Assembly (NCBI RefSeq): GCF_010907035.1
Contig: NZ_QUMK01000003.1
Location: 1-64,000, forward strand
Direction: 5' to 3'
Length of the DNA stretch: 64,000 nucleotides
From: Rhodopseudomonas sp. BR0M22
GTDB lineage: Bacteria > Pseudomonadota > Alphaproteobacteria > Rhizobiales > Xanthobacteraceae
The notes beneath the pieces are model-generated. The model was not told where the DNA came from and did not search any database. It worked only from the letters and a program-made list of their open reading frames with translations. Both the position numbers and the translations under genes were made by a program. Below, piece after piece: positions 1 through 64,000 of the stretch; positions within the stretch are counted from its first letter, which is position 1; each line of letters opens with the position of its first letter.

Positions 1-325
1 GCTCGGCAACGCAAACCAGGCGCCGGATATTCTCCACGTCAACACGCTCGCCGCGCTCGACAATGCGACGCGGCTCGGCTTCCTGGCCTCCGCCGACGCC
101 GAGGTACTGCGGCCCGCGGCGCGGCTGTATCAGGACCTGACGCAGATCCTGCGGCTGTGCGTCAGCGAGAAGTTCAAGCCTGAAACCGCCGGCGACGACC
201 TGTTGCGGGTGATGGTGCGGGCCGGCGATGCGCCGGACTTCTCGTCACTGCAGGCGCGGGTGAAGGAAACCCAGTCCGACGTGCGCGCGATCTTCAACCG
301 CCTGATCGGCGGCGAGGGCGCGTAG
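1..325 (+). CDS. glnE: Bifunctional glutamine synthetase adenylyltransferase/deadenylase, C-terminal end (partial)
   Basis: Only the last 107 residues are present; the gene enters from the left edge in the frame beginning at base 2 and stops with TAG at 323-325. The visible part is helical and contains the stretch ILHVNTLAALDNATRLGF followed by a YQDLTQILRL segment, which is the usual ending of the second nucleotidyltransferase half of GlnE. In this family the enzyme attaches and removes AMP on glutamine synthetase in response to PII proteins, setting nitrogen assimilation. The catalytic GxD motifs lie outside the window, so the call rests on the C-terminal tail alone. A long hairpin follows the stop codon. 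Confidence 0.78.
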   Translation, partial: LGNANQAPDILHVNTLAALDNATRLGFLASADAEVLRPAARLYQDLTQILRLCVSEKFKPETAGDDLLRVMVRAGDAPDFSSLQARVKETQSDVRAIFNRLIGGEGA

Positions 326-366
326 CGAGCGGCGCAGCGATCCGCGGCGCGATCGCTGCGTGCTCG
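326..366. terminator. Candidate bidirectional hairpin terminator
   Basis: CGCAGCGATC (333-342) and GATCGCTGCG (351-360) form a perfect 10-bp stem with an 8-base loop; CGAGC (326-330) and GCTCG (362-366) can extend it. It sits between the convergent glnE and a small gene. No clear T tract follows on either strand, so it may be a hairpin without intrinsic termination activity. Confidence 0.4.
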
Positions 367-382
367 TGCAGCCAGCTTGCGA

Positions 383-640
383 TTACTTCGCCGCTTCGGC
401 GCCGGCCGCCGGCACCTGCTCGCAATCCATCGAATACACCAGCTTGCCGCTCGCGGTGTGACCGATCGGCTGGCAGCCGGTGACGCCATCGTCGGCCAGC
501 GCTGCAGCGGCACCGCGCGCCTCCGTCGGCGCTTCGTCCTGCTTGGTCATGACGACGTAGCCGATGCCGACCGCTGCGCCGACGATCGCCAGTCGAAACA
601 TCCAGACCGAGGTCTGATGGAAGGCGGCACTGAAGTCCAC
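383..640 (-). CDS. Small single-pass membrane protein of unknown function
   Basis: An 85-residue protein with one N-terminal hydrophobic helix at about residues 14-31 (MFRLAIVGAAVGIGYVVM), then an acidic, alanine-rich tail with two cysteines (VTGCQP and MDCEQV) that would lie outside the inner membrane. The start is a GTG preceded by AAGGAG at a 7-base spacing, which is a good ribosome site and supports this being a real gene. I do not recognise a family. The paired cysteines could form a disulfide in the periplasm; that is inference. It lies downstream of the AraC-type regulator on the same strand, 78 bases after its stop. Confidence 0.6.
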   Translation of the reverse strand: MDFSAAFHQTSVWMFRLAIVGAAVGIGYVVMTKQDEAPTEARGAAAALADDGVTGCQPIGHTASGKLVYSMDCEQVPAAGAEAAK

Positions 641-718
641 GGCCGGGCTCCTTGCGTCAATCGTTGCCCGCTCTTACACGGCGGCTTCGAAGCCGGACAA
701 GCCGGCTTTTCGGCTAGC

Positions 719-1741
719 TCAGCCGGCCTGCCGCAGCGGATCCTGCGCCACGGCCGTCCACCATTGCTGCACCACGGCCGGGCTGGTGAGCTGAATTGTT
801 GAGGAAGCATCGAGCTGCGCCTTGCGATAGGCGCTGGCGGTGACGCCGAACCGGGCGCGGAACGTGCGGCTGAAATGCGCCTCGCTCTTGAAGCCGAGAT
901 CGGACGCGAGGCGTGACAGCCGCCGCGTCTCCAAGGGATCGGCGAGAGCCGCCTGCACGGCGAGCAGGCGCCGTTCCTGGACATAGCGCATCACCCCGCC
1001 GCGATCGGCCAGCAACCGGTACAGCGACGCGCGCGACACCTCGAGCTGCTGCGCCAGCCAGTCGGGCGACAGCTCTGGCCGTGCCAAGTTGTCGCGGATC
1101 AGCGCTTCGGTGAGTGCCAGAATGGTCTCGTCGGCGCCGCGTTGCGGTGCGAGGTCCGCCTCGGCGGTCGGCGCCAGCAGCCGGCGCAGGAAGTCGGCAG
1201 TCTCCGCAACGGTGGCTGCGACATCGGCCTCGGTCAGTTGCGCGCTGCGCTCCTGCAGCGAGCGGATATAGGCGGCCAGCAGGTCGTTGCGCAGCGGGTC
1301 GAGCCTCGGCTTGAGGCTGTGCAGCGGCACGCCGGCCAGCAGTCGGCGCGGCACGATCAGGCACATCGTGTTCGACGCGAACGCACGGGTCGAGATCGGG
1401 CAGGCGAGATCGATCAACGCCACCTTGCCGGGGCCGATCACGGTCTGCTGCCGCGTCACCTCGCCGTTGAAGCCGCCTGAAACATAGAGGTGCAGCAGCA
1501 GGTGGTCCGGCGTCAGCGCGATGCGCTGGGGGTCGCGGACGAAATCCTGGGCGTTGAACGCGACTTTGGCGACCACAAGGTCGCCGATGATGATGCCGGA
1601 CGCCGAACCGGTCGGCGTCTTCCGGCTCGGCGCACAGGGACGCGGCTCGAACAGCGGCGAGATCACCGCGCTCCAGGTCGCGAATGCGTTGGCCTCATCG
1701 AGGCCGGAGGTCACGTAATAGAGACGGGGAAGGGACGCCAT
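719..1741 (-). CDS. AraC-family transcriptional regulator
   Basis: A 340-residue protein whose last 100 or so residues form a double helix-turn-helix of the AraC/XylS type: SPDWLAQQLEVSRASLYRLL, then RLASDLGFKSEAHFSRTFRA and GVTASAYRKAQ. The first 200 residues look like the cupin-like ligand and dimerisation half found in FeaR/OruR-type regulators. It points away from the autotransporter gene, with about 400 bases between the two starts, so it could control that gene or itself; no operator was identified. The inducer is unknown. The ribosome site in front of the ATG is weak. Confidence 0.85.
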   Translation of the reverse strand: MASLPRLYYVTSGLDEANAFATWSAVISPLFEPRPCAPSRKTPTGSASGIIIGDLVVAKVAFNAQDFVRDPQRIALTPDHLLLHLYVSGGFNGEVTRQQTVIGPGKVALIDLACPISTRAFASNTMCLIVPRRLLAGVPLHSLKPRLDPLRNDLLAAYIRSLQERSAQLTEADVAATVAETADFLRRLLAPTAEADLAPQRGADETILALTEALIRDNLARPELSPDWLAQQLEVSRASLYRLLADRGGVMRYVQERRLLAVQAALADPLETRRLSRLASDLGFKSEAHFSRTFRARFGVTASAYRKAQLDASSTIQLTSPAVVQQWWTAVAQDPLRQAG

Positions 1742-2145
1742 CGGGTCGATTGATCTTCAAGCCGGCTCGATCATTTGTCGGTTTCTCGTGCCGCCTCGCG
1801 GCCAGTTGGTTCCAGCCTAGCGGCTTTTTCCGAGGATGACGATTCGTCTTCGCGCTGCCCGCAGCCGGATGCGACATTCTCGTATTGCGCGCGCTGCGTG
1901 TATCGCTGTTGGCGGCGGTTCGGTGGCCCGACGAGGGCGCCGCGTGCGGTTTTGAGACGCAAGGTCAAAGGAAAGCGTCGCCGTCAACCTGAATCCAAAC
2001 GTTCTGCTCTGTCGCGATGCGTTCGCACCGAATTAGAACGGGACGAACACCGCGGCGGAGTGCTCATCGATCAGTTCGCCGACCGGAGATAACAGACGGC
2101 TGCGCCGGCGGGAGTGGCGCATGCCGAACTAGCAAGGGGAAGTCC
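1742..2145. other. Intergenic region between divergent regulator and autotransporter
   Basis: About 400 bases with no supportable gene. It holds the divergent promoters of the AraC-type regulator and the subtilase autotransporter. I saw no convincing sigma-70 boxes, palindrome or RNA element. Reading frames that run upstream of the autotransporter start through this stretch lack protein-like character. Confidence 0.5.
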
Positions 2146-5100
2146 GTGAGCACCGTGGGGCGTTTTCGTCATCTCTCGTCGCTGCTGTTGTGTACGACGT
2201 TTCTTGTCAGTGCTCCGGTGTCGGCGGCTTTGTATGCGGCCGAGTCGGCAGCCAAGCCGCGATCGATCGCAAAGTCGGCGTTGTCGCCCGAGATCAAGGC
2301 GCAGTTCGCCGAAGCGATGCGGCAGGGCGAGCGTGCGCTGATCGCACAGGCTTACGACAGCACGTATCGCGATCCTGGGCTGCGCGACGCGGTGGTGCGC
2401 CACGTCTCCGCGCTGGCGCCGACGGCGCTGCGCGATGTCACGACCGCCGCCGATCTCGGCGTGCTCACCTCCGGGCAGCGGATGATGCTTGCGCCGAACG
2501 CCGCGCAGGTCCTTGCGACTCGCACCGCCTCCGCTTCGGGGCTGAGCGCGTCGTCGTACCAGAACGTCGCGATGGCGGCGAACAACTCGCCGAACCTGCC
2601 GAGCCCGCTGCCGTCCACGGCGCAGCAGACCTGGAACCTCGATCTGATCGGCGCGCAGGGAGCTTACAATCGCGGCTTCACCGGCGCCGGCGTCACCGTC
2701 ACGGTTGCCGATACCGGGTTCGATACCACCAATGCCGGCCTGATCAACAAGCTGCGGACCAATCTCGGCAGGAACTACGTCTACAGGGACGGCACGACGT
2801 ACGATCCCACCGAGCTGACGCCACTGACGCCGACCGACATTCACGGCTCGCACGTCGCCGGCATCATCGCGGCAGAGAAGTTCACCAATGTGGACGCCCA
2901 CGGCGTCGCTTACGACGCCAGCGTGATTCCGCTGCGGATTCTGACCGCGACCGGCTATTCGGTGTTCGGCAGCGGCGATTCTTCCGCGAGCGCGCTGAAC
3001 TACTTCGCCGGCCTGTCGGGGACGATGGTCTACAACGCCAGCTATGGCCCCAACTTCAACGGTCTGACCAATCTGACGCAATGGACCATCGGCAATATCG
3101 ATGACGAAGCGGAAGCTGCGCTCAACGCGCTGAAGGCCGGCAAGATCGTCGTCGCCGCCAACGGCAACGATCGCGGTTCCAACCCGCTCGCGGCGCGCAA
3201 TCCGTCCGGTCTGGCGCTGCTGCCGTTCCTCAATCCGGCTCACGCCGGGCTCGGCGTCTACGACGATCAGGGCCAGAAGATCGACGCCACCGCGCTTCAG
3301 CATCAGGATGGCCAACTCATCGCCGTGATGTCGGTCGGCATCACCAAGGCGCCTGCCTGGTACTCGAACCTCTGCGGCGTCACCGCAAGCTGGTGCGTCG
3401 CCGCGCCCGGTGGTGACGATCGTACCGGGGCCGAGGTGTACTCGACGGTCCCCGATAACACCTACGCGTTCGAATCCGGCACCTCGATGGCCGCGCCGAC
3501 GGTGTCGGGAGCGATTGCCGTGCTGATCCAGGCCAATCCGAGCTACAACGCGCAGGACCTGTCGCGCCTGCTGTTCTCGACCACGGAAGATCTCGGCGCG
3601 CCCGGCGTCGATGCCGTGTTCGGTTACGGTCTGATCCGGCTCGATCGCGCCACCGACGGGCCGACCACGCTCGCCGCCAACACGGCGGTGTCGGTCGCCG
3701 CCGATCAAACCACCTACTGGAGCCGGCTGCTCACCACCGACGGCGACTTCTCCAAAGTCGGCACCGGTATTCTGAGCGTCTCCGGCCGCACCAACGCCGG
3801 CGGCAATGTGTTCGCTCAGCTCGGCACGCTCGCCGTCGACGGCACGCTGACGATGTCTGCGGGCCATCGCCTCGAAGTGGCGCAGCCTGCGACCCTGGCC
3901 GGCTTTGGTACCATCGCCGGCGACACGGTGATCGCGGGCACGCTGTCGCCGGGCAAGATGGCCAATATCGGCGATCTGGTGAGTAACAATGTGGTGCCGG
4001 CCGGCACCGTGCTGAACGGCAACTCGGTCGGCTCGCTGACCTTCAACGGCAACGTCACGCTGACCGCAACGGCCAATACCAGGATCGATATCGACGGCTC
4101 GCTGATCGTGCCCGGCGGCCCCGGCACCTACGACAAGATCTACGTCACCGGCGCCGGCAATGTGTTCTACGCGGCCGGCTCGCTGACCCCGGTGCTGCGC
4201 GGCAGCGTCGGCACCGTGAGCAACTACACGCCGGCGATCGGCACCGAATTCGCCTTCGTGCAGGCGACCAACGGCGCCAGCACCGCGGGCAGTTTCTCCA
4301 ATCTGGTGCAGCCGACCTCGGGGCTGCCGGCCAACGGCCGGTTCGACCTGATCTACAGCCCGACCTCGATCACGCTGGTGGTGACCCCGGCGAGCTTCAG
4401 CCAGCTCGCCGATGCCGACAAGCTCGCTCCGACGCAACAGTCGATCGCCCGCATTCTCGACAAGGAACGCGCAGCCTCCGGCGAGATGCCGACCGCCAAC
4501 GAGAAGGCGCTGTACGACGCGCTGTACAAGCTCGACACCCAGGCGCAGTTCGACAAGGCGCTCGATCAGCTCGCCGGGCCCGGCCAGCCGGCAATGGCGA
4601 GCGCGCCGCTGCAGGCGTTCACCGGCTTCCTCGGTGCGATCGGCGACCGCCAGGACGCGCTGACGTCCGGCAGCGAAATCGGCCAGAATGGCACCGCGCA
4701 GTCGTTCGCCTTGTCCTATGCGGGGCGCAACACGATGAGCGCCGGCACCAGTTCGGCAATGAATGCGTTCGCCAGCATCTCGCCGGCCGAGCGGGTGCAG
4801 GACGGCTGGTCGGTGTGGGGCCAGGGCTTTGGCCGCAACAGCCGGGTCGGTGACAGCGATGGTCTGTCGGGCTCGAAGGCGGTCAGCGCCGGTTTCGCGG
4901 TCGGTGCCGATCGCCGGTTCTCGAACAGCTTCAGCGCCGGCGGCGCGTTCGGCTATACGCGCACCACCGCGACCAGCACCGACATGCAGGGCACCGTCGA
5001 TACTTACGCCGGCGCTGCCTATGCGAGCTGGACGCCGGGCGCCGCCGTGCTCGATGTCCGGATCGCGGCCGGTCCGAGCCAGATGGCGACCAGCCGCCAG

Positions 5101-5616
5101 ATCCTGCTGTCGCCGACCAGCCTGCAGGGCAGCGCCAATGGCGTCGGCGTCGGCACCACGTTCGAGGCCGGCTATCGGTTCGCGATGGGGCACGACGTGA
5201 CGCTGAAGCCGTTCGTCGGCCTGGCCTGGCAGGGCTTCCGCCGCGATGCCTACAGCGAAAGCCAGCTGCCGATCGGCCTCGTCTACGCGGCACGGACCTA
5301 CGACAAGCTGACCTCCACGGTCGGCGCGGCGGTGAGCGGGCGGCTGCGGACCATCGACGGCACCACACTGGCGCCGGAGCTGAAGGTCGGCTGGGGCTAC
5401 GATCTGCGCGACACCACGCTGGTCAGCGAAGCTGCGCTGCTCGACGAAGCGTTCCTGGTCGATGCGGCGCAGCCGGGTCGCAACGCGGCGCTGGTCGGCG
5501 CCAAATTGTCCGGCTGGCGCACCGAGACGTTCCGGTTGTTCGCCGCCTATAGCGGCGAATTCCGCAGCAACGCCACCAGCCACCAGGTCTCCGCCGGCGC
5601 CCGCGTCAACTGGTAA
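2146..5616 (+). CDS. Autotransporter subtilisin-like serine protease (S8 family, type V secretion)
   Basis: A protein of 1156 residues. The GTG at 2146 is chosen because AAGGGGA lies just upstream and the protein then opens with a signal peptide (FRHLSSLLLCTTFLVSAPVSA). The protease domain carries the full triad: Asp189 in VADTGFD, His233 in HGSHVAG and Ser447 in SGTSMAAP. A passenger stalk follows, with beta-helix repeats near residues 535-600 (TGILSVSGRTNAGG, LAVDGTLTMSAG). From about residue 885 there is an autotransporter beta-barrel ending in a terminal tryptophan (SAGARVNW). Known relatives export the protease through their own barrel to the cell surface. The substrate is unknown. A strong terminator follows, so it is probably a single-gene transcript. 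Confidence 0.93.
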   Translation: MSTVGRFRHLSSLLLCTTFLVSAPVSAALYAAESAAKPRSIAKSALSPEIKAQFAEAMRQGERALIAQAYDSTYRDPGLRDAVVRHVSALAPTALRDVTTAADLGVLTSGQRMMLAPNAAQVLATRTASASGLSASSYQNVAMAANNSPNLPSPLPSTAQQTWNLDLIGAQGAYNRGFTGAGVTVTVADTGFDTTNAGLINKLRTNLGRNYVYRDGTTYDPTELTPLTPTDIHGSHVAGIIAAEKFTNVDAHGVAYDASVIPLRILTATGYSVFGSGDSSASALNYFAGLSGTMVYNASYGPNFNGLTNLTQWTIGNIDDEAEAALNALKAGKIVVAANGNDRGSNPLAARNPSGLALLPFLNPAHAGLGVYDDQGQKIDATALQHQDGQLIAVMSVGITKAPAWYSNLCGVTASWCVAAPGGDDRTGAEVYSTVPDNTYAFESGTSMAAPTVSGAIAVLIQANPSYNAQDLSRLLFSTTEDLGAPGVDAVFGYGLIRLDRATDGPTTLAANTAVSVAADQTTYWSRLLTTDGDFSKVGTGILSVSGRTNAGGNVFAQLGTLAVDGTLTMSAGHRLEVAQPATLAGFGTIAGDTVIAGTLSPGKMANIGDLVSNNVVPAGTVLNGNSVGSLTFNGNVTLTATANTRIDIDGSLIVPGGPGTYDKIYVTGAGNVFYAAGSLTPVLRGSVGTVSNYTPAIGTEFAFVQATNGASTAGSFSNLVQPTSGLPANGRFDLIYSPTSITLVVTPASFSQLADADKLAPTQQSIARILDKERAASGEMPTANEKALYDALYKLDTQAQFDKALDQLAGPGQPAMASAPLQAFTGFLGAIGDRQDALTSGSEIGQNGTAQSFALSYAGRNTMSAGTSSAMNAFASISPAERVQDGWSVWGQGFGRNSRVGDSDGLSGSKAVSAGFAVGADRRFSNSFSAGGAFGYTRTTATSTDMQGTVDTYAGAAYASWTPGAAVLDVRIAAGPSQMATSRQILLSPTSLQGSANGVGVGTTFEAGYRFAMGHDVTLKPFVGLAWQGFRRDAYSESQLPIGLVYAARTYDKLTSTVGAAVSGRLRTIDGTTLAPELKVGWGYDLRDTTLVSEAALLDEAFLVDAAQPGRNAALVGAKLSGWRTETFRLFAAYSGEFRSNATSHQVSAGARVNW

Positions 5617-5642
5617 GCCAACTACGTAGAGTGCATGCAAAG

Positions 5643-5678
5643 CCCCGGTTCTGAGCGATCAGAACCGGGGTGTTTTTT
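5643..5678 (+). terminator. Intrinsic terminator of the autotransporter gene
   Basis: A perfect 12-bp stem (5643-5654 with 5659-5670) closed by a GCGA tetraloop and followed by TGTTTTTT. It starts 26 bases after the stop codon. Confidence 0.93.
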
Positions 5679-5730
5679 GCGCGCGTTGGCTGAGGGAGCG
5701 GGCTGCCGGCATTGACCAGAACAGCTCGGG

Positions 5731-5770
5731 ATTCCGGGTTCGCGAGCTTGCGCTCGCGCCCCGGAATGAC
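5731..5770. repeat. Palindromic intergenic repeat, family A
   Basis: Inverted ends ATTCCGGGTTCGCGAG and CTCGCGCCCCGGAATGAC can fold into a long hairpin. The same core recurs at 5801, 12089, 12151, 13150, 21634, 21700 and (diverged) 21809. Confidence 0.85.
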
Positions 5771-5800
5771 GTTGTGAATGGTAGGTCTCACTCACCACGA

Positions 5801-5838
5801 GTCATTCCGGGGCGCGCGTAGCGCGAACCCGGAATCTC
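5801..5838. repeat. Palindromic intergenic repeat, family A
   Basis: Second copy in this gap, in the opposite orientation to the copy at 5731: it opens with GTCATTCCGGGGCGCGCG and ends CGAACCCGGAATC. The two copies are separated by about 30 unique bases, so the pair could also fold together. Confidence 0.85.
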
Positions 5839-5923
5839 CTTCCTCAGTGCGGAGTCATGCCAGCGCAGCACAGAGGCAGAGTGTGAATGAGACCGATCGG
5901 TGAAGAGAACAGGCCTGACGAGA

Positions 5924-8233
<2,310 letters not shown>

Positions 8234-8437
8234 ACGTGGCCCCCACCAAGTATCCGTCTGCCCCGTTCGAGCAGCGAGCGCCGTTCGAATCACAGTTAGG
8301 ATTTGAATCGACTTTTAGCGGGCTGTCGAGAGTCAACGATTCCGGGGGTCTGAAAAATCCTTATCCAAAGGTGAATCGCGCCGACATTTTTTCGTGAGTC
8401 GAGTCCGAAACGAGAACGGCTGCGGCGTGCGCAGCGC

Positions 8438-9817
8438 TCAATCGGCGTTCGGCGGCTCGGCGTGACTGATCACGCGCTTCACGCTCGGGAATTCGGCACG
8501 CAGGCGACGCTCGATCTCGTCGACATGATCGTGCACGGCGATCACGCTCATCGACGGATCGGCGTAGCAGTGGAAGTTGACGATCTCGCCGGCCTCGGTG
8601 TCGCGGACGCGGACGCTGTGGACGTCGTGGATCGCGCCGTTGCGGGTGAGATTGTTCAGTGCCGTGCGGATCTCCGCGACGCGCGACGGCGCCGCGTCGT
8701 AACCTTGCGGCAGTTCGGGCTCCAGCGGCTCGATATGGGTGTCGACTTCGACGTCGGTGCCGAAATCCTCGCGGATGTGATCCTCGAGCCGGTGCGCGAT
8801 GTCGTGGGCGTCGATCAGCGGCATCTCGCCGTCGACCTCGAGATCGATGCTGACGATCAGCTTGTGGCCGAGATCGTGCACCGTGACGTGATGCACGGCG
8901 AGGCCGGAATTGCGCGCGATCACCATGATGCGCTCGCGCACGCTTTCATTGTCGCGGGCCACCGGAATTGCCGTGAAGGTGAGGTCGGCATCGCCGAACT
9001 CGGCGGTGAGCGATTCCTGGGCCTTGCGATTGATCTCGTCGATGCGGTCGATCGGATAGGTGCGGGGCACTTCGACCAGGGCGTCGATGAAATGCGTCGG
9101 GCCGACCATGCGGGTGCGCAGCCGCTCGATGCCGACCACGCCCGGCACAGCCGTGATGACGTCGCGCGCCTTCTCCGACACGCCGTCCGGCGCGCGGTCG
9201 AGCAGAGTCTGGATCGTCGAGCGGCCGAGCCGCAGGCCGAGGATCGAGACGATCGCCGCGACGCCGATCGCCGCGGCGGCGTCGCCCCAGGCGAAGCCGA
9301 AAGCCGACAAGCTCAGGCCGGCGATCACCGCGAACGAGCTGAGCACGTCGGAGCCGAAATGCAACGCGTCGGCGGCCAGCGCCTGGCTTTTGGTGGCGAC
9401 CGCGGTCCGATGCAGCGCCCAGGCACGCCACAGATTGACGACGATGTCGACGCCGAGAATTGCGAAGGCCAGATAGGAGAAGGTCGGCGGAGTCGAGCCT
9501 TCGCTCAGCCGGCTGTAGGCTTCGACCAGGATGCCGCCGGCCAGAACATAGAGCAGGGCGATCACGCCGAGCGCCGACAGACTCTCGATCTTGCCGTGGC
9601 CGTAGTGATGCGCGTCGTCGGCCGGCCGGTCCGAGATCCGCACCACGAACCAGGTGATGATGGTGGCGACCAGATCGATCGAGCTGTGCAGCGCTTCGGA
9701 GATCAGCGCCAGCGAGCCGATGGCGATGCCGATGGCGAATTTCGCCGCCGCCATGCTCGCACTCGCGACGACGGAGATCGCGGCCACTCGCGATTTGGTG
9801 CTGGCGATATCGTTCAT
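8438..9817 (-). CDS. Cation diffusion facilitator (CDF) metal efflux transporter with three C-terminal domains
   Basis: 459 residues, longer than the usual 300 or so. About residues 10-205 form the six-helix membrane part. The metal-site motifs are HSSID in helix II and HFGSD in helix V, an HxxxD/HxxxD pair that is typical of zinc transporters. The remainder appears to contain three consecutive cation-efflux cytoplasmic domains: about 217-290, 291-377 and 378-459, each beginning with a helix and passing through an alternating beta strand such as HFIDALVEVP, KLIVSIDLEVDG and EIVNFHCYADPS. The family exports divalent metals by proton antiport as a homodimer. Zinc is the likely substrate, but iron, cobalt or manganese are possible. 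Confidence 0.92.
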   Translation of the reverse strand: MNDIASTKSRVAAISVVASASMAAAKFAIGIAIGSLALISEALHSSIDLVATIITWFVVRISDRPADDAHHYGHGKIESLSALGVIALLYVLAGGILVEAYSRLSEGSTPPTFSYLAFAILGVDIVVNLWRAWALHRTAVATKSQALAADALHFGSDVLSSFAVIAGLSLSAFGFAWGDAAAAIGVAAIVSILGLRLGRSTIQTLLDRAPDGVSEKARDVITAVPGVVGIERLRTRMVGPTHFIDALVEVPRTYPIDRIDEINRKAQESLTAEFGDADLTFTAIPVARDNESVRERIMVIARNSGLAVHHVTVHDLGHKLIVSIDLEVDGEMPLIDAHDIAHRLEDHIREDFGTDVEVDTHIEPLEPELPQGYDAAPSRVAEIRTALNNLTRNGAIHDVHSVRVRDTEAGEIVNFHCYADPSMSVIAVHDHVDEIERRLRAEFPSVKRVISHAEPPNAD

Positions 9818-9948
9818 AGCGCGGGATTTAGCAGTCTCGTGCGACGCCGGAAAGGCACCGGATCCGTGACGCTGGTGGGTAACGGGTCCGTTCGCACAAG
9901 CTGCGAATTAGTTTCAATTAAGATGGCCGTGGCCGGTGCGAAACCGGC

Positions 9949-10923
9949 TCAGATCGTCACCACGATCTTGCCGAAATGGCGATTGGCTTCCATGTGCGCG
10001 AACGCGGCGCCGATCTCGGCGAACGGGAACACCTTGTCGATCGGTAGCTTCAGGCTGCGCGATTCGATCGCCGGCCAGATGTCGCCCCGGACTTGGCGGA
10101 AGATCTCGCGGATCTCCTCGATGCTGCGGCTGCGGAAGGTGACGCCGACATAGTCGATCCGGCGCGCGGCATGCAGATCGAAGTTGAACTCGGCATGGGT
10201 GCCGCCGAGCCGGCCGACATTGACGATGCGGCCGAGCACGCGGGTGGCGGCGAGGTTCTGATTGGCGACCTTGCCGGAGACCTGGTCGATCACGAGGTCG
10301 ACGCCGGCACCGCCGGTCGCGGCGAGCACCTGATCGACCCAGCCGTCGCCGGAGGAATCGATCGCCAGATCGGCGCCGAACTGGTGCAGCTTGTCGCGCC
10401 GGCCCTTGTCGGTCGACGAGCCGATCACCGTGCGGGCGCCCTTCAGCTTGGCGATTTGCATCGCCATCAGCCCGACGCCGGAGCTGGCGCCTTGCACCAG
10501 CACCGATTGGCCGGAGCGCAGCTTGCCGATCGCCATGACCGCGTTGTGCATCGTGGTGAGGGCGACCGGCAGGGTGGCGGCGTCCTCGAAGCTCATCTTG
10601 TCCGGGATCGGCAGCAGCCGGCCGTGGTCGGCGAGGGTGTACTCGCCGAACGCGCCGGTGCCGGAGCCCATCACCCGGTCGCCGACCTTGCAGCCATAGG
10701 CCTCGTCGCCGACCGCTTCGATTTCGCCGGCGAACTCCATGCCGAGTACGGCGCCGACGCCCCCGGCGGCGCCGTGGGCGTGGCCCTTGGTCATGCCGAG
10801 GTCGGCGCGGTTGAGCCCGCAGGCGCGGACCCGGATCAGGACTTGCGGACCTTTCGGCGCCGCCGGCTTGTCGACTTCGGTGATGGCGGCGCCGGCGGCG
10901 CCGTAGACATAGGCTTTCATCAC
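9949..10923 (-). CDS. Zinc-independent NADPH:quinone oxidoreductase (medium-chain dehydrogenase family)
   Basis: 324 residues. The N-terminal GroES-like fold opens with MKAYVYGAAGAAITEVDKP and contains GLNRADL. The nucleotide-binding fold has GASSGVGLMAMQIAK near residue 140-155. The cysteine ligands of zinc-dependent alcohol dehydrogenases are absent, which places it with the QOR/zeta-crystallin branch. Family members reduce quinones or alpha,beta-unsaturated carbonyls with NADPH. AGGACGAG precedes the ATG. It is the last gene of a minus-strand run, 42 bases after the flavin oxidoreductase stop, so the two are probably cotranscribed. The physiological substrate cannot be read from the sequence. 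Confidence 0.88.
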   Translation of the reverse strand: MMKAYVYGAAGAAITEVDKPAAPKGPQVLIRVRACGLNRADLGMTKGHAHGAAGGVGAVLGMEFAGEIEAVGDEAYGCKVGDRVMGSGTGAFGEYTLADHGRLLPIPDKMSFEDAATLPVALTTMHNAVMAIGKLRSGQSVLVQGASSGVGLMAMQIAKLKGARTVIGSSTDKGRRDKLHQFGADLAIDSSGDGWVDQVLAATGGAGVDLVIDQVSGKVANQNLAATRVLGRIVNVGRLGGTHAEFNFDLHAARRIDYVGVTFRSRSIEEIREIFRQVRGDIWPAIESRSLKLPIDKVFPFAEIGAAFAHMEANRHFGKIVVTI

Positions 10924-10965
10924 AAGCTCGTCCTGTTCTCGCGGCGCCGGCCCGGCGCGCGCGTC

Positions 10966-12075
<1,110 letters not shown>

Positions 12076-12088
12076 TCATCTCACCGAG

Positions 12089-12130
12089 TCATTCCGGGGC
12101 GCTCGCGCCAGCGAGCGAACCCGGAATCTC
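12089..12130. repeat. Palindromic intergenic repeat, family A
   Basis: Starts GTCATTCCGGGGCGCTCGCG, has a short loop, then returns GCGAGCGAACCCGGAATC. It lies between the FAH-family gene and the flavin oxidoreductase gene. Confidence 0.88.
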
Positions 12131-12150
12131 GGCGTCGTGAAAACAACTTC

Positions 12151-12190
12151 GGGATTCCGGGTTCGCGTTTTCGCGCGCCCCGGAATGACG
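12151..12190. repeat. Palindromic intergenic repeat, family A (inverted copy)
   Basis: Starts GGGATTCCGGGTTCGCG and ends GCGCCCCGGAATGACG, in inverted orientation to the copy at 12089 and 20 bases from it. It ends 20 bases before the FAH-family stop codon. Confidence 0.88.
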
Positions 12191-12209
12191 TGTGTGTGGC
12201 GAGAGAGCG

Positions 12210-12995
12210 TCAGGCTTTCGCCGTCTGGCGGAATTCGTTGTGCAGTTCGCCGATGCCTTCGATCGCGATGGTGACGGCGTTGACCGGCTCCTTCATCACG
12301 CCGACGCCGACCGAGGTGCCGCAGCAGATCAGGTCGCCGGGCTCCAGCGTCATGTCGTGCGACAACAGGCTGACGAGCTTGTGCGGAGCAAAGATCATGT
12401 CGGCGACCGGATAGTTCTGCCGCTCAGCGCCGTTGAGGATGGTGCGGATCGATAGCGCCTGCGGATCGAGCCCGGTGGCTATCGCCGGGCCGAACGGACC
12501 GAAGCCATCGAAGCTCTTGGCGCGCGCCCATTGCGGGAAGCTCGGATCGCGATTGAGGATGTCGGCGGCGGTGATGTCGTTGACGCAGGTGTAGCCGAAG
12601 ATGTGCGACGCGGCATCGGCTTCGGAAATGTTGCTGGCGCGCTTGCCGATCACGATGCCGAGTTCGCCCTCGTACACCACCTTGCCGTCGTAGGAGGCGG
12701 GACGGTTCACCACGGCACCGTGCGCCGCGACGCTGGTGGTGGCTTTGAGGAAGTACAACGGCTCCGCCGGAATCGACTGGTTCAGTTTCGCAGCGAGCGC
12801 GCGAAAATTGTTCCACAGCCCGATGATCTTGCCGGGTGCGCATGGGCTGAGCAGCTCGACATCGCCGAGCTGCAGCGTCTGCCCGGTCGGTTTGTTGGCG
12901 CCGAACATGTCGCCGTCAAGCACGGTGATATCGGAATGCGCGATCGTGCCGAACCCGACCGCGCCCTTGGCGCGAAAGCGAACCCATTTGGTCAC
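12210..12995 (-). CDS. Fumarylacetoacetate hydrolase (FAH) family protein
   Basis: 261 residues. The GTG at 12995 is chosen because AAAGGAG lies 9 bases upstream; the open frame extends beyond it without protein-like character. Signature elements are KIIGLWNNFRALAAKLN, the metal-binding YEGELGIVIGK and YTCVNDITAADI, and a late CCGTSVGVGVMKEP segment. Family members are Mg-dependent hydrolases, isomerases or decarboxylases of 2-oxo or beta-diketo acids, for example in aromatic meta-cleavage pathways. It lies in a minus-strand catabolic-looking run with frc and a 2-dehydropantoate reductase-like gene. The exact reaction is not determinable here. Confidence 0.88.
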   Translation of the reverse strand: MTKWVRFRAKGAVGFGTIAHSDITVLDGDMFGANKPTGQTLQLGDVELLSPCAPGKIIGLWNNFRALAAKLNQSIPAEPLYFLKATTSVAAHGAVVNRPASYDGKVVYEGELGIVIGKRASNISEADAASHIFGYTCVNDITAADILNRDPSFPQWARAKSFDGFGPFGPAIATGLDPQALSIRTILNGAERQNYPVADMIFAPHKLVSLLSHDMTLEPGDLICCGTSVGVGVMKEPVNAVTIAIEGIGELHNEFRQTAKA

Positions 12996-13040
12996 GGCGA
13001 TGGTCTCCTTTGTCGTTCCGATAACTGAAGCTCTTTCAGC

Positions 13041-13123
13041 GTCATTGCGAGGAGCGTAGCGACGAAGCAATCCAGCTCCGTGCCCGGCGCTTCTGGATTG
13101 CTTCGCTGCGCTCGCAATGACGG
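13041..13123. repeat. Palindromic intergenic repeat, family B
   Basis: Opens GTCATTGCGAGGAGCGTAGC and GACGAAGCAATCCAG, and closes with the inverse TGGATTGCTTCGCTGCGC then TCGCAATGACG. Other copies are at 17083, 25905 and 55346. Confidence 0.88.
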
Positions 13124-13149
13124 GGAGAGGCTTCGTTGCTAACAACCTC

Positions 13150-13193
13150 GGGATTCCGGGTTCGCTCGCTGGCGCGAGCGCCCCGGAATGACG
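13150..13193. repeat. Palindromic intergenic repeat, family A
   Basis: GGGATTCCGGGTTCGCTCGC followed by GCGAGCGCCCCGGAATGACG, immediately downstream of the family B copy, with both placed between the FAH-family and dehydropantoate reductase genes. Confidence 0.88.
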
Positions 13194-13213
13194 GGGTGTG
13201 GGACGGTGAACCG

Positions 13214-14194
13214 TCAGTACAGCCCCGCCACCTTGGCGCGCTGGATCACGAGGCCGAGCACGGCGTCGATCGCGGGCGTCGGGATGCCGGTCATCTTGCC
13301 CATCTCCTGCACCACGGTGACGAGCGGATCGATCTCCATCGGGCGGCCGCGTTCCAGGTCCTGCAGCATCGAGGTCTTGTGGGCGCCGACCTTGCGGGCG
13401 CCTTCGATGCGGCGTTCGACGTCGACGCGGAACTTGACGCCGAAGGTCTCGGCGATCTGTTGCGCCTCCAGCATCATCGCCTTCGACAGCGCGCGGGTGG
13501 CCGGATCGGACGCGATTACGTCGAGCGTCGCATGGGTGAGCGCGCTGATCGGATTGAAGCAGACATTGCCCCACAGCTTCAGCCAGATCTCGTCGCGGAT
13601 GCGATCGAGGATCGGCGCTTTCAGCCCGGCAGCTTCGAACACCTTCGACAGGTTCTCGACGTCCGACGTGGTTTCGCCCGACGGCTCGCCGATCGGGAAT
13701 TTGTCGCCATAGACGTGGCGGATCACGCCGGGCGCTTCGATCTCGGTCGCCGGATAGACGATGCAGCCGATGCCGCGCTCAGGGCCGAGTTCGTTCCACT
13801 GCCGCCCGCCGGGATCGATGCTCTCCAGCGTGCGCCCTTCGAATTCGGCGCCGCCATGCTTGTGGAAGTACCAATACGGCACGCCGTTGACGGCGGTGAC
13901 GATGCGGGTGTGCGAGCCGAGCAGCGGCTTCATCGCGTCGATCGCGCTGGTGATCGAATGCGCCTTCAGACAGATGATGATGACGTCCTGCACGCCGAGA
14001 TCGGCCGGCTTGTCGGTGGCGTTGGGCTGGATCACCCGCTCTTCGCCCTCGATCAGCAGCTTGAGCCCGTTTTCCTTCATCGCCTGCAGATGCGCGCCGC
14101 GCGCCACCAGGCTGACGTCGGCGGCGCCGGATCGGGCGAGCTGAACGCCGAGATAACCGCCGATTGCGCCGGCGCCATAGATACAGATCTTCAT
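13214..14194 (-). CDS. 2-dehydropantoate 2-reductase family oxidoreductase
   Basis: 326 residues beginning MKICIYGAGAIGGYLGVQLA, the NADPH-binding GxGxxG fold of PanE/ApbA. The helical C-terminal domain contains KLWGNVCFNPISALTH, the conserved substrate-site region. The start at 14194 is preferred over one 12 bases upstream because GGGAAA precedes it. PanE makes pantoate for coenzyme A, but many genomes carry several paralogs acting on other 2-keto acids. Here it sits between an OFA transporter and a FAH-family gene, which suggests a catabolic paralog rather than the housekeeping PanE; that is inference. Confidence 0.87.
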   Translation of the reverse strand: MKICIYGAGAIGGYLGVQLARSGAADVSLVARGAHLQAMKENGLKLLIEGEERVIQPNATDKPADLGVQDVIIICLKAHSITSAIDAMKPLLGSHTRIVTAVNGVPYWYFHKHGGAEFEGRTLESIDPGGRQWNELGPERGIGCIVYPATEIEAPGVIRHVYGDKFPIGEPSGETTSDVENLSKVFEAAGLKAPILDRIRDEIWLKLWGNVCFNPISALTHATLDVIASDPATRALSKAMMLEAQQIAETFGVKFRVDVERRIEGARKVGAHKTSMLQDLERGRPMEIDPLVTVVQEMGKMTGIPTPAIDAVLGLVIQRAKVAGLY

Positions 14195-14224
14195 GCGATT
14201 TCCCATCAGACAGACGACAAGACA

Positions 14225-14246
14225 GGCGTGGCCGTTCGGCCACGCC
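14225..14246 (-). terminator. Candidate terminator hairpin after the OFA transporter
   Basis: Perfect 9-bp stem (14225-14233 with 14238-14246) with a 4-base loop, placed between the transporter stop and the dehydropantoate reductase start. The T tract on the minus strand is weak (TGTCTTGTC), so termination may be partial. Confidence 0.5.
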
Positions 14247-14294
14247 GCGGTGATACCAGATTGGCCTGTGGCGCGGACGTCGCCGCCGCGCCGA

Positions 14295-15587
14295 TCAAAC
14301 CATTTCGCTTTTGGCGACGACGCTGCGCCGCCACGGCTTGAGCACCAGTAGTGCCAAGAGCGACGCCAGGATGTTGGCGGCCGCCGCGATCAGGAACACC
14401 AGATCCCAACTGCCGCTGGATTGCTGTAGCGAATTGGCGAACGGCACCAGCAGCGCCGCCGTGCCCTTGGCGGTGTAGAGCAGCCCCGCATTGGTGGCGG
14501 CGAACTTCGCCCCGAACGTGTCGGTGCAGGTCGACGGGAACAGCGAGTAGATCTCGCCCCAGGCGAAGAACACCAAGCCCGACAGCAGCACGAACCACAC
14601 CGGATCGTGCCCGAAGATGTGCAACGTGTAGATGCCGATGCCTTCGAGCCCGAACGCGATGAACATCGTGTTCTCGCGGCCGATCTTGTCCGACACCCAG
14701 CCGAAGAACGGCCGCGTCAGGCCGTTGAGGATGCGATCGAACGTGGCCGCGAACGTCACCGCAGTCATCGTCATCGCCATCAACGTGACGGGCGTGTCGG
14801 CGATCTTCCAGTCGGCAGCGATCGGCTTCAGATTGGCTGTGACCATCAACCCGCCGGCACCGACGATCACGAACATGAAGTACATCAGCCAGAACACCGG
14901 CTGTCGCAGGACTTCGGTCGGCCGGTAGTCGCGCCGTGTCTGGAACACGTTGGCGTTGCGGGTGGGAGAGGGCACCTGTCCCGGCTTCGGCGCGAGCAGC
15001 AGCAGCGACAGGAACACGATCACGATGCCCTGGCCGAGACCGAAATACATGAAGGTGGTCTGAAAGCCGGAGTCGCGGATCATTGCCTGGATCGGCGCCA
15101 CGGTGAGCGCCGAGCCGGCCCCGAAACCCGCCGCCGTCAGTCCGGCCGCCAGGCCGCGTTTGTCGGGAAACCATTTCAGCGCGTTGCCGACGCAGGTGCC
15201 GTACACCGCGCCGGCGCCGATCCCGGCGACGATCATGCCGAGATAGAAGCCCGACAGCGTCGTCGCATGCGCGTTGATCGCCCAGCCGATCGCACACAGG
15301 ATGCCGCCGATCAGCACCACCAGACGCGGCCCGTATTTGTCGACGAACCAGCCTTCGATCGGCACCAGCCAGGTCTCGAACAATACGAAGAGAGTGAATG
15401 CCCATTGGATCGAGGCGCGGTCCCAGCCGAAGGTTTTCTGAATGTCGGGGACGAAGAACGTCCAGCCGTATTGATAGTTGGCGATCATCACCATCGCGCC
15501 GACGCCGATGGCGAGTTGCGTCCAGCGATAGCTTTCACTCACGCGCCGCGTTTGAGCGGCGGGCACTCCATGCACAGTGTCCGTCAT
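14295..15587 (-). CDS. MFS transporter of the oxalate/formate antiporter (OFA) family
   Basis: 430 residues with twelve predicted membrane helices. The start at 15587 follows GGAGGAAAC. OFA-type features are the first helix region YQYGWTFFVPDIQKTF, the loop DKYGPRLVVLIGG and a second-half repeat WVSDKIGREN. Family members such as OxlT exchange dicarboxylates and monocarboxylates. The next gene upstream is formyl-CoA:oxalate CoA-transferase, so oxalate uptake with formate exit is the obvious proposal, but other OFA proteins carry different acids. Two perfect palindromes lie 48-103 bases upstream, suggesting its own regulated promoter. Confidence 0.88.
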   Translation of the reverse strand: MTDTVHGVPAAQTRRVSESYRWTQLAIGVGAMVMIANYQYGWTFFVPDIQKTFGWDRASIQWAFTLFVLFETWLVPIEGWFVDKYGPRLVVLIGGILCAIGWAINAHATTLSGFYLGMIVAGIGAGAVYGTCVGNALKWFPDKRGLAAGLTAAGFGAGSALTVAPIQAMIRDSGFQTTFMYFGLGQGIVIVFLSLLLLAPKPGQVPSPTRNANVFQTRRDYRPTEVLRQPVFWLMYFMFVIVGAGGLMVTANLKPIAADWKIADTPVTLMAMTMTAVTFAATFDRILNGLTRPFFGWVSDKIGRENTMFIAFGLEGIGIYTLHIFGHDPVWFVLLSGLVFFAWGEIYSLFPSTCTDTFGAKFAATNAGLLYTAKGTAALLVPFANSLQQSSGSWDLVFLIAAAANILASLLALLVLKPWRRSVVAKSEMV

Positions 15588-15634
15588 GTTTCCTCCGTGA
15601 GCCGGCGCCTCTGTCGGGAGCCGTACCGTCGCCA

Positions 15635-15655
15635 TTGTGATCGTGCTAATCACAA
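15635..15655. promoter_or_regulatory. Operator-like palindrome upstream of the OFA transporter
   Basis: TTGTGAT (15635-15641) and ATCACAA (15649-15655) form perfect 7-base arms with a 7-base centre. It resembles a CRP half-site pair, but the spacing between TGTGA and TCACA is 9 rather than 6, so a CRP site is unlikely. Confidence 0.5.
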
Positions 15656-15670
15656 GGCGCAAGGAGGGAA

Positions 15671-15690
15671 ATAACAACCTGACTTGTTAT
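15671..15690. promoter_or_regulatory. Second operator-like palindrome upstream of the OFA transporter
   Basis: ATAACAA (15671-15677) and TTGTTAT (15684-15690) form perfect 7-base arms around a 6-base centre. It is AT-rich in a GC-rich setting, which fits a promoter region. Confidence 0.5.
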
Positions 15691-15713
15691 GACATGCGGA
15701 CGAGTTAGTCCGA

Positions 15714-15738
15714 CCGCGCCCGTGGTGTTCGGGCGCGG
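15714..15738 (-). terminator. Hairpin downstream of frc
   Basis: Perfect 9-bp stem CCGCGCCCG/CGGGCGCGG with a 7-base loop, 17 bases after the frc stop. No T tract follows, so it may be a stabilising or processing hairpin rather than a true terminator. Confidence 0.4.
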
Positions 15739-15755
15739 CGAATGCGATGCAGCAA

Positions 15756-17033
15756 TTACTCCGCCGCTTGCTTGCGCGGCGGAGCGGTCGCGCCGGAATC
15801 GTGGATCTCGGCGACGTGCGCGTCGCTGTAGCCGAGGACGTCACGCAGGATTTCGTCGGTGTGCTCGCCGAGCAGCGGCGAGCGCTTCACCTCGGTGGGG
15901 GAGTCCGACAGCTTGATCGGATTGCCGACCGACAGGTACTTGCCGCGGGCCGGGTGATCGACCTCGACGATGGTGCCGGTGGCGCGCAGCGACTGATCCT
16001 CGGCGATCTCCTTCATCGACAGGATCGGGCCGCAGGGGATGTCGTCGGCGTTGAGGATTTCCATGGCCTCGAACTTGGTCTTGGTCATGGTCCACTGCTC
16101 GATCCGGGCGAAGATCTCATTCAGCCGCGACAGCCGCGCCGGCGGCGTGGCGTAGTCCGGATGGGTCTTCCAGCCGGTCTCGCCGATCACGTCGCAGATC
16201 TTCTCCCACACCGGCGCCTGGGTGATGACGTAGATGTAGGCGTTGGGATCCTGCTCCCAGCCCTTGCACTTCAGGATCCGGCCGGGCTGGCCGCCGCCGG
16301 AATCGTTGCCGGCGCGCGGCACCGCTTCGCCGAATTCGATGCCTTCGCCGAATTGGCTGTATTCCTTCAGCGGGCCGTGGGCGAGGCGCTGCTGATCGCG
16401 CAGCTTGACGCGGCAGAGATTGAGCACGCCGTCCTGCATCGCGGCGGTGACGCGCTGGCCGCGGCCGGTGTGGTGGCGCTGATACAGCGCGGTGACGATG
16501 CCGAGCGCAAGATGCAGGCCGGTGCCGCTGTCGCCGATCTGCGCGCCGGTGACCAGCGGCAGGCCATCGCGGAAGCCGGTGGTCGAAGCGGCGCCGCCGG
16601 TGCACTGCGCGACGTTTTCGTACACCTTGCAGTCTTCATACGGGCCGGGACCGAAGCCCTTGATCGAGGCGACGATCATCCGCGGGTTGATCTCCTGGAT
16701 CTTCTCCCAGGTGAAGCCCATGCGGTCGAGCACGCCCGGGCCGAAATTCTCCACCAGCACGTCGCAGGTGCGGATCAGCGCGGTCAGCACCTCCTTGCCC
16801 TTCGGGTTCTTGGTGTCGAGCGTGATCGACCGCTTGTTGTGGTTCAGCATGGTGAAATACAGGCTGTCCACTTTCGGGATGTCCTGCAGCTGACCGCGGG
16901 TGATGTCGCCGCTGCCAGGACGCTCGACCTTGATCACGTCGGCGCCGAACCACGCCAAGAGCTGCGTGCAGGTCGGGCCGGATTGGACATGGGTGAAGTC
17001 GAGAACGCGAACGCCGTCGAGCGCCTTGGTCAT
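15756..17033 (-). CDS. frc: Formyl-CoA:oxalate CoA-transferase
   Basis: 425 residues, class III CoA-transferase. The N terminus [20 protein letters not shown], the segment [17 protein letters not shown] and the catalytic region [13 protein letters not shown] match Frc of Oxalobacter closely as I recall it; Asp168 corresponds to its catalytic aspartate (Asp169), and GGGGQPG-like glycine loop [14 protein letters not shown] is present. Frc moves CoA from formyl-CoA to oxalate, making oxalyl-CoA for decarboxylation. The expected partner, oxalyl-CoA decarboxylase, is not in this window. A GntR regulator lies upstream on the same strand, and an OFA transporter downstream. GGAG precedes the ATG. Confidence 0.92.
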
Positions 17034-17082
17034 CTGGTTACTCCGTGGTGTTCAATGTCTTGTCGAGGTTAGTTCTCAGTTC

Positions 17083-17166
17083 GTCATTGCAATGAGCGAA
17101 GCTGCGAAGCAATCCAGCGGCCCGTGCTTGCGTCCTGGATTGCTTCGCCTTCGGCTCGCTATGACG
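17083..17166. repeat. Palindromic intergenic repeat, family B
   Basis: GTCATTGCAATGAGCGAAGC with GAAGCAATCCAG at the left, and TGGATTGCTTCG with GCTCGCTATGACG at the right. It fills the gap between the GntR regulator and frc. Confidence 0.82.
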
Positions 17167-17180
17167 TGGATAGGCGGTCG

Positions 17181-17912
17181 TCAGGCGAACAGCTCCTGGC
17201 CGTGAGTCTCGACGTAAGCTGCCAGCCGCAGCGTGTGATCGCGCGCCAGCTTCTCGGCGAGTTCGGTGTCGCGGGTTTCGAGCGCCTCGATCATCGCCAG
17301 ATGCTCGGGCAGGGAGGCGGCGATGCGCTCCTTGCGGCCGATGGTGAGCTGGCGATAGCCGCGCACGTGGATCAAGATGTCGTTGGTCATGTCCACCAGC
17401 ACCGGCGACTCGCTCAGCGAGATCAGCGTCTGGTGGAACACGATGTTGGCGCGCGAATACTCGTCGATGTGATCCTGCGGCAGCCGGTCGGCGCCGAACT
17501 CTTTGAACACGTCGCGCAGCGCCGCGATGTCGCGCTTGCGCGCCACGATGGTGATCAGCCGCGCCGCCATGCTCTCCAGCGCCGCCCAGGCGCGGATCAT
17601 GTCGACGATCTCGGCTTTGGTCCGGCGCACCACGATGATGCCGCGGCGCGGCACCGCCTTCACCAGGCCTTCCTGTTCGAGCATCGCGATCGCTTCACGG
17701 ATCGGCGTGCGGCTGACGCCGAGCTTGTCCGACAGCGCGCGCTCGTCGAGCATCACCGGCTCGGGCGTGGTGTAGATGTCCATTTTCAGGATCGCCTGCT
17801 TCAGCGCCTCATAGGCCTTGGTCTTGAAGCTGGTCTCCGGCGCGAGTCGCATGATGCCGAGCTCGGGCTCGGTGGGCGTCTCGTTCGGAGTGGGGCGGGC
17901 ACGCGCGATCAT
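17181..17912 (-). CDS. GntR-family transcriptional regulator (FCD subfamily)
   Basis: 243 residues. A winged helix-turn-helix lies at about 30-100 (LSDKLGVSRTPIREAIAMLE, then a wing RRGIIVVRR). It is followed by an all-helical FCD ligand domain with potential metal-ligand histidines in FHQTLISLSES, EHLAMIEALE and DHTLRLAAYV. FCD regulators usually repress sugar-acid or organic-acid catabolic genes until the acid binds. It heads the minus-strand run containing frc and the OFA transporter, so an oxalate or related acid is a reasonable ligand guess. Matching palindromes lie 42-126 bases upstream of its start. Confidence 0.9.
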   Translation of the reverse strand: MIARARPTPNETPTEPELGIMRLAPETSFKTKAYEALKQAILKMDIYTTPEPVMLDERALSDKLGVSRTPIREAIAMLEQEGLVKAVPRRGIIVVRRTKAEIVDMIRAWAALESMAARLITIVARKRDIAALRDVFKEFGADRLPQDHIDEYSRANIVFHQTLISLSESPVLVDMTNDILIHVRGYRQLTIGRKERIAASLPEHLAMIEALETRDTELAEKLARDHTLRLAAYVETHGQELFA

Positions 17913-17953
17913 GGAGTTCCTCTGGCGGCCCCGGGGCCACCGTTGCCTTGCTC

Positions 17954-17970
17954 TGGCATACCAGATGCCA
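17954..17970. promoter_or_regulatory. Candidate GntR operator, site 1
   Basis: TGGCATACCAGATGCCA has perfect 6-base arms (TGGCAT/ATGCCA) and also contains the near-palindrome CTGGCATACCAG. It is 42 bases upstream of the regulator start and shares TGGCATRCCA with site 2. On the minus strand a TTGACC hexamer overlaps the upstream edge. Confidence 0.55.
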
Positions 17971-18028
17971 AGCGGTCAAGGCGTTCTCAAGGCAGTTTGT
18001 GCGTTCGCGGAGTGTTCGCGGGACGTTC

Positions 18029-18038
18029 TGGCATGCCA
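18029..18038. promoter_or_regulatory. Candidate GntR operator, site 2
   Basis: TGGCATGCCA is a perfect 10-bp palindrome, 75 bases beyond site 1 and flanked by the same AAGCG on its right. FCD-type GntR proteins typically bind short palindromes of this length. Confidence 0.5.
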
Positions 18039-18179
18039 AGCGCTGGGACTGCCGGGGGGCTGGCGACCACAGCGGCCGGGCGGTTTGGCGCGGTGAGGCG
18101 TGATTAGGCCCGGACGCACCGCCTTGGTCGGACGCCGCTTCACCGCGGAGTGATCGCTGCACCGCGCAACGCTGTTTGC

Positions 18180-18208
18180 TTGCGCGGGTTAGGAAGCAGA
18201 CCTATCCT
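18180..18208 (+). promoter_or_regulatory. Weak sigma-70-like promoter candidate for pqqA
   Basis: TTGCGC (18180-18185), a 17-base spacer and TATCCT (18203-18208), ending 41 bases before the pqqA ATG. The match to consensus is poor, but the spacing and place are right. Confidence 0.25.
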
Positions 18209-18249
18209 CACTCCATTGCGGCATCAGACCAGCAAATCGGGAGGACCTC

Positions 18250-18330
18250 ATGGCCTGGAAGAAACCGGAAATCGTCGAGATCGCGGTCGGCATGGAAATC
18301 AACATGTACGCCTGCGCGGCGCGCAAGTAA
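18250..18330 (+). CDS. pqqA: PQQ precursor peptide PqqA
   Basis: A 26-codon gene. It reads MAWKKPEIVEIAVGMEINMY then ACAARK, with the diagnostic Glu16-x3-Tyr20 pair. In the known pathway PqqE joins these two side chains on the peptide while PqqD holds it, and the excised, rearranged pair becomes pyrroloquinoline quinone. The ATG follows GGAGG at 5 bases, a strong ribosome site suited to a highly translated precursor. The next gene, pqqB, starts 112 bases later and a small hairpin lies between them. Confidence 0.95.
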   Translation: MAWKKPEIVEIAVGMEINMYACAARK

Positions 18331-18370
18331 TCGAATCGCAGCTTCGTTGTGACGACGGCACACGGCGCGG

Positions 18371-18387
18371 CCGGCAGTCTCTGTCGG
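18371..18387 (+). other. Hairpin between pqqA and pqqB
   Basis: CCGGCAG and CTGTCGG pair over 7 bp (one G-U) around a TCT loop. There is no T tract. It could slow decay of the pqqA message or let part of the transcription end here, giving more precursor than enzymes. Confidence 0.35.
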
Positions 18388-18442
18388 TCGCGACGGTGAG
18401 CGTTCGTGAGTCGTCGTTGAAGACTTGAGTGGAAGGCGGTCG

Positions 18443-19369
18443 ATGCTGCGGGTGATCGTTCTCGGCGCCGCAGCCGGCGGCGGGGTGCCGCAGTGGAATT
18501 GCGGCTGTCCGGTCTGCCGCGCGGCCTTTGCCGATCCCGAACTTCGCCGTACCCAGGCGTCCGTGGCACTCAGTGCAGACGGCGCCCACTGGTTCCTGAT
18601 CAACGCCGCCCCGGATTTACGCCAGCAGATCATCGCCACGCCGCACCTGCATCCGCGCGCCGACGCGCTGCGCCACAGCCCGATCGCCGGTGTGATCCTG
18701 ACCAATGGCGAAGTCGATGCGGTCGCTGGCCTGTTGTCGATGCGCGAGGGCTCGCCGTTCACGATCTATGCACACGCCAAGGTGCTGGCGATCCTGAAGG
18801 CCAACAGCATCTTCAACGTGCTGAACGAAAAACTGGTGGCGCGACATCCGATTGCGGTCGATCAGCCGTTCGCCCTTCGGCTGCCGGACGGCGCGCCGTC
18901 CGGCCTCGAGGTGACCGCCTTTACGGTGCCTGGGAAGGGCGCGTGGTATCTTGAAGGCCAGACCCATCCCGGCGGTGCAGACGGCGAGGGCGATACGCTC
19001 GGCCTGACCATCACCGAGACAGCGGCAGGCCAGACGGTGCACGTGCTGACCGCGTGTGCGCGCGTTACCGACGATCTCAAGGCACGGCTCGCCGGCGCGC
19101 CGCTGGTTCTGTTCGACGGCACGGTGTGGCGCGACGACGAACTGATCGCGGCCGGCCTCGGCACCAAGACCGGACAGGCGATGGGACACATCGCGATGGC
19201 GGGCCACGATGGCGCGATCGCGGCGCTGGCCGATCTCGGCATCGGGCAAAAGCTGTTCGTCCATATCAACAATTCCAACCCGGCGCTGCTGACTCGCTCG
19301 GCCGAGCGCGGGCAGATCGAAGCGGCCGGCTGGCAGATCCCGGCGGACGGCACGGAGGTGACGCTGTGA
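18443..19369 (+). CDS. pqqB: PQQ biosynthesis protein PqqB
   Basis: 308 residues. It opens MLRVIVLGAAAGGGVPQWNC and contains the CxCxxC-like NCGCPVC that binds a structural zinc, followed by a metallo-beta-lactamase fold (ILTNGEVDAVAGLLSMREG, GHIAMAGHDG). PqqB is thought to hydroxylate the diamino-acid intermediate excised from PqqA. The ATG at 18443 is preferred over an in-frame TTG 18 bases upstream because GGAAGG precedes it. Its TGA overlaps the start of pqqC. Confidence 0.95.
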   Translation: MLRVIVLGAAAGGGVPQWNCGCPVCRAAFADPELRRTQASVALSADGAHWFLINAAPDLRQQIIATPHLHPRADALRHSPIAGVILTNGEVDAVAGLLSMREGSPFTIYAHAKVLAILKANSIFNVLNEKLVARHPIAVDQPFALRLPDGAPSGLEVTAFTVPGKGAWYLEGQTHPGGADGEGDTLGLTITETAAGQTVHVLTACARVTDDLKARLAGAPLVLFDGTVWRDDELIAAGLGTKTGQAMGHIAMAGHDGAIAALADLGIGQKLFVHINNSNPALLTRSAERGQIEAAGWQIPADGTEVTL

Positions 19370-20130
19370 ATGCGATGACCGCGTTTTCGCTGAACGGCGC
19401 CGCGCCGCTCGCGAATGCCGATGAGCTGGAAGCGGCGCTGCGCCAGATCGGCGCCGCGCGCTATCACAATCTACATCCGTTTCATCGCCTGCTGCACGGC
19501 GGCAAGCTCAACAAAGGCCAGGTGCAGGCCTGGGCGCTGAATCGCTACTATTATCAGAGCTCGATCCCGATCAAGGACGCGGTGGTGATCTCGCGATTTC
19601 GCGACCGCGCCACCCGCGTCGAGTGGCGGCATCGCATCGAGGATCACGACGGCGATCTTGGTAGCGAAGGCGGCATCGAGCGCTGGCTGAAACTGACCGA
19701 AGGGCTCGGCCTCGACAGCGCTTATGTCGAGTCCACCCAAGGCATTCTGCCGGCGACACGGTTTGCGGTGGACGCCTATGTGCATTTTGTTCGCGACCGC
19801 ACACCGCTGGAAGCGATCGCATCGTCGCTCACCGAATTGTTCGCGCCCAATCTGCACGAGGAGCGCATCTCCGGGATGCTGGCGCATTACGACTTCGTCA
19901 ACCCAGAGATCATGAGCTACTTCAAGCGCCGCCTGGAGCAGGCGCCGCGCGATGCCGACTTTGCGCTGACTTACGTCAAGCAGCACGCCACCACCCCGGC
20001 CGAGCGCGAGGCGGTGTGCAACGCGCTGATCTTCAAGACCAACGTGCTGTGGGCGCAGCTTGACGCGCTGCATCACGCCTATGTCGATGGCCACATCCCG
20101 CCCGGCGCGTTCGTGCCGCAAGGGTCTTGA
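19366..20130 (+). CDS. pqqC: Pyrroloquinoline-quinone synthase PqqC
   Basis: 254 residues from the GTG at 19366, which overlaps the pqqB stop (GTGA) and has GGAGG 7 bases upstream; an ATG 9 bases later is less well placed. The all-helical oxidase carries the family motifs YHNLHPFHRLLHGGKLNK, WALNRYYYQ and HRIEDHDG. PqqC performs the last step, ring closure and oxidation of AHQQ to PQQ with oxygen and without a metal cofactor. Overlap with pqqB implies translational coupling. Confidence 0.95.
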   Translation: MNAMTAFSLNGAAPLANADELEAALRQIGAARYHNLHPFHRLLHGGKLNKGQVQAWALNRYYYQSSIPIKDAVVISRFRDRATRVEWRHRIEDHDGDLGSEGGIERWLKLTEGLGLDSAYVESTQGILPATRFAVDAYVHFVRDRTPLEAIASSLTELFAPNLHEERISGMLAHYDFVNPEIMSYFKRRLEQAPRDADFALTYVKQHATTPAEREAVCNALIFKTNVLWAQLDALHHAYVDGHIPPGAFVPQGS

Positions 20131-20134
20131 GCCG

Positions 20135-20443
20135 ATGGCGCCGCGCCGCATCAGCGTCAGCGAGGCGAGCCGCCCGGTGCTGCCGCGGCACGCCCGTCTG
20201 AAGTTCGACGATACAAGGCAGCGCTGGGTAATCCTGGCGCCGGAGCGGGTGCTGGCGCCGGACGAGATCGCGGTCGAAATCCTGCAGCTCTGCGACGGCG
20301 CGCGCGATGTGGCGGCGATCATCGATGCGCTGGCGGCGAAGTACGCCGCGGGCCGCGCCGAGATCGGCCGCGACGTGATCGCGATGCTGCAGGATCTCGC
20401 CGACAAGGGCTTTCTCACCGAGGCGCGGGAGACCGCGCCGTGA
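20135..20443 (+). CDS. pqqD: PqqA-binding chaperone PqqD
   Basis: 102 residues from the ATG at 20135, four bases after the pqqC stop and preceded by AAGGG. The body holds the RRE-type peptide-binding fold of PqqD: PRHARLKFDDTRQRWVIL, ILQLCDGARDVAAIIDALA and MLQDLADKGFL. PqqD binds PqqA and presents it to the radical SAM enzyme PqqE. It overlaps pqqE by four bases (GTGA). Confidence 0.94.
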   Translation: MAPRRISVSEASRPVLPRHARLKFDDTRQRWVILAPERVLAPDEIAVEILQLCDGARDVAAIIDALAAKYAAGRAEIGRDVIAMLQDLADKGFLTEARETAP

Positions 20444-21618
20444 CCGAGACTGCTACCAGCGTTGCGACGACCGATGGCATCGCCGTGCTGGAGAAGCCCG
20501 GCAGCGTCGCCGAGACCTTCGGCATTCCGCTCGCCGTGCTGCTGGAGCTGACGCATCGCTGCCCGCTGCAATGCCCGTATTGCTCCAATCCGCTGGAGCT
20601 GGAGCGGGGCGGGGCGGAGCTGTCGACCGACGAGTGGAAGCGGGTGCTCAGCGAACTTGCGAGCATCGGCGTGCTGCAGGTGCATTTCTCCGGCGGCGAG
20701 CCGACCGCGCGCAAGGATCTGGTCGAGCTGGTGCGTCACGCCACCGAGGTCGGGCTCTACACCAATTTGATCACCTCCGCGGTGCTGCTGAGCCGCGAGC
20801 GGCTGGCGGCGCTGGCCGATGCCGGGCTCGCGCATGTGCAGATCAGTTTTCAGGGCAGCGAGGCAGAGATCGCCGACCGCGTCGCCGGCTTTGCCGGCGG
20901 GCACGCCAAGAAACTCGAGGTGGCGCGCTGGACCCGCGAGCTCGATCTGCCACTCACCGTCAATGCGGTGATGCACCGGCAGAACCTGCACCTGCTGCCC
21001 GACATCATCGAGATGGCGGTGCAGCTCGACGCCGACCGGCTCGAAGTCGCAAATGTGCAGTATTACGGCTGGGCGCTGAAAAACCGCGCCGCACTGATGC
21101 CGACATTACAGCAGATCGAGGATTGCACCGCGACGGTCGAGGCGGCACGCGAGCGGCTGAAAGGCGTGCTGGCGATCGACTATGTGATTCCGGACTACTA
21201 CGCGGCGCGGCCGAAGAAATGCATGGGTGGCTGGGGCCGGCAATTCTTCAATATCTCACCGAGCGGCAAGGTGCTGCCGTGCCATGCGGCCGAAACCATC
21301 ACTGGGCTCGACTTTCCGTCCGTTAGGGGTGGCGCGTCGATCGCCGAGATCTGGCGGAACGCCGAGGCGTTCAATCGCTATCGCGGCACCGGATGGATGC
21401 AGCGGCCCTGCGCCAGCTGCGCCTTCAAGGAGATTGATTTCGGCGGCTGCCGCTGTCAGGCCTTCGCGCTGGCCGGCGATGCCGCCGCGACCGACCCAGC
21501 CTGCGCGCTATCGCCGCTGCACGAGCGCATCTTCAAGACTGCAGAAGCGGAGGCCGCGTCCGGCAGCGATCGCTTCCTGTATCGCAATTTTGCCGGTGGC
21601 ACGGTCGAGGGCGAGTAG
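20440..21618 (+). CDS. pqqE: PqqA peptide cyclase PqqE (radical SAM)
   Basis: 392 residues from a GTG that overlaps the pqqD stop. The radical SAM cluster motif is C41-x3-C45-x2-C48 (HRCPLQCPYCSN), followed by SGGEPTARKDL. The C-terminal SPASM region has additional cysteines in KKCMGGWGRQFF, VLPCHA and CASCAFKEIDFGGCRCQ for auxiliary Fe-S clusters. PqqE joins Glu and Tyr of PqqA through a carbon-carbon bond, the first committed step of PQQ synthesis. Last gene of the cluster; palindromic repeats follow. No pqqF-type protease and no PQQ-dependent dehydrogenase gene is in the window. Confidence 0.96.
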   Translation: MTETATSVATTDGIAVLEKPGSVAETFGIPLAVLLELTHRCPLQCPYCSNPLELERGGAELSTDEWKRVLSELASIGVLQVHFSGGEPTARKDLVELVRHATEVGLYTNLITSAVLLSRERLAALADAGLAHVQISFQGSEAEIADRVAGFAGGHAKKLEVARWTRELDLPLTVNAVMHRQNLHLLPDIIEMAVQLDADRLEVANVQYYGWALKNRAALMPTLQQIEDCTATVEAARERLKGVLAIDYVIPDYYAARPKKCMGGWGRQFFNISPSGKVLPCHAAETITGLDFPSVRGGASIAEIWRNAEAFNRYRGTGWMQRPCASCAFKEIDFGGCRCQAFALAGDAAATDPACALSPLHERIFKTAEAEAASGSDRFLYRNFAGGTVEGE

Positions 21619-21633
21619 CGCAGCCTCTTTTTC

Positions 21634-21673
21634 GTCATTCCGGGGCGCTCACGCAGTGAGCGAGCCCGGAATC
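21634..21673. repeat. Palindromic intergenic repeat, family A
   Basis: GTCATTCCGGGGCGCTCACG with return GTGAGCGAGCCCGGAATC, 15 bases after the pqqE stop. First of three copies between pqqE and the convergent HlyD gene. Confidence 0.85.
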
Positions 21674-21699
21674 TTCACCACAAGTACAATCCATCCTTT

Positions 21700-21735
21700 G
21701 TCATTCCGGGGCGCGCGCAGTGCGAGCCCGGAATC
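21700..21735. repeat. Palindromic intergenic repeat, family A
   Basis: GTCATTCCGGGGCGCGCGC then GTGCGAGCCCGGAATCC. It is in the same orientation as the copy at 21634, separated by 26 unique bases. Confidence 0.85.
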
Positions 21736-21808
21736 CATAACCACCGGCTTTTGTTTTTTGGCAGAGCTTCGCCGCCGCCGTGCGTCACCGCGAGTCCAGG
21801 GACTATGG

Positions 21809-21848
21809 ATTCCGGACTTGCACGCAAGAGCGCGCAATCCGGAATGAC
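21809..21848. repeat. Diverged palindromic repeat, family A-like
   Basis: ATTCCGGACTTGCACGC at the left and GCGCAATCCGGAATGACG at the right. The ends match family A, but the centre has drifted (CCGGACT in place of CCGGGTT). Confidence 0.65.
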
Positions 21849-21871
21849 GGAAGATAGGTCGTGCAGCGCGG

Positions 21872-22762
21872 TCAGCCGCCGCGGCGCTCGATCACCACGG
21901 TGGCGGTGCGGCCGACCACGAGGCGGACGTCGGGCGGCACCTGATCGAGCGCGATGCGCACCGGGATGCGTTGCGCCAGCCGCACCCAGTTGAAGGTCGG
22001 GTTGACGTTCGGCAGCAGCTTGGCGCCGGCACTGCGGTCACGATCCTCGATGCCGCCGGCGATGCTCTGAACGTGACCATAAAGCGGGCTGCGCTCGCCC
22101 ATCAGCCGGACTTCGGCATGGTCGCCGACCTTGATCGACGGCAGTTTCGTTTCCTCGAAGTAACCATCGACGTGCAGGGTCGCCTGATCGATCAGCGCCG
22201 CAACGCCGCTGCCGGCGTTGACATAGGCGCCCGGCCGAAGATCGAAATTGGTGATCAGCCCGCCGACCTGAGCGCGGACCTCGGAGCGGTCGAGGTTGAG
22301 CTTGGCGAGGTCGCGATCGGCGATTGCCTGATGCAGCGCAGCTTGGGCCTCGGCCTGGGTGGCGGTGACCTGCTCGCGCTTCTGCTCGGTGACGGCGTCG
22401 CTGCTGAGATTGCGATAGCGCGCCAGATCCTTGTTGGCGGCGTCGAGTGCGGCGACGCGGCCTTCGACCGCGGCTTCGGCCTGACGCAGCGCCAGAGTGA
22501 AGCGCTCGCGATCGATCCGGAACAGGATGTCGCCTTTCTTCACCACCTGGTTGTCGACGACCAGCACCTCGGAGACCAGGCCGGAGACGTCCGGCGCCAC
22601 CGCGACGACGTCGGCGCGAACCCGGCCGTCGCGGGTCCACGGCTCGATCTCGTAGTGCACCCACAGCCGCCAGCCGATCAGTGCGGCGACCAGCACGCCG
22701 AGCGTGGTGACGCTGAGGCGGACGAGCAGAAGCGGAGTTTTTCCCATGGCTGGCCCTTTCAT
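21872..22762 (-). CDS. HlyD-family membrane fusion protein, AaeA/EmrA-like
   Basis: 296 residues. The ATG at 22762 overlaps the upstream DUF1656 stop (ATGA), which decides the start. One N-terminal membrane helix (LVRLSVTTLGVLVAALIGW) is followed by biotinyl-lipoyl halves (VSGLVSEVLVVDNQVVKKGD and RSEVRAQVGGLITNFDLRPG) around a coiled hairpin at about residues 100-150, then a beta-barrel domain. It would bridge the FUSC permease across the periplasm. Together with the next two genes it resembles AaeXAB, which exports aromatic carboxylic acids in enteric bacteria; substrate here is unknown. Confidence 0.9.
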   Translation of the reverse strand: MKGPAMGKTPLLLVRLSVTTLGVLVAALIGWRLWVHYEIEPWTRDGRVRADVVAVAPDVSGLVSEVLVVDNQVVKKGDILFRIDRERFTLALRQAEAAVEGRVAALDAANKDLARYRNLSSDAVTEQKREQVTATQAEAQAALHQAIADRDLAKLNLDRSEVRAQVGGLITNFDLRPGAYVNAGSGVAALIDQATLHVDGYFEETKLPSIKVGDHAEVRLMGERSPLYGHVQSIAGGIEDRDRSAGAKLLPNVNPTFNWVRLAQRIPVRIALDQVPPDVRLVVGRTATVVIERRGG

Positions 22763-22968
22763 TGCGGCCACCCCGAAACCAGACCGAGAGCGACGAACAC
22801 GATGACGACGAAGATGGTGAGATTGAACAAGGTGTGATGCCAGACGAGGTGATAGAAGTTGAGCCACACCAGCAGGCGCGACACCAGGCTGGTGAGAATG
22901 AAGGCCGCGGCGGCGCAGATCAGGATGGTCGGCACGAACACGCCGAGGATGTTGAGTTCAGCAGTCAT
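22759..22968 (-). CDS. DUF1656 small membrane protein (AaeX-like)
   Basis: 69 residues with two membrane helices: VFVPTILICAAAAFILTSLV and LFNLTIFVVIVFVALGLVSG, separated by a short aromatic stretch (WLNFYHLVWHH). DUF1656 genes are nearly always between a FUSC permease and a HlyD partner, as here. Its ATG overlaps the FUSC stop (TGATG) and its TGA overlaps the HlyD ATG, so the three proteins are translationally coupled. Role unknown; probably an accessory subunit of the pump. Confidence 0.9.
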   Translation of the reverse strand: MTAELNILGVFVPTILICAAAAFILTSLVSRLLVWLNFYHLVWHHTLFNLTIFVVIVFVALGLVSGWPQ

Positions 22969-24980
22969 CAGGCGGCCTCCTGAAGGGTGAGGCGCGGCGG
23001 CTTCGCGGTCGGAAACAGGCAGCGGCGCAGGCCGACGAGGCCGAGCACCGCGCGCCGCGCCGTGCCGCTCGGCTCGTCGCGCACCGCGGCGAGGGCGCGG
23101 TCGAGGGTTCGGAGCAGTCCGGACGGCGGCGCTATCGAAGCCGACGCGTAGTGCCGCTCCAGCCGGATCAGCAGCAGCTCGAGCCGGCGACGGGCGCCGC
23201 GCGACAGCTCAAGCCGCGCCCGATGCAGGTCGAGAATGTTGAAGCCGGCGCGCAGCTCGCGCAGCGCTTCCGGCATGGTGTGGCCGGCGGCGGCGGCGCG
23301 GGGCGCCAGCAGCATCATGCGGTCGATCATCAGGCCCGCGACGCTGGCGCGCTGGTTCTCGCTGCTGATATCGGCGGCCTGCGCCAGCGTGGCGCGGTTC
23401 GCGTTGATCAGGCGCAGCGCGCTCCATTCGGCGCCGACCGGCCGCAGCACCGCGGTGACCAGCGCGGCGAGGCCGGTGCCGGTGACCACCGCCACAGTCG
23501 AGTTCAGGAAGCTCGCGGTATCGAAGGTGTACATCTCCTGCAGCGCGATCAGACTGCCGGTGTTGACGGCGAGGCCGAGGCCGATCGGATAGGTCGCGGG
23601 CGCGCCCATCAGCACGCCGTACAGAATGAAGGCGGGCGCCAGCACCAGCGCCAGACTCTCGAAATTGTGCACCGCCGGCAGGATCAGCAGCAGATAGGCG
23701 GCCGCAGCAAAAGCGGCCACGATGGTCCACTTGGTCAGACCGACGATCGACGGATACGGATCGTCGCGCGCGGCGAACAGGCTGGTGCCGACCGTCGCCA
23801 TCATCGCGGCGGTGCCGCCGGCCGGCCAGGCGCACACGATCCAGAAGGTGCAGCAGGTGATCACGGTGAACAGCGTGACGAACGCGGCGAGCAGCGCCAT
23901 GCCGTGGTCCTGATGCTTCACCACCGCGACATGCTGTTCGATCGGATAGTGCAAGGGCGCATCGAGCGTGGTGGCATTTCCGGTGGTCGCCGTCGCCAGC
24001 GCGATACAGTCGGATTGGATGTTAAGCAGATCCCGAAGCCGCATCAGCAGTCCGAGTTCGAGCAGGTCGCGCCACGCGGCGCGATGCGGGTGCCGATCGA
24101 TCTCGGCCTGAACGTCGGTGAGCAGCGCATCGCGGACCGCGGCGTCACCGGGCTCGTCGCCTTCCATCCAGACGCGGGTGCGCTCCACCAGTGCCGCGAC
24201 CGGGGCCGAAGGGCCGCCCAGCGGCTGCAACTCGTCGAGGCGATCGGCGACCGACGACATCACCGGCAACAACAGCAGCATGCGCGGCTGCAACTGCTTG
24301 ATCCAACGTGTCGCGCTCTGGTCGAGATTTGTGTCGTAGCTGAGGAAGGTGACGAGGTTTTCGATGTCGGCGGAGTCGGCGGCGACCTGCAGACGATGGG
24401 TTTCTGCCGCCGGGCTCTTGTTCAGGCTGACGGCGTCGCGGACGCTGGCATGGGCGTGCTTGAACCACGCCTTGACGCGCTGCGCCGCGAGCGGGCCGAC
24501 CGAGCGTGGAAACACCACGCTGGAGACCACGGCGGCGCAGGTGATGCCGAGCACGATCTCCTCGGTCCGCGCCAGCGCGATGTCGAAGATCTGGTTCGGC
24601 GTATCGACAGTCGGAAATCCGATCAGCGCGGTGGTGTAGCCCGCCAGCATCGCCACGTAGCTGCGCGGCGAGCGGTCGAGCACCGACACGTAGATGCACA
24701 GCGCCGACCATAGCGCGATCGCGAGCACCAGCAGCGGCGGCGCGCCGGCAAGATTAGGAACGATCGCCACGGCGACGCAGGCGCCTATCAACGTGCCGAG
24801 GACGCGGAACACAGCCTTCGACCGCGTCGTGCCGGAGAGCGGATGCGAGGTGATGTAGACCGTCGCCACCGCCCAATACGGCCGCGGCAGATCGAGCCAC
24901 AGCCCGATCGCCATCGCCAGCATCGCAGCGGCGAACGTCTTGAACGCAAACAGCCATTGCTGCTCGTCGGGCAGCGACAT
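22968..24980 (-). CDS. FUSC-family aromatic-acid-type efflux permease (AaeB-like)
   Basis: 670 residues. A first membrane block near residues 10-165 begins FAFKTFAAAMLAMAIGLWLD with the family motif LPRPYWAVATVYI. A soluble middle part follows, then a second membrane block near 360-530 (WPAGGTAAMMATVGTSLFAA) and a cytoplasmic tail. This duplicated layout is that of AaeB/YccS-like FUSC pumps. It is the first gene of a three-gene operon facing a TetR regulator. A consensus TTGACA hexamer on the minus strand lies about 107 bases upstream, beside a perfect palindrome, giving a simple repression model. Confidence 0.9.
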   Translation of the reverse strand: MSLPDEQQWLFAFKTFAAAMLAMAIGLWLDLPRPYWAVATVYITSHPLSGTTRSKAVFRVLGTLIGACVAVAIVPNLAGAPPLLVLAIALWSALCIYVSVLDRSPRSYVAMLAGYTTALIGFPTVDTPNQIFDIALARTEEIVLGITCAAVVSSVVFPRSVGPLAAQRVKAWFKHAHASVRDAVSLNKSPAAETHRLQVAADSADIENLVTFLSYDTNLDQSATRWIKQLQPRMLLLLPVMSSVADRLDELQPLGGPSAPVAALVERTRVWMEGDEPGDAAVRDALLTDVQAEIDRHPHRAAWRDLLELGLLMRLRDLLNIQSDCIALATATTGNATTLDAPLHYPIEQHVAVVKHQDHGMALLAAFVTLFTVITCCTFWIVCAWPAGGTAAMMATVGTSLFAARDDPYPSIVGLTKWTIVAAFAAAAYLLLILPAVHNFESLALVLAPAFILYGVLMGAPATYPIGLGLAVNTGSLIALQEMYTFDTASFLNSTVAVVTGTGLAALVTAVLRPVGAEWSALRLINANRATLAQAADISSENQRASVAGLMIDRMMLLAPRAAAAGHTMPEALRELRAGFNILDLHRARLELSRGARRRLELLLIRLERHYASASIAPPSGLLRTLDRALAAVRDEPSGTARRAVLGLVGLRRCLFPTAKPPRLTLQEAA

Positions 24981-25064
24981 CGGCGGAAATCCTAGATTCC
25001 GAAAGGAGGGGTGCGCGGCGCCTTCTCGGGTGAAAAGGGCTGGTATCTGGCGCGACCTTTACAT

Positions 25065-25084
25065 AAATGACCATGGGGTCATTT
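25065..25084. promoter_or_regulatory. TetR-type operator between divergent promoters
   Basis: AAATGACC-ATGG-GGTCATTT is a perfect palindrome with 8-base arms; ACATAA on the left and TTATGT on the right extend it with a one-base offset. A minus-strand TTGACA (25087-25092) and a plus-strand TTTACA (25058-25063) flank it, so one bound regulator dimer would block both the FUSC operon and the regulator gene. Confidence 0.7.
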
Positions 25085-25142
25085 TATGTCAAGATGACGA
25101 CCCGCGAGAATTATGCCGAGCTTCATCGTTCAGGACGCGACC

Positions 25143-25823
25143 ATGCCTAAGTCCAAACAGACGTCCGCAAAAACGCTGACCAGCAATGCGGCGGCTCGTT
25201 CCAAACGGGTCGCGCGCGGGCCGAGCCCGGACAAGACCGCGCAAACCAAAGCGAGCATCGTGCGGGCGGCACTCGCGGAGTTTCTCGACAAGGGTTTTGC
25301 CGATGCCACCATCGCCAGCGTGGCGCAGCGCGCCGGCGTCGCCAAGGGCACGCCGTATCGTTACTTCGCCACCAAGGAAGCGCTGTTCGCCGGCGTGGTG
25401 CAGCAGGAGCTGGTCGGCGCGCTCGGCGAGATCCTGGAGGAGAGGCGCGGGCGCGACGAGAGCGTGCAGGCGTTCCTGCGCCGGACGCTGCTGATCACGC
25501 TCGGCGAGATCGAGCGCAAGGGGCGGGCGGCGATCGCGCGGCTGGTGATCGTCGAGGGCGTGCGGTTTCCGGCGCTGGTCGAGATCTATCGCCGCGAGAT
25601 GTTCGATCCGGTGCTCGACCAGATCAAACGGTTGGCGCCGGTGGCGCGCCGGCGCGGCGAACTGCCCGATGATCGGTTGATACGCCACCCGCATTTGCTG
25701 ATCGCGCCGGTGTGGATGGGCATTCTCAACAACCAGCTGATCGATCGCGACCACCCGGTCGACATCGCGGGGCTGTTCGAGGCACAGCTCGAACTGATGT
25801 TTTCCGGCGAGGCAGGGCGGTGA
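25143..25823 (+). CDS. TetR-family regulator of the FUSC efflux operon
   Basis: 226 residues from the ATG at 25143, chosen because AGGA lies upstream; an ATG 30 bases earlier (25113) in the same frame is possible. A lysine/arginine-rich leader precedes a TetR helix-turn-helix near residues 35-80: ALAEFLDKGFADATIASVAQ then AGVAKGTPYRYFATKEALF. The C-terminal helical half resembles the TetR_C domains of AcrR-like proteins. Divergent orientation and the shared palindrome suggest it represses both itself and the pump. Likely ligands are aromatic or planar compounds exported by the pump (inference). Confidence 0.88.
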   Translation: MPKSKQTSAKTLTSNAAARSKRVARGPSPDKTAQTKASIVRAALAEFLDKGFADATIASVAQRAGVAKGTPYRYFATKEALFAGVVQQELVGALGEILEERRGRDESVQAFLRRTLLITLGEIERKGRAAIARLVIVEGVRFPALVEIYRREMFDPVLDQIKRLAPVARRRGELPDDRLIRHPHLLIAPVWMGILNNQLIDRDHPVDIAGLFEAQLELMFSGEAGR

Positions 25824-25904
25824 GGGACGAAGAGGACTTTGGCCGCTTTCGTCCCAGGAGAGCCAGACGTCGTGAGTTCGGGCTGGCCGCAAGACAATGG
25901 CTCC

Positions 25905-26022
25905 GTCATTGCGAGGAGCGAAGCGACGAAGCAATCCAGCTCAGTGCATCGAGCCACTGGATTGCTTCGCGGAGCCTGTCATCGGGCCGGCCAGAGGCCG
26001 GACCCGTTGGCTCGCAATGACG
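25905..26022. repeat. Palindromic intergenic repeat, family B, enlarged copy
   Basis: Left arm GTCATTGCGAGGAGCGAAGC followed by GACGAAGCAATCCAG; right arm TGGATTGCTTCGCGGAGCC and, at the far end, GCTCGCAATGACG. About 30 extra bases (GGGCCGGCCAGAGGCC region) interrupt the right arm compared with the copies at 13041 and 55346. Confidence 0.8.
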
Positions 26023-26083
26023 TGGAAGCTGTTCGCCCTTTCGCTAGATATCCGGGGCCGCTTCGATCAGGTGATGAAAGGCT

Positions 26084-27193
26084 CTAGAACACCACCACCG
26101 ACCTGATCGACTTGCCTTCGTGCATCAGATCAAAACCCTTGTTGATCTCTTCGAGCTTCAGCACGTGGGTGATCATCGGGTCGATTTCGATCTTGCCGTT
26201 CATGTACCAGTCGACGATCTTCGGCACGTCGGTGCGGCCGCGGGCGCCGCCGAAGGCGCTGCCCTTCCAGACGCGGCCGGTGACGAGCTGGAACGGGCGG
26301 GTCGAGATTTCCTTGCCGGCTTCGGCGACGCCGATTACCACCGAGACGCCCCAGCCGCGATGGCACGCTTCCAGTGCTTGGCGCATCACATTGGTGTTGC
26401 CGGTGCAGTCGAACGTGTAGTCGGCGCCGCCGTCGGTGAGCCCGACGAGATGCTGGACGATGTCGCCGTCGATTTTCTTCGGGTTGACGAAATGTGTCAT
26501 GCCGAAGCGGCGGCCCCATTCTTCCTTGTCGTCATTGATGTCGACGCCCACGATCTTGTCGGCACCGACCATCCTGGCGCCCTGGATCACGTTGAGGCCG
26601 ATGCCGCCGAGGCCGAACACCACGACGTTGGAGCCGGGCGTGACCTTGGCGGTGTTGACCACCGCGCCGACGCCGGTGGTGACGCCGCAGCCGATGTAGC
26701 AGCTCTTGTCGAACGGCGCGTCCTCGCGAATCTTGGCGAGTGCGATCTCCGGCAGAACGGTGAAGTTCGAGAACGTCGAGCAGCCCATGTAGTGATAGAT
26801 GGTCTGGCCCTTGTAGCTGAACCGCGAGGTGCCGTCCGGCATCAGGCCCTTGCCCTGGGTGGCGCGGATCGCGGTGCAGAGATTGGTCTTCTGGCTCAGG
26901 CAGCTTTTGCACTGCCGGCATTCCGGCGTGTACAGCGGGATGACGTGATCGCCCGGCTTCACCGAGGTGACGCCGGCGCCGACTTCGCGCACGATGCCCG
27001 CGCCTTCGTGGCCGAGGATCGACGGGAAGATGCCTTCGCTATCGAAGCCGTCGAGCGTGTAGGCGTCGGTGTGGCAGATGCCGGTGGCCTTGATCTCGAC
27101 CAGCACCTCGCCGGCCTTCGGCCCTTCGAGATCCAGCTCGACGATTTCGAGCGGCTTCTTGGCCTCGAACGCAACGGCGGCCCGTGTCTTCAT
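26084..27193 (-). CDS. frmA: S-(hydroxymethyl)glutathione dehydrogenase / class III alcohol dehydrogenase
   Basis: 369 residues. The start [20 protein letters not shown] is preceded by AGGAGG. Catalytic zinc region [17 protein letters not shown], structural zinc cysteines in [17 protein letters not shown], and the NAD fold [18 protein letters not shown] are all present, and the length is that of class III enzymes. It oxidises the spontaneous adduct of formaldehyde with glutathione, and can also act as an S-nitrosoglutathione reductase. No S-formylglutathione hydrolase gene is adjacent. The nearby PQQ cluster and glutathione reductase in this window fit a link to C1 detoxification, but this is only circumstantial. 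Confidence 0.95.
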
Positions 27194-27290
27194 GGCGATC
27201 CTCCTGGCATCGGCGAAACTGCGATTGCCTCTCGTATCGCAAATCGGCGCGCCGACTTGAACCGTTTTCTAGGCGGTAGGGCGACGGGGC

Positions 27291-28814
27291 TCACGCCGAG
27301 GCGGCGCGCGGTTCGTCTTCGATCGGCAGATCGTCCGGCGCGTTGGGATCGCCGGGGGCGGTGGCCCAGGCGAGTTCGACCAGCGTCACGGTGCGGCGGC
27401 CGGCACCGTCGAACTGGCAGACGATCAGGCCTTGTTCTTCGATGTAGGTCAGGAGGCGCCGGGCGCGGCGCAGCGAGTGGGTGCCGTAGGCCCGCGCGAT
27501 CGCGGCGTCGCCGGGGCAGGGCCAGCCTTCCTTGGCGGCGCGGGCGATGATCATGAACACGCCCTGCATATCGTCGGGCAGGGTCGAGGCGCGCAGCGTC
27601 ACGTCCTGCCACGCATCGTCGGCGGCCATTTCGGTGGTGAGGCCGGCGCGGGCGTGGGTCAGCATCCGGCGAAATTCGGTCATGTCCGGGATCGCGGTGG
27701 CGAGGCCTTCGATCCGGCAGCGCACCACGAACTCCTGATACAGCACGCCGATGGCGCGGAAGCCGGCATCCGGCTCGGCCAGGATCGCGCGCAGGATGCG
27801 GTCGAGCCGATCGCGGCGCTCGGCGATCTGCTCGTCGCTGAGCGGCGGCGCCTCGGGCTCTGGCGTGGTGTCGATCGCGACCGACTTCGCCGCCATCAAC
27901 TGGCTGAGCAGATCCGGCGCTGGGGCGCGGCGCTGCGGCCGCGTTGCCGTGGTCTCCGGCGGCGGCGCTGCGAGGATCACGGCGCGCGCATCTTCCAAGC
28001 CCGCTTCCGGCAGCGGCATCAGGCGCGGCGTCGAGTTGCGTGGATGGGTTTCGGTCGGCCCGATCCGCAAGCCGAGCGGCCGGCGCGACAGTGCGGGCCC
28101 AAGCGCCATGAACTGGCCGCGCTCGAGATCGCGAAACGCTTCGGCCTGCCGCCGCTCCATGCCGAGCAGATCGGCGGCGCGGGCCATGTCGATGTCGAGG
28201 AAGGTGCGGCCCATCAGGAAGTTCGAGGCTTCGGCCGCGACGTTCTTGGCGAGCTTGGCGAGGCGCTGGGTGGCGATGACGCCGGCCAGGCCGCGCTTGC
28301 GGCCGCGGCACATCAGATTGGTCATCGCGCCGAGCGACAGTTTGCGCGCTTCGTCGGACACTTCGCCGGCGACGGCGGGCGCGAACAGTTGCGCTTCGTC
28401 GACCACCACCAACATCGGATACCAATGGTCGCGCGCGGTGTTGAACATGCCGTCGAGATACGCCGCCGCGCGGCGCATCTGGTTCTCGGCGTCCAGGCCT
28501 TCGAGATTGAGCACCGCCGAGACGCGGTGGATGCGGGCGCGCTCGCCGGCAACCTGCAGGCCGCGCTCGGTGTGGTCTTCGGCGTTGATGACGAGATGGC
28601 CGAATCGCTCCGCCAGCGTGACGAAGTCGCCTTCGGGATCGATGATCGCCTGCTGCACCCAGGGCGCGCTCTGCTCAAGGAGGCGGCGCAGCAGATGCGA
28701 CTTGCCCGAGCCGGAATTGCCCTGCACCAACAGCCGCGTCGCCAGCAGTTCCTCGAGATCGAGAGCCGCGGTTGCGCCTGAATTGGTTTGCCCCATTTCG
28801 ATCGCAACGGTCAT
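27291..28814 (-). CDS. HerA/FtsK-like ATP-binding protein of unknown role
   Basis: 507 residues. Walker A is GNSGSGKS at residues 32-39 and Walker B is LVVVDEAQLF near 135-144. A later stretch GRKRGLAGVIATQRLAKLAK is the sensor-like region of HerA ATPases. The middle is proline/alanine-rich and probably disordered (about 285-335). The last 80 residues before the tail look like a winged helix (ARAYGTHSLRRARRLLTYIE). HerA relatives form hexamers that translocate DNA, usually with a NurA nuclease, but no NurA or SIR2 gene is present here. It is flanked by metabolic genes, so context gives no role. Confidence 0.82.
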   Translation of the reverse strand: MTVAIEMGQTNSGATAALDLEELLATRLLVQGNSGSGKSHLLRRLLEQSAPWVQQAIIDPEGDFVTLAERFGHLVINAEDHTERGLQVAGERARIHRVSAVLNLEGLDAENQMRRAAAYLDGMFNTARDHWYPMLVVVDEAQLFAPAVAGEVSDEARKLSLGAMTNLMCRGRKRGLAGVIATQRLAKLAKNVAAEASNFLMGRTFLDIDMARAADLLGMERRQAEAFRDLERGQFMALGPALSRRPLGLRIGPTETHPRNSTPRLMPLPEAGLEDARAVILAAPPPETTATRPQRRAPAPDLLSQLMAAKSVAIDTTPEPEAPPLSDEQIAERRDRLDRILRAILAEPDAGFRAIGVLYQEFVVRCRIEGLATAIPDMTEFRRMLTHARAGLTTEMAADDAWQDVTLRASTLPDDMQGVFMIIARAAKEGWPCPGDAAIARAYGTHSLRRARRLLTYIEEQGLIVCQFDGAGRRTVTLVELAWATAPGDPNAPDDLPIEDEPRAASA

Positions 28815-28939
28815 GGCTCGGCCCGAGGTCTCCTTTCGCGAGCAGGGGGCTTAACAACCTGGGCGCGCCGCGTCGAGCACCCGCGGCGGTTCCGCAGGTG
28901 TTATGCACGCACATCAGCGTTGCGGACGCACCGTGCGAA

Positions 28940-29956
28940 TCAGCGCCAGCCGAGCGCCGGCGCGATGTGGGTGAGGATGGCCTCGATCACATGGGCGTTG
29001 TAATCGACGCTGAGCTGATTGGGGATCGTCAGCAACAGCGTATCGGCTTCGGCGAGCGCTTCGTCGGCTTTGAGCTGTTCGATCAGCGCGTCGGGCTCGG
29101 CCGCGTAAGACCGGCCGAAGATCGCGCGGGTCTGTTCGTCGAGATAGCCGATCTGATCCTGCTGGTGGCCTTCGCGGCCGAAATAGGCGCGGTCGCGGTC
29201 GTCGACCAGCGGGAAGATGCTGCGGCTGACCGAAACGCGCGGCGTGCGGGTGTGGCCGGCTTGTTTCCACGCGTCGCGATAGGCGCGGATCTGCGCCGCC
29301 TGCTGAACGTGAAACGGCTCGCCGGTCTCGTCGTTCTTCAGCGTCGAACTCTGCAGATTCATGCCGAGCTTGGCGGCCCACACCGCGGTGGCGTTGGAGC
29401 CGGCGCCCCACCAGATCCGGTCACGCAGGCCTTCCGAATACGGCTCGAGCCGCAGCAGTCCGGGCGGGTTTGGAAACATCGGCCGCGGATTGGGCTGCGC
29501 GAAGCCCTGGCCGCGCAAGAGGTCGAGCAGCACTTCGGCGTGGCGGCGGCCCATGTCGGCGTCGCTTTCGCCCTCGGCCGGCTGATAGCCGAAATAGCGC
29601 CAGCCATCGATCACCTGCTCGGGCGAGCCGCGGCTGATGCCGAGCTGCAGCCGGCCGCCGGCGATCAGATCGGCGGCGCCGGCGTCCTCGGCCATGTACA
29701 GCGGATTCTCGTAGCGCATGTCGATCACGGCTGTGCCGATCTCGATGCGTTTGGTTCTGGCGCCGATGGCGGCGAGCAACGGGAAGGGCGAGGCGAGTTG
29801 CCGGGCGAAATGGTGCACGCGAACGTAGGCGCCATCGGCGCCGAGCTGTTCGGCGGCCTGCGCCAGATCGATGGTCTCCAGCAGCGCATCGGCGGCCGAA
29901 CGCGTGCGTGACTGCGGCGACCAATGGCCGAACGAGAGAAAACCGATCTTCTTCAT
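28940..29956 (-). CDS. LLM-class flavin-dependent oxidoreductase (luciferase-like)
   Basis: 338 residues with the bacterial-luciferase TIM barrel: an N-terminal strand KIGFLSFGHW, LAQAAEQLGADGAYVRVHHF, the IEIGTAVIDMRYENPLYMAE region, GGRLQLGISRGSPEQ, and RIWWGAGSNATAVWAAKLGM. These proteins use reduced FMN, often supplied by a separate reductase, to oxygenate small organic molecules. No flavin reductase is adjacent, and the substrate is unknown. It points toward the HerA-like gene and away from a TetR regulator that lies on the same strand upstream. Confidence 0.87.
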   Translation of the reverse strand: MKKIGFLSFGHWSPQSRTRSAADALLETIDLAQAAEQLGADGAYVRVHHFARQLASPFPLLAAIGARTKRIEIGTAVIDMRYENPLYMAEDAGAADLIAGGRLQLGISRGSPEQVIDGWRYFGYQPAEGESDADMGRRHAEVLLDLLRGQGFAQPNPRPMFPNPPGLLRLEPYSEGLRDRIWWGAGSNATAVWAAKLGMNLQSSTLKNDETGEPFHVQQAAQIRAYRDAWKQAGHTRTPRVSVSRSIFPLVDDRDRAYFGREGHQQDQIGYLDEQTRAIFGRSYAAEPDALIEQLKADEALAEADTLLLTIPNQLSVDYNAHVIEAILTHIAPALGWR

Positions 29957-30068
29957 GGAGACAGCCCTGACGATGTGAAGGCTGTAGATAGTGCGCCTGC
30001 CGCCTCAGAAAAGCCTCCGAGCAAGCATGGCTTGGATGGATCATCACACGCGTGTCGCGCGTGATGCG

Positions 30069-30692
30069 TCAATCTTTCGCCAGGCCGCGCAGCAGCAGAT
30101 CGACGCTGGCTTCGGTGAAGGCGACGAAATCGAACTCCTTGCGGGAGCCAAACAGCAGCGACCACAGGCTGAGCAGCAACGCGGGACTCATCACGATCTC
30201 GGTGAAGCCTGCGGCGGGCGCATTGCGGAATTCGCCGGCGGCGACGCCCTGGTCGATAACTGCCCTGAACTGATCGATGATCGGCGCGACGAATTCCTCG
30301 TAGTGACGGTCGACCAGATCGGGAAAGCGGCCGCCTTCGGCGATCAGGAAGCGCAGGATTTCGCGCGACTCGCGGTTCTCCGCAATGTGGCCATAGGTGA
30401 AGGCGATCAAGCCGCGCAGCCGTTCGGTGGCCGAGCCGGGGAGGGTGAGCGCGTAGTCCTTCAGGCCCGGCAGAAACGAGTGCGATTTGTGCCGGACCAT
30501 CTCTTCGAACACCCGCTCCTTGGTGTCGAAGTAAAAATAGATCGTGCCCTTGGTCACGCCTGCGCGCGCGGCGACGTCTTCCAGCCGAGTGGCCGAATAG
30601 CCGTGCAGCACAAACTCCTCGAACGCGGCGTCGAGGATTTCCGAGGGGCGCTCGGCTTTGCGTCGGGCGCGTTTGGTCACGGCAGGCGGCAT
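30069..30692 (-). CDS. TetR-family regulator of the two-adaptor RND operon
   Basis: 207 residues. Helix-turn-helix near residues 15-60: ILDAAFEEFVLHGYSATRLE then AGVTKGTIYFYFDTKERVFEEM. The C-terminal half is helical (TetR_C-type, FRNAPAAGFTEIVMSPALLL). It starts 78 bases from the first RND adaptor gene on the opposite strand, with a compound palindrome between, so it is most likely the local repressor. A minus-strand TTGACT with a 17-base spacer to TAAAAG overlaps that palindrome, which would give autoregulation. Confidence 0.88.
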   Translation of the reverse strand: MPPAVTKRARRKAERPSEILDAAFEEFVLHGYSATRLEDVAARAGVTKGTIYFYFDTKERVFEEMVRHKSHSFLPGLKDYALTLPGSATERLRGLIAFTYGHIAENRESREILRFLIAEGGRFPDLVDRHYEEFVAPIIDQFRAVIDQGVAAGEFRNAPAAGFTEIVMSPALLLSLWSLLFGSRKEFDFVAFTEASVDLLLRGLAKD

Positions 30693-30719
30693 GGGGCGAA
30701 CTCCTGCTGGTACTTTTAC

Positions 30720-30743
30720 TATTGACTTTCTAGTCAGTCAATA
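30720..30743. promoter_or_regulatory. Compound TetR-type operator
   Basis: TATTGAC and GTCAATA (30720-30726 and 30737-30743) are perfect outer arms. Within them TGACT-TTCT-AGTCA is a second perfect palindrome offset to the left. Nested palindromes of this kind are common where two TetR dimers bind cooperatively. Confidence 0.65.
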
Positions 30744-30770
30744 ATATTGCACTGCAATGCTCTTGATCGA

Positions 30771-31859
30771 ATGGGCGAATTCCTGATGCTTTGGCTCAGA
30801 CCCGTGGTGCTGCTGATGGTTGCCGCCTCCCTGGCGGGGTGCGGCGAGGAGGCCAGGCGGGAACGCCCGGTGACGCTGGTGAAGACCGAGGTGGTCCATA
30901 CCCAGCCCCGCAGCACCGTGATCCGGCTGACCGGTGACGTTCAGGCGCGTGTCTCCACCGAATTGTCGTTCCGGGTCAGTGGCCGGGTGGTCGAGCGGCT
31001 GGTCGACGTCGGTGCTCACGTCAACGCCGGCGATCTGCTCGCGCGGCTCGATCCGACCGAACAGCGCGCCGATCTGGTCGGCGCCCAGGCGGCGCTGACG
31101 GCCGCCGAAGCCCAGCTCCGTCTCGCCACCGCGACCTACGAACGCCAGAAGACGTTGATGGCGTCCGGCTTCACCACCCGCGTCGCCTATGATCAGGCGC
31201 AGGAGGGGCTGCGCGCGGCCGAAGGTTCGGTCGACACCGCCAAGGCGCAACTCGGCATCGCCAAGGATGCGCTCGGCTATACCGAACTGCGCGCCAGCGC
31301 CGCCGGCATCATCACCGCACGCAACGTCGAGGTCGGGCAGGTCGCGCAGTCCGCGCAGTCGGCCTACACGCTGGCCGAAGACGGCGCCCGCGACGCGGTG
31401 TTCGACGTCTATGAGGCGATCTTCCTGATCCCGGTCGGCAGCGACACCATCAAGCTGTCGCTGGTGTCGAATCCTGCGGTCACGGCGCTCGCCAAGCCGC
31501 GCGAGATTTCGCCGACCGTCGATCCGAAGACCGGTTCGGTTCGCGTCAAACTGTCGATCGAAAACCCGCCGCCCGAGATGACACTCGGGAGTGTCGTGGT
31601 CGGCGAAGGCTACAGCCGGGCAGTCGACAAGATCGTGCTGCCGTGGAGCGCGCTGACCGCCGACCAGAGCGGCTCAGCGGTGTGGGTGGTCGATCCGAAG
31701 ACGCATCAGGTTGTCCTGAAAAGCGTGGCCGTCGAACGCTACGAGACCAACTCGATCGTGATCGGACGAGGCTTGTCGGTCGGCGACCGCGTCGTGGTCG
31801 ATGGCGGCAAGATGCTGCGGCCCGGGCAGGTCGTCGCCGAAGCGGGAGGCGCCGCATGA
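30771..31859 (+). CDS. RND efflux periplasmic adaptor lipoprotein (first of two)
   Basis: 362 residues from the ATG at 30771; another ATG 15 bases later is equally possible, and neither has a strong ribosome site. The leader ends in the lipobox LAGC, so the mature protein would be lipid-anchored. Adaptor domains in order: a beta strand start VIRLTGDVQARVSTELSFRV, lipoyl half GRVVERLVDVGAHVNAGDLL, coiled hairpin around residues 95-150, second lipoyl half RASAAGIITARNVEVGQV, then the barrel and membrane-proximal domains. It overlaps the second adaptor gene by ATGA. Confidence 0.9.
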   Translation: MGEFLMLWLRPVVLLMVAASLAGCGEEARRERPVTLVKTEVVHTQPRSTVIRLTGDVQARVSTELSFRVSGRVVERLVDVGAHVNAGDLLARLDPTEQRADLVGAQAALTAAEAQLRLATATYERQKTLMASGFTTRVAYDQAQEGLRAAEGSVDTAKAQLGIAKDALGYTELRASAAGIITARNVEVGQVAQSAQSAYTLAEDGARDAVFDVYEAIFLIPVGSDTIKLSLVSNPAVTALAKPREISPTVDPKTGSVRVKLSIENPPPEMTLGSVVVGEGYSRAVDKIVLPWSALTADQSGSAVWVVDPKTHQVVLKSVAVERYETNSIVIGRGLSVGDRVVVDGGKMLRPGQVVAEAGGAA

Positions 31860-32929
31860 GCGCGCCACGGATCGTTGCGGTGATCGCGGCAGCGCTGCTC
31901 GTCGCTGGCTGCGAAGACAAGTCGGAGACCAAGCCGGTGATCCGGCCGGTGCTGTCGACGGTGATCGCGCCGCTGCAGGCGACCAATCTGGCCGTCGTCG
32001 GCACCGTCGAGCCGCAGTTCAAGACCGACTACGGCTTTCGCATGCTCGGCCGGCTGATCGCCCGTCCGGTCAATATCGGCGACGTCGTCGAGAAGGGCCA
32101 GACGCTGGCGGCGGTCGATCCGTTCGCGGCCGAACTCGCGGTGCGCTCGGCGCAGGCCGATCTGGCGACCGCGCAGGCGCAGCTCGTCAACGCCAGCGGC
32201 ACCGCCAACCGGCAACGCGCGCTGATCGAGACCGGCGCCACCACCAAGGCGACGCTCGACAGCGCCGAGCAGGGCGACGCCGCCGCGCAGGCTGCGGTGG
32301 TCCGCGCCCAGTCGGCGCTGACCAAGGCGCGCGAGCAACTGAGCTACACCAAGATCGAGGCGCAGTATGCCGGCGTCGTCACCGCGGTCGGCGCGCAGGT
32401 CGGTCAGGTGGTCAATCCCGGCCAGATGGTCGCGACCGTCGCTCGGCCCGACATTCGTGAGGCGGTGATCGACGTCGCCGAAGATCTGGTCGGCATGCTG
32501 AAGATCGGCACGCCGCTCACCGTGGCGCTGCAGCTCGATCCGCGCGTTCGGGTCGACGGCAAGGTGCGCGAGATCGCGCCGCAGGCCGATCAGGTCACCC
32601 GCGCGCGGCGTGTTCGCATCACGCTGGACAATCCGCCCGAGACGTTCCGGCTCGGCACCACGATCACCACGCTGATCCCCGGCAAGCCGAGCCGCGGCTT
32701 CCGCCTGCCGGCGACCGCGATCCTGCGCGAGGGCGATCAGGCCAGCGTGTGGATGATCGACACCGCCAAGGGATCGGTCGCTAAGCGCAGCGTGCAGGTC
32801 GCGCCGAGCGACAACGGCACAGTTCTGGTCACCGATGGACTCGAGGCCGGCATGCGGATCGTCACCGCCGGCGTCCATCATCTGCAGGAAGGCCAAATGG
32901 TCCGGTTCGAACGGGAAGTCACGCCGTGA
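31856..32929 (+). CDS. RND efflux periplasmic adaptor lipoprotein (second of two)
   Basis: 357 residues from the ATG that overlaps the previous stop. The signal peptide IVAVIAAALLVAGC ends in a lipobox. It has the full adaptor plan: RMLGRLIARPVNIGDVVEKG (lipoyl), hairpin with AQADLATAQAQLVNASGTAN, second lipoyl TKIEAQYAGVVTAVGAQVGQ, then a barrel domain with RARRVRITLDNPP. Similar to but clearly different from the first adaptor. Two adaptors feeding one RND pump recalls TriA/TriB of Pseudomonas, where both are required. Its stop overlaps the permease GTG. Confidence 0.9.
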   Translation: MSAPRIVAVIAAALLVAGCEDKSETKPVIRPVLSTVIAPLQATNLAVVGTVEPQFKTDYGFRMLGRLIARPVNIGDVVEKGQTLAAVDPFAAELAVRSAQADLATAQAQLVNASGTANRQRALIETGATTKATLDSAEQGDAAAQAAVVRAQSALTKAREQLSYTKIEAQYAGVVTAVGAQVGQVVNPGQMVATVARPDIREAVIDVAEDLVGMLKIGTPLTVALQLDPRVRVDGKVREIAPQADQVTRARRVRITLDNPPETFRLGTTITTLIPGKPSRGFRLPATAILREGDQASVWMIDTAKGSVAKRSVQVAPSDNGTVLVTDGLEAGMRIVTAGVHHLQEGQMVRFEREVTP

Positions 32930-35900
32930 AGTCGTTCAATCTCTCAGACTGGGCGCTGCAGCACCGTTCGCTGGTCTGGTACTTCATGATCGCCTTCATG
33001 GCGGCCGGTCTGTTTTCGTATCTCGACCTCGGCCGCGAGGAAGACCCTGCGTTCACCATCAAGACCATGGTGATCCAGGCGAAGTGGCCCGGCGCCTCGG
33101 CCGAGGAGACCACCCGGCAGGTCACCGACCGGATCGAAAAGAAGCTCGAGGAACTGGAGTCGCTGGACTACACCAAGAGCATCACCACGGCCGGCGAGAC
33201 CACGGTGTTCGTCAATCTGCGCGACACCACCAAGGCGCGCGACGTGCAGCCCACCTGGGTGCGCGTGCGCAACATGATCAACGACATCAAGGGCGACTTC
33301 CCGCAGGGCGTGGTCGGCCCCGCCTTCAACGATCGCTTCGGCGACGTGTTCGGCAACATCTACGCGTTCACCAGCGACGGCCTGACCCAGCGCCAGCTCC
33401 GCGACAAGGTCGAGGAAGTGCGCGCCAAGGTGCTGCAGGTGCCGAATGTCGGCCGCGTCGACATCGTCGGCGCGCAGGACGAAGTGATCTATCTCGAATT
33501 CTCCCCGCGCAAGGTGGCGGCGCTCGGCCTCGATCAGCGCACCATCGTCAGCTCGCTGCAGGCGCAGAACGCGATCACGCCATCGGGCGTGCTGCAGGCC
33601 GGGCCGGAGCGGATCGCCGTCCGGGTCAGCGGCCAGTTCACCTCGGAAGAAAGCCTCAAGGCGATCAATCTGCGGGTCAACGACCGGTTTTTTCCGCTGA
33701 CGGACGTCGCCACCGTCCGCCGCGGCTATGTCGATCCGCCGACCTCGCTGTTCCGCTTCAACGGCGAGCCGGCGATCGCGCTGACCATCGGCATGAAAGC
33801 CGGCGCCAACCTGCTGCAGTTCGGTGAGGCGCTGAAGGAGGAGATGAAGCGGATCTCCGCCGATCTGCCGGTCGGCGCCGAAGTGCATCTGGTGTCGGAC
33901 CAGCCGCAGATCGTCGACGAGGCGGTGTCCGGCTTCACCCGGGCGCTGTTCGAGGCGGTGGCGATCGTGCTGGTGATCAGCTTCATCAGCCTCGGCATGC
34001 GCGCCGGCCTGGTGGTCGCGATCTCGATCCCGCTGGTGCTGGCGATCACCTTCATGGTGATGTCCTATTCGGGGATCTCGCTGCAGCGGATTTCGCTCGG
34101 CGCGCTGATCATCGCGCTCGGCCTCTTGGTCGACGACGCGATGATCGCGGTCGAGATGATGGTGGCGCGGCTGGAGGTCGGCGACTCGCTCTCCAAAGCG
34201 GCGACCCACGTCTACACCTCGACGGCGTTTCCGATGCTGACCGGCACGCTGGTCACGGTGGCGGGATTCATTCCGATCGGTCTCAACAACAGCGCGGCGG
34301 GCGAATTCACCTTCACGCTGTTCGTGGTGATCGCGGTGTCGCTGCTGACGTCCTGGATCGTCGCGGTGCTGTTCACGCCGCTGCTCGGCGTCACCATCCT
34401 GCCGGACAAGATGAAGCAGCATCACGAGACCAAGGGGCGGTTCGGCACGATGTTCAGCCGGACGCTCGGCTTCTGTATGCAGCATCGCTGGCTGACGATC
34501 GGCCTGACGCTGGGGGCTTTCGCGCTGTCGCTGGTTGGCATGGGCTTCGTGCAGCAGCAGTTCTTCCCGAATTCCGACCGCAAGGAACTGATCGTCGACT
34601 GGAACCTGCCGCAGAACAGTTCGATCGCGGAGACCAATGCGCAGATGGCCAAGTTCGAGCGCGAGGCGCTGGCGGGGCGGCCGGGGATCGATCATTGGTC
34701 GACCTATGTGGGCCAGGGCGCGCCGCGCTTCGTGCTGTCGTTCGATGTCGAGCCCTCCACCGCGACCTTCGGTCAGATGGTGATCGTGACCAAGAGTCTG
34801 GAAGACCGCGACCGGCTGCGGCCGGAGCTGCAGGCTTACTTGCGCAAAACCTTCCCGGGCACCGACGCTCTGGTGAAACTGCTCGACATCGGGCCGCCCG
34901 TGGGACGGCCGGTTCAATACCGCGTCAGCGGACCGGACATCGCCAAGGTGCGCGGCTTCGCGCAGCAGCTCGCCGGCGAGGTCGCGGCCAATCCGCATCT
35001 CGGCGAAGTGGTGTTCGACTGGATGGAGCCGGCGCGGGTGATCAAAGTCGACGTGCTGCAGGACAAGGCACGGCAGCTCGGCGTCACCTCCGAAGACATC
35101 GCTTCGACCCTCAACGGCATCCTCGACGGTGCGACCATCACCCAGGTGCGTGACGACATTTACCTGATCAACGTGGTGGGCCGCGCCAACGACGCCGAGC
35201 GTGGCTCGATCGAGACGCTGCGCAATCTGCAATTGTCCGGGGGGAGCGGCCAGACCGTGCCGCTCGCCGCGGTGGCGACATTCCGCTACGAGCTGGAGCA
35301 ACCGACGATCTGGCGCCGGTCTCGGCTGCCGACCGTGACGGTGAAAGCCAGCGTCGTCGACGAGGTCCAGCCGGCGACGGTGGTGGAGCAGCTGAAGCAC
35401 TCGGTCGGCGAGTTCACCGCCAAGCTGCCGGTCGGCTATTCGGTCACCGTCGGCGGCGCGGTCGAAGAGAGCGGCAAGTCGCAGGCGCCGATCGTCGCGG
35501 TGGTGCCGATCATGCTGTTCGTGATGGCCACCGTGCTGATGATCCAGCTGCAGAGCTTCCAGCGGTTGTTCCTGGTGTTCGCGGTGGCGCCGCTGGCGCT
35601 GATCGGCGTGGTTGCGGCGCTGCTGCCGAGCCGTGCGCCGCTCGGCTTCGTCGCCATCCTCGGCGTGCTGGCGCTGATCGGCATCCTGATCCGGAACTCG
35701 GTGATCCTGATCGTGCAGATCGAGCAGCTCCGCAGCGAGGGACGGCCACCTTGGGATGCGGTGGTGGAAGCGACCGAGCACCGGATGCGGCCGATCATGC
35801 TGACGGCGGCGGCGGCCAGCCTGGCGCTGATCCCTATCGCACGCGAAGTGTTCTGGGGACCGATGGCTTACGCGATGATGGGCGGCATCATCGTCGGCAC

Positions 35901-35976
35901 GGTGCTCACCCTGTTGTTCCTGCCAGCGCTGTACATCGCGTGGTTCCGCATCAAGGCGCCGACACAAGAGGCTTAG
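32926..35976 (+). CDS. RND-family multidrug efflux permease (HAE1 type)
   Basis: 1016 residues starting at a GTG coupled to the adaptor stop (GTGA). Twelve membrane helices in the 1+5+1+5 arrangement with two large periplasmic loops. The proton-relay region of helix IV is visible as GLLVDDAMIAVEMM, and the second-half equivalent is ILGVLALIGILIRNSVILI. N-terminal FNLSDWALQHRSLVWYFM and DLGREEDPAFTIKTMVI resemble the TriC/MexK-like branch rather than AcrB. No outer-membrane channel gene belongs to this operon, so it must borrow one. Substrate unknown; biocides or fatty-acid-like compounds are typical of relatives. Confidence 0.93.
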   Translation: MKSFNLSDWALQHRSLVWYFMIAFMAAGLFSYLDLGREEDPAFTIKTMVIQAKWPGASAEETTRQVTDRIEKKLEELESLDYTKSITTAGETTVFVNLRDTTKARDVQPTWVRVRNMINDIKGDFPQGVVGPAFNDRFGDVFGNIYAFTSDGLTQRQLRDKVEEVRAKVLQVPNVGRVDIVGAQDEVIYLEFSPRKVAALGLDQRTIVSSLQAQNAITPSGVLQAGPERIAVRVSGQFTSEESLKAINLRVNDRFFPLTDVATVRRGYVDPPTSLFRFNGEPAIALTIGMKAGANLLQFGEALKEEMKRISADLPVGAEVHLVSDQPQIVDEAVSGFTRALFEAVAIVLVISFISLGMRAGLVVAISIPLVLAITFMVMSYSGISLQRISLGALIIALGLLVDDAMIAVEMMVARLEVGDSLSKAATHVYTSTAFPMLTGTLVTVAGFIPIGLNNSAAGEFTFTLFVVIAVSLLTSWIVAVLFTPLLGVTILPDKMKQHHETKGRFGTMFSRTLGFCMQHRWLTIGLTLGAFALSLVGMGFVQQQFFPNSDRKELIVDWNLPQNSSIAETNAQMAKFEREALAGRPGIDHWSTYVGQGAPRFVLSFDVEPSTATFGQMVIVTKSLEDRDRLRPELQAYLRKTFPGTDALVKLLDIGPPVGRPVQYRVSGPDIAKVRGFAQQLAGEVAANPHLGEVVFDWMEPARVIKVDVLQDKARQLGVTSEDIASTLNGILDGATITQVRDDIYLINVVGRANDAERGSIETLRNLQLSGGSGQTVPLAAVATFRYELEQPTIWRRSRLPTVTVKASVVDEVQPATVVEQLKHSVGEFTAKLPVGYSVTVGGAVEESGKSQAPIVAVVPIMLFVMATVLMIQLQSFQRLFLVFAVAPLALIGVVAALLPSRAPLGFVAILGVLALIGILIRNSVILIVQIEQLRSEGRPPWDAVVEATEHRMRPIMLTAAAASLALIPIAREVFWGPMAYAMMGGIIVGTVLTLLFLPALYIAWFRIKAPTQEA

Positions 35977-35977
35977 G

Positions 35978-36259
35978 ATGGCCAGTTCAAGTCAAACACC
36001 ACCCGATCTTCCGCTGTGCCGCGGCGACCGCGTTCGGATGAGTCCGCTCGGCCGCGAGCGGCATCCACTCTACGGTAACCGAGAGGGGGTAATCGTCGGG
36101 CAGGGCTCGCCGAGCAGTTGGCGGGTGAAGTTCGATGATCGCAAGACCGTTCAGGCGATCCATCAGGACTATCTCGAACGTGCCGGGGGGCCGGGACAAC
36201 GTTTCGACACTGTCGATGTGCAGAGCGGTTCGCTGGCCGGCGCGCTGTCGGCTCCTTGA
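35978..36259 (+). CDS. Small SH3-like protein of unknown function
   Basis: 93 residues, beginning one base after the RND permease stop, which implies cotranscription. The body CRGDRVRMSPLGRERHP followed by GNREGVIVGQG and SWRVKFDDRKT alternates hydrophobic residues in the manner of a small SH3/KOW-like barrel, and ends in a flexible tail. No signal peptide or membrane helix. I do not know a characterised homolog. Its last codons overlap the open frame of the patatin gene, whose better start is 30 bases beyond its stop. Confidence 0.72.
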   Translation: MASSSQTPPDLPLCRGDRVRMSPLGRERHPLYGNREGVIVGQGSPSSWRVKFDDRKTVQAIHQDYLERAGGPGQRFDTVDVQSGSLAGALSAP

Positions 36260-36288
36260 GTTCAGTTCTCGATCTGGCGGGTGCCCTG

Positions 36289-37485
36289 ATGCCGCGTGTG
36301 CTGCGTTTCTTCATCGTGCTGTGGGTGTTGGCGTCGAGCGGTTGGCTCGCCGGGTGCGCCACCGTGCCCCGCGTGCAGTACACTGCCGCCGAAGCCGCCC
36401 AGGCCAGGGTGCTCGATCGCGACGACCTGCGCCAGTACGCCGATGATCCGCCGGCTGCATTCCGCGAAGAGCGATTGGGCAGCGGACCGCGGAACTATCT
36501 GGCGCTGTCGGGTGGCGGTGCCGATGGGGCTTACGGAGCCGGCGTCTTGGCTGGCTGGAGCGCGGCCGGCAACCGGCCGTCGTTCTCGATCGTCTCCGGA
36601 GTCAGCACCGGCGCGCTGATTGCGCCGTTCGCGTTTCTCGGCCCGAGCTACGACGAAACGCTGCGCCAGCTCTACACCAGCGGGATCGCCGCGAGCCTGC
36701 TGGAAGATCCCAACCCGCTCAACGCGATCTTCGGTTCCGGCCTGTTCGGCAATCAGCGGCTGCGCGAACTGGTGGCGCGCTACATCGATGCGCAGTTCGT
36801 CTCGGACGTGGCCGACCAATACGCCAAGGGGCGGCTGCTGTTCGTCGTCACCACCAATCTCGACTCGCAGCGCTCAGTGATCTGGAACATGGGCCGGATC
36901 GCCTCACTGCGGACGCCGGCCAGCCTCGAGCTGTTCCGCAACGTGGTGGCGGCCTCGGCCAGTATCCCGGCGGTGTTCCCGCCGATGCTGGTCACCGCCG
37001 AAGCGGCGAACGGCGCCACGTTTCAGGAGATGCACGTCGACGGCGGCGTGATGTCGCCGGTGCTGACACTGCCGGAAGCCTATCTGCTGCGCAGCGCCTC
37101 CGGGGCCAAAGCGCTGAACCTGCAGCTCTACATTCTGATGAACAACAAGATCGAGCCGGAATTCCAGGTGGTTCGCGACCGGACGCTCGACATCGCCGCA
37201 CGCGCGTCGTCGACCATGATCAAGGCGCAGACCCGGTCGATCCTCTACAGCACCTACGCGGTGGCCCGGCGCAACAAATATGGCTTCCATCTGAGCTATA
37301 TCGAAAGCGACCGGCCGCCGTCGCCGGCCGGTTTCGACACCCCCTATATGCGGGCGTTGTACCAATACGGTTACGACCGTGCCCGCAGCGGCCGTGCCTG
37401 GTCGAGTGCGCCGCCATCCGACGATGCTCCGCCGGCTCCGATGGCGAAGCAGACCGAGGCGCAACGCGTCGCGGGCGCCCGCTGA
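36289..37485 (+). CDS. Patatin-like phospholipase lipoprotein
   Basis: 398 residues from the ATG at 36289, preferred over an upstream in-frame TTG (36256) because it gives a clean lipoprotein leader FFIVLWVLASSGWLAGC with lipobox LAGC. Catalytic elements of patatins are present: oxyanion loop SGGGADGAYGAG, nucleophile elbow GVSTGALIAP (Gly-x-Ser-x-Gly form G-V-S-T-G) and the aspartate in HVDGGVMSP. Such enzymes hydrolyse acyl chains from phospholipids. Anchored in the envelope beside an efflux pump, it may act in membrane lipid turnover; this is inference from location. Confidence 0.88.
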   Translation: MPRVLRFFIVLWVLASSGWLAGCATVPRVQYTAAEAAQARVLDRDDLRQYADDPPAAFREERLGSGPRNYLALSGGGADGAYGAGVLAGWSAAGNRPSFSIVSGVSTGALIAPFAFLGPSYDETLRQLYTSGIAASLLEDPNPLNAIFGSGLFGNQRLRELVARYIDAQFVSDVADQYAKGRLLFVVTTNLDSQRSVIWNMGRIASLRTPASLELFRNVVAASASIPAVFPPMLVTAEAANGATFQEMHVDGGVMSPVLTLPEAYLLRSASGAKALNLQLYILMNNKIEPEFQVVRDRTLDIAARASSTMIKAQTRSILYSTYAVARRNKYGFHLSYIESDRPPSPAGFDTPYMRALYQYGYDRARSGRAWSSAPPSDDAPPAPMAKQTEAQRVAGAR

Positions 37486-37533
37486 CGGCGCGCTGTCGGA
37501 CGTGGGGCTTTGCGTTGGGTGGGGGAGACGACG

Positions 37534-38091
37534 ATGCCGGCAAACCGGTTTGCAACCGCGGTCACCGCGGCTGTCCTGTTGCTGTGCCCGGCCACGGCTG
37601 CATGGTCCGACCGCGGCGGTGAGACAGCCGATCCGCCACCGGCGGTGAGCTCAGGCGACGAGCCGACCGGTTCACTGACGATCGCCCCAGGCAGCGGCGC
37701 GGATTTGATCCGGTCGGTGGAGAAGAGGCTGCCCGGCGCGCGGGTCTACGACCTCAATCTGAGCGACGACGGCGCCGCTCCGTACTTCGAGGTCAAAGCG
37801 GTCCGCGGCGGCGAGGTGTTGACCACGATCATCGATGCCGCCACCCGCAAGATTTTGCGCACGCAGGCCGAGATGCGGACCTCCGATCTGGCGCCCGAGA
37901 CCCAGCGCGAACTCGCAGGCTTCGGGAAAGCCCGGATGAGACTTTCGGAAGCGGTGGCGGTCGCCGAGAAGCTCGGCCGCGGTCGCGCGGTCAGCGCGGG
38001 GCTGCATCTGAACGACGACAAGCTGGTATTCGTCGTGGTGGTGGTGGCGGATGGCGCGCTCAAGGAAATCACCGTGGCGCCCGACCGGTAG
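37534..38091 (+). CDS. Periplasmic PepSY-domain protein
   Basis: 185 residues from the ATG at 37534, which follows GGGGGAGACGACG; an in-frame TTG 24 bases upstream is less likely. Signal peptide FATAVTAAVLLLCPATAAWS. The mature part holds two alpha/beta units typical of PepSY: VEKRLPGARVYDLNLSDD with FEVKAVRGGEVLTTIIDAAT, and AVAVAEKLGRGRAVSAGLHL with KLVFVVVVVADGA. PepSY domains often inhibit or chaperone exported proteases or signal envelope stress. It follows the patatin gene by 48 bases and converges with the cyclase gene. Confidence 0.78.
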   Translation: MPANRFATAVTAAVLLLCPATAAWSDRGGETADPPPAVSSGDEPTGSLTIAPGSGADLIRSVEKRLPGARVYDLNLSDDGAAPYFEVKAVRGGEVLTTIIDAATRKILRTQAEMRTSDLAPETQRELAGFGKARMRLSEAVAVAEKLGRGRAVSAGLHLNDDKLVFVVVVVADGALKEITVAPDR

Positions 38092-38112
38092 CGCCGAGCT
38101 GCCAGCCGCTGG

Positions 38113-40104
38113 TCAGCTCCTGTCGAGATCTTCCACCACTTTCGTCAGGGTCTGTCTGACCTCGGCACGGTCCGCCGTGCCGGTGTCGATGAACAGTTGC
38201 ATCCCCGGCAATTCCTTGCGGATCACTTCGGTCGAAGCGGCCGCCTTCAAGCCGCGCACCGCATAGGATCGCAAGGGCTCGTCGAAGCCTTTCACGGTGA
38301 GAGCCGGGCGTTCCTCGGCGTCGATCAGGTCGTTGACCAACGACCAGGTCGCGTGCGAGATCAGGATCGAACCGGGCTCGCAGCTCTGTTCGAGCCGCGA
38401 GGTCAGATTCACGGCGCCGCCGACGATGGTGTAGTCCATCCGATCCGGGCTGCCGAAGTTCCCGACGGTGCAGAAGCCGGTGTTGATGCCGATGCGGACC
38501 TGGAATGGACGCTCGGCGCCGGTGTCGATCCACTCCATTTCGAGCTGTCTCAGCTTCGCCTGCATTTCGATCGCCATCATCACGCAAGCGACCGCGTCCT
38601 CCTTGACGCCGCGGCTCTCCGGATCGCCGAAGAAGGCGAGCACGGCGTCGCCGACGTATTTGTCGATGGTGGCTCCGTGCTTGAGCGCGATCTGCGCCAT
38701 TTCGGCGAGATAGCGGTTGAGCATCGCGGTGAGATCTTCCGACTCCAGCTTGTCGGTGGTGGCGGTGAAGTTGGCGATGTCGGACAGGAAGATCGTCAGC
38801 TTCTTGCGCTTGGAAGCGATCTCGGCGACCTGATGGCCGCTGAAGATCGAGGAGTAGACCTGCGGCGACAGATACTTCGACAGCGCCGCCGACAACCCTT
38901 CGAGACTGCGGTTGCGGGTCTCCAGTTCCTCGGTGCGCTGCTTCACCATCGAGTCGAGATATTCTTCGCGCGCGGCGACCTGTCCGGCCATGCCGGTAAA
39001 CACCCGTGCGAGCTGGCCGAGCTCGTCGCTGCGCTCCGCTACAGGAGCGAGCTGCGCCGGATCGAACTTCTGCGTTTCCAGTGCGGCAGCGGCGCGGGTG
39101 ATCTGGCGCAGCGGCGCCGACTGATAACGGGCGACGCCGATCGACAGCAGAATGCCGAGTGCGGCGATCGCGGACGCGGTCGCTGCGGCGATCTCGACCT
39201 GGTTCTGCACCGTGGCCCACACCCGGTTCATCGGCAGGCGAACCAGGGCGGCACCGACGATCTCCTTCTGATCGTTGCGCACCGGCGCGATGACGCTCAG
39301 ATTCTCGCGGCTCTCGACATGGCGGACCTGACCGTCGGCGATCACCAAGCGGACCGGGCCGAGTTCGGCCTCGTTGGGACCGTCGCGTCGGTTGGTCGCT
39401 CCGTAAACGCCGGGACCGACCAGCGCGTCGAGTTTCCGGTCGAACACCCACACCGCGTCGATATCGCGGTCTGCCAGCAGGTTCTGGACCGTGCGCGGCA
39501 AGCCGATCTTCATCGTCAGCTGCTGCAGGAATTTTGCGTCGCGCCCGACCTGGATGATGCGCGGCTTGTCGACGCCGCCGACGCCGACATATTTGAAATG
39601 CTGATTGTCGATGTCGCGCTTGCGGGCGTCCTGTTCGACCACCTTCTTCTTGCCGGTGAGCAGATCATAGAAGGCATAGGCCTGCGGCTGGAGCTGCGGC
39701 GAATTGCTGAAGGTGAAATCGACGTCCGGCAGGCTGTGCAGATAAGCGTGGCCTTTCTGGTCGGTGATCCAGATCTCGTCGAGCGTGGTCTGGTCGGTAA
39801 TCGACTGGAGTCGGCGATTGATTTCGTCCGGTGTCATCCCGGCGCGTTCGGCTGCTTCCACGAAATGCCCGAGCAGGGTGCCTTCCGCCGCCATTTCTCC
39901 GGCGATGATGCCTTCGACCTCGGTGGGGATCGATGCGGCGAGGCTGGCGCTGCGCGCCAGCAGCCGCGCGACCTTTTCTCCCGACGCCTCGGCTTCCGTG
40001 ATGATCGCGCGCCGTGTGGTCCAGGTCAGCAGGGCCGCGGTCACGAGCGTGGCGCCGACCGTCAGCACCGTGACCAGCAGGACCAATCGTGTGGTGAATT
40101 TCAT
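38113..40104 (-). CDS. Membrane-bound class III adenylate cyclase with HAMP domain
   Basis: 663 residues from the ATG at 40104. Helix 1 is near residues 5-27, a periplasmic sensor of about 270 residues follows, helix 2 is near 300-321, then a HAMP segment (APLRQITRAAAALETQKFDP) and a coiled stalk lead into the cyclase domain. Catalytic residues are visible: metal aspartates in FLSDIANFT (about 441) and KYVGDAVLAFFG (about 485), base-contacting Lys in DKYVGD and Thr in DYTIVGG (about 557), and Asn/Arg in VNLTSRLE. The Lys/Thr pair fits subclass IIIb adenylate cyclases. It would make cAMP in response to an external signal. Confidence 0.9.
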   Translation of the reverse strand: MKFTTRLVLLVTVLTVGATLVTAALLTWTTRRAIITEAEASGEKVARLLARSASLAASIPTEVEGIIAGEMAAEGTLLGHFVEAAERAGMTPDEINRRLQSITDQTTLDEIWITDQKGHAYLHSLPDVDFTFSNSPQLQPQAYAFYDLLTGKKKVVEQDARKRDIDNQHFKYVGVGGVDKPRIIQVGRDAKFLQQLTMKIGLPRTVQNLLADRDIDAVWVFDRKLDALVGPGVYGATNRRDGPNEAELGPVRLVIADGQVRHVESRENLSVIAPVRNDQKEIVGAALVRLPMNRVWATVQNQVEIAAATASAIAALGILLSIGVARYQSAPLRQITRAAAALETQKFDPAQLAPVAERSDELGQLARVFTGMAGQVAAREEYLDSMVKQRTEELETRNRSLEGLSAALSKYLSPQVYSSIFSGHQVAEIASKRKKLTIFLSDIANFTATTDKLESEDLTAMLNRYLAEMAQIALKHGATIDKYVGDAVLAFFGDPESRGVKEDAVACVMMAIEMQAKLRQLEMEWIDTGAERPFQVRIGINTGFCTVGNFGSPDRMDYTIVGGAVNLTSRLEQSCEPGSILISHATWSLVNDLIDAEERPALTVKGFDEPLRSYAVRGLKAAASTEVIRKELPGMQLFIDTGTADRAEVRQTLTKVVEDLDRS

Positions 40105-40422
40105 GGAAGAACCTGTGCTTGCCGCCCAAAGGACGGTGTCGCGATGCGGAGAGACGCGGAGCGCTTGGCGGTAGCCGCGAGGCGGCTGGCTCATGCTGCG
40201 ACGAGGGAACTATCGTCAGGGACTGATCGCGCTGTCAACAGACCGCGCTCGGCACCTCGCGAGCATTGCGGTCCGTCAAACAAATGAGGTGTCTGAGTGA
40301 TTAGCGGCTTGGTCGAAAGGCGAGGGAGGCGGAACGCCGGCCGGAGGCAAGCGCCCGCCTGACCGCCGCGAACATCACCGATCCGGGGCGGAGTTGCCGA
40401 CAGGAGCGCTTTGCGATGGGTC

Positions 40423-41088
40423 TTACGGAGCGGTGATGGCTCGCGATGTCGAGGACGCCGACGCGGTGTAGTATCGGACGAACATATCGATACTGGCGCG
40501 GACCAGAGCTCGACTCTGCTCTGTGGACTTTGGCGAAAGAGCGAGGGCGCTCCTCAACTCCATGTCTCCGCTGACCAGAAAGATGAATTGTTCGGCTGCA
40601 GCTTCCAGGTTCGGGATCTGCAGTTTGCCGGCCTCGCAGAGCCTTTGCAGGTAAGCAGAGGTGTCGCGGATTGCGGCTCCCGGGCCTTCTTCGAAGAAGA
40701 TCTGCGCAAGGCGCGGAAAACGCACTGCGACAGGTACGATGATCCTGTAGAGGGCAGGCGCGTCGTTCTCGGTGAAAATCGACCGCAGGTTGTTCGCCAA
40801 CTTCTCCAATTCGTCTGCCCAAGCCTCCGCGTCTGGGTCCGGCCGATACAAACTGGCGCCGATCGCCTGGCATTCGAACCGGATCAACGCTGCGAACAGA
40901 TCCTCTTTGTTCTCGAAATGCGCGTAGAGCGTTGCCTTCGACACCGCGGCCTGGCGTGCGATCGCGTCCATCGACGAGGCGTCAAAGCCGGAGTCCAGAA
41001 ACACAACTCGCGCCGCGTCCAATATCTGCTGGGCCTTGGGACGCATCTGCCGGGCCGTACTTGCTCGGTCCGAAGCGGCAATGCTCAT
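40423..41088 (-). CDS. TetR/AcrR-family regulator of the downstream RND operon
   Basis: 221 residues; GAGGGA precedes the ATG. Helix-turn-helix near residues 20-65: QQILDAARVVFLDSGFDASS, AIARQAAVSKATLYAHFENKEDLF. The C-terminal domain looks like the AefR/TetR_C_7 type (LGRLAQIFFEEGPGAAI-like, here FPRLAQIFFEEGPGAAIRDT). It faces the outer-membrane factor gene across 114 bases that contain two copies of one operator-like sequence, so it probably represses both directions. Confidence 0.89.
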   Translation of the reverse strand: MSIAASDRASTARQMRPKAQQILDAARVVFLDSGFDASSMDAIARQAAVSKATLYAHFENKEDLFAALIRFECQAIGASLYRPDPDAEAWADELEKLANNLRSIFTENDAPALYRIIVPVAVRFPRLAQIFFEEGPGAAIRDTSAYLQRLCEAGKLQIPNLEAAAEQFIFLVSGDMELRSALALSPKSTEQSRALVRASIDMFVRYYTASASSTSRAITAP

Positions 41089-41105
41089 TGCGTTCCCTCT
41101 ACGAA

Positions 41106-41130
41106 ATTGAACTGAACGGTTTGGTTCATA
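41106..41130. promoter_or_regulatory. Operator copy 1 upstream of the second RND operon
   Basis: Contains GAACTGAACGGTTTGGTTC, with GAAC/GTTC inverted ends. The first fourteen or so bases (ATTGAACTG-ACGGTTT) recur at 41163, exactly 57 bases on. It is 17 bases from the TetR start, inside the regulator's leader. Confidence 0.65.
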
Positions 41131-41162
41131 TTGACTCCCTGATCAGGTCCGTCCTACGGTAT

Positions 41163-41186
41163 ATTGAACTGTACGGTTTAGTTTGA
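41163..41186. promoter_or_regulatory. Operator copy 2 upstream of the second RND operon
   Basis: ATTGAACTGTACGGTTTAGT with inner near-palindrome AACTGTACGGTT. A TTGACT hexamer (41131-41136) lies between the two copies. It ends 16 bases before the outer-membrane factor ATG. Confidence 0.65.
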
Positions 41187-41202
41187 AAAAGCCACACCCG
41201 CC

Positions 41203-42741
41203 ATGATTCTAAAGAAGCAATACGCTACAGCGTTATGGGGGTGGGTGCTCAGGGTAACCGGTACGGCCTCGCTGTTTGCGCTGGCCGGATGCATGGTCGG
41301 GCCTGACTTCGTTCCGCTGGAGCCGCCCGCCGTCGGCGGCTACGTGCGCGAAGGCAAGCTGCCGCCGACCGCGATGGCGGACACGCATGCCGGAGAAGCG
41401 CAAATCTTCCGCCCTGGACGGGACCTTCCCGGCGATTGGTGGTCGGTGTTTCACAATCGGCAGATCAACGAGTTCGTCGCCGAAGCGATCCAGAACCATC
41501 CGGATATTGCTGCCGCCCAGGCCGCCCTGCGGGCGGCACGCGAGAACGTGTTGGCGGAGCAGGGGGCGTTGTTGCCGAAAGTCTCAGCCGGCAGCAGCGT
41601 CACCCGCGAACGGGTGTCTTCCGCCACAACCGGTCAGAATGGCCCCGGCAGCCTGTTCAACCTGTACAACGCCAATGTCAGCGTGAGTTACGCGCTGGAT
41701 ATCTGGGGCGGCACGCGCCGCCAGATCGAGTCGTTGCAGGCGCAGGCCGACTATCAGCGGTTCCAGCTCGAAGCGAGCTATCTCAGCCTCACTGCGAATG
41801 TCGTCACCGCGGCGATCAACGACGCGTCGCTTCGCGCGCAGATCGAAGCAACCAACGACATCATCAAGTCCGAGAACGAGCAGCTCGTCCTGATCCAGCG
41901 ACAATTCGATCTCGGCGCCGTGGCTCGTTCCGACGTGTTGTCGCAACAATCGACGCTGGCACAGACACAGGCCACTTTGCCGCCGCTGGAGAAGCAGCTC
42001 GCGCAGCAACGCAGCCAGCTGATGGCCTATCTCGGGCGTCTGCCCAGCCAGGATCGCGGCGAACACGTCAGCCTTGCGAGCCTCACGCTGCCGCGCAACC
42101 TTCCGGTCAGTGTGCCGTCGTCGCTGGTCCGCCAGCGTCCCGACATTGCCGCGGCGGAGGCTAGTCTGCACAAGGCCACCGCCACCGTCGGCGTCAATAT
42201 CGCCAACATGCTGCCCCAAGTGAATCTCAGCGGCAGCTACGGTGGCTCCAGTCTGACGCCGGACAAGCTGTTCTCGCCGAGTTCGATAGCCTGGAGTGCT
42301 GCGGCCAGCGCCGCCCAGACCGTGTTCGATGGTGGCACCTTGTTTCACGACAAGGAGGCGGCGATCGCGCTGCGCGAGCAGGCTTATGCGAATTACAAGA
42401 GCACGGTGATCACCGCATTCCAGAACGTGGCGGACTCGCTGCGTGCGATCCAGGCGGACGCCAAGACCCTGAAGGCGCAGCTCGCCTACGAGCGCGCCGC
42501 ACAGGACAATCTGAAGATCTCCCGTTCGCAGTATCTTTCCGGCGCTGTGACGTATCCCTCCGTGCTGACGGCGCAGCAGAACTATCAGCAAGCGGTCATC
42601 GCCCGCGTGAAAGCTCAGGCGGCGCGCTACAGCGACACGGCGGCCTTGTATCAGGCACTCGGCGGCGGCTGGTGGAACCGTATGGACCAGACCGCGCAGG
42701 CATTCCCCCGCACTGAAGCCGGCTTGCTACAGGGCAACTGA
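41203..42741 (+). CDS. RND efflux outer-membrane lipoprotein, NodT family
   Basis: 512 residues. Leader with lipobox (LFALAGCMVGPDF), then GDWWSVFHNRQINEFVAEAI, the start of the first TolC-like repeat. Two homologous halves follow with long helices such as ANVVTAAINDASLRAQIEAT and VITAFQNVADSLRAIQADAK, and the family segment SLVRQRPDIAAAEASLHKAT. It forms the outer-membrane exit duct of the pump encoded by the next two genes. First gene of a three-gene operon; the adaptor follows after 70 bases. Confidence 0.93.
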   Translation: MILKKQYATALWGWVLRVTGTASLFALAGCMVGPDFVPLEPPAVGGYVREGKLPPTAMADTHAGEAQIFRPGRDLPGDWWSVFHNRQINEFVAEAIQNHPDIAAAQAALRAARENVLAEQGALLPKVSAGSSVTRERVSSATTGQNGPGSLFNLYNANVSVSYALDIWGGTRRQIESLQAQADYQRFQLEASYLSLTANVVTAAINDASLRAQIEATNDIIKSENEQLVLIQRQFDLGAVARSDVLSQQSTLAQTQATLPPLEKQLAQQRSQLMAYLGRLPSQDRGEHVSLASLTLPRNLPVSVPSSLVRQRPDIAAAEASLHKATATVGVNIANMLPQVNLSGSYGGSSLTPDKLFSPSSIAWSAAASAAQTVFDGGTLFHDKEAAIALREQAYANYKSTVITAFQNVADSLRAIQADAKTLKAQLAYERAAQDNLKISRSQYLSGAVTYPSVLTAQQNYQQAVIARVKAQAARYSDTAALYQALGGGWWNRMDQTAQAFPRTEAGLLQGN

Positions 42742-42811
42742 TCGGAACGACCGTGAGCTCGGGCATCGCGCTCGGCGGCTCGCCGTTCGCCCGCGGACAG
42801 GAGATACATCG

Positions 42812-43933
42812 ATGAAGAAACGCATGATCATCATGCTGGCAGCCGTCGGCCTGATCTTCGGCGCTCTGTACGGCTTCCAGACCTTCAAGGCGAGCATGAT
42901 CAAACAGGCGCTCGCTTCGCTGCGCGATCCGCCGCAAACGGTCGCCACGGCGCAGGCCACGGTCATGCCTTGGCAGACCACCATCAAGGCGGTGGGCAGC
43001 GTGCGCGCGGAAAAAGGAGCGGATCTGGCGCTGGAGAGCGCCGGCACCGTGACGGAGTTGAACTTCAAGTCCGGCGACGACGTTCGGGCAGGCCAGGTAT
43101 TGCTGCGGCTGCGCGCCGATGAGGACATCTCCAACCTCGAGGCGCTGAAGGCGACTGCGGATCTCAATGGCATCGTCCTCAAGCGCGACCAGGAGCAGAT
43201 CAAGATCCACGCCGTCAGTCAGGCGACTCTGGACAGCGACGTCGCCAACCTGAAGAAGGCCATCGCGCAAGTCGAGCAGCAGCAGGCGGTGGTCAACAAG
43301 AAGATCCTGACCGCCCCCTTCTCAGGGCGGCTCGGAATTCGCTCGGTCGATCTCGGACAGTACCTCGGCGCCGGGACCACGGTCGTCACGCTGCAGTCGC
43401 TCGATCCGGTGTTCATCGACTTCTATCTGCCGCAGCAGGCGATCGCCAACATCAAGTCCGGGCAGGGCGTCAAGGCGCGGGTGGATACTTACCCAAAAGA
43501 TGCTTTCGACGGGAAGATCACGGCCATCAATCCGAAGGTCGACAGCACCTCACGTAACGTGCAGGTCCGTGCCGAATTCGCCAATGCCGACCACCGGCTG
43601 GTGCCCGGCATGTTTGCGACGGTCGAGATCCTGATCGGCGATCCAGCCGAACTGGTGACGCTGCCGCAGACCGCGATCACCGAAAATCCGTATGGCGACA
43701 TCGTCTTTCTGGTCGAGAAGAAGGATGGCTCGAGCACCGGGCTGGCCGTCAAGCAGGTGTTCGTCAAGACCGGGGAGACGCGCGGCGACCAGATCGCCGT
43801 GACCTCCGGCGTGCAGCCCGGCGATCAGGTCGTGATTGCCGGACAGATGAAACTGCACAACGGCTCTCAGGTGAAAGTGAACAACGCCGTCGTTCCGACC
43901 GACGACGCCAATCCCACGATCGTCGATCGCTGA
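42812..43933 (+). CDS. RND efflux periplasmic adaptor (MexH/AcrA-like)
   Basis: 373 residues. N-terminal membrane anchor MIIMLAAVGLIFGALYGF without a lipobox. Domains in order: TTIKAVGSVRAEKGADLALE start strand, lipoyl half GTVTELNFKSGDDVRAGQVL, a rather short coiled hairpin, second lipoyl half APFSGRLGIRSVDLGQYLGA, the barrel with SLDPVFIDFYLPQQAIANI, and a membrane-proximal domain ending NGSQVKVNNAV. It would connect the RND permease that follows 11 bases later with the NodT-type channel. Confidence 0.92.
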   Translation: MKKRMIIMLAAVGLIFGALYGFQTFKASMIKQALASLRDPPQTVATAQATVMPWQTTIKAVGSVRAEKGADLALESAGTVTELNFKSGDDVRAGQVLLRLRADEDISNLEALKATADLNGIVLKRDQEQIKIHAVSQATLDSDVANLKKAIAQVEQQQAVVNKKILTAPFSGRLGIRSVDLGQYLGAGTTVVTLQSLDPVFIDFYLPQQAIANIKSGQGVKARVDTYPKDAFDGKITAINPKVDSTSRNVQVRAEFANADHRLVPGMFATVEILIGDPAELVTLPQTAITENPYGDIVFLVEKKDGSSTGLAVKQVFVKTGETRGDQIAVTSGVQPGDQVVIAGQMKLHNGSQVKVNNAVVPTDDANPTIVDR

Positions 43934-43944
43934 GCGGGGCTCCC

Positions 43945-46900
43945 ATGTCGTCCTTCACCGACATCTTCATCCGCCGGCCGGTTCTATCGATCGTCGTCAG
44001 CCTGTTGATTCTCGTGCTCGGGCTGCGCGCGATGAGTGGGATGCCGATCCTGCAATATCCGCGGACGCAGAATGCGATCGTCACGGTGACGACGAGTTAC
44101 CCGGGAGCCGATCCGGACGTCGTCGCCGGTTTCATCACGCAGCCTCTGGAGAACGCGGTCGCGCAGGCGAACGGCATCGACTACATGACGTCGACCAGCA
44201 CGACCGGGACCAGCACGATCACCGTCAATCTGCGGCTCAACTACGACACCGGCAAGGCTCTGACCGAGATCAATACCAAGGTCAACTCGGTGCTCAATCA
44301 GCTGCCGTCGGGAACGCAGCAGCCGGTGCTGAGCGTCAAGGTCGGGCAGACCATCGATTCGATGTACATCGGATTCCGCAGCGACGTGATCGCCAGCAAT
44401 CAGATCACGGATTATCTGCTGCGCGTGGTGCAGCCGAAACTGCAGGCGGTGGAGGGCGTGCAAACGGCCGAACTGCTCGGCGCCAAGACCTTCGCGATGC
44501 GCGCCTGGCTCGATCCGGTCCGGCTCGCTGCCTATGGCGTCACGGCGAGCGAAGTCGCCACCGCGCTGACCAACAACGACTACATCGCAAGCCTCGGCAA
44601 CACCAAGGGCCAGATGGTGCAGGTCAATCTGACGGCCTCGACCAGCCTGCACAGCGTCGACGAGTTCAAGAAGCTGATCGTCAAGCAAGTCAATGGCGCG
44701 ATCGTTCGTCTGCAGGACGTCGCCAACGTCACGCTCGGCGCGGACGATTACGAATCCGCGACGATGTTCAACGGACGCCAGTCCGTCTATATCGGAATTC
44801 AGATCGCGCCGACCGCCAATCTGCTCGACGTCATCAAGGGCGTGCGCGCCGCGCTGCCTGGGATCGAGCAGCAATTGCCCAATGGGCTGACGATGGGAGT
44901 GATCTACGACAGCTCCGAATTCGTCAACAGCTCGATCGATGAGGTGATCCACACGCTGGTGGAGGCGTTGGCGATCGTCACGCTGGTGGTGTTCGCGTTC
45001 CTCGGCTCGTGGCGCTCGGTGCTGATTCCGGTGATCGCGATTCCGCTGTCGCTGATCGGCACCTTCCTGATGATGCTGGTGTTCGGGTTCAGCATCAACC
45101 TGTTGACGCTGCTGGCGCTGGTGCTCGCCATCGGCCTCGTGGTCGACGACGCCATCATCGTTGTCGAGAGCGTCAATCACCATATGGAAGAGGGAATGAC
45201 GGCGCGTCAGGCGGCGTTCGCTGCGGCCCGCCAACTCGCCAACCCGATCATCGCGATGACGGTCGTGCTGATCGCCGTCTATGTTCCGATCGGATTCCAG
45301 GGAGGCCTCACCGGGGCGCTGTTCACCGAATTCGCCTTCACGCTGGTGGGTGCGGTGACGATCTCGGCGATTGTCGCGCTGACGCTGACGCCGATGATGT
45401 CGGCGCACATGCTCAGGCCGGTGGACCATGCCGGCGGAGACCTCGAGTCGCGGATGGTGCTCGCGGTTGACAAGGTGATGGGGCGAGTGACCGCCGCGTA
45501 TTCCAGATCCCTCGCCGGCGCGTTGAACTATCTGCCGGTCGTTGCGGTGTTTGCCGGTCTGGTGCTGTGTAGCGTGTATTGGCTTTACACCTCGTCGCAG
45601 AGCGAGCTGGCGCCCGAAGAAGATCAAGGCATCATCCTGGCGCAGAGCGTATCCGCGCCGGATGCGACGCTGCAGCAGAAGCTGCTGTACACCAAACAGG
45701 CTTACGAGACGTTCAAGAAGCATCCGGAAACGGAAGCTGTGTTCCAGGTCGAGGCGCAGAGCACCAGCATCGCCGGATGGGTGCTGAAGCCCTGGGATCA
45801 GCGCAAGGCGACCACGAAAACGCTGCAGCCTATGATCCAGCAGGAGCTGAACGAGGTCGCCGGTCAGAAGATCGTCGCTTTCCAACAATCGCCGCTGCCG
45901 GGGTCGAACGGTCTGCCGATGCAGGTGGTGATCGGCACATCCGAAGGGTTCGACAAGCTCAACGGCGTCGCCGACAAATTCATGCAGGACGCGTTGAACA
46001 CGGGCCTGTTCATCTTTCTCAACAACGACCTGAAAATCGATCAGCCGCGGGCGTCGGTCGTCATCGATCGCGAGAAGACGTCGCTGCTCGGGCTCAAGAT
46101 GAGCGACGTCGGTGCGGCGTTGTCGAGCCTCCTCGGAGGCGGCTATGTGAACTATTTCAGCCTCGACGGACGGTCCTACAAGGTGATTCCGCAGGTCAAG
46201 CAGGAGGCGAGGCTGAACACCGATCAGGTGCTCGACTATTATATCCGCGCCTCCGACAACACGATGGTGCCGCTGTCGACCGTTGCGAGCATCCAGAAGA
46301 AGACCGTTCCGGAATCGCTCAACCACTTCCAGCAGGTCAATGCTGCCACGATCTCCGGCGTCGTCGCACCGGGAGTGACGACCGGCGATGCGATCACGGC
46401 CCTCAAGGATCTCGCCAAGCAGACCTTGCCCGCGGGCTATACGATCGACTTCGGCGGCGCGTCGCGGCAATACGTTCAGGAAAGCGGCGGCTTCGTCACG
46501 ACCTTCGCGTTTGCGCTGATCGTCATTTTTCTGTCTCTGGCGGCGCTGTTCAACAGCTTCCGCGATCCGGTCGTGATCCTGCTGTCGGTTCCGATGTCGC
46601 TCGCTGGCGCGCTGATCTTCATCAGCCTTGGGCTCGGCGGAGCCAGTATCAACATCTATACCCAGGTCGGCCTGACCACGCTGATGGGCCTGATCAGTAA
46701 GCACGGCATCCTGATGTTGGAAGTGGCGAACGAGGAGCAGGTTGCCGGCAAATCCAAGCGCGATGCCATCATCGCAGCGGCGACGCTGCGTCTTCGGCCG
46801 ATCCTGATGACGACGGCTGCGAGGGTGCTCGGTGTTGTCCCGCTGATCATCGCCTCCGGGGCGGGGGCGGCTGCCCGCTACAATCTGGGTCTGGTGATTG

Positions 46901-47028
46901 GCACCGGGCTCGCGATCGGAACCTTGTTCACGCTCTACGTGGTGCCGGCCGCTTATGTGCTGATGGCCAAAACTCATGCGGCCGAGGCGGATCAGGGCGC
47001 TGCCGAACCTGCGCCGCATCAGGCGTGA
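43945..47028 (+). CDS. RND-family multidrug efflux permease (HAE1 type)
   Basis: 1027 residues. It opens SSFTDIFIRRPVLSIVVSLL, the usual HAE1 beginning. The helix IV proton-relay motif is GLVVDDAIIVVESVNHHMEEG, with TVVLIAVYVPIGFQGGLTG after it, and the second half has GLISKHGILMLEVANEEQ. Two large periplasmic loops form the substrate porter. Twelve helices are expected. Sequence style resembles the MexI/MdtB-like group. Last gene of the operon; dusA starts 109 bases later on the same strand with no clear terminator in between. Confidence 0.94.
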   Translation: MSSFTDIFIRRPVLSIVVSLLILVLGLRAMSGMPILQYPRTQNAIVTVTTSYPGADPDVVAGFITQPLENAVAQANGIDYMTSTSTTGTSTITVNLRLNYDTGKALTEINTKVNSVLNQLPSGTQQPVLSVKVGQTIDSMYIGFRSDVIASNQITDYLLRVVQPKLQAVEGVQTAELLGAKTFAMRAWLDPVRLAAYGVTASEVATALTNNDYIASLGNTKGQMVQVNLTASTSLHSVDEFKKLIVKQVNGAIVRLQDVANVTLGADDYESATMFNGRQSVYIGIQIAPTANLLDVIKGVRAALPGIEQQLPNGLTMGVIYDSSEFVNSSIDEVIHTLVEALAIVTLVVFAFLGSWRSVLIPVIAIPLSLIGTFLMMLVFGFSINLLTLLALVLAIGLVVDDAIIVVESVNHHMEEGMTARQAAFAAARQLANPIIAMTVVLIAVYVPIGFQGGLTGALFTEFAFTLVGAVTISAIVALTLTPMMSAHMLRPVDHAGGDLESRMVLAVDKVMGRVTAAYSRSLAGALNYLPVVAVFAGLVLCSVYWLYTSSQSELAPEEDQGIILAQSVSAPDATLQQKLLYTKQAYETFKKHPETEAVFQVEAQSTSIAGWVLKPWDQRKATTKTLQPMIQQELNEVAGQKIVAFQQSPLPGSNGLPMQVVIGTSEGFDKLNGVADKFMQDALNTGLFIFLNNDLKIDQPRASVVIDREKTSLLGLKMSDVGAALSSLLGGGYVNYFSLDGRSYKVIPQVKQEARLNTDQVLDYYIRASDNTMVPLSTVASIQKKTVPESLNHFQQVNAATISGVVAPGVTTGDAITALKDLAKQTLPAGYTIDFGGASRQYVQESGGFVTTFAFALIVIFLSLAALFNSFRDPVVILLSVPMSLAGALIFISLGLGGASINIYTQVGLTTLMGLISKHGILMLEVANEEQVAGKSKRDAIIAAATLRLRPILMTTAARVLGVVPLIIASGAGAAARYNLGLVIGTGLAIGTLFTLYVVPAAYVLMAKTHAAEADQGAAEPAPHQA

Positions 47029-47137
47029 ACGAAAGGCGGGCGCTGCCCCAGGACGGTCCCAAGGATACAAAAATCAGCCGAGATCGCGTAAGACGACGGA
47101 GGACGATGTATCGAAACCCGAGCTGCGCTGAAAATCC

Positions 47138-48127
47138 GTGAACGATCAGGCATTTAGATTCTCCGTCGCGCCGATGATGGAATGGACCGACAGTCATTGT
47201 CGCGTGTTCCATCGGCTGCTGACCAAGCGTGCGTTGCTCTACACCGAGATGGTCACCACCGGAGCGGTGATCCACGGCGACCGGCAGCGGCTGCTCGGTT
47301 TCGATGCGAGCGAACATCCGGTGGCGCTGCAGCTCGGCGGCTCCAATCCGGCCGATCTCGCCACCGCGGCGAAGATCGGCGAGGATTTCGGCTACGACGA
47401 GATCAACATCAATGTTGGCTGCCCGTCCGATCGGGTGAAGGAGGGCCGGTTCGGCGCCTGCCTGATGGCTGAGCCTGATCTGGTCGCCGAAGGCGTCGCC
47501 GCGATGAAGCGCGCGGTCGCCGTGCCGGTGACGGTGAAGTGCCGGATCGGCATCGACGATCAGGACCCGGAAGTCGCGCTCGATGCGCTGGCGCGGGCGG
47601 TGGTCGCCGCCGGTGCCGATGCGCTGATCGTGCACGCCCGCAAGGCCTGGCTGAACGGGCTGTCGCCGAAGGAGAACCGCGATATCCCGCCGCTCGATTA
47701 CGATCGGGTGTATCGGCTGAAGCAGGCGATGCCGCGGGTGCCGATCATCATCAACGGCGGCATCGGCAGCATCGCAGAAGCCAAACGGCATCTCGATCAC
47801 GTCGACGGCGTGATGCTCGGCCGCGCCGCCTATCAGGAGCCGTGGCGGCTGCTGGACGTCGATCCCGAATTGTTCGGCGAGCCTGCGCAATATCCCTCGA
47901 TGAAGGAGGCGCTCGAAGCGCTGATCCCTTATATCGAGCGGCATCTCGCGCAGGGCCTGCGTCTGCACGCCATCACTCGCCACGTCATCGGCGCGTATCA
48001 GGGCGTGCCCGGCGCGCGCGCGTTCCGGCGCTATTTGTCCGAATTCGGTGTCAAGCCGGATGCCGACGCGAGCGTGTTGCTGAAGGCAATGGTGGCGGTG
48101 ACGGAGCGGGCGACCGAAGCGGCTTGA
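47138..48127 (+). CDS. dusA: tRNA-dihydrouridine(20/20a) synthase DusA
   Basis: 329 residues from a GTG at 47138. The FMN barrel shows FSVAPMMEWTDSHCRVFHRL, LQLGGSNPADLA, the catalytic cysteine Cys95 in NINVGCPSDRV, and IIINGGIGSIAEAKRHLDHV. The signature GRFGACLM and the C-terminal helical tRNA-binding domain fit DusA rather than DusB or DusC. It reduces U20 and U20a in the D-loop of tRNA with NADPH. It converges with the toxin-antitoxin pair, with 22 bases between stops. Confidence 0.94.
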   Translation: MNDQAFRFSVAPMMEWTDSHCRVFHRLLTKRALLYTEMVTTGAVIHGDRQRLLGFDASEHPVALQLGGSNPADLATAAKIGEDFGYDEININVGCPSDRVKEGRFGACLMAEPDLVAEGVAAMKRAVAVPVTVKCRIGIDDQDPEVALDALARAVVAAGADALIVHARKAWLNGLSPKENRDIPPLDYDRVYRLKQAMPRVPIIINGGIGSIAEAKRHLDHVDGVMLGRAAYQEPWRLLDVDPELFGEPAQYPSMKEALEALIPYIERHLAQGLRLHAITRHVIGAYQGVPGARAFRRYLSEFGVKPDADASVLLKAMVAVTERATEAA

Positions 48128-48149
48128 GCCGCGGCCCGCGAGGTGCGCA

Positions 48150-48476
48150 CTACGCGATAGCGCTCAGACCTTTGGCTTTGACGAGGTTGAGCAGTTTCAG
48201 CGATGGGCCGTCGGGCCGCTTCTCGCCGCGTTCCCACTTGCTCACCGCGTCTTTGCGGACATTGAGATAGCGCGCGAACACCGGCTGCGAGACCTGCTCG
48301 CGTTCCCGCAACGCCTTGATCTCGTCGGGCGCCATCGGATCGACCCGCGTCAGGCACAGTTCGTCGAACTCACGCATCGTCGCTTTGTCGATGATTTTCG
48401 CGCGGGCGAGGCCAGCGGCGGTCTTGTGGACCGTTGCGAGGATGGCGCTCTCACGTTTGCTGGTCGGCTTCGTCAT
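48150..48476 (-). CDS. HTH-type antitoxin (HigA/XRE-like) of a type II toxin-antitoxin pair
   Basis: 108 residues. The C-terminal half holds an XRE helix-turn-helix: KALREREQVSQPVFARYLNV then KDAVSKWERGEKRPDGPSLK. The N-terminal half would wrap the toxin. It starts at an ATG that overlaps the toxin stop (ATGA), giving toxin-first order as in higBA. By family knowledge it neutralises the toxin and represses the shared promoter. No operator was identified upstream of the toxin. Confidence 0.85.
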   Translation of the reverse strand: MTKPTSKRESAILATVHKTAAGLARAKIIDKATMREFDELCLTRVDPMAPDEIKALREREQVSQPVFARYLNVRKDAVSKWERGEKRPDGPSLKLLNLVKAKGLSAIA

Positions 48477-48847
48477 GGTCGTCCCGTTACTTCTGATATC
48501 TCACCCGCCGCAATCGCGGTCTCGAGGGCTTCGACATCGAGTGCGAGCAAGACGGTGGCCAGCTTCTTCAGTGCGTCCAGTTCTTTGGCCGAGATGTTGG
48601 CCTTCTGGTTCTTGGCGAAGCCATGAACGAAGAAACTGTGCGCTCCCATCCTGCAAACAATGATGGTGCGGAAGCCGCCGGACTTGCCGCCACCCTTGCG
48701 GCCGATCCGCTGTTTGAACACACCGCCGCCGAGGCTCGCATCCCATCGCCCTTCGGCGACGTCCGCAGCTGCGACGAGCAAGTCGGCACTGTCCAACTTC
48801 GCCTTCCGTGCGAACTTGGCGAACTCCTTGGTTTGGTAGACGCCCAT
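48473..48847 (-). CDS. RelE/HigB-like toxin
   Basis: 124 residues from the ATG at 48847; the frame is open further upstream, but that part is not protein-like. Sequence features are FAKFARKAKLDSADLLVAAA, LGGGVFKQRIGRKGGGKSGG, FRTIIVCRMGAHSFFVHGFAKNQ and IS..EL.ALKKLA, which match the RelE/HigB group formerly called DUF1044. Members are ribosome-associated or free mRNA interferases. The ribosome site is weak, as is common for toxins coupled to their antitoxin. The pair is in a chromosomal spot with no other mobile-element traits. Confidence 0.85.
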   Translation of the reverse strand: MGVYQTKEFAKFARKAKLDSADLLVAAADVAEGRWDASLGGGVFKQRIGRKGGGKSGGFRTIIVCRMGAHSFFVHGFAKNQKANISAKELDALKKLATVLLALDVEALETAIAAGEISEVTGRP

Positions 48848-49036
48848 GCTGCCACGCGGCTGAATGAATGTAGTCCTCAGAGCTATATTTCTCAAGGCGT
48901 TTGTCGTGCCGGCAAACCCTCGCTGCATCTTCGCGGGCACTGGCATTCCGCGCATTGATGCTGGCCGTGCCCGAGCGTTGCCGTGGTTCAAACCATGGCT
49001 GCGCCCAAGATTTCGACAGTTTTGGAACGATGATGG

Positions 49037-49573
49037 CTACGGATACCCGCGCAGGCGGAGCTGATCGGCGCGGACTTCCCAGCTTTCGAGGCGATCGAGG
49101 AAGCTCATCCCGAGCAGGTTGGTCTTCATCTGGCCGCGCGGCACCACCAGGGCCGGGACCGAGCGCTCGACCAGTTTGCCGATCGCCAGGCTGTCGAGCG
49201 ACAGCCGCGCGGCGCGGGTGTGGCCGCCGGCGGTCTCCAGCTCGACGTTGAAGGTCAGCAGCTCCAGCGGCAGGCCGGCGGCTTTGGCGGTCTCATAGGT
49301 CAGCACCACCGATGTGGCGCCGGTGTCGATCACCATCGGGGCGTTGATGCCGTTGACCTTCGCGACCACGGTGAACTCGCCGCCGGTTCCCCGAGGAATG
49401 TCGACCATTCGGGCCTGGGCCGCGTCGGCCGCCGCGGTGGCGGCTGCAATACGCTTTTTCAGCATCGTCGACATGACGTCGCCTGCCGCCGAGATCCGCT
49501 TCGGATCCCCATAGGCCACCACGGCGCCGGCAGTGCCGAGCAACACCAGAAGCACCAGCAGCATGCGGGTCAT
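49037..49573 (-). CDS. Membrane-anchored retropepsin-like aspartic protease (TIGR02281-type)
   Basis: 178 residues. A membrane helix or signal anchor at 3-20 (RMLLVLLVLLGTAGAVVAYG), then a linker, and a clan AA protease domain with the active-site motif VIDTGATSVVLTYETAK followed by the flap-like VELETAGGHTRAARLSLDSL and LLGMSFLDRLESWEV. Such single-domain enzymes must dimerise to be active, like retroviral proteases. They are widespread in alphaproteobacteria and of unknown role. DUF1289 lies 22 bases downstream of... upstream in transcription order, ending at 49596, so the two genes are likely cotranscribed. Confidence 0.88.
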   Translation of the reverse strand: MTRMLLVLLVLLGTAGAVVAYGDPKRISAAGDVMSTMLKKRIAAATAAADAAQARMVDIPRGTGGEFTVVAKVNGINAPMVIDTGATSVVLTYETAKAAGLPLELLTFNVELETAGGHTRAARLSLDSLAIGKLVERSVPALVVPRGQMKTNLLGMSFLDRLESWEVRADQLRLRGYP

Positions 49574-49595
49574 GGCGCACCTGAAGCCGGCGCGG

Positions 49596-49820
49596 CTACG
49601 ACGTCGCGTCGGTCCTGGATGGACGCTTTTGCCGGGGCTTCGGCACGTCCATGCCGGCGTCGGCCATGCGCTGGGGCAGGCCGGCCATGATGGCGAGCCG
49701 TTCGGAGCTGGCCATTCGCGGCCAGCGCGCGATCTCCGGCATGGTGCGGCCGCAGCCGTAACAGAGGTCGGTCTGCGGATTGATCATGCAGACCGCGATG
49801 CAGGGCGTTTCGATGCTCAT
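49596..49820 (-). CDS. DUF1289 small cysteine-rich protein
   Basis: 74 residues from the ATG at 49820. The family pattern is clear: TPCIAVCMINPQTDLCYGCG then RTMPEIARWPRM, with four cysteines that probably bind iron or zinc, and a short basic tail. The name of the family reflects an unknown role. It sits between a histidine kinase gene and the protease gene, all on the minus strand with short gaps (44 and 22 bases). Confidence 0.87.
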   Translation of the reverse strand: MSIETPCIAVCMINPQTDLCYGCGRTMPEIARWPRMASSERLAIMAGLPQRMADAGMDVPKPRQKRPSRTDATS

Positions 49821-49864
49821 GTCGGATGGTGGCTGACATTGGTCGCCTCCCGCAAGTCCCGATC

Positions 49865-51460
<1,596 letters not shown>

Positions 51461-51573
51461 CAACCAACACAATCGCTGCGCGCGAACGCGCGCGGTTTCC
51501 CCAGACTATATCTGGCCACAAATCCTTAAGAGCAGCCTTAAAGGGAAGATTATTCCGGTTAACAGGTGGCTAA

Positions 51574-51608
51574 CAATCGCGGTGAACGGCCCGTGAAAAC
51601 CGCGATTG
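51574..51608 (-). terminator. Candidate hairpin downstream of the 3-hydroxyisobutyrate dehydrogenase-like gene
   Basis: CAATCGCGGT and ACCGCGATTG are perfect 10-base arms around a 15-base loop that itself contains ACGG/CCGT. It starts 16 bases after the stop. No strong T tract, so termination is uncertain. Confidence 0.4.
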
Positions 51609-51623
51609 CGCCGCTCCCTGCGA

Positions 51624-52493
51624 TCAGCGTTGCAGCCGCGCCAGCAGGCTGGAGGTGTCCCAGCGCTTGCCGCCCATCTTCTCGACCTCGGCGTAGAAAT
51701 TGTCGACCAGCGCGGTCACCGGCAGGCTGGCGCCATTGCGGCGCGCTTCGGCGAGGCAGATCGACAGATCCTTGCGCATCCATTCGACCGCGAAGCCGAA
51801 ATCGTATTTGCCGTCGTTCATGGTCTTGTGGCGGTTCTCCATCTGCCACGACTGCGCCGCGCCCTTGGAGATGGTGTCGATCACCGCGTTGACATCGAGC
51901 CCGGCTTTCTTGGCGAAGTGGATGCCCTCCGACAGTCCTTCGACCAGGCCTGCGATGCAGATCTGGTTGACCATCTTGGTGAGCTGGCCGCTGCCGGTGG
52001 GGCCCAGCAGCTTGCACATCCGCGCATAGGCGGCGATCACCGGCTCGGCCTTGGCGAAGTCTTCCGGACGGCCGCCGCACATCACCGTCAGCACGCCGTT
52101 CTCGGCGCCGGCCTGGCCGCCCGACACCGGTGCGTCGATGAAGTGGAAGCCGGCCTTGTGCGCAGCCGCGTCGAGCTCGCGCGCGACCTCGGCCGATGCG
52201 GTGGTGTGGTCGACAAAGATCGCGCCCTTGCTCATCGCACCGAACGCGCCGCCGGCACCGGTCGTCACCGCGCGCAGGTCGTCATCGTTGCCGACGCAGG
52301 CCATCACGAAATCCTGACCCGCAGCGGCCTCGGCCGGCGTCGGCGCGGTGCGGCCGCCGAACTTGTCGGCCCAGGCCTGCGCCTTGGCCGCCGTGCGATT
52401 GTACACCGTCACCTCATGGCCTCCTTTCGTCACGAGATGTCCAGCCATCGGAAACCCCATGACGCCGAGACCGAGGAAAGCGACTTTGGCCAT
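51624..52493 (-). CDS. 3-hydroxyisobutyrate dehydrogenase family NAD(P)-dependent oxidoreductase
   Basis: 289 residues from the ATG at 52493. Nucleotide fold VAFLGLGVMGFPMAGHLV at the N terminus, the substrate segment IDAPVSGGQAGAENGVL and the catalytic lysine in GQLTKMVNQ are typical of the beta-hydroxyacid dehydrogenases. The family includes 3-hydroxyisobutyrate, tartronate semialdehyde and succinic semialdehyde reductases, which cannot be told apart by eye. No valine-catabolism genes are adjacent. Divergent from mrp. Confidence 0.88.
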   Translation of the reverse strand: MAKVAFLGLGVMGFPMAGHLVTKGGHEVTVYNRTAAKAQAWADKFGGRTAPTPAEAAAGQDFVMACVGNDDDLRAVTTGAGGAFGAMSKGAIFVDHTTASAEVARELDAAAHKAGFHFIDAPVSGGQAGAENGVLTVMCGGRPEDFAKAEPVIAAYARMCKLLGPTGSGQLTKMVNQICIAGLVEGLSEGIHFAKKAGLDVNAVIDTISKGAAQSWQMENRHKTMNDGKYDFGFAVEWMRKDLSICLAEARRNGASLPVTALVDNFYAEVEKMGGKRWDTSSLLARLQR

Positions 52494-52602
52494 GTCTGGA
52501 CCCTTCAATTTGCGACGCGCACCGGGCGGCGCCTGATCGAGTTGAGGTGAGGGCGGCCCGATTGCAGGCGCGCGAGGAGGAGCCGCCAGCATAGGGCGCG
52601 AA

Positions 52603-52651
52603 CCTTGCGGAGCAAGGCCTCGCGACCGTCGCGTCGCGAGGCGTGCCTTGC
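52603..52651. promoter_or_regulatory. Overlapping alternative hairpins between divergent genes
   Basis: GCCTCGCGAC (52617-52626) and GTCGCGAGGC (52633-52642) form a perfect 10-bp stem. GCAAGG (52612-52617) can pair either with CCTTGC just upstream (52603-52608) or with CCTTGC downstream (52646-52651), so two mutually exclusive folds exist about 140 bases before mrp. Confidence 0.35.
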
Positions 52652-52790
52652 ACTGCAGCATGGTTCGGACGATACATCTCACCAGCGCCGTTGGCGGTCG
52701 ATCCGATCGCCTCGGACGACGAAGCATTTCCTGGCTTGAACCGATCGTTTGCATGTGGTCGGTGGACGCGACGCCGGCAGGAGACTCCCA

Positions 52791-53906
52791 TTGAGCGTGA
52801 CCCAGCAACAGATCCTCGACAGCTTGGCGAAAGTGATGTCACCGCGCGGCGTACCGCTGACAAAAGCCGGCGTGCTGTCGGAGATCGCCGTGACCGGCGG
52901 CAAGGTGTACTTCTCGATCAATGTCGATGCCGCTGAGGCTCGCGCCTGGGAGAGTGTTCGCAGCGAGGCCGAAGCCGCGGTGCGCGGCACGCCGGGCGTG
53001 GCGAGCGCGCTGGTCGCGCTCACTGCGGAGCGCAAGCCCGGCAGCGCGCCGGCAGCGCAGCGCCCCGGCGTGGCGCCGGTGTCGGCTCATCGACCCGCCG
53101 GCGCACCGGGAGCCGGCCTCCCGAAGCAGGCGGAGATTCCCGGTGTCGGCGCGATCATCGCGGTCGCTTCGGGCAAGGGCGGCGTCGGCAAGTCGACCAC
53201 CGCGCTCAATCTCGCGCTCGGCCTGCGCGATCTCGGCCTCAAGGTCGGACTGCTCGATGCCGATATCTACGGCCCCTCGGTGCCGCGGCTGACCGGCATC
53301 AACGAGAAGCCGCAGCTCGACGACAGCCGCCGGATGATTCCGATTGCACGCTTCGGCCTGTCGATCATGTCGATCGGCTTTCTGGTCGACGAAGAAGCGC
53401 CGATGATCTGGCGTGGGCCGATGGTGATGTCGGCGATCACCCAGATGCTGCGCGACGTCGACTGGGGCAAGCTCGACGTGCTGGTGGTCGACATGCCGCC
53501 CGGCACCGGCGATGCGCAGTTGACGCTCGCTCAGACCGTGCCGCTGAAGGGGGCGGTCATCGTGTCGACGCCGCAGGATCTGGCGCTGATCGACGCCCGC
53601 CGTGGCCTCGCGATGTTCACCAAGGTCAACGTGCCGCTGCTCGGCATCATCGAGAACATGAGCTACTTCCTGTGTCCGGAATGCGGCACCCGGTCCGACG
53701 TGTTCGGCCACGGTGGAGCCCGCCACGAAGCCGAACGACTCGGTGTGCCGTTCCTCGGCGAGATTCCGTTGCACATGGAAATTCGCGCCACCTCGGACGC
53801 GGGCCGGCCGGTGGTCGAGAGCGAACCGAATGGTCCGCACGCGACGATCTACCGCGCGATTGCCGCCAAGGTACGCGATAGGCTGCAGTCGCTCGCGACC
53901 ATTTGA
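52791..53906 (+). CDS. mrp: Mrp/ApbC-type iron-sulfur cluster carrier ATPase
   Basis: 371 residues from a TTG at 52791, chosen because AGGAG stands 7 bases before it and no ATG fits. N-terminal DUF59/MIP18-like domain (ILDSLAKVMSPRGVPLTKAG), an alanine/proline linker near 85-110, then the P-loop ATPase with deviant Walker A AVASGKGGVGKSTTALNLAL, the switch LLDADIYGPSVPRL and VVDMPPGTGDAQLTL. The conserved CxxC for cluster binding is in YFLCPECGTRSDVFGHGG. It carries and hands over Fe-S clusters, which fits the several Fe-S enzymes in this window (PqqE, MoaA). Confidence 0.93.
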   Translation: MSVTQQQILDSLAKVMSPRGVPLTKAGVLSEIAVTGGKVYFSINVDAAEARAWESVRSEAEAAVRGTPGVASALVALTAERKPGSAPAAQRPGVAPVSAHRPAGAPGAGLPKQAEIPGVGAIIAVASGKGGVGKSTTALNLALGLRDLGLKVGLLDADIYGPSVPRLTGINEKPQLDDSRRMIPIARFGLSIMSIGFLVDEEAPMIWRGPMVMSAITQMLRDVDWGKLDVLVVDMPPGTGDAQLTLAQTVPLKGAVIVSTPQDLALIDARRGLAMFTKVNVPLLGIIENMSYFLCPECGTRSDVFGHGGARHEAERLGVPFLGEIPLHMEIRATSDAGRPVVESEPNGPHATIYRAIAAKVRDRLQSLATI

Positions 53907-54060
53907 TGCACTGCGAAGCGACATGCTGACGCGGCCCTCGGCGCTGGCCGCAATCCTGCCCAGGCAGTGCGGCAGCGCAGAAATTTCGATCTTCGACTTT
54001 GGTTGAATCTCAGTTATCTGCTTGGTCGCGACGTTTTCCGCGGGTGACTATCCGTGTTAG

Positions 54061-55245
<1,185 letters not shown>

Positions 55246-55271
55246 TCCAGCAAGCATCGCAGCAAACAATC

Positions 55272-55304
55272 AGCCCGGCCTCCGCGAGGAGGCCGGGCTT
55301 TTTG
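55272..55304 (+). terminator. Intrinsic terminator after the TRAP binding protein
   Basis: Perfect 12-bp GC-rich stem (55272-55283 with 55288-55299) with a GCGA tetraloop and a following TTTTTG. The reverse strand has no comparable T tract. Confidence 0.92.
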
Positions 55305-55345
55305 TTGTTACCAGTCTTCTTACGAACACGGGGGGCAGCTCCACC

Positions 55346-55424
55346 GTCATTGCGAGCGAAGCGAAGCAATCCAGCTCAGTGCACTGTACTGGATCGCTTC
55401 GTCGCTTCGCTTCTCGCAATGACG
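55346..55424. repeat. Palindromic intergenic repeat, family B
   Basis: GTCATTGCGAGCGAAGCGAA with GCAATCCAG at the left; GGATCGCTTCGTCGCTTCGC and TTCTCGCAATGACG at the right. It lies in the convergent gap between the TRAP binding protein and the DctM gene. Confidence 0.88.
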
Positions 55425-55445
55425 GGAAGGGGAAGCCGTCCTCGA

Positions 55446-57287
55446 TCAGAATTTCGGCGGGCCGAAGTCGAGCTGCGGCATTTCGATCTGCGGAATCTCG
55501 ATCTGGACCTTGGAGGGGTCGACGGTCGAGGCCGCGCCTTTGTAGTGCATCACCATTCCGGGGAAGGCGATCACCAGGGCAACCATGATGAGCTGGATGA
55601 TCACGAACGGCACCGAGCCCCAGTAGATCTGCCCCGTCGTGACCGGTGCCATCTGCTTGCCGCTGATCCGGTCGATATAAGGCAGCTTCGGCGCCACCGA
55701 GCGCAGATAGAACAGCGCAAATCCGAACGGCGGATGCATGAACGAGGTCTGCATGTTGACGCCGAGGATGACGCCGAACCAGATCAGGTCGATGCCGAGC
55801 TTCTCCGCCGGCGGGCCGAGCAGCGGGATGACGATGAAGGCGAGCTCGAAGAAGTCGAGGAAGAACGCCAGCACGAACACAAAGGCGTTGACGAAGATCA
55901 GGAAGCCGAGCTGGCCGCCGGGCAGCGACACCAGCAGCTCTTCGACCCAGCGGTGGCCGTCGACGCCGTAGAAGGTGAGCGAGAACACGCGGGCGCCGAC
56001 CAGGATCATCACCACGAAGGCGGTCAGCTTGGCGGTCGACTCGGTGGCTTGGCGGGTGAGGTCGAAGCTCAGCCGGCCCTTCATCAGTGCCAGCAGCATC
56101 GCGCCGGCTGCGCCCATCGCACCGCCTTCGGTCGGCGTCGCGACGCCGATGAAAATGGTGCCGAGCACCAGGAAGATCAGGCCGAGCGGCGGCACCATTA
56201 CGAACACGACCTGCTCGGCGAGCTTGGACAGCAGCTTCAGCCGCAGCAGGCGGTTCAGCACCGCAATCACGAACGACAGCGCGACGGTGATCGACATCGT
56301 CAGCACGATGTAGTCGGCACCCGATTTGACCTCGGTAAAGCCCATCGCCACGATGCCGGCGGCGGTCGAGGCGGCGACCACCAGATACAGCGACATCGTC
56401 ATGGTGCGGATGATGCCGATGAACGGGCGGAACAGCACGGCCGTGAGGATCACGAACCAGAAGCCCTGCATCACCAGCTGCGACAGGCCGACCTTGTCGA
56501 ACGCGGGCTTGCTCCAGTCGAACGAGCCCCAATGCACCGCGAACAGATACGCCGCGCCGCCGGCCGACAGCGCCGCCAGCGGCATGATCAGCGGGTGCCG
56601 CGCAGTCTCCGGCTCACGCAGCGTCTGCGCTTCGAGCGGCAGACCGGGCGCCGCCTTCGGGGCGAAGATCGTCACCAGGAAGATGTACAGCGCATACAGC
56701 AGCGACAGCACGATGCCGGGAATGAACGCGCCTTCGTACATGTCGCCGACCGAACGGCCGAGCTGGTCGGCCATCACGATCAGCACCAGCGACGGCGGAA
56801 TGATCTGGGCCAGCGTACCGGACGCGGCGATGATGCCCGTGGCGACGCGGCGGTCGTAGCCGTAGCGCAGCATGATCGGCAGCGAGATCAGACCCATCGA
56901 GATCACCGACGCGGCGACCACGCCGGTGGTGGCGGCGAGCAGGGCGCCGACGAACACCACCGCATAGGCGATGCCGCCGCGGATCGAGCCGAACAACTGG
57001 CCGATGGTCTCGAGCAGATCCTCGGCCATGCCGGATCTCTCCAGCACCAGTCCCATGAAGGTGAAGAACGGAATCGCCAGCAGCGTTTCGTTGTTCATCA
57101 CCCCGTAGACGCGATCGGGCAGTGCCTGCAGGAAGTCGGGACGGAACAGCCCGAGCTCGATGCCTAGGAAGGCGAACAGAAGGCCGTTGGCGGCGAGCGA
57201 AAACGCCACCGGATAGCCCAGCAGCAGAAACACCACCAACGACGCGAACATGATCGGCGCCATGTAGTGGATCAATAGTGCGGTCAT
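55446..57287 (-). CDS. TRAP transporter large permease subunit (DctM family, with internal insertion)
   Basis: 613 residues, against about 430 for a typical DctM. Conserved parts: AIPFFTFMGLVLERSGMAED near 90, SVISMGLISLPIMLRYGYDR, IPPSLVLIVMADQLG, and late FTPT-like GVATPTEGGAMGAAGAM and MHPPFGFALFYLRSVAP. An extra stretch of roughly 150 residues with several hydrophobic helices (between about 215 and 380) separates the two halves. This long form is seen in TRAP systems of the TakM/mannitol-chloroaromatic type. It works with DctQ and the binding protein to import an organic anion with sodium. Confidence 0.92.
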   Translation of the reverse strand: MTALLIHYMAPIMFASLVVFLLLGYPVAFSLAANGLLFAFLGIELGLFRPDFLQALPDRVYGVMNNETLLAIPFFTFMGLVLERSGMAEDLLETIGQLFGSIRGGIAYAVVFVGALLAATTGVVAASVISMGLISLPIMLRYGYDRRVATGIIAASGTLAQIIPPSLVLIVMADQLGRSVGDMYEGAFIPGIVLSLLYALYIFLVTIFAPKAAPGLPLEAQTLREPETARHPLIMPLAALSAGGAAYLFAVHWGSFDWSKPAFDKVGLSQLVMQGFWFVILTAVLFRPFIGIIRTMTMSLYLVVAASTAAGIVAMGFTEVKSGADYIVLTMSITVALSFVIAVLNRLLRLKLLSKLAEQVVFVMVPPLGLIFLVLGTIFIGVATPTEGGAMGAAGAMLLALMKGRLSFDLTRQATESTAKLTAFVVMILVGARVFSLTFYGVDGHRWVEELLVSLPGGQLGFLIFVNAFVFVLAFFLDFFELAFIVIPLLGPPAEKLGIDLIWFGVILGVNMQTSFMHPPFGFALFYLRSVAPKLPYIDRISGKQMAPVTTGQIYWGSVPFVIIQLIMVALVIAFPGMVMHYKGAASTVDPSKVQIEIPQIEMPQLDFGPPKF

Positions 57288-57324
57288 GCGGACCGGCCCC
57301 CCAATGCGATGACCACGAAGCGGC

Positions 57325-57921
57325 TTACTTTTGATCGCCGCCGATGTTGATGAGCAGTCGCTCGGCTTCCATCTCCGCCGAACTGTGCGCGCCTTGTGCG
57401 GATGCGTTGCTGTCTGGAATCGCGCCCACCATCATGGCGAAACGCTTGATGATCTCCGAGATGCCCTGAATGATCAGCAGCACGCACATGATCATGATCA
57501 GCGATTTGGCCGGCCACTGCGGCAGGCCGCCGGCACTGAACGATTGTTCGTTCTGGTGGTAGGACACCAGAAAGAACGGGACCGACCACCACAACAGAAT
57601 GATCGCGAACGGCATCAGGAAGAATACGTGGCCGATCATGTCGATCCAGCCGCGCAGCTTCAGCGGCAGGTTGTGATTGATGATGTCGATGCGGATGTGT
57701 TCGTTGCTGAGCAGGGTCCAGGGCGAGCACAGCATGAACACCACGCTGAACAGCACCCACTGCAATTCCAGAAACGAGTTGGACGACATGTCGAACAGCT
57801 TGCGGACAACGGCGTTGGTCGCCGAAATCAGAACCGCCACCACGATCAGCCACGACAGCCAGCGGCCGATCACCGTATTGAAGGCGTCGATGGTCCTGCT
57901 CAGTCCAAGCAATGCTCGCAA
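57325..57921 (-). CDS. TRAP transporter small permease subunit (DctQ family)
   Basis: 198 residues from a TTG at 57921, chosen because GGAGGAG lies 8 bases upstream; the frame is open 12 codons further but without a ribosome site. Four membrane helices, the first GRWLSWLIVVAVLISATNAV, and the DctQ segment SFLELQWVLFSVVFMLCSPW followed by NEHIRIDIINHNLP. It precedes dctM by 37 bases on the same strand, so both form one operon. A candidate promoter lies about 100 bases upstream. Confidence 0.9.
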   Translation of the reverse strand: MRALLGLSRTIDAFNTVIGRWLSWLIVVAVLISATNAVVRKLFDMSSNSFLELQWVLFSVVFMLCSPWTLLSNEHIRIDIINHNLPLKLRGWIDMIGHVFFLMPFAIILLWWSVPFFLVSYHQNEQSFSAGGLPQWPAKSLIMIMCVLLIIQGISEIIKRFAMMVGAIPDSNASAQGAHSSAEMEAERLLINIGGDQK

Positions 57922-58018
57922 CGCTCGGTCTCCTCCCGTTTCGCCAGGCCTGCGCAACGAAGACGCGAAGCGGCTTTTGCAGCCGAGGGCCCGCGAAGCG
58001 AGGGCACCAAATCAGTGC

Positions 58019-58048
58019 ATTATCGTTCCGTCAATTGGAAAATAGCAA
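58019..58048 (-). promoter_or_regulatory. Sigma-70-like promoter for the dctQM operon
   Basis: On the minus strand TTGCTA (58048-58043), an 18-base spacer and GATAAT (58024-58019). The -10 matches consensus at five of six positions and lies in a locally AT-rich stretch about 100 bases before the DctQ start. Confidence 0.45.
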
Positions 58049-58094
58049 TCAGGAGCGGTCTTCAGCATAATGATTAGTCTGCGGGCGGAAGCTC

Positions 58095-59129
58095 TCAGCC
58101 GCCGGTGACGCTCATGTGCCGGCTGACCATTGGGCGATTGTGATTGCGGTCGATAATGAAGTCGTGCCCCTTCGGCTTGGTGCCGATGGCCCGATCGATT
58201 GCGGCGTTGAGCAGCGCGTCGTCGGCGGAGGCGCGTAGTGGCCGCCGCAGGTCGGAGGCGTCCTCTTGGCCGAGGCAGGTGTGGATGGTCCCGGTGCAGG
58301 TGATCCGCACCCGATTGCACGACTCGCAGAAATTGTGCGTCAGGGGAGTGATGAATCCGAGCTTGCCGCCGGTCTCTTCGACCCGGACGTAGCGCGCCGG
58401 TCCGCCGGTCCGATCGGGCAGATCGGTCAGCGTGTAGTTGGTGGCCAATTTGGCCCGGACCAGCGACAGCGGCACGTACTGATCGATTCGGCCTTCGCCA
58501 ATTTCGCCGAGCGGCATAACTTCGATCAGCGTCAGCCCCATGCCGAGGCCGTGCGCCCATCGTATCAGCGACGGGATCTCGTCCTCGTTGGTTCCTTTCA
58601 ACGCCACGGTATTGATCTTGACCGCCAGACCGGCGGCTCGGGCGGCATCGATCCCGGCCAGCACCCGGTCGAGGTCGCCCCAGCGGGTGATGCGGCGGAA
58701 TTCGGCCGGATCGAGCGTGTCGAGCGAAACGTTGATGCGCCGGACGCCGCAATCGGCGAGCTCGGCCGCGAAGCGGGTGAGCTGAGAGCCGTTGGTGGTG
58801 AGGGTGAGTTCGTCGAGCGCGCCGCTGTTCAGGTGTCGCGACAGCGACCGCACCAGCGACATCATGTTGCGGCGGACCAGCGGCTCGCCGCCGGTGAGCC
58901 GCAGCTTGCGCACGCCCTTGGCGATGAAAGCCGAGCACAAGCGGTCGAGCTCTTCGAGCGACAGCAGGTCGGCGCGTGGCAGGAAGGTCATGTCTTCCGC
59001 CATGCAATAGACACAGCGGAGGTCGCAGCGGTCGGTGATCGAGACGCGCAGATAGTCGATCGTCCGCCCGAACGGATCGGTCATCGGCCGATTCAGTTCG
59101 GTCGGCGCAGTGATCGCGGCGCTGGTCAT
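58095..59129 (-). CDS. moaA: GTP 3',8-cyclase MoaA (molybdenum cofactor biosynthesis)
   Basis: 344 residues from the ATG at 59129. Radical SAM cluster C35-x3-C39-x2-C42 in [14 protein letters not shown], then [20 protein letters not shown], ending in the second-cluster cysteines [14 protein letters not shown] and HTCLGQ. The C terminus closes with the essential Gly-Gly (MSVTGG). With MoaC it turns GTP into cyclic pyranopterin monophosphate, the first step to molybdopterin. No other moa or moe gene is next to it. Its stop is about 170 bases from dctQ. Confidence 0.95.
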
Positions 59130-59235
59130 GTGGCGTGCCCTGTCGCGGTCGCCGCCCGTTGTTGCGGGCGGCCAGCCACTATCTAGGCACGATCGACGCC
59201 GCGCACAATCGCGCAGCGTGGTGCAATGCAATATC

Positions 59236-59685
59236 TCAGCGCGTGCCCGAAGGCGCGGGGAACGGCGAAGCCGCCTCCGGCGCTTCGCTCGCAGGCGCTG
59301 CGGCCGCCGGCTTTGGCTTGCGCTTGCTTGCATGGCGCGCCTTGCGGGCCGGCTTCGCCGGTTGCAGCTCAGCGGTGACCGGGTTCGGTGTCACCGTCGT
59401 CGTGCCTTCGGACATGAAGCTGCCCGGCGCGACCACGACCTGAACCGGCACCGTCGCCGTCTGGAACTTGTCCATCGTGAAGGTCACGTTGAAGTCGGCC
59501 GGCGGCACTTTGACCGAGCAGGGGGTCTTACAGCTCTGGCCGGTCGAGGCCATGGCATCGGCACCCGGCGGAACCGAGTCGAGCTGTACCGTAACGTCCG
59601 GCGGCGTTGACTTGAAGGCGTCGGACATCGACGCGCAACCGCCCAGCGAGAGCCCTGCCAGGGCGATGACAACCAGGTGACGCAT
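59236..59685 (-). CDS. Putative lipoprotein with PEGA-like domain
   Basis: 149 residues from the ATG at 59685. Leader [15 protein letters not shown] ends in a lipobox. A compact beta-rich middle ([40 protein letters not shown]) resembles PEGA surface-layer domains, with a pair of cysteines that may form a disulfide. The tail is rich in lysine, arginine, alanine and proline ([11 protein letters not shown]), as in proteins that contact peptidoglycan or DNA. Function unknown. It lies upstream of moaA on the same strand, with 106 bases between. Confidence 0.78.
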
Positions 59686-59846
59686 GTTATCCCATCCGTT
59701 ATTGCGGCGATCAGCCACAGTCCCGGGCGGACCATAGGAGCCTGCCGCAACGCTGGCAACCGCGCCCCAGACAAACTTAAGAGTTAGTTAACGCGATCCA
59801 ATAACGAACCGAATTTCGCCACAATTTCAACGGTATCGGCGTCGGA

Positions 59847-60524
59847 TCAGGAGCGCGGCAGCAGCCGTCCGACCGCTTGCGGAAGGTCGCGCATATGGCC
59901 GACCAGGAGGTCCGGTTTCAGCTCCGCGATCGGGACCTCGGTGTAGCCGAATTCCACCCCGATCACCGGCACGCCGGCGCGGCGCGCCACCCCGACATCC
60001 GGCCCGGCATCCCCGACCATCACCGTCTTGGACAGGTCGCCGCCCGCCTTGGCGACGGTTTCGCGCAGGATCGCGGGGTCGGGCTTGGCCACGCCGAAGG
60101 TGTCGGCTCCGCAGATCGCCGCAAAGCGCGGGCTGAGGCCGAGCCGGTCGAGCAGCAGCTTCGACAGCCATTCGAGCTTGTTGGTGCAGACTGCGAACCG
60201 GTAGCCGCTCTCCGACAGCTCGTCGAGGGTCGCTTCCAGCCCTTCGAACGGGCGCGACTCGTCGGCGATGTGGGCGGCGTAATAGTCGATGAAATCGACC
60301 GTCAGCCGGTTGACGTCGTCCTGCGCGATGATCCGGCCGTCGAGTTCGAGGCCACGCTCGAGGAGGCGTCGTGCGCCTTGCCCGATCATGTTGCGCGCGA
60401 CGGCCATCGGCACGGCCGGCATGCCTTCGCGGACCAGGATGAAATTCAGGGCGTTGATCAGGTCGGGCGCGGTATCGATCAGCGTGCCGTCCAGATCGAA
60501 GACAACAATGGGAGATGCGGTCAT
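59847..60524 (-). CDS. gph: Phosphoglycolate phosphatase (HAD family)
   Basis: 225 residues. HAD motif I is VVFDLDGTLIDTAPDLINAL at the N terminus, motif II lies in FAVCTNKLEWLSKLLLDRLG, and the terminal motif is KTVMVGDAGPDVGVARRAGV. Cap and motif order match Gph. It removes 2-phosphoglycolate produced by Rubisco oxygenation or DNA repair. It is divergent from rpiA, another carbon-metabolism gene, across about 150 bases. Other HAD phosphatases share the motifs, so the substrate is a strong but not certain call. Confidence 0.9.
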   Translation of the reverse strand: MTASPIVVFDLDGTLIDTAPDLINALNFILVREGMPAVPMAVARNMIGQGARRLLERGLELDGRIIAQDDVNRLTVDFIDYYAAHIADESRPFEGLEATLDELSESGYRFAVCTNKLEWLSKLLLDRLGLSPRFAAICGADTFGVAKPDPAILRETVAKAGGDLSKTVMVGDAGPDVGVARRAGVPVIGVEFGYTEVPIAELKPDLLVGHMRDLPQAVGRLLPRS

Positions 60525-60671
60525 GGTTGATCGCTAGCGTTCTCTGCGCGTTTCTGCAACCGCTCACAACGTCCTGGTCACCGGAATCCGTGCTGTTCGC
60601 AGCGCGCAAACGCCGCTAGATATGCCTGCGCCGCGCCGGGGACGATTTGCGGGCGGGAAACGGGTGGCCAG

Positions 60672-61373
60672 ATGATGGACAAGGACGAGTTGAAGCGCCG
60701 CGCCGCGGCTCAGGCCCTGGAGCATGTGCGCGACGGCATGCAGCTCGGGCTCGGGACCGGGTCGACCGCCAAGCATTTCGTCGAGCTGCTGGGCGAGCGG
60801 GTTCGCGCCGGCCTCAATGTGGTGGGCGTGCCGACGTCCGAAGCGACGCGGGCCGACGCCGAGCGCTGCGGTATCAAGCTGACGACGCTCGATGAAATCG
60901 ACCACCTCGACCTGACCGTGGACGGCGCCGACGAGGTCGATGCGAATCTCGATCTGATCAAGGGCGGGGGAGGGGCGCTGCTGCGGGAGAAGATCGTCGC
61001 GGCCGCCTCGGATCGCATGATCGTGATCGCGGACGAATCCAAGCTGGTCGACAGCCTCGGCCGGTTTCCGCTGCCGATCGAAGTGATTCCGTTCGGTCTG
61101 GCGGCAACCCGCCGGGCGGTGCTGCAGGTTCTCGCCACGGCCGGTTGTACCGGCGAATTAAAGCTCCGGCCCGGCAAGGACGGCCATGCTTTTGTCACCG
61201 ATGGTGGCCACTGGATCCTCGATGCCCATCTCGGGCGGATACCCGACGCTCCTCGCCTGGCCCAATCGTTGTGTGCCGTCCCGGGCGTAGTCGAGCACGG
61301 GCTGTTCGTCGGAATGGCGCGGACCGTCGTGCTGGCGGGGGCTGCCGGAATTCGAACCATCGAACGCGCATGA
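60672..61373 (+). CDS. rpiA: Ribose-5-phosphate isomerase A
   Basis: 233 residues. Recognisable blocks are [57 protein letters not shown] with the catalytic aspartates, and [20 protein letters not shown]. It interconverts ribose 5-phosphate and ribulose 5-phosphate, serving the pentose phosphate and Calvin cycles. Two adjacent ATG codons (60672 and 60675) are possible starts. The DUF2059 gene begins 32 bases after its stop and gor soon after, so the three may be one transcript. Confidence 0.95.
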
Positions 61374-61405
61374 GCGCCGATAAGCTGCATCTCAGGAGAA
61401 TTGGA

Positions 61406-61915
61406 ATGAAATATCTGTCGAAGGCATTGCTGGCCGCCGCTCTGGTGTTCGGCTTGGCGATGGTCGGGCATCAGGCCCAGGCGCAGGGTAAGCAGCCGTC
61501 GCCGGCCTCGCTCGCCTACGCCAAGGAGATCCTGCAACTGAAGCGCGCCGGCGCGATCTATGCCCAGGCGGTGCCCAACATCATTCAGCGCACCATGGAC
61601 ACGCTGATGCAGAGCAACCTGAACTATCAGCAGGATCTCAAGCAGGTCGCGGAGGTGATCGCCAAGAAGATGGCGGGCCGCGAGAAGGAAATCGGCGACG
61701 GCATGGCGAAGATCTACGCCACCGACTTCACCGAGCAGGAGCTCAAGGATCTCGTCACCTTCTACAAGTCGCCGCTCGGCCAGAAACTGCTGAATCAGGA
61801 GCCGAAGTCGATTGCCGAAAGCATGCAGTTCATGAATCAGTGGGCGCAGAAGTTCGCCGAGGAAGTGAACGGCGAATTCCGCGGCGAGATGCGCAAGCGC
61901 GGCAAGAACATCTGA
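61406..61915 (+). CDS. Exported DUF2059 protein
   Basis: 169 residues from the ATG at 61406, with CAGGAGAA upstream. Signal peptide LSKALLAAALVFGLAMVGHQ ending AQA. The mature part is helical: AKEILQLKRAGAIYAQAVPN, ADFTEQELKDLVTFY-like TDFTEQELKDLVTFYKSPLG (the core DUF2059 motif), and a basic end RGEMRKRGKNI. The family is periplasmic and common in proteobacteria; its role is unknown. It lies between rpiA and gor with short gaps. Confidence 0.88.
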   Translation: MKYLSKALLAAALVFGLAMVGHQAQAQGKQPSPASLAYAKEILQLKRAGAIYAQAVPNIIQRTMDTLMQSNLNYQQDLKQVAEVIAKKMAGREKEIGDGMAKIYATDFTEQELKDLVTFYKSPLGQKLLNQEPKSIAESMQFMNQWAQKFAEEVNGEFRGEMRKRGKNI

Positions 61916-61932
61916 TCGATCAGAGAGGCGAC

Positions 61933-63318
61933 ATGAGCGACTTCGACGCGGACCTGTTTGTTATCGGCGGCGGCTCGGGCGGCGTAAGGGCCGCGCGGAT
62001 CGCAGCCGGCTATGGCGCCCGCGTCGTCGTCGCCGAGGAGTATCGGTTCGGCGGCACCTGCGTGATCCGCGGCTGCGTGCCGAAGAAGCTGATGGTCTAC
62101 GCCTCTCAGGTCCACGAGGAGATCCGCGACGCGGCCGGCTTCGGCTGGACGATTCCGACCGCCGAGTTCGACTGGTCGACGCTGATCGCCAACAAGGACA
62201 AGGAAATCGCGCGGCTCGAGCAGATCTACGCGACCAACGTCGAGAAGGCGGGCGCCCGCACCATCAAGGCGCGCGCGGTGTTCGAGGACCCGCACACGCT
62301 GCTGCTGTCGACCGGCGAGAAAGTGCGCGCCAAGACCATCCTGATCGCGACCGGCGGCGCGCCCAATCACGGCAAGGCGATTCCCGGCATCGAGCATGTG
62401 ATCTCGTCCAACGAGGTGTTTCACCTCGAAAAGCAGCCGAAGCGCATCCTGATCCAGGGCGGCGGCTACATCGCGCTCGAATTCGCCTGCATCTTCGCCG
62501 GCCTCGGCTCGGACGTCACGGTGGTCTACCGCGGCGACAATATTCTGCGCGGCTTCGACGAGGACGTGCGCGCCCATGTCCGCACCGAGATGGAACGGGC
62601 AGGGATCACCATCATCACCGGCTGCACCGTGACGGCTGTCGAGAAGCTCGGCGAGGAATACACCTCGCATCTGTCGAGCGGCTCCAGCATCGCGTCGGAT
62701 CAGGTGATGTTCGCGATCGGCCGGCATCCGGCGGTCGCCAATCTCGGCCTCGAAAAGGCCGGCGTCGCGATCAATCCGGACAATGGCGGCATCGCCGTCG
62801 ACGACCACTGCCGCACCTCGGTGCCGCACATCTATGCGGTCGGCGACGTGACCCATCGCACCAATCTGACCCCGGTGGCGATCCGCGAGGGCCATGCCTT
62901 CGCCGACAATGTGTTCGGCGGCAAACAGATCCTGGTCGACTATGCCTGCGTTCCGACTGCGGTGTTCTCGCAGCCGCAGGTCGGCACCGTCGGGCTCACC
63001 GAAGATCAGGCACGGGCGCTGTACAACGTCGTCGACATCTACAAGACCGATTTCCGCCCGATGAAGGGGACGATCTCGGGCAGCCAGTCGCGCGTGCTGA
63101 TGAAGCTGATCGTCGACGGCACCACCGACCGCTTGCTCGGCTGCCATATCGTCGGCCCTGACGCCGCCGAGATGGTTCAGGTGGTGGCGGTAGCGATGAA
63201 GCTGAAGGCCACCAAGGCCGACTTCGACGGCACCATGGCGCTGCACCCCACCGCCGCCGAAGAGCTGGTGACGATGCGCACCCGCAGCGCGCGCTACCTC
63301 CGCGAAGCCGCGGAATAG
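61933..63318 (+). CDS. gor: Glutathione-disulfide reductase
   Basis: 461 residues from the ATG at 61933, preceded by GAGAGGCG. FAD fold LFVIGGGSGGVRAARIAAGYG, redox-active pair Cys43/Cys48 in GGTCVIRGCVPKKLMVYAS, the NADPH fold IQGGGYIALEFACIFAGLGS, AVGDVTHRTNLTPVAI, and the C-terminal catalytic histidine in LHPTAAEELVTMRT. The NADPH-binding arginine region VVYRGDNILRGFD supports glutathione reductase rather than lipoamide dehydrogenase. It keeps glutathione reduced, which also feeds the glutathione-dependent formaldehyde dehydrogenase encoded elsewhere in the window. Confidence 0.94.
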   Translation: MSDFDADLFVIGGGSGGVRAARIAAGYGARVVVAEEYRFGGTCVIRGCVPKKLMVYASQVHEEIRDAAGFGWTIPTAEFDWSTLIANKDKEIARLEQIYATNVEKAGARTIKARAVFEDPHTLLLSTGEKVRAKTILIATGGAPNHGKAIPGIEHVISSNEVFHLEKQPKRILIQGGGYIALEFACIFAGLGSDVTVVYRGDNILRGFDEDVRAHVRTEMERAGITIITGCTVTAVEKLGEEYTSHLSSGSSIASDQVMFAIGRHPAVANLGLEKAGVAINPDNGGIAVDDHCRTSVPHIYAVGDVTHRTNLTPVAIREGHAFADNVFGGKQILVDYACVPTAVFSQPQVGTVGLTEDQARALYNVVDIYKTDFRPMKGTISGSQSRVLMKLIVDGTTDRLLGCHIVGPDAAEMVQVVAVAMKLKATKADFDGTMALHPTAAEELVTMRTRSARYLREAAE

Positions 63319-63504
63319 CTGCTGCCGGGGCCGGGCGGTCTGCCGACATTTCAGGCGAGCCGCCCCCGACAACAAAATAGGCTTTTCCCGCAAGGGGTTG
63401 TATCCTTGGGCGGATTTCCAACTAGCGGTTGGCTGGGCGGCTGTGTATAACGCGGCCGCCGCGACCCATTTTTAACTGGCGGCTTGTTTCTTCAGGAGTG
63501 GCCT

Positions 63505-64000
63505 ATGTCCGAACGCTGGACACCCGATAGCTGGCGCGCCAAGCCGGTGCAGCAGATGCCGCAATATCCCGACGCGAAGGCGCTCGCGGATGTCGAGGCG
63601 CAGCTCACGAGCTTTCCGCCGCTGGTGTTTGCGGGCGAGGCGCGCAACCTGAAGAAGGCACTGGCGACCGTCGCGGCCGGCGACGCTTTCCTGCTCCAGG
63701 GCGGCGACTGCGCCGAGAGCTTCGCCGAGCACGGCGCCAACAACATCCGCGACCTGTTCCGCGTCTTCCTGCAGATGGCGATCGTGCTGACCTATGCGGG
63801 CGCTTCGCCGGTGGTGAAGGTCGGCCGTATCGCCGGCCAGTTCGCCAAGCCGCGTTCGGCCCCGGTCGAGAAGCGCGACGGCGTCGAGCTGCCGAGCTAT
63901 CGCGGCGACATCATCAACGACGTCGCCTTCACCGAGGAAGCCCGCGTGCCCGATCCGCGCCGGCAGATCGAAGCCTACCGGCAATCGGCCGCGACGCTGA
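63505..64000 (+). CDS. Class II 3-deoxy-7-phosphoheptulonate synthase, N-terminal part (partial)
   Basis: The first 165 residues, running off the right edge. The ATG at 63505 follows AGGAGTGG. The opening [20 protein letters not shown] and the segments [34 protein letters not shown] and [15 protein letters not shown] belong to the plant-like type II DAHP synthases, which are about 460 residues long. It condenses phosphoenolpyruvate with erythrose 4-phosphate to begin aromatic amino-acid synthesis; the conserved cysteine in GDCAE is a metal ligand. Confidence 0.95.

Follow-up and report, generated by a model that had tools for sequence, protein, structure and literature searches.

A CDF transporter usually carries exactly one copy of the ZT_dimer domain, here called the C-terminal domain (CTD), behind its membrane part. 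In the Zn2+/H+ antiporter FieF/YiiP, the metal site of this domain, site C, is composed of His232, His248, His283, and Asp285 together with His261 of the neighboring domain (PMC6465983, in part), and a cryo-EM study gave 33 nM at pH 7 for YiiP site C (PMC10617992, in part). Whether the CTD glues the dimer together, senses metal, or does both is a matter of debate, and a section heading of PMC6465983 poses this very question. Both jobs usually share one domain.

We analyzed a window of 64,000 nucleotides, the beginning of contig NZ_QUMK01000003.1 of Rhodopseudomonas sp. BR0M22, which contains a CDF gene that departs from this layout. In the list of open reading frames, the gene reads along the minus strand, left unstated in the original prediction, from 9817 down to 8438, and its product has a single six-helix CDF membrane part with three ZT_dimer domains behind it, designated CTD1, CTD2, and CTD3. 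Its features are as follows.

8438..9817, minus strand: gene for the CDF transporter with three CTDs (tri-CTD), 459 amino acids plus stop; TIGR01297 (CDF), 243.7 bits
9200..9778, minus strand: six-helix Cation_efflux membrane domain, residues about 14–206; PF01545 over the cut-off, six helices in the model
9347..9688, minus strand: ligands of transport site A, H44 and D48 (TM2) and H153 and D157 (TM5), HDHD, from the homologue alignment
9596..9619, minus strand: equivalents of site B, D67, H70, and H74, in the TM2–TM3 loop, from the alignment with YiiP site B
8954..9181, minus strand: CTD1, residues about 213–288; 47.6 bits to PF16916, predicted CTD fold, site-C ligands lost (ELDTI)
8726..8947, minus strand: CTD2, residues about 291–364; 53.8 bits, ligands H309, D325, H338, H361, and E363, with H310 alongside
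8690..8725, minus strand: linker joining CTD2 to CTD3, residues about 365–376, from the secondary structure of the model; pLDDT <50 at 367–371
8447..8689, minus strand: CTD3, residues about 377–457; 48.4 bits, ligands H400, H416, H429, H452, and E454

Membership of the CDF superfamily was evident from the scores against TIGR01297 (cut-off 82.35) and PF01545 (136.6 bits; cut-off 26.6). A Pfam-A scan of the whole protein placed Cation_efflux at residues 14–206 (E 1.2e-39) and ZT_dimer in three stretches (E 2.1e-38), and when the three segments were scanned singly, residues 210–287, 287–374, and 373–459 scored 47.6, 53.8, and 48.4 bits, respectively, all above the ZT_dimer (PF16916) gathering score of 26.7 bits. 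The protein therefore does not match the usual layout with one ZT_dimer copy. The original prediction of three tandem CTDs, which had proposed such a profile search of each segment, was borne out by these matches as well as by the conservation and predicted folds described below; its domain boundaries (217–290, 291–377, and 378–459) were off by no more than a few residues, apart from residues 365–376, which form a linker. Chance or a sequence artefact was ruled out as the origin of the pattern by the three separate Pfam matches together with the conservation. A six-frame search of the same genome recovered the identical three ZT_dimer places within one 489-amino-acid open frame and one more ZT_dimer match in a different protein. 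The genome has four Cation_efflux matches altogether. The other ZT_dimer protein (L134, G000:C30) is a CDF with a His-rich start and one ZT_dimer match. Very long shadow open reading frames at 2071–5640 and 8462–10153 of the window face likely genes, as expected at high GC, and were not taken to be genes.

All three segments are predicted to adopt the CDF C-terminal fold. The full-length AlphaFold2 model, built from 17 aligned sequences (mean pLDDT 77.7), contained three successive alpha-beta-beta-alpha-beta units, which run from helix 213–222 to strand 277–286, from helix 293–303 to strand 356–364, and from helix 377–391 to strand 446–454. A second model covered residues 286–459 (mean pLDDT 79.8). 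Both are single-chain predictions, in which pTM values of 0.45 (full length) and 0.55 (residues 286–459) do not fix the packing of the domains. Structural comparison with VIA-align matched residues 210–288 (CTD1) to the MamM CTD (PDB ID: 3w5y; Z 13.1, rmsd 1.6, 79 aligned), CTD2 of the second model to the MamB CTD (6qfj; Z 12.5, rmsd 1.7, 81 aligned), and CTD3 in both models (residues 372–459 in the full-length one) to the zinc-bound CzrB CTD (3byr; Z 13.4–13.5, rmsd 1.8–1.9, 85–86 aligned). The original prediction hinged on residues 291–459 having a CDF CTD fold, and in these models both domains of that region matched CTDs.

We then focused on the metal-binding residues. The three CTDs were aligned to E. 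coli FieF, with H232, H248, H261, H283, and D285 (HHHHD) as the reference for site C. The equivalent residues were E231, L247, D260, T282, and I284 in CTD1 (ELDTI); H309, D325, H338, H361, and E363 in CTD2 (HDHHE); and H400, H416, H429, H452, and E454 in CTD3 (HHHHE). Conservation was assessed in 92 distinct homologues with 38–100% identity to the query, obtained from 106 matching open reading frames by merging 14 that had the same last 250 residues; the set includes the query's own copy and two proteins cut at contig ends (L016 and L057). All ten ligands of CTD2 and CTD3 were retained in 90 of these 92, with Asp accepted at the CTD2 position equivalent to H248 and Asp as well as Glu accepted at those equivalent to D285. 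The exceptions were L059, in which H361 is changed to Q and H429 to Y, and a broken copy, L069, in which six ligands are missing. The latter (G650:C195) is divergent and interrupted by an in-frame stop, and its CTD2 His pair is also gone. H310, beside H309, was likewise conserved in 90/92, and the H261 equivalents H338 and H429 were retained in 92/92 and 90/92, respectively. The five CTD1 positions were variable among the 92 homologues, with T282 (63/92) and E231 (58/92) fairly steady, and at none of them was His the commonest residue. For comparison, HHHHD or HHHHE was read in 33 of 34 rows comprising FieF and 33 single or first CTDs, in which L118 and L147 are one protein and from which the weaker rows L128, L132, L146, and L154 were left out; the exception was L129.

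The distribution of invariant positions among 23 members was uneven: 57 of 212 in the membrane part, 8 of 76 in CTD1, 24 of 78 in CTD2, and 17 of 86 in CTD3. Of all the parts, CTD1 thus varies most freely and CTD2 is under the tightest constraint, a pattern unlike that of an idle appendix. From the ligand sets we infer that CTD2 and CTD3 bind metal, and with Asp (D325) in place of the H248 equivalent, the CTD2 site may have another geometry or take another metal. The His-rich stretches of CTD2 and CTD3 to which the original prediction had pointed do include the conserved H309, H310, H338, and H429 (23/23), but the other His residues there vary (H314 in 18/23; H318, H342, H347, and H431 in fewer), and the conserved H361, H400, H416, and H452 fall outside these stretches. 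The idea of added metal sites is supported by the conserved ligand sets of CTD2 and CTD3 and can be made more precise in one respect: the sites are not simply extra, because the normal site of CTD1 is gone. Loss of ligands in CTD1 and their retention in CTD2 and CTD3 suggest that holding the dimer and sensing metal are split between domains.

In the membrane part, the H/DxxxD pairs of TM2 and TM5 are present as H44/D48 and H153/D157, and HDHD was found in 91/92 homologues, the lone exception being L016, which is truncated at a contig edge. K76 (91/92) and D207 (92/92) are also conserved, and we take these two residues to be the charge interlock that joins the membrane part to the CTD in YiiP. 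D67, H70, and H74, each conserved in 91/92, correspond to site B of YiiP (D70/H73/H77; PMC10617992, in part). An HDHD site A is tied to zinc selectivity in CDFs (PMC6465983, in part) and is the hallmark of the Zn-CDF group; because the protein has this site, zinc is its presumed substrate. No measured Zn2+ transport by a tri-CTD member was among the matches listed in the open-access literature.

The three-CTD layout is widespread in the family. A near-full match to CTD1–3 of the query (E 1.1e-60 or better) was found in 68 of 100 same-family genomes, our own included; 14 of the remaining genomes had weak partial matches and 18 had no match at E 0.001. In wider surveys, which scored up to nine candidates per genome and thus give lower bounds, matches came from at least 7 of the 289 class genomes (profile, E 1e-12) and at least 13 of the 299 phylum genomes, Pseudomonadota being the one phylum sampled. 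Six of the class matches, including our own, span CTD1 to CTD3, and the seventh (G111) is a 324-amino-acid single-CTD protein. Of the phylum matches, 11 (own included) span CTD1 to CTD3, the other two are the broken copy L069 and G111, and all 13 lie within the same class. The 17 loci with named records belong to Rhodopseudomonas, Bradyrhizobium, and Xanthobacteraceae or Hyphomicrobiaceae MAGs, with L016 cut at its contig edge; the nearest named relatives are Rhodopseudomonas (top identity 96%). Tri-CTD genes are also carried by two Azospirillum plasmids (43–44% identity), where the gene lies between ABC transporter genes, whose ATP-binding part is annotated as nitrate/sulfonate/bicarbonate, and an overlapping MgtC/SapB gene (L022 and L023). 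A plasmid of Xanthobacter dioxanivorans (L075:3788–4612) bears a remnant resembling CTD2–CTD3 without a membrane part, annotated as 'cation transporter dimerization domain-containing protein'; it adjoins mercury-resistance genes, with a Tn3 family transposase fairly near.

Directly downstream of the CDF gene, at 5924–8293 of the window, the translation reads as a likely sensor histidine kinase. Of the 19 named loci (L005–L023), 16 had a sensor kinase in the flanking sequence examined, directly downstream in 14 (L005–L017 and L020; Rhodopseudomonas and Bradyrhizobium) and farther downstream in L018 (4.3 kb) and L021 (2.9 kb); the flanks of L019, L022, and L023 had none. We read this pairing as synteny, not function. 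A metal operon was considered and rejected: as read from translations, the neighbors are the sensor kinase and a quinone-oxidoreductase-like gene, and no metal-related one was recognized.

To place the domain copies relative to one another, a tree of 77 CTDs was examined, built on 80-amino-acid domains and hence weak between groups. CTD1, CTD2, and CTD3 of 11 members formed separate clades with support of 0.994, 0.923, and 1.0, respectively, and CTD3 was placed near FieF-type CTDs, a placement subject to this weakness between groups. The other ZT_dimer protein of the genome had no match to the CTD profile and was left out. A recent triplication within this genome is countered by each CTD forming its own clade. 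The separate clades indicate that the copies are old, and the three-domain layout is probably older than the spread of the tri-CTD proteins.

Multi-CTD CDFs may extend beyond this clade. In 8 of 37 CDF open frames from other Pseudomonadota genomes (L135, L136, L139, L140, L141, L142, L144, and L153), the first CTD was followed by another CTD-like match, which was weak (i-E 2.6e-6 to 9.3e-3 against a tiny database); this count represents no rate, since the 37 frames were hand-picked from the top rows of the ZT_dimer survey and long open frames. Pfam found one stretch in L139 and, at the loose limit of E 10, two in L135 and L136. The first CTD reads HHHHD throughout; no more than two of the five ligands are present in the second. 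These proteins resemble the tri-CTD proteins in that another CTD-like unit follows their first CTD, but their ligands lie in the first CTD and are poor in the second, the reverse of the tri-CTD arrangement, so that the two groups may have split the domain's tasks in opposite order.

Taking these data together, we infer that the protein is probably a homodimeric Zn2+/H+ CDF exporter in which CTD1 is a metal-free dimerizer and the sensing sites lie in CTD2 and CTD3. The membrane part would operate as in YiiP, by proton-coupled export that is probably Zn2+-selective. CTD1 would occupy the position of YiiP's single CTD and hold the dimer without bound metal, and CTD2 and CTD3 would be further copies, each with a site-C-type metal site. 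A metal-free CTD1 dimer is plausible, because isolated CTDs dimerize even without metal and the CTD of ZnT7 showed no zinc (PMC10617992, in part). When cytoplasmic metal rises, CTD2 and CTD3 would bind it and close up, and this change, relayed via CTD1 to the membrane part, would switch or tune export. For the alphaproteobacterial clade as a whole, we tentatively propose that, with a metal-free CTD1 holding the dimer, the outer CTDs add up to two more tiers of two-metal sites and make the response to cytoplasmic zinc stepped, or more cooperative than with the single site of YiiP, an idea that we would sooner doubt than assert.

Other roles for the outer domains were weighed against this sensing exporter. 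A serious contender, to which we would give somewhat less than an even chance, is that CTD2 and CTD3 of one chain pair as an intramolecular pseudo-dimer, so that each subunit has its own sensor below the CTD1:CTD1 dimer. Because H261 of YiiP comes from the partner CTD, a CTD2:CTD3 pair would complete its sites within one subunit; both domains retain the equivalent of this partner-donated His, the linker between them measures about 12 residues, and the consistent difference between HDHHE and HHHHE is as in a possible fixed heterotypic pair. The same H261 equivalents, however, suit a homotypic stack of CTD2:CTD2' and CTD3:CTD3' equally, and the two-domain model (pTM 0.55) leaves the arrangement unfixed. 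Alternatively, the extra domains might only stabilize the dimer, with permanent, structural metal. We regard this as unlikely, although it is a live rival because site C of YiiP is argued to stay permanently occupied and to secure dimer stability, both probable there (PMC10617992, in part); a purely structural role would leave unexplained why CTD1 lost its site beside the membrane while the outer CTDs kept theirs.

We consider it rather unlikely that CTD2 and CTD3 serve chiefly to collect metal, which they would buffer or pass to the pump in the manner of the metallochaperone-fold domains of P-type ATPases, and not to act as switches. Full ligand sets are retained in the two extra copies of our protein. 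The CTD fold is itself metallochaperone-like, but the site-C ligands of YiiP form two-metal sites at the CTD–CTD interface and not exposed exchange sites (both from PMC6465983, in part), and no metallochaperone gene was recognized among the translations of the flanking open reading frames. Tandem domain copies can also originate neutrally; that the extra domains stem from a recent or neutral duplication without function, or from a sequence artefact, is nevertheless hardly credible given the layout in 68/100 family genomes, 17 named loci, and two Azospirillum plasmids, the separate clades of old copies, and the complete ligands in 90/92 homologues.

Among known systems, FieF/YiiP (E. coli, Shewanella) aligns with the full length of the membrane part and CTD1 of the sensing exporter proposed here (phmmer E 1.6e-34, residues 12–281), YiiP chains matched the model with VIA Z of 15.2–22.8, and the site B positions and K76/D207 are shared. 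The score against the FieF equivalog NF050169 (184.7 bits) is below the cut-off of 420. The single CTD of FieF/YiiP bears site C as HHHHD, whereas CTD1 of the tri-CTD protein is without it. CzrB of Thermus thermophilus (3byr), the top structural match of CTD3, has an aligned tail of H-x-E-P, as in CTD3, rather than H-x-D-P; its solved fragment contains one CTD per chain, against three here, and full CzrB has a single CTD. The CTDs of MamM and MamB from magnetotactic bacteria match CTD1 and CTD2 (Z 12.5–13.1), and the Mam NCBIfam models score 142–149 bits on the tri-CTD protein, against a cut-off of 350.

Tandem-CTD CDFs were absent from the matches listed in the open-access literature on CDF domain make-up and Rhodopseudomonas zinc efflux; relative to these matches, the parts of the protein are already known, and the number of CTDs and the shifted position of the metal site may be new. 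At site A, YiiP has DDHD (PMC6465983, in part), in contrast to HDHD in the tri-CTD protein. MamM and MamB, which carry iron, have two domains with a single CTD (PMC7170241, in part), and CdfX-type CDFs of Cupriavidus have no CTD at all (PMC11580412, in part), as opposed to three in the tri-CTD protein. CTD numbers in the CDF family thus span at least 0 to 3, and, compared with proteins in which one domain does both jobs, the tri-CTD clade would allow dimer holding and metal sensing to be tested separately in one protein.
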